Part shown: positions 1-33,961 of the stretch, piece after piece | How the letters are laid out: each line of letters opens with the position of its first letter | Numbering within the stretch: position 1 is the stretch's first letter | Origin: Desulfobacteria bacterium | Lineage (GTDB): Bacteria > Desulfobacterota > Desulfobacteria > Desulfobacterales > C00003060 | Assembly (NCBI GenBank): GCA_030145395.1 | Contig: JAQYVR010000087.1 | Coordinates: forward strand, 1 to 33,961 | Length of the DNA stretch: 33,961 nucleotides | Reading direction: 5' to 3' | Position numbers and translations under genes: made by a program | The notes under the pieces: model-generated | Databases searched by the model: none | The model's input: only the letters and a program-made list of their open reading frames with translations | What the model was told of the DNA's origin: nothing

Positions 1-3000
1 GCTACCCCAATTAATCTTGCGGCTCTCCCCAACGACCCCCACACAGCTGCTTTAGTCTCTGGCATAAACGATATAGATGCCGACTCATGGACCCCCATAG
101 CCGAGGCCATGTACAACGCCATAGGCTATTACACACAGAACGACGCTCGCAGGCTGGACCTGCTCGATTTTTCCGTGGCCGCCGGCAGTGATCCGGTCAC
201 CGAGTGGTGTCAGGCCAACAACGTCCTGATTATAACAGACGGCGCTTCAACCGCGGACCGGGCCGCTGCAGTAAGCGTTCTTACGGGCGTCGCGGGCCAG
301 AACGACGGGGACGCCGATCCTGCTACATGTGGCTCTCTGGACGGCAGTCCGCTTCTGGATGATCTTACCTGGTACGCCAAGCAGGGGACCATCGACAGCC
401 TTTATCTTGCAGGCAACAGACAGGTCAATGGTAAGGACAAACAGAATATTTCCACGTACATAGTTGTTGCAGGCTCTATGCGTTCAACCGGTAGTGGTGA
501 TGAGTGCAGCCCGGAGATTCTGATGGAAAATGCTGCTGACTACGGAAAGGGTGTGCCTGATCCGGCAGCCGTGGTTTCGCTCTATCAGGCGACGAATCTT
601 GCTGAGTTGGAAGCCAAGCTAAGGGAAGCTTTTGAGGCGATTGTCGGCGGTGCGTCTTCCGGAACTGCTGCCTCAGTCGTATCTGCTGCCCGAAGGGGCG
701 AAGGGGCGGTTTATCAGGCGGTCTTTTATGTGACCTATGAGGATTCTGAAGGCACCGAGATCGAGTGGATAGGGAAGCTTCACGCCTTGTTTGTGGATCA
801 ATATGGACACATGAGAGAAGATACTGACGCGAATGCCACACTCGATGTGACGATAGACAAGTTAGTCGTCCTTTTCTTTGACCCGAGTGCAGGCCGCACC
901 AAGGCGAACATATACGCAGATCCCAACGGCGATGGAGTGGGGGACGGCCCGCCCACAATAGTTGAGATAAACGAGATAAAGTATCTGTGGGAGGCCGGCA
1001 AGAAACTTGCCGTAAGAACGGCGGCCACCCGTGACATTTATACGTGGATTGATAAAGACGAAGACGGTGTCGTAGATGCTGGCGGTGGTGATGAAATAGA
1101 TGACAATGAATACATAACATTTGCTGACACCGCGGCAGCCGACCTGCGGCCGTACCTGGCAGTAGAAGCCAGCGGCGCCACCACGGAGACAGCAAAGTTG
1201 ATCAACTGGATGCGCGGCACAGACCAGGCCGGCTATCGGAGCCGGACCATTGATGTGGATGGCACAGACAGGGTGTGGAAACTGGGCGACATCATATATT
1301 CTACTCCCACCCTGATATCAAAACCCGCGGAAAAGTATGAGTTCCTATATAGCGACACCAGCTATAAGGCCTTTAAGACCCATTACATGAATAGACGCCA
1401 TGTTCTTTACGTGGGGGCGAATGACGGCATGCTGCACGCTTTCAATGCGGGTTTTTTCGATTCAACCACTTCAACATTTGGTGTCGGTGCCGGCACCCCT
1501 TCTTACAGCGCCGCAATACCGGCCCTTGGAGAAGAACTCTGGGCGTTCATTCCCTTTAACATCTTGCCCCACCTCCGATGGCTGAAGGATACGAACTACG
1601 AACATGTCTACTATATAGATCAGAAGCCCAGGGTGATCGATGTGAAGATCTTTGCGGATGATGCTGACCATCCTGGCGGCTGGGGCACAGTGCTGATTGG
1701 TGGCATGCGCTTCGGGGGCGGATCAATGACGCTGAGCGAAGTGGACGTGGACTACGACTGGGACGGTGACTCGGCGATAGAGGCAGGCGAGACCCGAACC
1801 TTCTCGTCATCCTATTTTGCCCTCGATATTACCAACCCGGAGGAGCCTCCTACCTTGCTTTGGGAGTTCACGGATTCGAATCTCGCTTTTACGACCTCGT
1901 ATCCCGGGATTGTTCACGTGGATCACGCTGCCAATGACTGGTGGATCGCATTTGGTTCCGGGCCCACAGACTATAACGGAACGAGCACCCAACGGGGAAG
2001 AACTTACGTGCTCAAGCTCCTGACAGGTACACAGCCGAACAATTCGCCCATTGGAACCAACTGGGGAGTTAATTCAGCTATGGCAGACGTTATGTCCGTG
2101 GATGTCGACATCGATGCTTCGCAGTGCGCCGGTGGGGTCTGCACCTACTCACCAGATGTTTTCTACATAGGGGATTCCCAGGGGACGATGTGGAGGGTAG
2201 GCTGCACGGGCGGAAACTGGGCAGGAACGCGCGCCGCTCTCGTCTCACTGGGCAGCACAAAACCGATCACAGCTGCGCCGTCAGCATCGCAGGACCAGGA
2301 CGGCAGGCTGTGGATCTACTTTGGAACAGGAAAGTTTTATCATGAGATCGACAAGGCAGGTAATAACGTTCAGAGCCTGGTCGGCGTAAAAGAACCAATT
2401 GACTGGGATGATTGTGACGGAGATGGCGACATAACAGACTTGACCATTACTGCTTTCTGCGATCCTGCATGCCCGTCAGCCGATACCGTTCCCGAAGGCA
2501 ACCTCCTGAACGTAACCGATTATAAGGTTTTTGAAGGTGGTCTTATTGACAGAAACGGCGATCTTTCATATACGGAGCCTCCTGACATAACATTTGATAA
2601 CCTTGTGATTGATATCCTACAGACCGGAATTGACCCTGATGTCCCGAAGCACTATGACGGCTGGATTCTGCATATTAACAGCGGCGAGCGCTCCGTGAGC
2701 AAGCCGACCATCCTTGGCGGGATTACCACTTTTACAACCTTTGAGCCTGACAACGACGCATGCGCTTTCGAAGGGGAGAGTTTTCTCTATGCCCTGTTCT
2801 ATACGACCGGCACGGCCTTTTATGAACCCATCATCGGATATGGTGATGATACCATCACGGTGGGGGGTGATACCCGGAAAGAGATAAAGAGGTCAATGTC
2901 CCTTGGCGCGGGTATCGCTGCAACCCCGAGCCTTCATGTGGGCGAGGAAGAAGGTGTCAAGGCCTTTGTTCAGTCCAGTACCGGAGAGATTGAAATAATA

Positions 3001-3066
3001 AACGAGATAAATCTACCTGAGGCATATAAGAGCAAACCGCTTTTTTGGCTTCAAGAGAGCGACTGA
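1..3066 (+). CDS. pilY1: PilY1-like type IV pilus tip/assembly protein (5' partial)
   Basis: The frame is open from the first base, so the N-terminus lies outside the window and 1021 residues are visible. The first ~200 residues look like the end of a von Willebrand A domain: TPIAEAMYNA near base 88 and IITDGAST near 229 resemble metal-site segments. The C-terminal half carries the PilY1 beta-propeller (PF05567 type), marked by GANDGMLHAFNAG near base 1414 and repeated blocks such as IGDSQGTMWRV near 2165. Asp-rich loops (DPNGDGVGDG near 922, DKDEDGVVDAGGGDEID near 1054) look like calcium sites, which in Pseudomonas PilY1 tune pilus extension and retraction. The protein should be exported and act at the pilus tip in adhesion and mechanosensing. 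A hairpin with a T-run follows the stop, and pilB follows that. Confidence 0.93.
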   Translation, partial: ATPINLAALPNDPHTAALVSGINDIDADSWTPIAEAMYNAIGYYTQNDARRLDLLDFSVAAGSDPVTEWCQANNVLIITDGASTADRAAAVSVLTGVAGQNDGDADPATCGSLDGSPLLDDLTWYAKQGTIDSLYLAGNRQVNGKDKQNISTYIVVAGSMRSTGSGDECSPEILMENAADYGKGVPDPAAVVSLYQATNLAELEAKLREAFEAIVGGASSGTAASVVSAARRGEGAVYQAVFYVTYEDSEGTEIEWIGKLHALFVDQYGHMREDTDANATLDVTIDKLVVLFFDPSAGRTKANIYADPNGDGVGDGPPTIVEINEIKYLWEAGKKLAVRTAATRDIYTWIDKDEDGVVDAGGGDEIDDNEYITFADTAAADLRPYLAVEASGATTETAKLINWMRGTDQAGYRSRTIDVDGTDRVWKLGDIIYSTPTLISKPAEKYEFLYSDTSYKAFKTHYMNRRHVLYVGANDGMLHAFNAGFFDSTTSTFGVGAGTPSYSAAIPALGEELWAFIPFNILPHLRWLKDTNYEHVYYIDQKPRVIDVKIFADDADHPGGWGTVLIGGMRFGGGSMTLSEVDVDYDWDGDSAIEAGETRTFSSSYFALDITNPEEPPTLLWEFTDSNLAFTTSYPGIVHVDHAANDWWIAFGSGPTDYNGTSTQRGRTYVLKLLTGTQPNNSPIGTNWGVNSAMADVMSVDVDIDASQCAGGVCTYSPDVFYIGDSQGTMWRVGCTGGNWAGTRAALVSLGSTKPITAAPSASQDQDGRLWIYFGTGKFYHEIDKAGNNVQSLVGVKEPIDWDDCDGDGDITDLTITAFCDPACPSADTVPEGNLLNVTDYKVFEGGLIDRNGDLSYTEPPDITFDNLVIDILQTGIDPDVPKHYDGWILHINSGERSVSKPTILGGITTFTTFEPDNDACAFEGESFLYALFYTTGTAFYEPIIGYGDDTITVGGDTRKEIKRSMSLGAGIAATPSLHVGEEEGVKAFVQSSTGEIEIINEINLPEAYKSKPLFWLQESD

Positions 3067-3106
3067 TCGCATAAGCAGACTTCCCGTATCCTGGCTCCCT
3101 ATCGAG

Positions 3107-3146
3107 GGCCTCCGGCTTGCATAGTCGGAGGCCTCAACTCTTTTTC
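3107..3146 (+). terminator. Rho-independent terminator after pilY1
   Basis: GGCCTCCG at 3107-3114 pairs with CGGAGGCC at 3126-3133 across an 11-base loop, and a T-rich run (TTTTT at 3141-3145) follows after a few bases. It lies 40 bases after the pilY1 stop and 42 before the pilB start, so it may separate or attenuate the two transcripts. Confidence 0.7.
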
Positions 3147-3187
3147 CTTTCCCCACAGGGCTCTCCTGTGCTAGATAATTGGGGAAT

Positions 3188-4996
3188 ATGTCCTCTATCC
3201 CTGACGAAAAAATCCTGGAAATTCTTACCCGTGAAGGCCTCTTAACGGACAAACAGTGCAAGTCCATTGTCTCAAAGGCCCCGGAACAGAGGCGCAAGCT
3301 CACCCAGATTGAAAAGGTCAAGGCCAGCGGCTTGCCGGGACAGGATATAGAACACCCCATAACCATGGTTGACGTGGTTGTGTCTCTGCAAATTTCCTTA
3401 TCAGGCAAGAAAACAGGGGCCATTGACGAGGAGCGGATTGTACAGGCCCTTACCAAGCACCTGAAAGTTCCATACAAGAAGATAGATCCCCTTCAACTCG
3501 ATCTGGATGTGGTCACAAAGACCATCCCCCGCCTTTTTGCGCTGAAGCACCTGGTGGTGCCGGTCGGCATCACCGATGGCAAGCTCGAAGTAGTGATGTA
3601 CAACCCCACGGATGCGGGTGTGCTGGAAGACTTGCAGCGCGTCACAACCCTGGAAGTGACGCCAGCCATGGGAACCAAGACCGACATCCTGAAGATCATC
3701 CGCGAGTTTTTTGGATTCAAGTCCTCCATTGTAGCCGCAGAGACCCAGCTGTCGCAACCAGCCGTGGACTTGGGAAACCTTGAACAATATACGCGCCTGA
3801 AATCGATAAGTGAGATCCAATCTACGGATACGCATGTCAAGAATGCGGTTGAATATCTCTTTCATTACGCCTTTGACCAGCGTGCCAGCGACATTCATAT
3901 TGAGCCAAAGCGGGACCACGTCCTCATACGTTTCAGAATAGACGGTGTGCTTCACACCATTTACAAACTACCGAAAGCGGTTCATCCTGCCATGACCTCC
4001 CGCATCAAGACCTTGTCAAGGCTTGACATTGCCGAAAAACGCCGCCCCCAGGACGGGAGGATGAAGTTGGCCCATCAACGCGAGGATGCGGAGATACGGG
4101 TTTCAACCGTGCCCGTGGCCTTTGGCGAGAAGGTGGTGATGAGGATCCTGGATCCGACCATCCTGTTTCAGGACCTTGAAGACCTGGGTTTTTCCTCGGG
4201 AAATCTGATCATGTATCACCAGTTCTTGAAGAAGCCCAACGGTATCATTCTGGTCACAGGCCCTACGGGAAGCGGCAAGTCAACTACACTCTATTCCTCA
4301 ATGGCACATCTGGCCAACTCCAAGACGAATATTACGACGGTGGAAGATCCCATTGAAATGATCCGGGAAGACTTCAACCAGATCGCGATCCAGCCTGTCA
4401 TCGGCATTACCTTCGGCTCGATTTTGAGAAATATCCTCAGACAGGATCCCGACATCATTATGATCGGCGAGATACGGGATCAGGAGACAGCGGAGAATGC
4501 GGTTCAGGCCGCACTCACCGGTCATCTGGTCTTGAGCACACTGCATACCAATGATGCGCCGTCCACCGTTACCCGTCTGATCAACCTGGGCGTCAAGCCC
4601 TTCCTGGTTGTAGAGTCCCTGATCGGGGTTGTGGCCCAGCGACTGTTGCGTAAGATTTGCCCTTTTTGTGTCAGCACCATGGAGGTGGATGCCTCGGTGC
4701 TCAAGGCCCTCGGTGCTCATGAAGAGGGTGAAGGATCCGTCAAGCTCAAGCGGGGAGAGGGTTGCCTCAAGTGCAGGGGCACCGGGTTTCTCGGGCGCAC
4801 GGGTGTCTTTGAAGTGATGGAAATAGACGAGGGTATGAAGGGGGTTATTGCGCAATCTGAAGAACTGGACATCGTCACCGCGAGGAAAAAGGCCCTGGAG
4901 TCGGGCATGATTCCTTTGCGAACAAACGCTATCAGCAAGATGCTCAAAGGCATAACCACCTTCCAGGAAGTGGCACGTGTAACCGAAAAACGATGA
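3188..4996 (+). CDS. pilB: Type IV pilus extension ATPase PilB (GspE/PilB family)
   Basis: This hexameric cytoplasmic ATPase powers pilus polymerisation (602 residues). Residues 1-165 form a T2SSE_N/MshEN-like N-domain. The motor domain shows Walker A GPTGSGKST (358-366), the Asp box TTVEDPIE (383-390), Walker B DPDIIMIGEIRD (420-431) and the His box LVLSTLHTND (447-456). C491, C494, C526 and C529 form the tetracysteine zinc site typical of PilB/GspE and absent from PilT. The ATG at 3188 was chosen over an in-frame TTG at 3179 because GGGGAA lies just upstream of it, although the spacing is short. The neighbours (pilY1, then pilM-Q converging) point to type IV pili rather than type II secretion. 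No pilC or pilT gene is in the window. Confidence 0.93.
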   Translation: MSSIPDEKILEILTREGLLTDKQCKSIVSKAPEQRRKLTQIEKVKASGLPGQDIEHPITMVDVVVSLQISLSGKKTGAIDEERIVQALTKHLKVPYKKIDPLQLDLDVVTKTIPRLFALKHLVVPVGITDGKLEVVMYNPTDAGVLEDLQRVTTLEVTPAMGTKTDILKIIREFFGFKSSIVAAETQLSQPAVDLGNLEQYTRLKSISEIQSTDTHVKNAVEYLFHYAFDQRASDIHIEPKRDHVLIRFRIDGVLHTIYKLPKAVHPAMTSRIKTLSRLDIAEKRRPQDGRMKLAHQREDAEIRVSTVPVAFGEKVVMRILDPTILFQDLEDLGFSSGNLIMYHQFLKKPNGIILVTGPTGSGKSTTLYSSMAHLANSKTNITTVEDPIEMIREDFNQIAIQPVIGITFGSILRNILRQDPDIIMIGEIRDQETAENAVQAALTGHLVLSTLHTNDAPSTVTRLINLGVKPFLVVESLIGVVAQRLLRKICPFCVSTMEVDASVLKALGAHEEGEGSVKLKRGEGCLKCRGTGFLGRTGVFEVMEIDEGMKGVIAQSEELDIVTARKKALESGMIPLRTNAISKMLKGITTFQEVARVTEKR

Positions 4997-5302
4997 AATC
5001 CTGTGGTAAAGATTGAGATGCATTCAAACAGTGCGCGATTTTGCTGCTGTTGATTCATTCCGCCGGATCCGCAGGTTTGGAGGAAAAATACCCCGACGGC
5101 TTGGTTACATGACTTTTTTGCCCATCTTTGGGTGCCGTAAAAGCTCATGAGGGGCGTTCCAAGGAGTTATGCAAATGTCTCCTCGATTATCTTTGTCATC
5201 GTCGGGCTCTTTTGTTCTGTAAGGCCCACATGGGGGCAAGGCCTTGCAATACCTGAGTAGTCTTTGACCGAAAACCTCTGTTTTTTCGGTCAGAAATTCG
5301 AC

Positions 5303-5444
5303 ATCCGAATATCGAAATCCGAAACAATGACAGAAATAGAAATGCTCCAATGACAAAAACATGGAATTTTCAATGTATTAGTTTTGGTCATTTGGTCATT
5401 CGGTATTCGAATTTGTTTCGGTATTCGAATTTCGATATTCGGAT
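5303..5444. repeat. AT-rich palindromic intergenic repeat, copy A
   Basis: The 507-base gap between pilB and the DUF4124 gene holds one notable structure. A perfect 15-base inverted repeat (ATCCGAATATCGAAA at 5303-5317 and its complement at 5430-5444) encloses further imperfectly paired arms rich in CGAAT, ATTCGG and GGTCATTTGG motifs around a loop near 5362-5380. The same vocabulary recurs near 8232-8512 and 17121-17412, so this is one member of a dispersed family. I see no gene in the rest of the gap (4997-5302 and 5445-5503). Confidence 0.75.
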
Positions 5445-5503
5445 TTTGCCTGAATATGACTTTTCGTTCACGCACCAAGTAGTTTCATGGGAGGGCAGTA
5501 GTC

Positions 5504-6334
5504 ATGAGGTTTAGAAACTTGGTCGTAGTTCTCGTGTTGGCATTAATGGTTATGCCGGCGTCAGCAGAGCTTTACAAGTACGTAGACGAAGAAGGAAGAG
5601 TCCTCTTCACGGATGACCTCAGCAAAGTTCCTGTGGGGCAGCGGCCCGGTGTGTATGAAAAGGCTGAACCTGACGCGGACGAGCGGTTCGGTGTGTATGA
5701 AAATACCCTGCCTGATGAGGATCTGACACCAGAGAAGAAGGTCGAAAGAGAGGCAGATTATGTCGAAAGCCGTGATGAGGTTCTTAAAGAGGTAGCCCCG
5801 CCCCCTGAAAAAGAGATCCTTCCCGGCGAAGCCAAGGAAGGCCCCCGGGCTCAGGACTTGGAAGAGACGAGGCTGGGGCTACTGAAGGAATTCAGGGTTC
5901 TTGTGGAGGGGCAGGAGGAGCTGAGTGAAGGAGCAAAGAAGCCTTTGGGACCAGCTGCTCGCAAAGAACTGAACGAAAAGATCGGGGAACACAACAAACT
6001 GATTGAAGATTACGAAAAGAGAAGCGAGGCGTTTCTGAAAGACGTTGAAGTTTTCCATTCTAGGCGAGAAGAGGAGAAAGGACTGCGGGAGAGACTGAGA
6101 GAGGAAGAAGTCAAGATCCAAAAAGAATACGAAACTCTAAGGGAAGAGAAGCAGGATATAGACAGGATTGCGAATGAGCCCTTGTCACGAAGCGCACGCG
6201 AAAAACTTGCTGAGAGACTTCAAAACTATAATGCTCAGGTTAAGGACTACAAAAAGAGAAAGGAAGCATTTGATAAGGATACTGAATCTCACAATGCCAG
6301 AATCAGGAATGAGGTACTGGGTGCCCCGAAATAA
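5504..6334 (+). CDS. DUF4124 domain exported coiled-coil protein
   Basis: 276 residues. A signal peptide (MRFRNLVVVLVLALMVMPAS, cleavage near residue 21) leads into a DUF4124 domain, LYKYVDEEGRVLFTDDLSKV. This domain is common in small envelope proteins and its role is unknown. Residues 60-120 are acidic linker, and GVYEK/GVYEN occurs twice about 15 residues apart. The rest is highly charged coiled coil made of two imperfect ~50-residue copies: PLGPAARKELNEKIGEHN...DYEKRSEAFLKD and PLSRSAREKLAERLQNYN...DYKKRKEAFDKD. The start is supported by GGGAGGG at 5489-5495, eight bases before the ATG. The setting among pilus genes suggests a periplasmic accessory or structural role, but that is inference. 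Confidence 0.85.
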   Translation: MRFRNLVVVLVLALMVMPASAELYKYVDEEGRVLFTDDLSKVPVGQRPGVYEKAEPDADERFGVYENTLPDEDLTPEKKVEREADYVESRDEVLKEVAPPPEKEILPGEAKEGPRAQDLEETRLGLLKEFRVLVEGQEELSEGAKKPLGPAARKELNEKIGEHNKLIEDYEKRSEAFLKDVEVFHSRREEEKGLRERLREEEVKIQKEYETLREEKQDIDRIANEPLSRSAREKLAERLQNYNAQVKDYKKRKEAFDKDTESHNARIRNEVLGAPK

Positions 6335-6466
6335 GTCTAATTGCCATAACCCCAGCCGAAAGCCGGGCCCGGTTTCTCTTCTTGGCCGGAGCGTCTCAGT
6401 GTGAAATAGAATGCCCATCAATCCCCCAAAAAGGAGTGGCTATCCTTGCCAGGAGATTCTCTGAAG

Positions 6467-8218
6467 ATGAGATTAAGTATACCCGTATGGCCGGCCACGC
6501 CTTTCCTTCTATTCCTCGCCGTTTTGTGGTGTTGTAGTGCTTGGGGGGCAACGCCTTATAAGACGTATGTGGTCAAGAAGTACAAGCATTGGGATGTCTT
6601 GTGCGACCCCTACACCGTGCAAAAAGATGATTGCGTCTGGGGGCTGTTGCGTCGGAGAGGGCACGTTGTCGAATGGGACCTTGCCTGGTTCACCGCCCTC
6701 CTGAAGAGACTGAATTCGCATGTCGGAAACGTAGATAAGATCTACCCCGGCCAGCAGATTCTGATCCCTTTAAAGAGGACGGAGTCCCAAGAAGGGGCAG
6801 CAGGTGCGGATGACCGCTTGGTTACAATTCCCTTCCTCCCCGATATCCTTTATAGTGCGTACACTGTTCAGCCGGGTGAGTATATAGCCAAGATCGTGGC
6901 GAGGCACCATGGGTTGAGTGAAGACCAAATCCCCGAAGGGTATTTTCAGGCCGTGAAGCAGGTCAACCCCGGCCTTACGAACCTGGACAGGATATATCCC
7001 GGGCAGAAGATTCGCATCCCTGAAATCGCTTCAGGAAGTCCGCGTGAAATCGCCCGGTTTGCCCCCCCTTCTGCCGGGGGCAGGGGTGTCAGACCATCGT
7101 CTCGGAGTCCTGCGCGCAGATTCCCCCAGTCGTCGGCAATATCTATAGGGGCAAAGGGATTGGGAGGCACATTCATTGAATCCGGGCACTATTTCTTTCC
7201 ATTAAAGGAGAAGGGTGATTTCAAGCTGGACCTTTCGGTCTTTCCTGTCATAGAGCTTGCTGGTGGACGACGCCTCCTTCTGGACAGGGGGAACGGGCTC
7301 TCAAAAGAAGCGGAAAATGCGATACGCTCTTCCTGGCGATCTCTCACGATTGTTCGTACAGAGCGGGGGGAGTCAAGGCGAACGTTGCTGAACAGGATCT
7401 TTCGTACTATATATGGGGAAGAGGTCCGGCAGACCATAAAGATGCCGATCTCTGAAGACGGCATCCAGGTGACGCTGAGAGGCGATTGGATCCTCGTTCA
7501 GGACAGGAATGAACAGCGTTCAAAAGGATACGACTGCATCACCTTGATTTCCGACGCTGGGGAGCGCACCTCGGCTGCACTCCGGGATTACTTGGCTGAA
7601 AGGAACATTCGGGTTTCTGATCTGTTGCCCGAGGGAGGTGGTCACGAGGGAGCCCCGGAAGATCGGGGAAGCGAATCAGCGGAGTCCCCGGCGATGACCA
7701 TAGATGCTTCAAAGCAGGAGGCCTTTGTTGCCGCATTGTCAAAGGCATTGGGCTATTCGTATAACCCGCGTGTGCCGCTATCCTTTAAATACGCCGGTTC
7801 ACAGGTCAAGACTGTCACCGATCTGATTAACGGTAAAGGGCTGGATGCAGTGGTCGACTTTGGCACGTTTTACGGTGATACAAAATCGGCCATTGAGGCG
7901 AGCGGGTTGAAGGTCCTGTCGATCAGACCTGGGGATGAAGCCCTGAGTATTGCCCGGAAGCTTTTAAAGACAGCTGGCACAGCCTGGACTGAAGACCCCG
8001 TTTTTTTCGGCGCAAACCGGAGTGTATTTAAGACCACTTCCCTGACCGTTCCGGGCCTCCTAACATCCCGTGCGGCTGGAAGCAGGACATTGCTGACCCC
8101 GGCACCGCTTTCCCCGAAGGCATGCAATTTCCTGAGTGAGAGAAAGATCAAGGTTTTGAGGATCAGCGGTCGTTTGTCTCCGTCCATAAATCGGGCCATG
8201 AATGTTCCAGAACGCTGA
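6467..8218 (+). CDS. Exported LysM-domain protein of the pilus island
   Basis: About 583 residues. A signal peptide (basic start, LLFLAVLWCCSAWG core) is followed by two LysM-like modules, each ending in a YPGQxIxIP signature: DKIYPGQQILIPL near residues 87-99 and DRIYPGQKIRIPE near 175-187. The first module is unusually long and contains two cysteines. LysM modules bind peptidoglycan, so the protein probably sits in the periplasm. The remaining ~380 residues are not a family I recognise; their alternating beta/alpha look repeats between residues ~225-390 and ~410-580. The ATG at 6467 has AGGAG eleven bases upstream. An in-frame TTG at 6446 has AAGGAG nine bases upstream and cannot be excluded. 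A role in anchoring or assembling the pilus machine is inferred from position. Confidence 0.8.
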   Translation: MRLSIPVWPATPFLLFLAVLWCCSAWGATPYKTYVVKKYKHWDVLCDPYTVQKDDCVWGLLRRRGHVVEWDLAWFTALLKRLNSHVGNVDKIYPGQQILIPLKRTESQEGAAGADDRLVTIPFLPDILYSAYTVQPGEYIAKIVARHHGLSEDQIPEGYFQAVKQVNPGLTNLDRIYPGQKIRIPEIASGSPREIARFAPPSAGGRGVRPSSRSPARRFPQSSAISIGAKGLGGTFIESGHYFFPLKEKGDFKLDLSVFPVIELAGGRRLLLDRGNGLSKEAENAIRSSWRSLTIVRTERGESRRTLLNRIFRTIYGEEVRQTIKMPISEDGIQVTLRGDWILVQDRNEQRSKGYDCITLISDAGERTSAALRDYLAERNIRVSDLLPEGGGHEGAPEDRGSESAESPAMTIDASKQEAFVAALSKALGYSYNPRVPLSFKYAGSQVKTVTDLINGKGLDAVVDFGTFYGDTKSAIEASGLKVLSIRPGDEALSIARKLLKTAGTAWTEDPVFFGANRSVFKTTSLTVPGLLTSRAAGSRTLLTPAPLSPKACNFLSERKIKVLRISGRLSPSINRAMNVPER

Positions 8219-8231
8219 ATTGCATCTTATT

Positions 8232-8512
8232 AAATTCGAAGCTCGAATATCGGCACGAAGTGAAGCTTGCGCTAATACGTACTGTTCTCAAGGCGTGAGC
8301 CGCAGACAAATCCGAATTTCAAATGTCCAAATGTTTTAAACTATGGCGGTGGTTTCAACCGTGATATAACATCGTAGAATGTCATATTGTTTTTCAGCTT
8401 TGAATTTTTGTCATTCGATATTGTTTTCGGATTTCGTGGTTGGCGCAGGCTTCACTCCGTGCCGGATTTGCGGCTCACGCCTTGAATAGAAGCGAATTTC
8501 AAACCACCTATT
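8232..8512. repeat. Palindromic intergenic repeat, copy C (composite)
   Basis: The 340-base gap before the TPR gene is almost entirely structured repeat. CAAGGCGTGAGCCGCA at 8289-8304 has a perfect 16-base complement at 8469-8484. A second imperfect pair of about 23 bases (8251-8273 with 8441-8463, three mismatches) is interleaved with the first rather than nested. Flanking CGAAT-rich arms match the families at 5303-5444 and 17121-17412. No gene is visible in it. Confidence 0.7.
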
Positions 8513-8558
8513 TCGTGTTTGAACGTCCTTTTGATGAATCAATGAGGAGGAGGCTGTC

Positions 8559-9317
8559 ATGCTGAAGCGATTCCCCTGGTTAGTACTCTCTTTGTGTCTG
8601 ACATTATGTCTGGTGTCCTGCGTAACGAACACGGCCGACCGCAAAAAGCAGGCCGAGGCATGCACGCGTCTTGGCGAAAGCTACCTTGCCCAAGGAAATG
8701 CTACGGCAGCGCTCAGAGAACTCTTGAAGGCGGAAGCCCTGTACAAGCAGGATTACCATCTGCAAAATGCTCTGGGACTGGCGTATTCAGAAAAAGGGAA
8801 GCCGGATCTCGCTCTCCGGCATTTCAAGAAAACCGTAGCCCTAAAGCCCGATTTTGCAGGGGCCTGGAACAACATGGGGACGGTCTATCTGAAAATGGAG
8901 CAGTGGGACAAGGCCATTGAGAGTTTCAATAGGGCCCTCGGAGAATTGCTCTATGCAACGCCGCATTTTGCCCTGAATAATCTTGGTGAGGCATACCGTG
9001 GAAAGAAGGATTATACGAGTTCAATTGAAGCTTATAAGGAAGCGCTTCAGAAAGAGCGCCGTTATGCTCGGGCTCACAGGGGATTGGGGCTCACTTATTT
9101 GGCCATGGGAGACTATAAAGCGGGTATTTCGTCGCTGGAAAAGGCTGTTAAAAATGCCCCGAACTTTGCCGCTGCCTATTATGATCTCGGACGTGCCCGA
9201 GCTGAAACGTATAACAGGGAAAAGGCCCTTTCCGCATTCAAAAAGGTGGTGGAGATCGCACCTGATTCGCCGTTCGCCGACGCGGCTTTGGATGAGATCA
9301 GCAAATTGGGAAGGTAA
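8559..9317 (+). CDS. pilW: TPR lipoprotein, PilW/PilF-like pilotin
   Basis: 252 residues. A lipoprotein signal with lipobox LVSC puts the lipidated cysteine at residue 21. About six tetratricopeptide repeats fill residues 35-250, for example ALGLAYSEKGKPDLALRHFK and NNMGTVYLKMEQWDKAIESF. Size and layout match PilW/PilF, the outer-membrane lipoprotein that stabilises PilQ multimers. AGGAGG at 8548-8553 lies five bases before the ATG. The gene lies on the opposite strand to pilQ but in the same pilus island, which supports the call. Generic TPR lipoproteins look similar, so the exact role is probable rather than certain. Confidence 0.78.
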   Translation: MLKRFPWLVLSLCLTLCLVSCVTNTADRKKQAEACTRLGESYLAQGNATAALRELLKAEALYKQDYHLQNALGLAYSEKGKPDLALRHFKKTVALKPDFAGAWNNMGTVYLKMEQWDKAIESFNRALGELLYATPHFALNNLGEAYRGKKDYTSSIEAYKEALQKERRYARAHRGLGLTYLAMGDYKAGISSLEKAVKNAPNFAAAYYDLGRARAETYNREKALSAFKKVVEIAPDSPFADAALDEISKLGR

Positions 9318-9344
9318 GGTAACGCCACTTTACGAAAGCATGCC

Positions 9345-9370
9345 AGGATGCCCCGCCAGGAAGGGTGGGG
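9345..9370 (+). repeat. Hairpin direct repeat, left copy, flanking the DUF559 gene
   Basis: A 26-base unit containing CCCCGCC-aggaag-GGTGGGG, matched at 24 of 26 positions by 9832-9857. It ends seven bases before the DUF559 ATG, so its G-rich 3' arm probably doubles as the ribosome binding site of that gene. Confidence 0.7.
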
Positions 9371-9377
9371 TTGAACG

Positions 9378-9731
9378 ATGCTTCCATACGACCGCAGTCT
9401 AAAACACAACGCACGTCGATTGCGTAACAACATGACCGACACTGAGCGGATACTGTGGTCACGCCTGCGTGGCAAACAGCTCTTGGGTGTGCAGTTTTAC
9501 CGTCAAAAGCCAATTGGGGATTACATCGTGGATTTTTTCGCACCAAAAACGAAATTGGTTATTGAGGTGGATGGGTCACAACATGTGCAAGGGGATCATG
9601 CCAGCAAAGATAAACGTCGTGACGCATATTTGGGGAGTCTCGGTCTTCGAGTGCTGCGTTTTAATAGCAGGCAAGTATTACAGGAAACCAATGCGGTGGT
9701 GGAGGTAATCTTTCGGGCTATGGCGGAATAG
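9378..9731 (+). CDS. DUF559 (Vsr-like) endonuclease-domain protein
   Basis: 117 residues, the usual length of stand-alone DUF559 proteins, whose fold is related to Vsr and restriction endonucleases. Typical features are RRLRNNMTDTERILWSRLRG at 13-32, the Q-F-Y-R-Q-K-P-I-G-D-Y-I-V-D-F core, LVIEVDGSQH (putative acidic catalytic residues) and the C-terminal LGLRVLRFNSRQVL. The substrate and biological role of the family are not established. The gene is bounded by near-identical hairpin repeats (9345-9370 and 9832-9857) and followed by a long C/G hairpin. It interrupts an otherwise pilus-dedicated region, which suggests that it arrived as a small mobile cassette. Confidence 0.88.
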   Translation: MLPYDRSLKHNARRLRNNMTDTERILWSRLRGKQLLGVQFYRQKPIGDYIVDFFAPKTKLVIEVDGSQHVQGDHASKDKRRDAYLGSLGLRVLRFNSRQVLQETNAVVEVIFRAMAE

Positions 9732-9742
9732 CTGAATTTAAG

Positions 9743-9779
9743 AAATCCCCCCTACCCCCCTTTTTCAAAGGGGGGATTT
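9743..9779. terminator. Bidirectional terminator-like C/G hairpin
   Basis: AAATCCCCCC at 9743-9752 pairs perfectly with GGGGGGATTT at 9770-9779 across a 17-base pyrimidine-rich loop. It sits between the convergent DUF559 gene and the LysM gene that ends the pil operon, where a terminator for both strands is expected. Similar hairpins occur as dispersed repeats in many bacteria. The rest of 9732-9975 holds the second hairpin repeat and nothing else I can name. Confidence 0.6.
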
Positions 9780-9831
9780 TAAGTTAGCGCTTATGCCCAT
9801 CAAGGGGGAGGAGATCGTTACGACAAGAATT

Positions 9832-9857
9832 AGGATGCCTCGCCAGGAAGGGCGGGG
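9832..9857 (+). repeat. Hairpin direct repeat, right copy, flanking the DUF559 gene
   Basis: Matches 9345-9370 at 24 of 26 positions in the same orientation. Both differences fall in the stem, and each still leaves a G-T pair (CCTCGCC-aggaag-GGCGGGG here), so the hairpin is preserved. Confidence 0.7.
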
Positions 9858-9975
9858 AACTTCACTCTACAACAGAAGACATCAGAGGATTGAGCGGTTC
9901 AGGAATCTTTGTTGGCAGGTTTGTGGGTCGAGGAAGCTTTTAGGCACTCCAGATCACTTGAGGCACTTCAAACTT

Positions 9976-10986
9976 TTAGGGGGACAAAGTATGGACTGTT
10001 GCGCCGGGTTCGATCGACCTTTCGGAGTAGGTGACAACGGCCGTGGCCGTGTTCTCCTCGGTGAGAAGGACAAGAATCTTCCCGTAATTGACCGGCGTCA
10101 GAGGGACCTCTTCTCCACCAACACGTTCCGTCTCCTGATAGTAAACGCTGTATAACTGACCAACCTCGACGCCGTCATTTCGCCCCTTGTTGATAAAGGC
10201 GGTCTCGTGGTCACCCAAGACGGTCTGACGTTCCTCCGCTGCAAGGATCTTCCCTTCAAACCCCTCTTTGCCTTTGGTGAGCAAAACATTGGGTGATCGT
10301 GGCTCATAAGGCATCAAAAGGTCATCCCGTTTGATCTCCCGGTACGATTCAAGAATCCGGCCCACAGAGAATTTCGGCTGCACATCCGAAATCTCAACCA
10401 GACCCACAATATAGTGCTGGATGCCAGCGGACTTGCGGGTATCCGGATCCTTCAGAGACTCCAGCGTTCGAAACACGGTAAAACGATCCCCTACCTTGAA
10501 ATTGCAGTCTTCAGGCTGTACGTAAACCAGATCCATTTGACTAATCAGCCCCTTATCGTCCTTCACCTTGAAGATCGCGCCGGAGGGACTTACAGGCTCC
10601 CTGACAAACCCTACCCTGTCGATAGGGGCGTAGAAGTAAAATGAGGGTTCCGGCGGTGGGGCTACTTCCGGTTCTGGTTCTTTGACAGGGGCAGCCATCC
10701 TTTGCAGTTCTTCGCGGCTAAAGACACGGACCTGCTGGCCGGGGTAAATCCAGTGGGGGTTTGGGATGGGGACCTCCTTATTCTGTTCCCACAGGTTCGG
10801 CCAGACCCAAGGGGAATCATAGAAATGCTCGGAGAGGTCCCAGAGGGTATCACCCTTTACGATGGTGTAGTAGAGGCCTGACTCCAGTTTAACGGGCTCG
10901 CCCCCGGACTCCTGGGCATGAGCGTTGTTCAGGCAAAACAAGCCAACCCAGATACAGATACAGAAGAAGATTATTCTATGGGACAT
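9976..10986 (-). CDS. LysM-domain exported protein at the end of the pil operon
   Basis: 336 residues. A signal peptide (MSHRIIFFCICIWVGLFCLN, cleavage near AHA-Q) leads to one clear LysM module at residues 38-90, YYTIVKGDTLWDLSEHF...NPHWIYPGQQVRVFS. A proline-rich linker follows (EPEPEVAPPPEPS), then a beta-rich C-terminal region resembling repeated small barrels. The protein probably binds peptidoglycan in the periplasm. It starts 113 bases after the pilQ stop on the same strand with no convincing terminator between, so it probably belongs to the pilMNOPQ transcript. Peptidoglycan-binding partners such as FimV or TsaP help secretin assembly elsewhere; a similar job here is inference. GAGGAA lies six bases before the ATG. 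Confidence 0.85.
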   Translation of the reverse strand: MSHRIIFFCICIWVGLFCLNNAHAQESGGEPVKLESGLYYTIVKGDTLWDLSEHFYDSPWVWPNLWEQNKEVPIPNPHWIYPGQQVRVFSREELQRMAAPVKEPEPEVAPPPEPSFYFYAPIDRVGFVREPVSPSGAIFKVKDDKGLISQMDLVYVQPEDCNFKVGDRFTVFRTLESLKDPDTRKSAGIQHYIVGLVEISDVQPKFSVGRILESYREIKRDDLLMPYEPRSPNVLLTKGKEGFEGKILAAEERQTVLGDHETAFINKGRNDGVEVGQLYSVYYQETERVGGEEVPLTPVNYGKILVLLTEENTATAVVTYSERSIEPGATVHTLSP

Positions 10987-11099
10987 CTAAGTTCCTCGTG
11001 TGGTCGGGCAGCAAAGCCCCCGCTCTATTTATGGTGTAAGGAGACCAGAGAGGCAAATGACCAGTATAAATACCAGCCCGTACCGAAGATATTCTTTTT

Positions 11100-13385
11100 T
11101 CATTTAAGGCTTACCTCTTCAAGGTCTACGATCGTTGGCGTAATAAAGACCAGTAACTCCTTCCTTGAATCCGTCTTGAGTCGGTTCTTGAAAAGCCATC
11201 CCAGGACAGGTATTTTCCCGAGTCCCGGGATGCTACTCTCTGACGTCCCTTCGTCTTCCGCAATGATTCCCCCGATCACGACGGTATCGCCATTGTTGAC
11301 CAGAAGTTCCGTGGTTACTTCTTTCTTGCTAATCGCAGGTTGACCCAGAACGGAAATACCGGTGTCGGGCGCATCTTTTGTGATATTGACAAGCATGGAA
11401 ATACGGTTATCCATCGTAATGTGCGGGGTGACTTCGAGTGATAAGACAGCGTCCTGGAATGTAACGGCGACGGTCCCTTCGTCCGAAGTCTGATACGGGA
11501 TCTGTGTGCCCTGCTTGATAATGGCTGCCTTGTTATCCAGGGTGAGAACCTTTGGAGACGATATGATTTTTCCGACTCCTCGCGATTCCATGGCCTGGAG
11601 GCTTGCATCAATCTTAAATTGTGTTGAACCACCACCCAGTCTGGCGAACATAAAGTCTAAAGCGCCTGTCGCCGACGCAGCGGGCAGATTCACTGCCATG
11701 TTATTTGCTAATCCACCGGAGAACGAGTAGCCGCCTTCAGGATCGCGGCCGTCAGGCGTTAACTGGTTGAAACCCCACTGGATCCCGAATTCCCGACTGA
11801 AATCTGCGCGTGCTTCCACAATCCGTGCCTCAATTATGACCTGCCTTGTGACTACGTCGAGCTTTTTGATGACCTCGCCGGCGCGCTGTATGGCGTCCTG
11901 GACGTCTGTCATGATAATCATGTTGGTCCGTTCATCAACAGTGACCCTTCCCCGGTCAGTCTTGACCTCGTTTAGGTGAGCTTGAACGGCGCTTGCTGTG
12001 GCGTAGTTGATGGGAATATATTCTGTGACTAATGGGGCTGCCTCCTGCTCCGCTTGCTTGGTTTTCCTCTCAGCCGCTTTTTCCGCCTCAATTACGGCAT
12101 GCGGGGCGATACGTACTATATTGCCCTCCACAGAGACTCCCAGCTTGTTCATCCTCGTGACCAGATCCAGGACTTGATCCCAGGGGACCTGATCAAGCTT
12201 TAAGGTTACCTTTCCTTTGACATCGCTCCCTATGATAAAATTCTTCCCGCTAATCTCGTGCAGGATACGAAAGACATTGCGAATGTCGGCATCCTGGAAA
12301 TCGAGCGATATCTTCTGTCCTGTGTAGACCTTCCCCGTCTCGCCCGAGACAACCTCTTCGGACGGTGCTGCGGCCGCTTCTGTGAGCACTGCCTCGGTCT
12401 CTCTCATCACCTGCTGCCATTTGGGCATCGCCGCATCCGCCATGGGTCTGGGCGCCACCGTGGAAGGCTCAAAGTCGACAAAAAAGCCGGTATCTTGCTG
12501 CTCGACTCTGTAAGGGACCTCCTCACGGAGTTCGATGGCTATAAGGGCTATGTCTCCCATCTGTGCCGTTTGCACCGGCACAACCCGATCAACCGCGCTT
12601 TTGAATCGTGTGGTGATGAGAGGGCGTTTTTCAAATCTGGGGATTTTTGCATTAAAGAGCTTCAAAAGGACCCGCTTGGGTGAGGGCCTCAGTGTCTCGT
12701 ACATGACCTTCCTGGTGGTCTGCACAATAACGCGGGATTTGCCCTGTTCCATCATTAGGAAGTCGACCCGTTTTACCAGTGCCGGCTCTCCTCCTGTTGC
12801 CAAATCTTCTGCTGCAACAGCTGCCGGCTCTTCTTCCGGTTCTGTGCTGGCTGGATCACCGGTCTCTGCAAGGGCTGCTTCCGGCTTGCTGGTCTCTGCA
12901 AGGGCTGCTGTTGCGCTCACCCCAGCTGCCGGCTCCTCTGCTGTTGGTTTTGTGAACTGAACCAGCAGATCATTTCCCTCCTGGCTGACCTCGTATTGAA
13001 CATCATCATTCAAGTTGATCTGGATCCTGGAAGACCCTTCTTCCTCTGTCCGTTGAGAGGCAACAATGCTGTTGATCATCCTGCTCTCAGGGGCATAAGT
13101 CTCCTGAATCCCTTCTAAAGACGTGCCCGGGAAATAGAGGACCACGCCAAGCGGAAAAAGGTGCTTGATTGCGGAGTAGGACAGGGGCTGGCTACCTTTC
13201 ACGGTAACGAAAACTGCGGTTTGTTCCTCGCTGACCGTGATCTCGTGAATCACGCTCTCCGAGGCAGCAGATTCTGCTTCAGCCTCTCCTGGCTTGGTGG
13301 TGGCACACCCTGTTGTCACCAACAGGAGTATCAACGGCAATAGGAGCCAATAATTACCCCGACATGTTTTTATCAAGCAGTTCAT
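11100..13385 (-). CDS. pilQ: Type IV pilus secretin PilQ (predicted lipoprotein)
   Basis: 761 residues, forming the outer-membrane gated channel for the pilus. In order: a lipoprotein-like signal with VTTGC (C27); an AMIN domain near 45-150; an Ala/Glu/Pro-rich linker near 150-205; a second AMIN domain near 205-310; an STN/N0 domain (ISLDFQDADIRNVFRILHEI) near 360; an N1 domain (YIPINYATASAVQAHL); and the secretin core from VIIEARIVEA to LLVFITPTIV. The linker contains an imperfect in-frame 30-base repeat (bases 12861-12909, encoding AALAET-type units). Only one base separates the pilP stop from this ATG, which implies translational coupling. A self-lipidated PilQ is less common than a plain signal peptide; the -3 residue of the lipobox is Thr, so lipidation is probable but not certain. 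Confidence 0.95.
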   Translation of the reverse strand: MNCLIKTCRGNYWLLLPLILLLVTTGCATTKPGEAEAESAASESVIHEITVSEEQTAVFVTVKGSQPLSYSAIKHLFPLGVVLYFPGTSLEGIQETYAPESRMINSIVASQRTEEEGSSRIQINLNDDVQYEVSQEGNDLLVQFTKPTAEEPAAGVSATAALAETSKPEAALAETGDPASTEPEEEPAAVAAEDLATGGEPALVKRVDFLMMEQGKSRVIVQTTRKVMYETLRPSPKRVLLKLFNAKIPRFEKRPLITTRFKSAVDRVVPVQTAQMGDIALIAIELREEVPYRVEQQDTGFFVDFEPSTVAPRPMADAAMPKWQQVMRETEAVLTEAAAAPSEEVVSGETGKVYTGQKISLDFQDADIRNVFRILHEISGKNFIIGSDVKGKVTLKLDQVPWDQVLDLVTRMNKLGVSVEGNIVRIAPHAVIEAEKAAERKTKQAEQEAAPLVTEYIPINYATASAVQAHLNEVKTDRGRVTVDERTNMIIMTDVQDAIQRAGEVIKKLDVVTRQVIIEARIVEARADFSREFGIQWGFNQLTPDGRDPEGGYSFSGGLANNMAVNLPAASATGALDFMFARLGGGSTQFKIDASLQAMESRGVGKIISSPKVLTLDNKAAIIKQGTQIPYQTSDEGTVAVTFQDAVLSLEVTPHITMDNRISMLVNITKDAPDTGISVLGQPAISKKEVTTELLVNNGDTVVIGGIIAEDEGTSESSIPGLGKIPVLGWLFKNRLKTDSRKELLVFITPTIVDLEEVSLK

Positions 13386-13386
13386 T

Positions 13387-14079
13387 TTATACCCCAGATT
13401 TCTTCTGTAACATTAAATCCACAGTTTGGAGTTTCATTTGACCGGTAAAAAAATCCTCAACCTCTTCTTCAACAACAATTCTGTCCCTTAGTATTATTGT
13501 CACTTGCCCAAAATTCGAACCAAGGTAGGTTCCCTTGGTAATCACATATCCCTTGCCTTCAGGGTCCTGAACCAGGGCTTTGTTTCCAGTGGGGACCATA
13601 ATGATGCCGACCACTTTAAGTTGACTGACGGCGACCTTTTGAAGCGGAGTGAGGGGAATATTTCTTCGGCGTTCATCTGCATCTATCCTGACCCTGCCTC
13701 CCTCTCGCCCTCGTCGCTGGGCCACGAAAACGGATCTAAATGGATCCATCTTTCCCTTGGGGTCGTAAACAAAGGCCACCTTCTTTATAATGTCTTCGGG
13801 GGACGGCTCTTTATCTACTTCAGCTTCGGGGGTCGCTGGTACTGCCTCAACCTTGGCCACTTCCACGGGAGGCTTCTCTGCAGTGACAGGTTCTGTCGGT
13901 TCCTGATCGCTAGGTTTTACTGCCTGGACAGCGGGAGGCTTGGGGGCCTCAATCTTTTTTCGCACCACCTTAGGTTTTGCAGGTGGCGTGGCCTCTTGCT
14001 GCTCCCCGCACCCCACTGCGACAAGGACCATAAGCCCGAGAGCAAGGAGAAGCTTACAAGGAGTGGATGGCATCGTCAT
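13387..14079 (-). CDS. pilP: Type IV pilus inner-membrane lipoprotein PilP
   Basis: 230 residues. The signal LALGLMVLVAVGC gives a lipidated Cys at residue 24. A disordered Pro/Lys/Glu-rich region spans ~25-110, and a PilP-type C-terminal beta domain follows (IPLTPLQKVAVSQLKVVGII...NKALVQDPEGKGYVITKGTY). PilP links the PilN/PilO complex to the PilQ secretin across the periplasm. It lies 18 bases after pilO and one base before pilQ. An alternative ATG two codons downstream (14073) is possible; AAAGG lies five bases before 14079. Confidence 0.94.
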   Translation of the reverse strand: MTMPSTPCKLLLALGLMVLVAVGCGEQQEATPPAKPKVVRKKIEAPKPPAVQAVKPSDQEPTEPVTAEKPPVEVAKVEAVPATPEAEVDKEPSPEDIIKKVAFVYDPKGKMDPFRSVFVAQRRGREGGRVRIDADERRRNIPLTPLQKVAVSQLKVVGIIMVPTGNKALVQDPEGKGYVITKGTYLGSNFGQVTIILRDRIVVEEEVEDFFTGQMKLQTVDLMLQKKSGV

Positions 14080-14097
14080 ATCAGCCTTTTTCCCTCA

Positions 14098-14706
14098 TTA
14101 TTGTTGTGCACCTGCCGCCGCCGGCGCGACCTCCAGGAATCGGTAAGTCCTGGCCACACATGAGGCATTCAGGATTGCTGCGGTTCCACCTGCAGACTTC
14201 AAGCTAAGATTCATTATATTGACGATTCGGGACAGCCTGGCGACTCTGTCAAAAAACATGGCCAGATTGTGATATCCGCCCGATATCTGAATGTTGACAG
14301 GAATCTCGGCGTAAAAACCTTTTGTCACTTCTCCGCTGGGTTGGAACAACTTGAATTCAAGCCCGGATTCCTTGCCCGACCTTGTGACACTTTCAAGGAG
14401 GCTTGGGATCTCTCTCTTGTCCGGCAAGAGCTGAAGGGCAAGCTTGAACTTTAACTGTGCCTCCCCATACTCTTTTTCGAACTGTTCGAGGTTTTCGGCG
14501 GCTTGTCTGGCTGTAAAAAGCTTACCTTGAAGCATGTCGTATTCATCCCTCAACTCATTGATCTCTGCCGATTTTGGCATGTATATCAGATAATAAAAAC
14601 TACCGGCTAAGACCAAGAAAAGGCCCACGCAAATCAAAATCCTTTGCACGCGGCCTATGGCCTCAATTTTTTCAAACGGAAAGGATGGGAGTGAAAGTTT
14701 TGCCAT
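14098..14706 (-). CDS. pilO: Type IV pilus alignment protein PilO
   Basis: 202 residues. A short cytoplasmic N-terminus and one transmembrane helix (about residues 22-42, ILICVGLFLVLAGSFYYLIY) are followed by a coiled coil (~45-85). The periplasmic ferredoxin-like PilO domain follows, containing LLPDKREIPSLLESVTRSGK and GGYHNLAMFFDRVARLSRIV. PilO forms heterodimers with PilN that position PilM, PilP and PilQ. It lies 21 bases after the pilN stop. Confidence 0.94.
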   Translation of the reverse strand: MAKLSLPSFPFEKIEAIGRVQRILICVGLFLVLAGSFYYLIYMPKSAEINELRDEYDMLQGKLFTARQAAENLEQFEKEYGEAQLKFKLALQLLPDKREIPSLLESVTRSGKESGLEFKLFQPSGEVTKGFYAEIPVNIQISGGYHNLAMFFDRVARLSRIVNIMNLSLKSAGGTAAILNASCVARTYRFLEVAPAAAGAQQ

Positions 14707-14727
14707 CTGTCCCTGCTGCGTTTGTGG

Positions 14728-15288
14728 TTATTGTGGAGGTTTCAAAACTGAAACCTGACAGTTAATGTTAAACCCGTTGAATTTTCTGCCCTCGCCCATT
14801 CCGACCTGTTTGGAAGAAACAAGATTGATCTGATCAAAATATGGCGATCCTTCAAGGCGTCTCATGAAATCAGCAATGGTCTTGTTATCCACGGCGACCC
14901 CATTAAGGGTCATCATGCCGCCGGTCTCTTTCAGGGTGGTCAGCCACATCTTTTGTGCCACCACCAGGCTCGTAAGGGCATCCATGATCCGGACCGATCC
15001 GGTGCGGTTTGTATCCAGCTTCTGTATGATATCCATCTTCGCATTGAGTTTGTTGAGCTTATCCTGGATCTCTTTCACCTTTCGGCTAATGACCTCGAGC
15101 TCCGTGAGTTCCTGCTGAGCACTTGATATCTGGTCGGTTAGTTTCCCTATCGTTCCGTTCAAGCTGAAATAGAAGTAACCCATGGCACAGATGCCAAAGA
15201 AGGTGGTCAGGAAAAAAATGGATACCTGCCGTCTGACATTCTCCTTTTTTCGTGCGGCTCGAACCGCCAATAGATTGACACGGATCAT
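14728..15288 (-). CDS. pilN: Type IV pilus alignment protein PilN
   Basis: 186 residues. The N-terminal MIRVNLLAVR matches the conserved INLLP-type peptide that binds the PilM groove, with Ala in place of the usual Pro. A transmembrane helix at about 23-43, a coiled coil (~45-90) and a ferredoxin-like periplasmic domain follow (MWLTTLKETGGMMTLNGVAV, KTIADFMRRLEGSPYFDQIN). Its ATG overlaps the pilM TGA by four bases, implying translational coupling and matched stoichiometry. Confidence 0.94.
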   Translation of the reverse strand: MIRVNLLAVRAARKKENVRRQVSIFFLTTFFGICAMGYFYFSLNGTIGKLTDQISSAQQELTELEVISRKVKEIQDKLNKLNAKMDIIQKLDTNRTGSVRIMDALTSLVVAQKMWLTTLKETGGMMTLNGVAVDNKTIADFMRRLEGSPYFDQINLVSSKQVGMGEGRKFNGFNINCQVSVLKPPQ

Positions 15289-16340
15289 TTGTCGTGTACC
15301 CTCCTCGATGCCAGGCCCATACAGATCGCGCCTTGAGGAGCAATTTTTTCGAGATAGTCCGCCTCGATCTGTTTTTCATTGATTTTGACGCTCAGGAAAG
15401 GGCTACACATTTGTACATCGATGGAAGTCTCGGCTGAGAGGAGCTCGGAAAACCCTTCCGTCTGTGAAGCCCCACCACTCAGCACGATCCGCCCTATGTC
15501 CTCGTCCGAACCAGTGGAATAGTAAAAATCAAAGGCGCGCCTTATTTCGGCCCCCCAGCTGGAGATGGCGGAATAAACGATCTCACGAACATCTTCCTCG
15601 GGCACCTTCTCCTTGTCCCTGCCCAGCTTTATACCTTCGGCGTCCTCAAAAGAAGTATCAAACCGGGTGGCAATCTCGCGGGTAATCTGCTCACCTCCGA
15701 TATTTACGTCTCGGGTGAAAGCAGACATATAGCCTTTTACTATATTAATGTTCATCTTGTTGGCCCCGATATCGATCAGGCCAACGGTTCCTTCTTCATT
15801 CAAATAGTTCTCTTCAAAGACCCTCTCCAGGGCAAAGACGTCTATATCGATAACGCAAGGATGCAGGCCTGCCATGTCCAGGAGGTCTATATACTCATTA
15901 ATGATGTCTGTCTTGGCTGCGACCAACATCACATTCATCTGATTCGGGTTCAGTTCACTTTCTCCAATAATGTGAAAATCGATGTTAACATCAGCCAAAT
16001 CAAAGGGGATGTACTGTTCGGCCTCATACCGAATGTTTTCATGCAGCTCTTCTTCTGTCTGTTTTCCCACAGTAATTCTTTTGATGATGACGGAATAACC
16101 CGCAACCGAGGTGGCCACATTCTGTTCAGTGATTTTTAAATCTGACATGAGACCTTTGATCGCATCGGCAACCACAGACGGCTCTTTGATACGGCCCTCC
16201 ACTATGGAATTCTGGGGCAGGTCAACCATGCCGAACTTCTGCAATATACGACCTCTCTTTGTATCGTGGACCTCGCCCACCTTAATCGCTCGAGAACCGA
16301 TGTCCAAGCCTATGAGTTGGTCCTTTTTGGAAAAGGCCAT
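15285..16340 (-). CDS. pilM: Type IV pilus actin-like ATPase PilM
   Basis: 351 residues. This FtsA/actin-fold cytoplasmic protein binds nucleotide and the PilN tail. Phosphate-loop segments are visible: LIGLDIGSRAIKVGEV at 9-24, GLIDIGANKMNINIV in the middle, and IVLSGGASQTEGF as the C-terminal adenosine-side motif. Length and motifs are standard for the family. AAGGA lies about six bases before the ATG. The gene starts nine bases after the HTH gene stop and overlaps pilN by four bases. Confidence 0.96.
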   Translation of the reverse strand: MAFSKKDQLIGLDIGSRAIKVGEVHDTKRGRILQKFGMVDLPQNSIVEGRIKEPSVVADAIKGLMSDLKITEQNVATSVAGYSVIIKRITVGKQTEEELHENIRYEAEQYIPFDLADVNIDFHIIGESELNPNQMNVMLVAAKTDIINEYIDLLDMAGLHPCVIDIDVFALERVFEENYLNEEGTVGLIDIGANKMNINIVKGYMSAFTRDVNIGGEQITREIATRFDTSFEDAEGIKLGRDKEKVPEEDVREIVYSAISSWGAEIRRAFDFYYSTGSDEDIGRIVLSGGASQTEGFSELLSAETSIDVQMCSPFLSVKINEKQIEADYLEKIAPQGAICMGLASRRVHDK

Positions 16341-16349
16341 TTCGCTTCC

Positions 16350-16547
16350 TTACCTGGGGAATAGTTTGTCTTTTTCCGAGAGTTGGTAACCAAGGGCCAA
16401 TAAGATCTTCCGCTTCGTCTCCATCCGGCAATCCATGCCCTTTTCTATCCTGTCGATGGTGATAGGGGAAACACCGGCCTTTCTTGCCAGTTCGGCCTTG
16501 CTCATCAAAAGCGACTCGCGAATCTTTTTTAATTGATTCTTATTCAC
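16350..16547 (-). CDS. Small XRE-type HTH regulator heading the pil operon
   Basis: 65 residues, almost entirely one helix-turn-helix domain: LKKIRESLLMSKAELARKAG followed by VSPITIDRIEKG and a C-terminal helix. The GTG at 16547 was chosen because AGGAG (16558-16562 on the complement) lies ten bases before it. Longer in-frame starts would overlap the promoter at 16677-16705. With no room for a ligand or oligomerisation domain it may be a simple autoregulator of the pil operon or a DNA-binding partner of another protein; that is inference. The stop lies nine bases before pilM. Confidence 0.85.
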   Translation of the reverse strand: MNKNQLKKIRESLLMSKAELARKAGVSPITIDRIEKGMDCRMETKRKILLALGYQLSEKDKLFPR

Positions 16548-16676
16548 CTGTTTCCAGCTCCTGTCAATTAAAATAGTCGGGCTATCACGGATAAATTTGT
16601 TCCCGAAAGTGTTATGGCGGGTTAATGCAAATGCCATGCCAACGGTATGCTCTTTCCCACCGTTTTGTTGGGTTCC

Positions 16677-16705
16677 CTTATATCCCATAATTACGCACTT
16701 GTCAA
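16677..16705 (-). promoter_or_regulatory. Near-consensus sigma70 promoter of the hth-pilMNOPQ operon
   Basis: On the complement strand TTGACA (16700-16705) is followed by exactly 17 bases and TATAAG (16677-16682). A transcript would begin near 16670, leaving a leader of about 120 bases before the HTH GTG at 16547. The upstream DNA (16706-16760) is strongly A/T-rich and could act as an UP element or regulator site. Confidence 0.8.
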
Positions 16706-16885
16706 GCAAATTATAGAAACTTATATTAAATTATATTCAATTATCTTATATTGTACCCTCTTAAGGCAAGACCACAACATATTGTACAATTGTGTATTCT
16801 TGGGGCGCTGGACCGGATCGGCTGGAATGTCATCTGGTCGATCTTTTGGGGCTGACGGAATGACGGAAAGAGATTCTTCTGCGGG

Positions 16886-17118
16886 CTACAAGCCATCTCA
16901 AAAATGGGTCTGAGTCCCCATGGCGGCGTTGCGAGCCGGCTCAAAATGCTCACATACTGCCGTGTATGCTGCGTTTTTTCGCTTGTCCCGCCATAGCTTT
17001 TCAAGCGACGGCGGACCGCCCCGCGTTTGCTGAGAACCTTTATCTTATAAATAGATCCGAAGTCCCGCCGTCAGGCGGGGCCCTGGACCCTGATCCACAT
17101 CTTTGAGATGGCTTGTAG
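16886..17118. mobile_element. MITE-like element, copy 1 (233 bases)
   Basis: Begins CTACAAGCCATCTCAAA and ends with its inverse. The terminal inverted repeats are 21 bases (16886-16906 and 17098-17118) with one mismatch. Inside are GC-rich hairpins, including CCCGCCGTCAGGCGGG near 17063. The whole unit resembles 24783-24969 in inverted orientation, sharing the inner blocks CCATGGCGGCGTTGCG and CGGCTCAAAATGCTCA, while this copy carries about 40 extra bases near 16956-17005. There is no transposase gene, so it would depend on one elsewhere. I see no gene in 16710-16885. Confidence 0.7.
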
Positions 17119-17120
17119 TA

Positions 17121-17412
17121 TCATGTCCCATGAATAACTTACATAATTTCCAAGGCCGCACAAGACCCACGGAGACGATATTGAAAATCCGCTTCTGTTC
17201 AAGGCGTCAGCCGCAATTTCGAATACCGAAGCACGAAACAAATCCGAATGACCAAAAGTCAAATGACCAAAACAGTACTAACCTCTTTAGAACATTAGAA
17301 AATGTGAACTTTGGTGATTGTTTCGAATTTCGTGCTTCGAATTTTACGCGTTAATTACCAAACGTGCAGATCATGTGAGCTGTGACTTTTGTAAATAATT
17401 GCTGGGACATGA
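17121..17412. repeat. AT-rich palindromic intergenic repeat, copy B
   Basis: Bounded by TCATGTCCCA at 17121-17130 and its perfect inverse at 17403-17412, with partial pairing continuing inward. It contains CGAATACCGAA and GTTTCGAATTTCGTGC arms related to the repeats at 5303-5444 and 8232-8512, plus TTCAAGGCGTCAGCCGCA near 17198, shared with copy C. It stops three bases from the reductase stop codon at 17415 and starts two bases after the MITE-like element. No gene is visible. Confidence 0.7.
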
Positions 17413-17414
17413 CA

Positions 17415-19091
17415 CTAGATCGGGTATCGTTCCTTCGGATAGGTCCAGCTATTAATGCCGCCGGTGAGCGTCTTTACATCCTTGAAACCCTTCATGACCA
17501 GAAGACGGTTTCCCACATACGCCCGCAGTCCCACTCCACAGCAAAGGATTGTCTCCTTTTCCGGGTCCAGCTCGCTGATCCGATCCCTCAGGTCATCAAT
17601 GGGTATATGAACAGCTCCGGGAATGATTCCCCTCTTTTTCAGCTCCCGCGGGGTCCGTACATCTATTAGGACGAAATTATCTCCTTTTTCCATTTTTTGG
17701 TGCAGCTCGGCGGGTGTCACGGGAATCCAGTCTCCTGCATAATAGTTCTGCCCAATAGCCCCCGCAACAATCACCGGGTCTCTGGCAGAAGAATAAGGTG
17801 GCGCATATGCAAGGTCCAGTTGCAGAAGATCATCCAAGGCCATGCGATTGTAAATGGCCGTTGCCATCACATCGATCCTTTTGTCAACTCCCTTTGCTCC
17901 AATGACTTGAGCCCCGAGAAGACGCTTGGTGGATTTGTCGGCAACGGTCTTGATCCGAAGCTCTTTGGCGTCGGGGTAATATCCGGCATGGTCTCCGGAA
18001 AGTACATAAGTGACAAGCGGTGAAAGACCTTCAGAAACGGCCTCCCGTTCTGATAGACCGGTTTTCGCGACAGCCAAGTCAAAGACCTTTACGATCACGG
18101 TGCCCGTAAAACCCTTGACAGCAATTTGTCGCCCCATGGCGTTGGCTCCTGCGGCGCGTCCTTCCTTGTTGGCGGCAGATCCCATGGGGATAAGCGTAGG
18201 TTTTCCGGTTACTATGTTCATACTTTCCACGCAGTCACCGGCAGCCAAGATGTTAGAATCATTCGTCTGCATAAATTCGTCTACTGCAATGCCTCCGCTC
18301 GGCCCTATGTGCAAACCAGCATCCCGGGCCAGTTTCGTGTTGGGTTTGATCCCGACAGACATGATCACCAAATCGGCCGGCACCTCCCGACCTTTGTCGG
18401 TTTTTATCCATCCTCGACCGTCCCTTTCTTCAATGCCAGTCACCTTTTCAGAGACGTAGACGTTGACCCCCTTGTACTTCAAGTGCTGGTGCACCAGTTC
18501 GGCTATTTCCCGGTCCAGAAAGGTGAGCACTTGGGGCATAAATTCCACCACAGACACTTTGCATCCCTTCTGAGCAAGGTTTTCGGCGGCTTCCATGCCG
18601 ATAAGCCCCCCTCCAACTACAGCAGCGGTTTCAGGATTCTTATCTCTCAGGTAAGTGAAAATGCGATCGGTATCCTCCAAGGTCTTCAGGGTGAAGACAA
18701 AAGGAAGTTCCACGCCTGGCAGAGGCGGGACAATGGCCGAAGCCCCCATGGCGAGCACGAGTTTGTCATATGGTTCTTCCCTATTATCGCCTGTGGTAAG
18801 ATTTTTCACAGTAACCTTCTGTGCCTCTCTATCGATGGCGAGCACTTCATGACGGGTCATGACATCCACGTTGAATCGCTGTTTAAAAAACCGGCCATCG
18901 GTAATCAGCAGCCGATCCCTTTTGGGTATTGTGCCGGAAAGATAGTAAGGGAGCCCGCAGGTCGCATAGGAGATATCGTGTCCCTTTTCAAACATGATAA
19001 TCTCCGCATCCTCATTGCATCGCCGAGCCTTGGCCGCAGCCGAAGCTCCTGCGGCAACACCTCCCACGATAACCAGTTTTACCTTGTCCAT
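17415..19091 (-). CDS. Rhodanese-fused CoA-disulfide/persulfide reductase
   Basis: 558 residues. The N-terminal FAD/NAD(P)H pyridine nucleotide-disulfide reductase has the FAD loop VIVGGVAAGASAAAKARR, the single redox cysteine in SYATCGLPYYLSG (Cys45), the NAD(P) loop VVGGGLIGMEAAENLA and YAPPYSSARDPV near residue 440. The C-terminal ~100 residues are a rhodanese domain with the active loop CGVGLR. This matches the CoADR-rhodanese family (Npsr of Shewanella, BaCoADR-RHD), which reduces CoA or protein persulfides and disulfides with NAD(P)H in the cytoplasm. The role is probably sulfane sulfur or CoA redox handling, fitting an anaerobe with sulfur metabolism. The ATG at 19091 begins the FAD fold; an upstream in-frame extension has no conserved sequence and crosses intergenic hairpins. 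Confidence 0.92.
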   Translation of the reverse strand: MDKVKLVIVGGVAAGASAAAKARRCNEDAEIIMFEKGHDISYATCGLPYYLSGTIPKRDRLLITDGRFFKQRFNVDVMTRHEVLAIDREAQKVTVKNLTTGDNREEPYDKLVLAMGASAIVPPLPGVELPFVFTLKTLEDTDRIFTYLRDKNPETAAVVGGGLIGMEAAENLAQKGCKVSVVEFMPQVLTFLDREIAELVHQHLKYKGVNVYVSEKVTGIEERDGRGWIKTDKGREVPADLVIMSVGIKPNTKLARDAGLHIGPSGGIAVDEFMQTNDSNILAAGDCVESMNIVTGKPTLIPMGSAANKEGRAAGANAMGRQIAVKGFTGTVIVKVFDLAVAKTGLSEREAVSEGLSPLVTYVLSGDHAGYYPDAKELRIKTVADKSTKRLLGAQVIGAKGVDKRIDVMATAIYNRMALDDLLQLDLAYAPPYSSARDPVIVAGAIGQNYYAGDWIPVTPAELHQKMEKGDNFVLIDVRTPRELKKRGIIPGAVHIPIDDLRDRISELDPEKETILCCGVGLRAYVGNRLLVMKGFKDVKTLTGGINSWTYPKERYPI

Positions 19092-19465
19092 GACGTGACA
19101 ACCCCCTTCATAAAAGAAACTATACATTGGACGCCGTTCCATCGTCCTTCTTATCCGCCTTCGCAGAAGACCACGGGCTTGTCCGTGGATGAATGCGCAA
19201 ACAATCAATGTGCTACGGCGCGATGTCACCCCGAAGCTGAGGCGGACAACCGCGTCGTAGCCGAAGGCGAAGACGGGTACTTTAGTGGGACCACGGGTTT
19301 ACCCGTGGGGCTCCATCTTTTGGTCAAGATTTGTATTTTGAACGTAACAAGAATGAAATCTGAGTGTCAACGAATATGATCACTGATAGACGGAGTCTTG
19401 CCCGTGCAAGAGATTTATGCTAAAAGGCCCAATCAACAAGAAACCGACAAGCGACGAGGTGTCCA
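19092..19465. repeat. Palindrome-rich divergent intergenic region
   Basis: This 374-base spacer separates the divergent reductase and DUF169 genes. It holds two related hairpins, CCACGG/CCGTGG at 19171-19188 and CCACGGGT/ACCCGTGG at 19291-19308. It also holds a 10-base inverted repeat with one mismatch (CTACGGCGCG at 19213-19222 against 19251-19260) and inverted CGCCTTCG/CGAAGGCG segments. I could not identify confident promoters. The hairpins may be dispersed repeats or leader structures. Confidence 0.55.
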
Positions 19466-20188
19466 ATGAGCAACTTCCAGAGCGTTTCTGATGATTTGGC
19501 TAAAAGCCTGGAACTTAAATATAAACCCGTGGGGGTGAATCTCTATATGGAGGCAGACCCCCTTCCAGCGGATGTCCCGTTCACTGAAGGTAATTTCAAA
19601 AGCTATTGCCAGGCCCTGGTATTGGCAGGTGAAGGTAAATCTCTTTTTCTCAAAAAGGAGCAAATGGGTTGTAAACTCGGAACCTCGGTTCTGGGGTTTG
19701 AAAGAGAGATGGAGGCACTCCTGGACGACGGGGTGCTGGAAAAATACGGTGTGGGACTTTTCGGCACAGAAGAGGCTTCTGCTGAAACTATCCTCAAATC
19801 CACCTATTTAGACAAAGGCAGAACCCAGGCTGTGTTTGTCGCCCCCCTGCCCGCCTTCCGGGAAAGGCCGCAAGTCGTGGTCTTTACGGCGGACAGCGAA
19901 CAGGTCATGTGGCTTCTCTACGCAGTGAATTATGAAAAGGGGGGAATCATGAATCTGCCGCAGTCCGGAGGGGCCTTGGGTGGCTGTTCGGATATCACGG
20001 CGTTGCCCCTGCTGAAGGGAGTACCCAATGTAACCTTTCTGGGCCTGGGATGCCGCGTGAAATCAGCCGTGGACCAGTGTCATCTCATGATGGGTATTCC
20101 CGGAGACACGTTGGAGACGATTCACGCCCACATTTTGGCCATGGCCAAACCCATAGCCATGCTGAAGAAGGCACGATTCGGCGCTTAG
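19466..20188 (+). CDS. DUF169 domain protein
   Basis: 240 residues spanning a full DUF169 domain, a family of unknown function common in anaerobic bacteria and archaea. Conserved cysteine-containing segments are visible: KSYCQALVLAG near 50, GCKLGTSVLG near 70, GGALGGCSDITALPLL near 170 and LGLGCRVKSAVD near 195. No signal peptide or membrane segment is seen, so it should be cytoplasmic. The spaced cysteines suggest metal or Fe-S binding, which is inference. GAGG lies about seven bases before the ATG. It is divergent from the reductase and ends 18 bases from the convergent nuclease gene. Confidence 0.85.
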   Translation: MSNFQSVSDDLAKSLELKYKPVGVNLYMEADPLPADVPFTEGNFKSYCQALVLAGEGKSLFLKKEQMGCKLGTSVLGFEREMEALLDDGVLEKYGVGLFGTEEASAETILKSTYLDKGRTQAVFVAPLPAFRERPQVVVFTADSEQVMWLLYAVNYEKGGIMNLPQSGGALGGCSDITALPLLKGVPNVTFLGLGCRVKSAVDQCHLMMGIPGDTLETIHAHILAMAKPIAMLKKARFGA

Positions 20189-20206
20189 ATTTGCCCCCCT
20201 CCTGTG

Positions 20207-21682
20207 TTACGCTCTTCGTCTGAGCAGTTCCTCCCGGATTTTGACCATCCCTAAGGTATCATAGCCGCAGTAGCGCAGCAGGGCTTGCCTTATCTTTTCC
20301 CTTTCCTCCGGAGAGGTACTATCATCAAGCATTCGCAGATATTCTACAGAGGCATGTCTGCCGTCCTGAATCGGCAGGTCTTCATAACGCATTGATGGAA
20401 CAAGTGCCGGAAGTATGGATTTAAGCGAAAACGATCCGTGGAATTCAGGATGGTATGCGTGCTTTTTGACCAGGGCATGCAAGTCCTTGAGCCGTTTTAA
20501 GGTTGCCACCAGGGGGTCACGAAACTCGGGGAGGAATTCGGCCAGTTCACTAATGACTCTCTTTTCATAGTTGGTATAGACAAAAATGGTCCCTTGATTA
20601 CCGAGTGCCTCAAGCAGGGTTCTCGAAAACTCTTCCCGTGGGTCTTTGTCTGCAAGGCAAAGATATTCCCGGTGCTCAATTTGCTCATCATGATAAACGA
20701 TGTGGTCGGACCATTGAAAGGGAAGCGCTTGATATGTCCTAGTACCGGCATAGCGAGGAATCGCCGGACTGACTGTCTCGAAATCCAGAAAGTGAACAGG
20801 ATATTCCACACCATTCAGTTCTGTTACAAGCTCTCGAGCGGTGTAGCCTTCATTGTTTACCACACAATCCCTGATGCGCTCTTGAACTTTTGTCAGCGGG
20901 AACGAACCGGGAATATCGCAAATATCTTCAATATCTGACTCTCCCAGTTCATCTATCTTCTTTTGGGTTATCCCAAAAAGTTTCATAACCCAAAACTCTG
21001 GTTTTTCCCTGGTACAGTGGGCCCAGAACTCACACCCATAGGGGTTGTTGCACATTCGGGACGGCAGTATGTCAGGCGGGACCTTACCCGACAGCATTTG
21101 CTCCAACTCTGCAATCATTGAAGGAAGTTTTTCTTCAAGGGCGCCAACCTGTTTTGTCAATTCAGAAAACGAAAAAAGAGACTCTATCTTAAGATCATTA
21201 CCATCGTACACATACTGATTATTGAGGTGCAAGATCCCGCACCTTTGTATGGTTAAGCCCGAGCCTTTCAAAACGTAGCGCTGGACTGCAACGTCCGGCA
21301 GATAATTTTCTTTAACTGATGTGGATGATTTGACTTCGATCAGATTCCAGGTTCCGTCATCGCATCTATCAAGGATGTCCACCCGAACCCGGATACCGTC
21401 ATATACAAAAGCCGCCTCGTAGATGGCCGGCACATTCTTGTCCTCGATGACTGACAGCGTACTCTGCACAGCTTTCTCATGGTGAAAATGATCCTCCTCA
21501 ATGAGAACGCCACCCGGATAAAGGTGAGTAGCCAGCCTTCCCACTTCATGGCCGGTGTCAAAGACAGCCTGCTGTGCAGGAGACACCTCAGAGGCTAACG
21601 CGCGGTCATAGCAAAGATACCACAGCCGTAGGGGACAGTGGCGCCCAGCTATGAAGCGGGTTTTGGAGAGCATGGGGATCAT
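20207..21682 (-). CDS. Cas4-like/DnaQ-like nuclease fusion (DUF2779, TM0106-type)
   Basis: 491 residues with two nuclease-like halves. Residues 1-225 resemble a Cas4/RecB-family PD-(D/E)xK domain: VRVDIL gives Asp102 and LIEVKSS gives Glu116 and Lys118. One early cysteine (HCPLRLW, Cys16) and three late ones (Cys211, 217 and 223 in CNNPYGCEFWAHC) match the four-cysteine Fe-S pattern of Cas4/AddB. From residue 295 a DUF2779 RNase H-like domain begins with HFLDFETVSPAIP (Asp300, Glu302) and ends with RYCGYD, a YxxxD motif of DEDDy exonucleases. The role is probably DNA or RNA processing; the family is uncharacterised. The ATG at 21682 has GGAG eleven bases upstream; GTG 21694 and ATG 21673 are alternatives. 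It follows djlA by about 42 bases. Confidence 0.85.
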   Translation of the reverse strand: MIPMLSKTRFIAGRHCPLRLWYLCYDRALASEVSPAQQAVFDTGHEVGRLATHLYPGGVLIEEDHFHHEKAVQSTLSVIEDKNVPAIYEAAFVYDGIRVRVDILDRCDDGTWNLIEVKSSTSVKENYLPDVAVQRYVLKGSGLTIQRCGILHLNNQYVYDGNDLKIESLFSFSELTKQVGALEEKLPSMIAELEQMLSGKVPPDILPSRMCNNPYGCEFWAHCTREKPEFWVMKLFGITQKKIDELGESDIEDICDIPGSFPLTKVQERIRDCVVNNEGYTARELVTELNGVEYPVHFLDFETVSPAIPRYAGTRTYQALPFQWSDHIVYHDEQIEHREYLCLADKDPREEFSRTLLEALGNQGTIFVYTNYEKRVISELAEFLPEFRDPLVATLKRLKDLHALVKKHAYHPEFHGSFSLKSILPALVPSMRYEDLPIQDGRHASVEYLRMLDDSTSPEEREKIRQALLRYCGYDTLGMVKIREELLRRRA

Positions 21683-21724
21683 TCTCGAATTCACTCCGGG
21701 TACGCACAGCTAACAGCTTGTGTT

Positions 21725-22474
21725 TTACAAATTACGTTCCTGTTTGACTTTTTCGTAGGCTTCCTGAATTTCGCGAAATCGCTTTGTGGCAAACTCTGTG
21801 AATTCTTCGGGAAGACCCTTGGACACAATCATGTCGGGATGAAACTCCTTGACGAGCTTCTTATAACTCGCTTTGATTTCCTGGTCTGAGCTCTCGGGCG
21901 TGCAGTTTAAGGCCTTGTAATACCCATCATCAACATCTTTCAAATAAACTGCTTTTATACTATTGAATTGCTGGTCGCTGATGTGAAAGATATCCTTAAT
22001 CCTGTTCAGCGCTGATTCTTCAGCAGGATGAAACTGCTTGTCCGCTGCGGCTATCCGGAAAAGGAGATCCAGGAATGAAACGAGCACTGTAGGCTGACCG
22101 CCGCTAATCTGGTAAAACTGCACTGCAAAATCATCAATCGAATAACTGGAATCCTTTGCCTCATTAAAGACATGTCTGGCAAATTGTTTCTCCCTCTCGT
22201 TTATGTTCAGATTCCCGATAAGATCTTCCATAACCGCGATTTCATCCCTGCTAACCACACCGTCTATTTTTGCAAGCTTGCCCAGAATTGAAAACATGCT
22301 GACAAAATAGGCCGCCTGGCTCTGCTCCGCGCCTACTAAAGTTGGTCGCCCAGTCGCGACGCTTTCCCTCTTGTCAAACAGATGATGTCCTAAAGCTGCC
22401 CCGGCAATGGCACCGATGGGGCCACCCATCAACAGGCCCATGTACCCAAATGTTAGTTTCCCAAACCATCCCAT
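21725..22474 (-). CDS. djlA: DjlA-type co-chaperone (TerB plus J domain)
   Basis: 249 residues. A glycine-rich hydrophobic N-terminal segment (GYMGLLMGGPIGAIAGAALG, ~10-30) may anchor it in the membrane, as in DjlA. Residues ~50-165 are a TerB-like helical domain (LGKLAKIDGVVSRDEIAVME, IAAADKQFHPAEESALNRIK). The C-terminal J domain (~185-249) carries the diagnostic HPD in KEFHPDM, needed to stimulate DnaK. A GGAGG about nine bases upstream supports the ATG. The downstream nuclease gene is probably co-transcribed. Confidence 0.9.
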   Translation of the reverse strand: MGWFGKLTFGYMGLLMGGPIGAIAGAALGHHLFDKRESVATGRPTLVGAEQSQAAYFVSMFSILGKLAKIDGVVSRDEIAVMEDLIGNLNINEREKQFARHVFNEAKDSSYSIDDFAVQFYQISGGQPTVLVSFLDLLFRIAAADKQFHPAEESALNRIKDIFHISDQQFNSIKAVYLKDVDDGYYKALNCTPESSDQEIKASYKKLVKEFHPDMIVSKGLPEEFTEFATKRFREIQEAYEKVKQERNL

Positions 22475-22566
22475 ATGTCACATCCTCCCCATTTCATTGA
22501 AGAAGGCAAGATCTTTTATTTGAAGCCTCTCCGCGCCCCGGTAAGGAAAAGGAACATTCTTGTATA

Positions 22567-22893
22567 GCTCCCCCCGACCCGCCCTTCCGGGCGGGGCTTG
22601 CGGGGAGCACGCCGGTCAACACCTCGAAGTGGTCTCCTGACAATCCGGGATCATGCCCGAATTAGACCCATAAGTAAAGAACCCTGCAGCAAGCTGCAGG
22701 GAATGTTCTGCCTTGCGGCAGTGCTTCGCGCCGACCGTAAGGAAGTTTGCTATTCTTAGATTCGCTCGCTAACCTTTATCCGCCTCTGGCGGGCCGCAGC
22801 CCCGCTGAGGCGGGATCTCCGCCACAATTCCGGCGGACAGGTCCGCTTTGCTCCGACAAGCCGCTGGGAATCCGCTCGCTGTTGCGGTTCAAG
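22567..22893. repeat. Island of stacked palindromes with dispersed repeat (copy 1)
   Basis: The 441-base gap between djlA and the radical SAM gene contains no gene but several strong hairpins. GCTCCCC/GGGGAGC (22567-22573 with 22602-22608) encloses CCCGCCC-ttcc-GGGCGGG (22578-22595). CCCTGCAGC-aa-GCTGCAGGG lies at 22682-22701, and CCCGC-tgag-GCGGG at 22801-22814. From 22801 to 22893 a ~90-base unit is shared with 26436-26526, and its last 18 bases (22875-22892) recur exactly at 33755-33772. Confidence 0.7.
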
Positions 22894-22915
22894 GCCTGAC
22901 CAGTGTTTTCGCTCA

Positions 22916-23917
22916 TCAGACATTTTCATAAAAAGCCCTCGGTTGGAGGTCCCTGGACGTCATCCCCTGATCGAGGACGACGTGGCGCCTCAGGTCAAGA
23001 CAAAGATGACACTTTGACATATAGTCGTCAGAGGGCTTAAACTCGTATTTACTCGAAATTAGATCAAATAGGCCTCTAATACCGTCATGAAACAACATGT
23101 GAACGATCGGGTATTCTTCCGGAGAAAGCTCATGACCCATATGATTACGATGAATGGACAGGCCGGAGCAGAGCCCTGGAATAAAGTTTCCAAATAAATC
23201 AAAATGAAAGTGATCCACGTTGAGGAGTTCTCTGCACCCGCCCTTGTTGGAAGAGAGGATTTCCTGACAACGCTTGGTCCCCAAGACCCTGGCAAAGGTT
23301 TTCAGCGCCCTCCCGCCAAAATGTATCCAATACCGGGTGGGGAGTCTTCTCAGGTAATCGCCGCCGTATCTGCTTTGATATTCCTTCATGTTGTGCGTGT
23401 CTTTGTCGTCAAAGGCATCTATTTCACCAAAGAAATCAAATATCCACGGAAAAACCTTCATTCCGACCGCCTGGCACGCTTCGATGACCCCTTTGACTTT
23501 GTAAAAGGGAATATGCTCATTGTGAAAAGGGCTGATCGATATCAGAAGTGTGGAAAGACCTACGTCCTTAAGTGTTGAAAGGACTTGGCAGGCGGAATCT
23601 TTGTCTCTGTACCAGGAGGAATTTGTTTCTACATATTCGATGTGAACACCAAGGGCACGGGCGGTTTCAACTACTACTCTGAGTCCGTTCAAATTCAGAA
23701 ACGGCTCTCCACCGCCTATATGGATGGAATGACATCCCAGGTTTTTGATCTTGAGAATATTCTGCTCTGTTGTTTGAGCATCAATATACTCTTTATCCCA
23801 CGCCGGACTACAGGCATACAAGCAGTGTCCACACTTGGAGGTACAGTAATAGTTGGTTATTAAACCTCCGGAGTCCAAACGGTCTATGAGGAATTTTCGT
23901 CTTGACCTAAACATCAT
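22916..23917 (-). CDS. Radical SAM protein of unknown substrate
   Basis: 333 residues. The Fe-S/SAM motif CTSKCGHC is at Cys25, Cys29 and Cys32, with a further Cys36. It is followed by SIHIGGGEPFLNLNGL, the GGE motif that contacts the SAM amino group, and SISPFHNEHIPFYKVKGVIE in the later barrel. C-terminal cysteines (GGCREL, GLCSG, and SKCHLCLD near residue 310) suggest an auxiliary Fe-S cluster, as in SPASM or twitch proteins, although no standard SPASM pattern is clear. It is cytoplasmic. The exported HAD-like gene ends 86 bases upstream on the same strand. I cannot name a substrate. The second codon is also ATG, so the start is uncertain by one residue. Confidence 0.85.
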   Translation of the reverse strand: MMFRSRRKFLIDRLDSGGLITNYYCTSKCGHCLYACSPAWDKEYIDAQTTEQNILKIKNLGCHSIHIGGGEPFLNLNGLRVVVETARALGVHIEYVETNSSWYRDKDSACQVLSTLKDVGLSTLLISISPFHNEHIPFYKVKGVIEACQAVGMKVFPWIFDFFGEIDAFDDKDTHNMKEYQSRYGGDYLRRLPTRYWIHFGGRALKTFARVLGTKRCQEILSSNKGGCRELLNVDHFHFDLFGNFIPGLCSGLSIHRNHMGHELSPEEYPIVHMLFHDGIRGLFDLISSKYEFKPSDDYMSKCHLCLDLRRHVVLDQGMTSRDLQPRAFYENV

Positions 23918-24003
23918 TTCTTGGAGGATTCCTTCGTATTGTGTTGTTTTGGATTGTAAAAAAGACAGGGGATGGGCGTGGGCACTGCGGCCAATGTCTC
24001 GTA

Positions 24004-24714
24004 TTATTTCAGCTTCTTGCTGATTTCCTCCCAGTCCTTAACCCACTCTGCATTGTCTGTTTGTCGGAAGCTGAAGGAGACAGATCTGTGTTCCCTGGCG
24101 GATTCGATCACCTCTGGACTGGCAATGACTGACTTTACCTTGAAACCCTTATAAGTAATCTCATTAAATATTCCCCCTTTGTTCCACGGAAACACGGGTA
24201 ATTCTAAAAAGTCATTTTCTCTCAGCCACGTCTTCACGGCCTTAACGCCCACAAAACCTGTCTGAAGAACCACAACAGGAAACCTTTGGTTGATCTCTTT
24301 TATGGCCTTCTGGCACCCTGGTTTTGGCTTTCTTGAAAGTCGCCCCTCTAACAGCGAGCTCTCAACATCAACAAAAACAATGCTCGAGCCTTCTCGTAAA
24401 GAAAGGAGTACGCCACTATCTTTGTCTCCACCCGAATTTACCTCTATCTCATATAGGCCCGCCTTTACCGGGACGAATGGTTTGAATGCAACACCGTCTC
24501 CCCCTGAAAGGGTCATACCCAATGACGTCCCGCCGACAAAGAACTCCACAAGCTCACCCCCCTTGCGGAAGAACTTTCCTTTAGTTTCAGCTCTGAGCAT
24601 GATCTGTTGCCCTTTTACTACAACTGCGTCATCTACCGTCACACGTGATAATGCAATAGGCGGAAATATACAGGATGCGACAAGGATTAGAACATAGAGA
24701 CTCAAACTTCTCAT
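24004..24714 (-). CDS. Exported Ig-like plus degenerate HAD-like domain protein
   Basis: 236 residues. A hydrophobic signal (MRSLSLYVLILVASCIFPPI) may be cut after ALS, or at VASC if the protein is lipidated. Residues ~25-110 form a beta-sandwich of Ig type (QIMLRAETKGKFFRKGGELV, VKAGLYEIEVNSGGDKDSGV). From ~115 a Rossmann-like part begins SIVFVDVESSLL, and VVVLQTGF follows 40 residues later; these correspond to HAD motifs I and II. Motif I reads DVE rather than DxD, so phosphatase activity is doubtful. The ATG at 24714 has AGGA nine bases upstream; a longer reading frame would enter the MITE-like repeat. The likely location is the periplasm. Confidence 0.75.
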   Translation of the reverse strand: MRSLSLYVLILVASCIFPPIALSRVTVDDAVVVKGQQIMLRAETKGKFFRKGGELVEFFVGGTSLGMTLSGGDGVAFKPFVPVKAGLYEIEVNSGGDKDSGVLLSLREGSSIVFVDVESSLLEGRLSRKPKPGCQKAIKEINQRFPVVVLQTGFVGVKAVKTWLRENDFLELPVFPWNKGGIFNEITYKGFKVKSVIASPEVIESAREHRSVSFSFRQTDNAEWVKDWEEISKKLK

Positions 24715-24782
24715 AAGATACTTCCTGCATAGTGATGGCCAATGTTTCTCTGAAGGATAGTAGCCGCTCTTAGCACTTACTG

Positions 24783-24969
24783 GAACCCATCTCAAGAATG
24801 TGGATCAGGTTTCAGGGCCCCGCCTGACGGCGGGACTTCGAATCTATCTCTAAGATGAAGGTGCTCAGCAAACACGGGGCGGCACGCAGTCCCGCCGTGG
24901 CAGGATGAGCATTTTGAGCCGACACGCAACGCCGCCATGGGGCCTTAGACGCATTCCTGAGATGGGTTC
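24783..24969. mobile_element. MITE-like element, copy 2 (187 bases)
   Basis: Terminal inverted repeats of 18 bases (24783-24800 and 24952-24969) read GAACCCATCTCAAGAATG and its inverse with one mismatch. The interior matches the reverse complement of 16886-17118, including the CCCGCC-tgac-GGCGGG hairpin near 24820 and the CCATGGCGGCGTTGCG block, but lacks about 40 bases. The right terminus reaches the first base of the ion-channel stop codon (24969-24971). It has no coding capacity. Confidence 0.7.
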
Positions 24970-25832
24970 TAATCGCCGTCATATTCTTGGTAAATAACCG
25001 CCCCACAGGATTTGCAGTGAGACGCATCCGGGTCGTGGTAACGGAGCCCGCACCTCCTACAGATGATCTCCTTTTTCGACTCAATATGTATCCATTCCTT
25101 GACTATGCGACTTATCTGCCACGGTATGAGAATGATGCCTGAACATATCATGAGCACTGTGACCCACTTCCCTCCATCGGACAGTGGCGTGATGTCTCCG
25201 AATCCGACCGTTGTTAGCGCAACAACAGTGAAATAAAATGCATCGCCGAAAGTTCGTACATTTGGATTAACTTCGCTTTCAACATGAAAGAACAGCCCCG
25301 AGGAAACGAAAAAGATGATAAAGATGATCATAAACAGCCGTACTGCTTTAAGCAACGGCATTGTAATGCTTCCGAAGAAGAAGTCAGGGTCTGCGGTAAA
25401 CCGAAGAAATCTAAATACCCTGGCTACCCTGAATATCCTGATCCCCTTGATGAAGCGAAGATCAAGTGTGATACCGAATACAGGAAAAATAAGCAGTGAA
25501 AGCGTGGGCAGAATCGCTACAAGGTCAATGATGCTGTAAACATCTATCAACTGCCTTCGCCGGCTTCTTGCAGCATACAGCCTTGCTGCATACTCAACGA
25601 TGAAGAACAAAACAATGATAACTTCTGTTTTCCATAACAACCGTATGGTTGTCTCAGAGACAGGATACGTCTCAATGACAAAAATGGCGCAGATGACAAG
25701 ATTCAAAAAGATAATCAAGATATCAATCAGCTTACCTATGGGAGTCTTGCAATCTATCAGGTAGAACTGGAGAATCTCCTGAAAGCCGTGGGGCGCTTTT
25801 CGCTTTTCTTCTATGGGGTGCTCTTTTGGCAT
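24969..25832 (-). CDS. Voltage-gated-type potassium channel with C-terminal zinc ribbon
   Basis: 287 residues in the six-transmembrane channel layout. S1-S3 fall within ~33-120. An S4-like segment with spaced arginines is at ~123-145 (DLRFIKGIRIFRVARVFRFL). S5 is near 163-182, and the pore loop carries the selectivity filter TTVGFGD at 207-213, followed by S6. After S6 is a short cytoplasmic tail ending in a rubredoxin-like zinc ribbon, CRRC...CKSC (Cys258, 261, 273 and 276). This is an inner-membrane K+ channel. The ribbon is an unusual tail compared with the RCK or cyclic-nucleotide domains often found there and might sense metal or redox state (inference). The stop codon overlaps the end of a MITE-like repeat. 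Confidence 0.9.
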   Translation of the reverse strand: MPKEHPIEEKRKAPHGFQEILQFYLIDCKTPIGKLIDILIIFLNLVICAIFVIETYPVSETTIRLLWKTEVIIVLFFIVEYAARLYAARSRRRQLIDVYSIIDLVAILPTLSLLIFPVFGITLDLRFIKGIRIFRVARVFRFLRFTADPDFFFGSITMPLLKAVRLFMIIFIIFFVSSGLFFHVESEVNPNVRTFGDAFYFTVVALTTVGFGDITPLSDGGKWVTVLMICSGIILIPWQISRIVKEWIHIESKKEIICRRCGLRYHDPDASHCKSCGAVIYQEYDGD

Positions 25833-25929
25833 CGTTCAGACAAACCCTAAAGACTTAATGGTGTAACTATCAAAGGCGGGCAAAGATATGGTTGGCATGT
25901 TCGTCAAGTGTCTTGCCGGCAATCACCTC

Positions 25930-25983
25930 TTGGAAACCTACCCGGTGCCCAACACTTGTTACGTTATTTATGGATAGGCACTA
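25930..25983. repeat. 54-base dispersed repeat, copy 1
   Basis: Matches 28483-28536 at 52 of 54 bases in the same orientation, sharing the core CCCAACACTTGTTACGTTAT. It contains a short GTGCC/GGCAC inverted pair. It lies in the 246-base gap between the ion channel and the small gene ending at 26079, where I see no gene. Confidence 0.8.
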
Positions 25984-26078
25984 GCTTGCTTCAAAAGTTC
26001 GCAAGCAAGCCGGCCGACACTTCTAAGAAGCATGTCAGCCCCTCCCCTTCGTCAGAATTCACCAATCCATGACGTTGG

Positions 26079-26321
26079 CTAATCTTCCTTAGGTTCAGCC
26101 CACATGATTTCATTCGTGTTAACAATAACTACCCTTCCGGTGCTACCTCTGTGTTCTGCTTCAGTCAGTACAATATATTGATCTTGCGACTGCCTCAGAA
26201 GGTCAGATACTCTCGCGTATTCGCCTATGTTCAATTTTCCACTTATGACCGTTCCATCCTTTATCTTGATCGTGACACCTCGAAAATTCCTCACCCACTG
26301 ATCATCTTGATCTGGTTGCAT
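26079..26321 (-). CDS. Small conserved protein, possibly DUF6812-like
   Basis: 80 residues, soluble and beta-rich: FRGVTIKIKDGTVISGKLNI, then EYARVSDLLRQSQDQYIVLT, and a final VVIVNTNEIMWAEPKED. This pattern (a short SH3/Sm-like barrel with GKLNIG and RVSDLL) recalls small conserved proteins of anaerobic bacteria, some labelled DUF6812. I am unsure of the family label, and no function is known. An excellent AAGGAG lies seven bases before the ATG. Confidence 0.72.
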   Translation of the reverse strand: MQPDQDDQWVRNFRGVTIKIKDGTVISGKLNIGEYARVSDLLRQSQDQYIVLTEAEHRGSTGRVVIVNTNEIMWAEPKED

Positions 26322-26435
26322 AGGACTACTCCTTTCTGAGGGTTTGATGAAGGATCTGGGACCCTAATTGAGCCACGCTCAATCAGCTGGTCTTGGGTAA
26401 TTGTTAGTTCCGGGCAATTGAAGCTCCCTCCAGCC

Positions 26436-26526
26436 CCCTCAAGACGGGATCTCCCCCACAATTCCGGCGGACAGGTCCGCTGTGCTCCGACAAACTGCGG
26501 GGTTAGCGCTCGCTCTATCAGTTCAA
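26436..26526. repeat. ~90-base dispersed repeat, copy 2
   Basis: Shares with 22801-22893 the core ACAATTCCGGCGGACAGGTC and following bases, then diverges moderately toward the right end (GCTCGCT...GTTCAA). It ends nine bases from the stop codon of the lipoprotein gene at 26535. An ATTGAGC-cac-GCTCAAT hairpin lies to its left at 26367-26383. The rest of 26322-26534 shows no gene. Confidence 0.65.
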
Positions 26527-26534
26527 TTTTACTA

Positions 26535-26969
26535 TTACCCGCCATTACCGCCACCGGTATGGGGGTCTTCTATACTGACCGTGACTTTTCCACCATCTCT
26601 ATCATAGTTTACTAGCCATTCAAGGTGTGAAGATATCAGCAAATAGCCCAGAACTTCCTCTGTATCCTTATCCTGAAGCTCATAGGCCTTGGGGTTCCCC
26701 ATGAATTGTTCCAGGTATTTTTGCGGAGGGTTCAAACCCTCATTCTTCGTTTGAAACTCCCCTGTGCTAAAGGTCAAAAGGACGCCGTCATCGGGATCAT
26801 CCAGTATAATGGCAAGACTTTTGCTGATGCTTGTGTAGCGGGTGACTTCATAACGGGTTTCCGGTAAATCGTTTAAGTCAACCGTTGGAAACAACAATCC
26901 GGCACAGCTCACGGCTCCCATGACAAGCACCAAAGCCAGGCCAAACAAGGATTTCACGGGTCGTTTCAT
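26535..26969 (-). CDS. Small lipoprotein, unknown function
   Basis: 144 residues. The signal MKRPVKSLFGLALVLVMGAV precedes SC, giving a lipidated Cys22. The mature part (RYEVTRYTSISKSLAIILDD, LLTFSTGEFQTKNEGL) is mixed alpha/beta and ends in a Gly-rich tail (TGGGNGG). I recognise no family. An AAGGAG about ten bases upstream supports the ATG. It starts 30 bases after the small gene at 27000-27275, so it is probably the last gene of a four-gene operon that begins with the methyltransferase. Confidence 0.78.
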   Translation of the reverse strand: MKRPVKSLFGLALVLVMGAVSCAGLLFPTVDLNDLPETRYEVTRYTSISKSLAIILDDPDDGVLLTFSTGEFQTKNEGLNPPQKYLEQFMGNPKAYELQDKDTEEVLGYLLISSHLEWLVNYDRDGGKVTVSIEDPHTGGGNGG

Positions 26970-26999
26970 TATTCTTCGTCTCCTTTCGTCTTAAGCCTT

Positions 27000-27275
27000 T
27001 CAATACTCTATGATATCTTCCAGGTTGGATATGGATGTCATGATGTTGATTCTTATCTTTGTCGACGTCCTGTTCTTCTTTATGCCAAACTTTTTGGCCG
27101 ACAGAACATATTTTTCTTTGGCCACACCTCCCCCGTCCACATGGCGTACGTCCACATCCTCGAGCGTGATAAAGCTGTTGCCAATCTGGGAGAGTGTCCC
27201 GATATAAATAAATGGCGTACCCGTATCGACAACCACAGGTTTGTTGCGATACTCTTCCAGCTCTTCCTTATCCAT
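27000..27275 (-). CDS. Small conserved soluble protein
   Basis: 91 residues: NKPVVVDTGTPFIYIGTLSQ, then SFITLEDVDVRHVD and a lysine-rich C-terminal half ending SISNLEDIIEY. The beta-strand pattern is Sm/SH3-barrel-like, and the sequence resembles hypothetical proteins I associate with Desulfobacterota and Nitrospirota, but no function is known to me. There is no signal peptide. A GGGGAA lies close upstream of the ATG. It has 39- and 30-base gaps to its operon neighbours. Confidence 0.75.
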   Translation of the reverse strand: MDKEELEEYRNKPVVVDTGTPFIYIGTLSQIGNSFITLEDVDVRHVDGGGVAKEKYVLSAKKFGIKKNRTSTKIRINIMTSISNLEDIIEY

Positions 27276-27314
27276 GTTTCCCCATGTTGTAATGTGAAGG
27301 GCTTATTCCGCTGC

Positions 27315-27551
27315 CTATTTGCCCATATATGGTATGCCATATCCTCCCTGGTGAAGCAACTCAAGCTCGTCATCAGTGGCCTCAATAATCTCGTATCCGT
27401 AACCATAGGCTTCCATGGGTCCGACCGGTCCGCCGTCCGGCCCGTCAATGACCAACACGGGCGAACCGTCGGGTGATACAGAAGGATCAGTGGACATATA
27501 CCCGGTCGCCCTCCACTCTCTCAGGACCGGTGCCTTGGATCTGAGTTTCAT
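27315..27551 (-). CDS. Small Gly/Tyr/Pro-rich acidic protein
   Basis: 78 residues: MKLRSKAPVLREWRATGYMS, then VLVIDGPDGGPVGPMEAYGY and a tail ending HQGGYGIPYMGK. The composition (Gly, Pro, Tyr, Met, Asp) suggests a partly disordered or modified peptide. I do not recognise the family. The ATG at 27551 has GGAG eight bases upstream and is preferred to an upstream TTG at 27590. It begins 45 bases after the methyltransferase stop. A modified-peptide precursor is conceivable but unproved. Confidence 0.6.
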   Translation of the reverse strand: MKLRSKAPVLREWRATGYMSTDPSVSPDGSPVLVIDGPDGGPVGPMEAYGYGYEIIEATDDELELLHQGGYGIPYMGK

Positions 27552-27596
27552 CACCTTTTCTCCCAGGCTAGGGATGAAAAAAAAGGGCAATCCCAG

Positions 27597-28259
27597 TTAT
27601 AACCTGCCACATACCATCAGATGGCGGTCGGATACAGTTTCAATTGACAGACTTCCAAGACTTGCGCGTTCCAATTGTCTTTCCACTTCCCCTATACGAT
27701 AACTGGCACATAAAGAGCGGAAAAAGTCTTCTTTCAGCACGACCGGTTCCTCACTCGCATATTGCTCAACTATTCCGGTTGCATCATCTTTACTTGCGGG
27801 CCTGAACAGGTCCATGACGAAGACAATCGCTCCTGCTCCAGCATAAGACGTGACGCTGTCCCATAGTACCATCGGATCTCTTAAGTGATGTAACAGACTA
27901 TTGGAAATGATTGCATCGTAGGATGATCGTGCGGGTCCTCTTTCCGGAAGGCGGCCGCAGTGGAGTTCTATTCGATTCTCCAGCCCGTTACTAGCAATGG
28001 CGTCACGGCCATGTTTGAGCATGTTCTCTGCACCATCGATCCCGTGTACAAGGCAGTTAGGATACGCTCTTGCAAATCGGATTGTAACATCGGCTGGGCC
28101 ACAGCCCAGGTCCAACACATACCCATCAACTTTTTCTAGTGGAAACTTGTTCTGAAAGAGTTGGACGAATTGATTATGCGGTTCCTCGAAATCCGCTTGT
28201 GCATAGGCCAAGGCATGCCCAGGATCATTCATTAGTTCTTGTTCTGGAATACGCTCCAT
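27597..28259 (-). CDS. Class I SAM-dependent methyltransferase
   Basis: 220 residues. Motif I is VLDLGCGPADVTIRFA near residues 49-64, followed by the acidic HGIDGAENML, DAIISNSLLHHLRDP (motif IV region) and VFVMDLFRPAS. This is a standard Rossmann methyltransferase with no substrate-specific domain; the substrate is unknown. The ATG at 28259 starts the conserved sequence (MERIPEQELMNDPGHALAYA). The open frame continues upstream to 28475, but that part lies in a GC-rich palindromic repeat and is probably untranslated. It heads a compact operon with two small proteins and a lipoprotein. Confidence 0.85.
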   Translation of the reverse strand: MERIPEQELMNDPGHALAYAQADFEEPHNQFVQLFQNKFPLEKVDGYVLDLGCGPADVTIRFARAYPNCLVHGIDGAENMLKHGRDAIASNGLENRIELHCGRLPERGPARSSYDAIISNSLLHHLRDPMVLWDSVTSYAGAGAIVFVMDLFRPASKDDATGIVEQYASEEPVVLKEDFFRSLCASYRIGEVERQLERASLGSLSIETVSDRHLMVCGRL

Positions 28260-28299
28260 AACTAGTTTCCATCCATAAATGGCCCTTATGTTGCCGAGC

Positions 28300-28460
28300 A
28301 ACGCTTCGCGACCGATGAGCGGCGTTCTCTCCGTGGGTTTGCGCCTGCGGCTTATGAAAAGGCCGTTTGCGGAGTACGATCTGTGCGCCTTGACGAAAAC
28401 CCCTGCCCGCCATCGCGAACGCTCAGGCGAGTCGGGCGGGCTTGTGCGGCCTTGCTCATC
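28300..28460. repeat. GC-rich palindromic segment upstream of the methyltransferase
   Basis: This stretch is richer in G and C than its surroundings and holds a 7-base inverted pair, GCCCGCC at 28405-28411 and GGCGGGC at 28435-28441. Its low-complexity translation (SPPDSPERSRWRAGVFVKAH on the - strand) looks repeat-derived, not like a protein domain. With the 54-base repeat at 28483-28536 it fills most of the 328-base gap 28260-28587. No gene is supported there. Confidence 0.45.
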
Positions 28461-28482
28461 AGAAAAACTCCTCAATCATGAA

Positions 28483-28536
28483 TTGGAAACTTACCCGGTG
28501 CCCAACACTTGTTACGTTATTTATGGACAGGCACTA
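28483..28536. repeat. 54-base dispersed repeat, copy 2
   Basis: 52 of 54 bases match 25930-25983 in the same orientation; the differences are at the sixth base of TACCCGG's left flank (C/T) and in GGATAGG/GGACAGG. The two copies bracket the block of small genes from 26079 to 28259. Confidence 0.8.
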
Positions 28537-28587
28537 ACTATCAGAGAGAGGGGGCAGATCTCAAGTAACTGTTGGTTCCCGTATCCG

Positions 28588-29142
28588 TTAATGATGCGAA
28601 GCGGGCTCTTCCTGGCCAGAGTATTGTTGGAACATCTCGACAACATTGTCTATCAGTCCTGATGATAGGCGAATATTCTCAGCTGCCCCGTCAATCAACC
28701 GAAGGGCAGCCTTGTCCGATATCTTGTCACGCATTTTCTTTATGTTGTTTAGATATTCATGCGAGCGGTTTCCCATCCTTTCGATGCCGTATTTTTGCAG
28801 ATAGCAGTAATAAGCAAGCTTGTCTTCTTCTACAAGCAGCAACCCGTCCATACCTCGTTCCATATACCGACATATTCCCGCCATGCTCCCGATATCTTCA
28901 TAGGCACGCTTGATCAGATAAGACTGCACGGATTCGTGAGCGGTCATGGATGTAGATATTGTCTCTAAATCATTTCTGACCCGAGACAAGTCTTCCCTGA
29001 TGTTTCTGAACTTAGTCTTAAGATGTTGGACGTGCGACTTGTCAACCTCGACTTTGGCACTCGTCGGTTCCGCTCGTGAAGATGATACATTGGGCATCAG
29101 CACCAGAATTGAAAGTGACAACGCGAGTATTGCTTTTTTCAT
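28588..29142 (-). CDS. Exported helical protein, unknown function
   Basis: 184 residues. The signal peptide MKKAILALSLSILVLMPNVS probably ends at SRA-EP. The mature part is almost entirely alpha-helical with heptad-like spacing (VQHLKTKFRNIREDLSRVRN, YLNNIKKMRDKISDKAALRL). It has two cysteines (MAGICRYMERG, LAYYCYLQKYG) that could form a disulfide. It is probably periplasmic, and I recognise no family. GGAGG lies four to five bases before the ATG. It stands 58 bases after the Cas2-like gene on the same strand. Confidence 0.75.
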   Translation of the reverse strand: MKKAILALSLSILVLMPNVSSSRAEPTSAKVEVDKSHVQHLKTKFRNIREDLSRVRNDLETISTSMTAHESVQSYLIKRAYEDIGSMAGICRYMERGMDGLLLVEEDKLAYYCYLQKYGIERMGNRSHEYLNNIKKMRDKISDKAALRLIDGAAENIRLSSGLIDNVVEMFQQYSGQEEPASHH

Positions 29143-29200
29143 TCTACCTCCCTCATTCGATACTCAGTATTTAAGATCCAATCCTGCTTTTGCCGTGCGC

Positions 29201-29467
29201 CTAAAGCTTGCGAGAAAGCCAGTCATCCACATCTTCATGCCCCAAAACGGAGAATGGAGTCGTCAAGGTAACAACACATACAATGTCGTAAGGGTCGGTG
29301 TGTTGCTTCAACCTTTCCACGATGCTTTCGGGACTAACAGTGGTTTCAACTGCATAAACATATTCTGACAGTTTAGCCCATGGACCATAACTTTTCACGA
29401 CGTCAAAAAGTGCTGTGTCATCTCGCCCTGGCTCGTTTGGGTCGTACGCTATGAGACAAATAGCCAT
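29201..29467 (-). CDS. Orphan Cas2-like (SinR/VapD-type ferredoxin fold) protein
   Basis: 88 residues. The start MAICLIAYDPNEPGRDDTAL matches the first strand and acidic residue (Asp9) of Cas2-like proteins. A helix (FDVVKSYGPWAKLSE), the strand YVYAVETTVSPESIVERLKQ and the hydrophobic strand YDIVCVVTL complete a beta-alpha-beta-beta-alpha-beta fold. The tail DVDDWLSRKL resembles SinR-type proteins. Cas2/VapD/SinR members are dimers, some of them metal-dependent nucleases. No cas1 or CRISPR array is nearby, so an adaptation role is unlikely. AGGAG lies eight bases before the ATG. The family call rests on pattern only. Confidence 0.7.
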   Translation of the reverse strand: MAICLIAYDPNEPGRDDTALFDVVKSYGPWAKLSEYVYAVETTVSPESIVERLKQHTDPYDIVCVVTLTTPFSVLGHEDVDDWLSRKL

Positions 29468-29533
29468 TACGCGTCTCCTGAAGTCTGTAAAGAAAGGACG
29501 AATATGCTGCCTATCTTCCTCCGGCCCCTCCGC

Positions 29534-29565
29534 AAAAAAACCCGCTCTCCTAACGAGAAACGGGT
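29534..29565 (-). terminator. Rho-independent terminator after the PilZ gene
   Basis: On the complement strand CCCG...TCTC-loop-GAGA...CGGG forms a stem with a small internal mismatch and is followed by seven T residues (A-run at 29534-29540 on the + strand). It lies 48-79 bases after the PilZ stop and before the Cas2-like gene, so the PilZ gene probably has its own transcript. Confidence 0.8.
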
Positions 29566-29612
29566 CCTGGCATTCAGTTCATAGCACACCCTCTTGAGTA
29601 GAATCTTCTTCC

Positions 29613-29987
29613 CTACGCCTCGCCTAAGGTGTGGTTTTGGATAAAATATTCCAACTGAGATATCTGGTTCGACTTCATCTCCCTAAATTGCACACCACTT
29701 CGCCTCATAGCCGTAGCACTAGAATCTCTTCTGCTACTTACTTCAAAATCCGTAACGGTCCTGAACGGTACACGACCCAAATAGAAATCACGTTCGTTCA
29801 AGAATATGTCTAATTCACCGTTTGAGGGTTCCTCACTGCCGACATAGCGAAACGCAAGCCCCCCCATGCCAACATCTATGATTTGACCGACTTTCGTGTC
29901 ATGAGGGCCGAGCCCAACAAACGTGCCTTTTGGCACCTGAAACCGTTTGTGTTGCCTTTTTTCAACTATCTCTTTCTTAGGGATCAT
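29613..29987 (-). CDS. PilZ-domain c-di-GMP-binding protein
   Basis: 124 residues, essentially one PilZ domain. The c-di-GMP motif RxxxR is R11-QHK-R15. The second motif (D/N)xSxxG appears as D38-V-G-M-G-G43, with Gly in place of the usual Ser, a variation seen in some PilZ proteins that may weaken binding. FDIFLNERDF-type strands and QISQLEYFIQ complete the domain. The ATG at 29987 has GGAGG seven bases upstream; a longer frame to 30026 crosses the palindrome at 30010-30040. PilZ proteins often tune pili, motility or exopolysaccharide, but the pil genes are 13 kb away and no specific target is implied. Confidence 0.88.
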   Translation of the reverse strand: MIPKKEIVEKRQHKRFQVPKGTFVGLGPHDTKVGQIIDVGMGGLAFRYVGSEEPSNGELDIFLNERDFYLGRVPFRTVTDFEVSSRRDSSATAMRRSGVQFREMKSNQISQLEYFIQNHTLGEA

Positions 29988-30009
29988 TCCGTAACCTCCA
30001 TTAAAGAGA

Positions 30010-30040
30010 GTCGACAATGTGCCCAAATGACATTGTCAAC
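30010..30040 (-). promoter_or_regulatory. Candidate operator palindrome upstream of the PilZ gene
   Basis: GTCGACAATGT at 30010-30020 and ACATTGTCAAC at 30030-30040 are 11-base inverted half-sites with one mismatch and a nine-base spacer. The centre lies about 38 bases before the PilZ start. The right half contains TTGACA on the complement strand, resembling a -35 box, but I see no good -10 box at 16-18 bases, so the promoter itself is uncertain. The rest of 30041-30245 shows nothing I can name. Confidence 0.5.
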
Positions 30041-30245
30041 AATTCATAATCCCAGACATTTTCTTTAAAAGCAATACTATTTTGCATTCTTTGCGCGCAA
30101 TATACGGCCCACAAATCAATCGTTCATCACAGACAAGGGGAACAGACAACAGTTAAAGGCTGGCTTTAAGGATATCACTTTTCATACCGTATTGTATGGC
30201 AACACTATTCTATAGCCCACATTCTTCACCCTGGAGAACAAGTGC

Positions 30246-30728
30246 TTATGGCTTCTGTTCCAGACACTCACGAGCCTCATCAAGCGCGGCATTGCCATAT
30301 TCCCACTTTGACGGCAATGCTTCCTGAGCATGTTTGATGAGTTTGTTGTAGTTTTCCACCATCTTTAGGTTAATGGTTTTCATATGATCATCCGAATATT
30401 CAGATTTTCCCTGTTTTGCATTTAAGTCTCTCTGCTCCTCATTCTTGATCAAGGCCTCCCAGCTCTTTGAAGCCAAACGATACCAATAGTAGCACCTCTT
30501 CACGGCAACGCGAAAGCAATCACTGGTGTCGCCTTTCTTGATGGGATCAACTTGATTCCTGGCTTCGGCCAAGAATCCGGCCACCTTCTCATATGAAACG
30601 CCATCCTCTACACCCACCTTCACGTTTTCCAAGGCCTGCAACACGTCTTCCTCTGCACTTGTTGCCGGGGAAGGAAACAAGGCTACTATTCCGAAAATCA
30701 AGATACTAATTCGGCAAAGCTCTCTCAT
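30246..30728 (-). CDS. Exported helical protein, unknown function
   Basis: 160 residues. The signal peptide MRELCRISILIFGIVALFPS probably ends at TSA-EED. The mature part is helical (VLQALENVKVGVEDGVSYEK) with three cysteines: DTSDCFRVAVKRCYYWYRLA and ALDEARECLEQKP. I recognise no family. A GGGGG lies five bases before the ATG. It begins 38 bases after the helicase stop on the same strand and may be co-transcribed, though the two products are unlikely to act together. Confidence 0.72.
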   Translation of the reverse strand: MRELCRISILIFGIVALFPSPATSAEEDVLQALENVKVGVEDGVSYEKVAGFLAEARNQVDPIKKGDTSDCFRVAVKRCYYWYRLASKSWEALIKNEEQRDLNAKQGKSEYSDDHMKTINLKMVENYNKLIKHAQEALPSKWEYGNAALDEARECLEQKP

Positions 30729-30766
30729 GGTACCCCCTTCTATAGCTCATAACTCAAATGCTCTCA

Positions 30767-33700
30767 TCACTTCGAAGCGATTGAGACATCACCACGGCCG
30801 ATCATTTCTTCAAGTTTCCAGTCAACAAGGAGCCTCATTCGTCGATTCTCTTGCTTCTGTCTGAAAACAAGGTGGGAGTTTTCCAAACCGTACTGGAAAA
30901 GATCCCTGGTGACAACAACGTCCTGGCGGCAGTAGTCTGTCAACTTTTGAAAATCGCCCTGCCGAAACCATTCCACGGCCTGGAGCCCGTCGGCTGTTTT
31001 CTCCTGGTTCAAAGTCTCTACAGCAAGATGTGCCAAGGAGAGTCGAAAACCGAGCCGCTTGAAGACATCCTCGAGAATATCAAAAGTCGGAAGTCTTTTC
31101 AGATCCTTGCTTGTATAAGCACTCAGTACTATGTAATCGAACCGTTTTATGTTGAATCCTACAATCAAGTCTGCTTTCTCCAGATGCTCCAGCAGGGCCT
31201 CAATCTGATCTTCATCATAGACCAGAAAACGATTTTCCAAGCTGTCGTAAAGGACGGCCACAGAAACCCTCATCAGGTGTATGTTTTGCCAACCCCCCAC
31301 CTCCTGGGCGAGTTTCTGGGTCTCCAGGTCCAAAAATATGACCCTCGGTTCTTTCTCATCTTCAGCAGTTGACGTTTCTTCGACTATAAACGGCATCGGT
31401 CCGACCTCTTCTGTTTTGGCGAAAACCTGGCTCAGTGGAATATGGCCCAGGAGACCTTCAAGAATCAATAGGGCAGCCTCCTTGTCCAGCGGCTTATTGC
31501 CCGAACCGCACTTGGGCGAATGGACGCAAGATGGGCATCCCTCATCACATTCACAGGTTTTGATCTGGTGCATGGTCTTTTCCAGAAGCTCCAGAATGAT
31601 TTCAAAACCGTGCTGCGCAAGGCCCACGCCGCCGGGGTGGCCATCGTATATGAATATAGCACTCTTCCCAACCTGCGGATGATAAGGATAACAGATCCCT
31701 CCTATATCGTTTCTGTCACAAAGGGCGAAAAGTGGAAACATGCCTATGGCCGCGTGTTCAATAGCATGGATGCCGCCCATGAAATCAAGACCCCTATCCT
31801 CAACGAAATGCTTTAAAGCAGCCTCGATCTCAATCCATAAACCCACGGTCTCAAAGGTCTGGCGAGGCAGATCCAGCGGGAAGACTCCCATTAGCGTTTG
31901 GCCCGGCAGAGCTCTCTTTTCATAACCTGTCACGACTTCCGTGACCTTTAGCTCTCCCTCCCGGACAAGAAACTGTCCTCTGGGTCGGCTCCGTGTGATA
32001 CGGATAATCTCTGTTTCTTTTTCAGTCCGCACACGTGTGAAGTACTGCACGTTTGACCTGTGGGCAAAGATATCCCTTTCTGCCAGCCTCAAATCGTCAA
32101 CCAGGTATTGGCGGGCACGGTGAAGATAGACTGCACCTGGATGACATTCCTTGAAAGCTCTAATACCGTCAACCGTACCGATGGGCTGGCCGGTCTCCTT
32201 TTCCAGGATAGTGAAGCTTTCGCCGGCAGAGCGAATGTTCACCTGAAGCTGGGGCCGGCGTTTTGTGGCATACCATGCGAGCTCTCCCTCCGCAGTTCGA
32301 TGCAACGCCCCCTCCCCTTCCAGTTTTTCAAGATGAAGGGGAAGGTTCTTTGACCAGAATTTCTCGTCGTTCAGCGACAGCGGCATTTCTGCTGCCGCAC
32401 AAGGCAGGTGGGCCTCAATCACATAAGGGTTGTCGGGATCAAGAACAGCGGCCTCGTACGATCTTTCAAAAAAATCATTCGGATGTTTCATGAAATACTG
32501 ATCAAGGGCGTCCGGCTTTGCAATGAGGATCACCATCGATTCTCTTCCAGACCGGCCTACGCGTCCCCCTCTTTGCCAAGTATCTATGATCGTGCCGGGA
32601 TAACCCACAAGCAGACAGATATCGAGATGCCCTATATCAATGCCCATCTCCAGGGCGCTGGTCGATACAACACCGAGCAGCTTTCCGCTGGCCAGCCTCT
32701 GTTCGATCTCTCTTCTTTCCGCAGGCATGAAACCAGCCCGGTATGAACTGATCTTCTTTCGAAGCTTGGGAGACAGCCTGGAAATCCAGACATGAATCAA
32801 TTCAGTTACCTGCCTGGACTGGGTAAAAGCAATGGTTCTGAATCCATGGCGAACACAATGTACAAAGAGCTTGGCCGCAGAAAAATTGGGGCTTGCCACG
32901 GGATTCAGAAACACAAAGTGGTGTCCTGCTTTGGGGGCGCCCGAAGACCGGACGACTTCAAGTTCTTCTTCTATCAGACTTTCGCCAAAGGCCTGCGGAT
33001 TATTCACAGTGGCAGAAAGCAGAATGAATTGGGGGCGGGCGCCGTAATGTTCACAAAGTCTTTTGAGCCGTCGGATCACCTGGTTTACGTGAGAGCCGAA
33101 TATCCCACGATATGTGTGAACCTCGTCTAATATGACGAACGACAGATTTCGAAGTACCTCTTCCCAGCTCTGATGATGGGCCAGAATACCGCAGTGTAAC
33201 ATGTCGGGATTGGTCACCAGGATATGGGGAGGCTCTGTCCGTATTTTCTTGCGCCTGTACGGGCTGGTATCGCCATCATAGATCTCGGCCGAGATCTTTT
33301 TCTGTTCAATCCCCTCAAGCCACGGCCTGAGGGTTTTCACCTGGTCCTGCGCGAGGGCTTTAAGGGGAAAGACATACAGGGCTTTTGTTTCCCTGTTCTT
33401 GAGGGCCTCCTCCAGCACAATGAGGTTGTAGATCAAGCTCTTGCCGCTGGCCGTTGGCGTGGCAACGATCACATTGGATCCCTGCCTCAAATGATTAATC
33501 GCTTCCACTTGATGGGAATAAAGCCTATCAAGGCTGAGACGGCGCATCGTTCTCGCTATGTCATCATGGAACGTTAGTTGGTTGCCATAGACTGGCGGTG
33601 TGGCCGGAAGGTGGCGATGATATACGAACGTCTCACCGAAATCTCGATCGGCTTTAATCGCCTCAATATAATCCGAAAGATTGAAGTTCGGTGCAGGTTC

Positions 33701-33772
33701 GCTAGAATTCTGATAACCCGGGATAGACCGGGATGAATTGGAAGGAGGAATGCCCTCGCTGTTGCGGTTCAA
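30767..33772 (-). CDS. MrfA/YprA-type DEAH helicase fused to a DnaQ-like exonuclease
   Basis: 1001 residues. Helicase motif I is ATPTASGKS (104-112), motif II DEVH (216-219), motif III LLSATV near 252 and motif VI QRGGRVGRSG near 400-409. A DUF1998 region follows, with the zinc cluster Cys740, 742, 746 and 749 (CECDEGCPSC) plus Cys755, as in B. subtilis MrfA, a 3'-5' helicase for mitomycin C repair. Residues ~810-965 add an RNase H-like exonuclease of MrfB/YprB type: FLDLETQ (Asp815, Glu817), GFNIKRFDY (Asp879) and YCRQD (Tyr947, Asp951), a DEDDy set. In B. subtilis these are two separate proteins. The start is a TTG overlapping the upstream TGA, with AAAGG six bases before it. The first residues are encoded within a dispersed repeat (33755-33772). 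Confidence 0.92.
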   Translation of the reverse strand: MNRNSEGIPPSNSSRSIPGYQNSSEPAPNFNLSDYIEAIKADRDFGETFVYHRHLPATPPVYGNQLTFHDDIARTMRRLSLDRLYSHQVEAINHLRQGSNVIVATPTASGKSLIYNLIVLEEALKNRETKALYVFPLKALAQDQVKTLRPWLEGIEQKKISAEIYDGDTSPYRRKKIRTEPPHILVTNPDMLHCGILAHHQSWEEVLRNLSFVILDEVHTYRGIFGSHVNQVIRRLKRLCEHYGARPQFILLSATVNNPQAFGESLIEEELEVVRSSGAPKAGHHFVFLNPVASPNFSAAKLFVHCVRHGFRTIAFTQSRQVTELIHVWISRLSPKLRKKISSYRAGFMPAERREIEQRLASGKLLGVVSTSALEMGIDIGHLDICLLVGYPGTIIDTWQRGGRVGRSGRESMVILIAKPDALDQYFMKHPNDFFERSYEAAVLDPDNPYVIEAHLPCAAAEMPLSLNDEKFWSKNLPLHLEKLEGEGALHRTAEGELAWYATKRRPQLQVNIRSAGESFTILEKETGQPIGTVDGIRAFKECHPGAVYLHRARQYLVDDLRLAERDIFAHRSNVQYFTRVRTEKETEIIRITRSRPRGQFLVREGELKVTEVVTGYEKRALPGQTLMGVFPLDLPRQTFETVGLWIEIEAALKHFVEDRGLDFMGGIHAIEHAAIGMFPLFALCDRNDIGGICYPYHPQVGKSAIFIYDGHPGGVGLAQHGFEIILELLEKTMHQIKTCECDEGCPSCVHSPKCGSGNKPLDKEAALLILEGLLGHIPLSQVFAKTEEVGPMPFIVEETSTAEDEKEPRVIFLDLETQKLAQEVGGWQNIHLMRVSVAVLYDSLENRFLVYDEDQIEALLEHLEKADLIVGFNIKRFDYIVLSAYTSKDLKRLPTFDILEDVFKRLGFRLSLAHLAVETLNQEKTADGLQAVEWFRQGDFQKLTDYCRQDVVVTRDLFQYGLENSHLVFRQKQENRRMRLLVDWKLEEMIGRGDVSIASK
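33755..33772. repeat. Fragment of the ~90-base dispersed repeat (copy 3)
   Basis: CTCGCTGTTGCGGTTCAA is identical to 22875-22892, and similarity continues a few bases to the left. It spans the TTG start and the first codons of the helicase gene on the complement strand. Confidence 0.6.
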
Positions 33773-33961
33773 TGTCGGCCTTTGTCCAACACCTTACGTA
33801 TGGTTGTGGCCAGGTCACGAGACACAAGCGGCTTAATGATGAACTCTCGAATGCCCATGTCCATGGCCTTATCTTTTGTGATCATTTCGCTATATCCTGT
33901 ACAAAGAATAATCGGAATATCTGGCCTTATTCTCATGAGTTCTTTGGCCAACATTCCACCC
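33769..33961 (-). CDS. Response-regulator receiver domain, C-terminal end (partial)
   Basis: The last 63 residues of a protein that enters from beyond the right edge of the window. The sequence GGMLAKELMRIRPDIPIILC, TGYSEMITKD and REFIIKPLVSRDL is the second half of a CheY-like receiver: the conserved Thr in LCTGYS and Lys in IIKPL are visible, while the phosphorylated Asp would lie outside. In Desulfobacterota this type of sequence usually ends a hybrid histidine kinase, but a stand-alone regulator is possible. Its TGA overlaps the TTG of the helicase gene. Confidence 0.88.
   Translation of the reverse strand, partial: GGMLAKELMRIRPDIPIILCTGYSEMITKDKAMDMGIREFIIKPLVSRDLATTIRKVLDKGRH

Follow-up and report, generated by a model that had tools for sequence, protein, structure and literature searches.

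The window analysed here, a 33,961-nucleotide stretch of DNA from a Desulfobacteria bacterium (contig JAQYVR010000087.1 of assembly GCA_030145395.1), carries near one end a single 1001-residue open reading frame (ORF) in which a helicase is followed in frame by an exonuclease (Table 1). The ORF is open throughout and begins with TTG, the only standard start codon ahead of the conserved part of the protein, which starts near residue 30. This TTG overlaps, as TTGA, the stop codon of an upstream ORF that encodes the C-terminal end of a response-regulator receiver protein, an arrangement that hints at translational coupling of the two. The closest relative (L032) has no receiver ORF as its neighbour. 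Besides this receiver-domain ORF, the neighbours within the window, read by eye, are a secreted-type ORF of unknown function and a PilZ-like ORF.

Table 1 Features of the helicase–exonuclease fusion and the adjacent receiver ORF, in window positions.
Feature	Position	Strand	Evidence
Whole fusion ORF, 1001 aa, TTG start	30767..33772	-	open throughout
RecA-like domain 1 (DEAD, residues 86-259; Walker A K111, DEVH 216-219)	32996..33517	-	Pfam PF00270 E 1.3e-34, motif columns
RecA-like domain 2 (Helicase_C, residues 306-409)	32546..32857	-	Pfam PF00271 E 8.5e-15
Winged helix, Hrq1/MrfA type (WHD_HRQ1, residues 444-516)	32225..32443	-	Pfam PF22982 E 4.4e-12
MrfA Zn-binding domain MZB/DUF1998 (residues 671-750)	31523..31762	-	Pfam PF09369 E 5.2e-24
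Cysteine cluster C740, C742, C746, C749, C755	31508..31555	-	invariant in 93/93 homologues
Non-conserved linker (~residues 776-808)	31349..31447	-	highest column entropy inside shared part; pLDDT <50 at 786-805
DEDDy 3'-5' exonuclease domain (~residues 809-985)	30818..31348	-	Pfam PF13482 (RNase_H_2, residues 812-960); model pLDDT 94; fold matches
Exo I acidic residues D815, E817	31322..31330	-	93/93
Exo II D879	31136..31138	-	93/93
Exo III Y947-C-x-x-D951 (DEDDy signature)	30920..30934	-	Y, C, D each 93/93
Response-regulator receiver ORF, C-terminal end	33769..33961	-	stop codon overlaps fusion start

Pfam places DEAD, Helicase_C, WHD_HRQ1, MZB, and RNase_H_2 domains on this one chain, so that both halves of the polypeptide described by an earlier first-pass annotation, a helicase and then an in-frame exonuclease, are matched. 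Conservation was read from an alignment of 93 distinct homologues whose sequence reaches the exonuclease. The Walker A lysine and D216, E217, and H219 are invariant wherever that part of the sequence is present, and the residues that the first-pass annotation had named, both in the cysteine cluster and in the exonuclease active site, were identified correctly and are found in every homologue. Besides the termini, the sole unconserved part of the alignment is the linker between the two halves: between the final cysteine and the exonuclease's first aspartate there are a median of 59 residues, mostly 50–70 and up to 118, with most homologues falling within 47–118. Fused-type open frames of 1153–1210 aa in four genomes (G130, G160, G232, and G253) lie above the usual length, suggesting inserted segments or long linkers.

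Because 93 distinct relatives carry both halves in one frame, the fusion is not an assembly artefact. A search of genome contigs returned 80 loci, most of them spanning both halves with 46–85% identity, from Desulfobacterota as well as from Latescibacterota and Gemmatimonadetes records, and dozens of relatives at 45–87% identity hold the two halves in a single frame. The same one-frame arrangement occurs in chromosome-titled records (L072, L080, and L082) and in single-contig genomes such as G031, G071, G254, and G317. Among the relatives is a cultured one, Desulfoferrobacter suflitae DRH4 (L088). An assembly join or frameshift between the halves, either of which would have undone the first-pass reading, was rejected given these many independent genomes. 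At one locus (L025, contig C4 of genome G049) two frames, covering residues 29–260 and 294–991, take the place of the single one, which points to a frameshift, a sequencing error, or a decaying copy.

In Bacillus subtilis, MrfA and MrfB are separate proteins that act together in mitomycin C repair; mrfAB is reported to be species-specific. The helicase half of the fusion is a YprA/MrfA-family SF2 helicase, with the RecA1/RecA2 core, an Hrq1-type winged helix, and a DUF1998/MZB domain bearing the cysteine cluster. Among solved structures it is closest to B. subtilis MrfA (6znp, E 5.3e-153). In a full-length AlphaFold2 model of the fusion (pLDDT 84.6, pTM 0.82), residues 28–775 align with 6znp over 724 residues, with a Z score of 40.1 and 35% identity. 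The nearest NCBIfam model, TIGR03817 (DECH_helic), scores 733.5 bits, which is under its curated cut-off of 874.1. The fusion and B. subtilis MrfA (PDB 6znp/6znq/6zns) are alike in domain order and Zn domain, but the fusion has an additional C-terminal exonuclease and, in the helicase tree described below, belongs to a branch of its own that lacks MrfB.

Modelled alone, the exonuclease half has a pLDDT of 94.2. Of the folds compared by Foldseek and VIA-align, those that fit best are proofreading domains of the DEDDy type, from archaeal family B polymerases (Z ~15) and from T7 DNA polymerase, and searches of sequence libraries returned RNase_H_2, DNA_pol_A_exo1, DNA_pol_B_exo2, and the phage 'DNA polymerase exonuclease subunit' phrog_403. 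With an RNase H fold that carries D-x-E, D, and Y-x3-D, the domain is a DEDDy member of the DnaQ superfamily. The first-pass annotation had proposed comparing this region with MrfB/YprB and DnaQ profiles and looking in it for an RNase H-like exonuclease with intact acidic residues. The Pfam match and the invariant residues bear out the latter, and of the two profile assignments the DnaQ superfamily holds while the one to MrfB/YprB is at best borderline.

The first-pass annotation called the exonuclease MrfB-type, and this is the part of its reading that falls; a natural fusion of an MrfA/YprA helicase to a DEDD exonuclease stands. B. subtilis MrfB is a DEDDh exonuclease (H258, D262) that ends in a TPR domain (PMC11194089), so the DEDDy motif seen by the annotation itself counts against an MrfB domain. 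The position of the DEDDh histidine, four residues ahead of the last aspartate, is occupied by tyrosine in 93/93 fused exonucleases, whereas the catalytic histidine is invariant in 33/33 MrfB proteins of Desulfobacterota and others. The fused exonuclease has no C-terminal TPR, its chain stopping ~30 residues past the exonuclease fold; the TPR is also missing from some archaeal-type MrfB proteins (L123), which makes its lack a weaker criterion. Neither the fused exonuclease sequence nor its 63-row profile found the solved MrfB structure, 8un9, at E<=10. In contrast, a true MrfB of the same order (L187, genome G026), used as a positive control, matched 8un9 with an E value of 1.7e-26 and with its His-Asn-x-x-Asp motif aligned. 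That 8un9 is not among the structural matches listed for the exonuclease model proves nothing and carries no weight. In profile–profile comparisons, the fused exonuclease matched MrfB only at a borderline E value of 0.0017 (probability 15%), compared with 4.9e-73 for stand-alone ~200-aa exonucleases of Nitrospirota and 2.6e-50 for stand-alone viral exonucleases. The identification of the domain as MrfB was rejected on the combination of the tyrosine, the failure to match 8un9, the profile comparison, and the missing TPR. What the two have in common is that both are DnaQ-superfamily DEDD 3'-5' exonucleases paired with an MrfA-family helicase, MrfB as a separate gene product and the fused domain with a predicted activity. 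By profile–profile comparison MrfB matches another DEDDy RNase_H_2 family of the same order (E 6.5e-18). This family of ~290-aa proteins (L112–L122 and L126–L128) is widespread in the order, carries Y-N-x-x-D, and lies by profile far nearer to MrfB than the fused exonuclease does. An RNase_H_2 Pfam match alone is no basis for naming such fusions 'MrfAB'.

The fused exonuclease forms one family with stand-alone ~200-aa DEDDy exonucleases of viruses (L273–L288) and Nitrospirota (L257–L261), which differ from it in having no helicase attached; the D-[IL]-E-T...GGW and Y-C-x-x-D motifs are common to both. The viral proteins, from IMG/VR contigs, show 24–47% identity, and most have D-I-E-T-G-N...GGW and Y-C-x-x-D. 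Those of Nitrospirota fall into two subgroups, occur in genomes that lack the helicase, and are candidates for the free-living form of the captured domain. Another solo exonuclease, of 219 aa, is encoded at L171:6612-7268 (-) in G267, a 99%-complete genome without such a helicase; it opens with ~30 residues (FVKAVKSDKDL...) similar to those at the N-terminus of the fusion, as an in-frame loss of the helicase might leave. Since complete genomes (5/148 of Nitrospirota, and G267) have the exonuclease without such a helicase, the domain can probably work alone. A second DEDDy exonuclease-like protein, distant in sequence and 257 aa long, is encoded on contig C113 of the window's own genome (L222:847-1617, + strand) and has a close relative in G037 (L140).

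The branching of the helicases bears on how the fusion arose. A quick tree, without bootstrap or an inferred root, was calculated from 61 helicase domains, including that of B. subtilis MrfA taken from the 6znp alignment. All 24 fused rows form one clade (SH-aLRT 95.8), and its sister clade comprises YprA helicases without an exonuclease (L172–L178 and L247–L256), which stop at the Zn domain and come from Nitrospirota and from a few families of Desulfobacterota. Together these are split (SH-aLRT 100) from two MrfB-associated clades: B. subtilis MrfA belongs to the bacterial one, and in the other, of archaeal type, mrfB comes first. An operon of the archaeal type is present in G018, from the window's own genus, where mrfB (DEDDh, no TPR) lies directly upstream of an MrfA-type helicase with an overlap of a few bases (L179:4877-8328, + strand). 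In seven genomes with sister helicases, no exonuclease of the fused family was found at E<=0.001. The single fused clade apart from the MrfB clades, and the sister genomes without the family exonuclease, therefore point to a single fusion event on an MrfB-free line. In the exonuclease tree the G267 copy is nested among fused copies, with a distant outgroup (branch 4.4), unsettled bootstrap values, and the Nitrospirota copies unplaced. The first-pass annotation had argued that the fusion supports direct physical coupling of the two activities, but a physical coupling of MrfA and MrfB does not follow from it, because the exonuclease is not MrfB and the helicase branch is separate from the MrfB-associated helicases. 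From the sequences, the same kind of helicase–exonuclease pairing appears to have arisen more than once.

We surveyed 297 Desulfobacterota genomes, each at least 85% complete, for fused and split arrangements, as the first-pass annotation had suggested. The fusion is present in 91 (~31%), about 20 of which were assigned by open-frame length rather than by a single match spanning both parts. The exonuclease-less sister helicase occurs in 7/297 and another YprA helicase in 38/297. MrfB, as a separate gene, was found in 42/297, namely all 38 genomes with another YprA helicase plus four for which no YprA match is listed, whereas 0/91 of the fused genomes have it (Fisher p 8e-8, uncorrected for descent). 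Because this mutual exclusion follows lineages, it does not independently show that the two do the same job. True MrfB genes, some of them beside MrfA genes in the same phylum, also came out of a scan of 60 near relatives with PF13482. In the Gemmatimonadota/Latescibacterota group about 17/56 genomes carry the fusion, and among 148 Nitrospirota genomes none does, about 18 having the sister helicase and five others the exonuclease alone.

We therefore favour, with reasonable confidence, the reading that this protein is a single-chain helicase–exonuclease in which a YprA/MrfA helicase is joined by a flexible linker to a non-MrfB DEDDy exonuclease, that it goes back to one fusion, and that it likely acts in DNA repair. 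An MrfB-free YprA branch would have captured, once, a stand-alone exonuclease of the kind still found solo in viruses and Nitrospirota, to give the order RecA1, RecA2, winged helix, OB/connector, Zn domain, flexible linker, and small DEDDy 3'-5' exonuclease. The architecture of the protein, its conservation, fold, and family, and its branching are established by the results above. MrfA translocates 3'-5' on single-stranded DNA, and DEDDy enzymes carry out 3'-5' exonucleolysis. From the properties of these families we infer a polarity, a substrate, and a coupling of the two activities: the helicase would load on single-stranded DNA and track 3' to 5', and since such a motor pulls ahead of the 3' end of its strand, the tethered 3'-5' exonuclease could trim that end and remove the strand from behind. 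In this way a stretch of damaged strand could be unwound and removed by one molecule. Where the exonuclease sits relative to the motor is uncertain, because the linker is disordered in the model (pLDDT <50). The helicase branch and the lack of defence features make housekeeping DNA repair the likely role, by analogy with the repair of mitomycin adducts by MrfAB. As for mechanism, Manthei et al. arrived at a comparable view of MrfAB, their model bringing the free 3' end close to the active site of MrfB (PMC11194089).

The two domains might instead not cooperate, with the exonuclease a passenger that acts on substrates of its own (e.g. RNA or short oligonucleotides) and the tether serving only for co-expression. 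The unconserved linker of variable length and the solo exonucleases of Nitrospirota, viruses, and G267 are compatible with such an arrangement, but we consider it unlikely: Desulfobacterota and the Gemmatimonadota/Latescibacterota group have retained the fusion from one ancient event onwards with both active sites invariant, and separation into two genes is unseen, save for one frame break and one helicase-less copy.

Even less probable, and strongly disfavoured, is a true MrfA–MrfB fusion, in which the two genes of an ancestral mrfAB operon became one and the exonuclease then lost its TPR tail and changed its histidine to tyrosine. This history would account for the shared helicase family, for the helicase-first, exonuclease-last order as in bacterial mrfA–mrfB operons, and for the RNase_H_2 match of both exonucleases, and a preprint mentions in passing YprA helicases 'fused to' MrfB/YprB homologues (PMC12458937, in the passages searched). 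However, the uniform DEDDy and DEDDh signatures, the 8un9 match reached only by the local MrfB, and the profile values, which place the domain with the viral exonucleases, all speak against it, as does the position of every MrfB-associated helicase outside the fused clade.

Across 65 loci, there is no conserved operon around the fusion. The recurrent flanking genes, named by eye, encode a ComF-like phosphoribosyltransferase (23), a YkgJ-like cysteine-cluster protein (21), and an RfaE2-like nucleotidyltransferase (18), while the largest neighbour cluster (31) consists of ABC-type ATPases that single linkage brought together. Among the largest clusters, neither a methyltransferase nor BrxHII nor any other defence gene recurs. 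PADLOC returned only generic helicase matches, and none of its models matched the exonuclease. A role in defence is without support, as no PADLOC system fits and the flanks common to the loci are housekeeping genes. An anti-phage function comparable to that of the nuclease-bearing YprA helicases in ARMADA, TALON, or Druantia is thus very doubtful for this protein, even though C-terminal nucleases are common on defence YprA helicases (PMC12458937, in the passages searched) and the exonuclease family includes viral members, for the spread of the fusion, in a third of the phylum, looks vertical and its helicase aligns end to end with MrfA without the long insertions of the defence branch. TALON YprA helicases likewise have a C-terminal RNase H-fold domain, but the passages searched describe that domain as inactivated and within a TOTE-like defence operon (PMC12458937), whereas the fusion keeps all its catalytic residues and showed no operon of that kind.

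The helicase family and the exonuclease superfamily of this protein are known; what sets it apart is the distinct exonuclease family and its separate origin. The searched passages of the preprint that mentions YprA–MrfB fusions hold no description of the DEDDy family, of Desulfobacterota, or of an independent origin (PMC12458937), and our literature search found no report of a separate origin for the fused exonuclease. The chances seem evenly balanced that the protein is a one-piece counterpart of MrfAB, built independently from an MrfB-free YprA helicase and a virus-type DEDDy exonuclease, which stands in for MrfAB across Desulfobacterota and Gemmatimonadota/Latescibacterota as a case of convergent evolution. 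If MrfA-family helicases did gain a 3'-5' exonuclease twice, from two families, then the coupling of the two activities is likely what selection favours, and this double gain would bear on the way in which MrfA and MrfB work together. In a single natural chain the stoichiometry is fixed, which may ease structural and single-molecule study compared with the weakly defined MrfA–MrfB complex.
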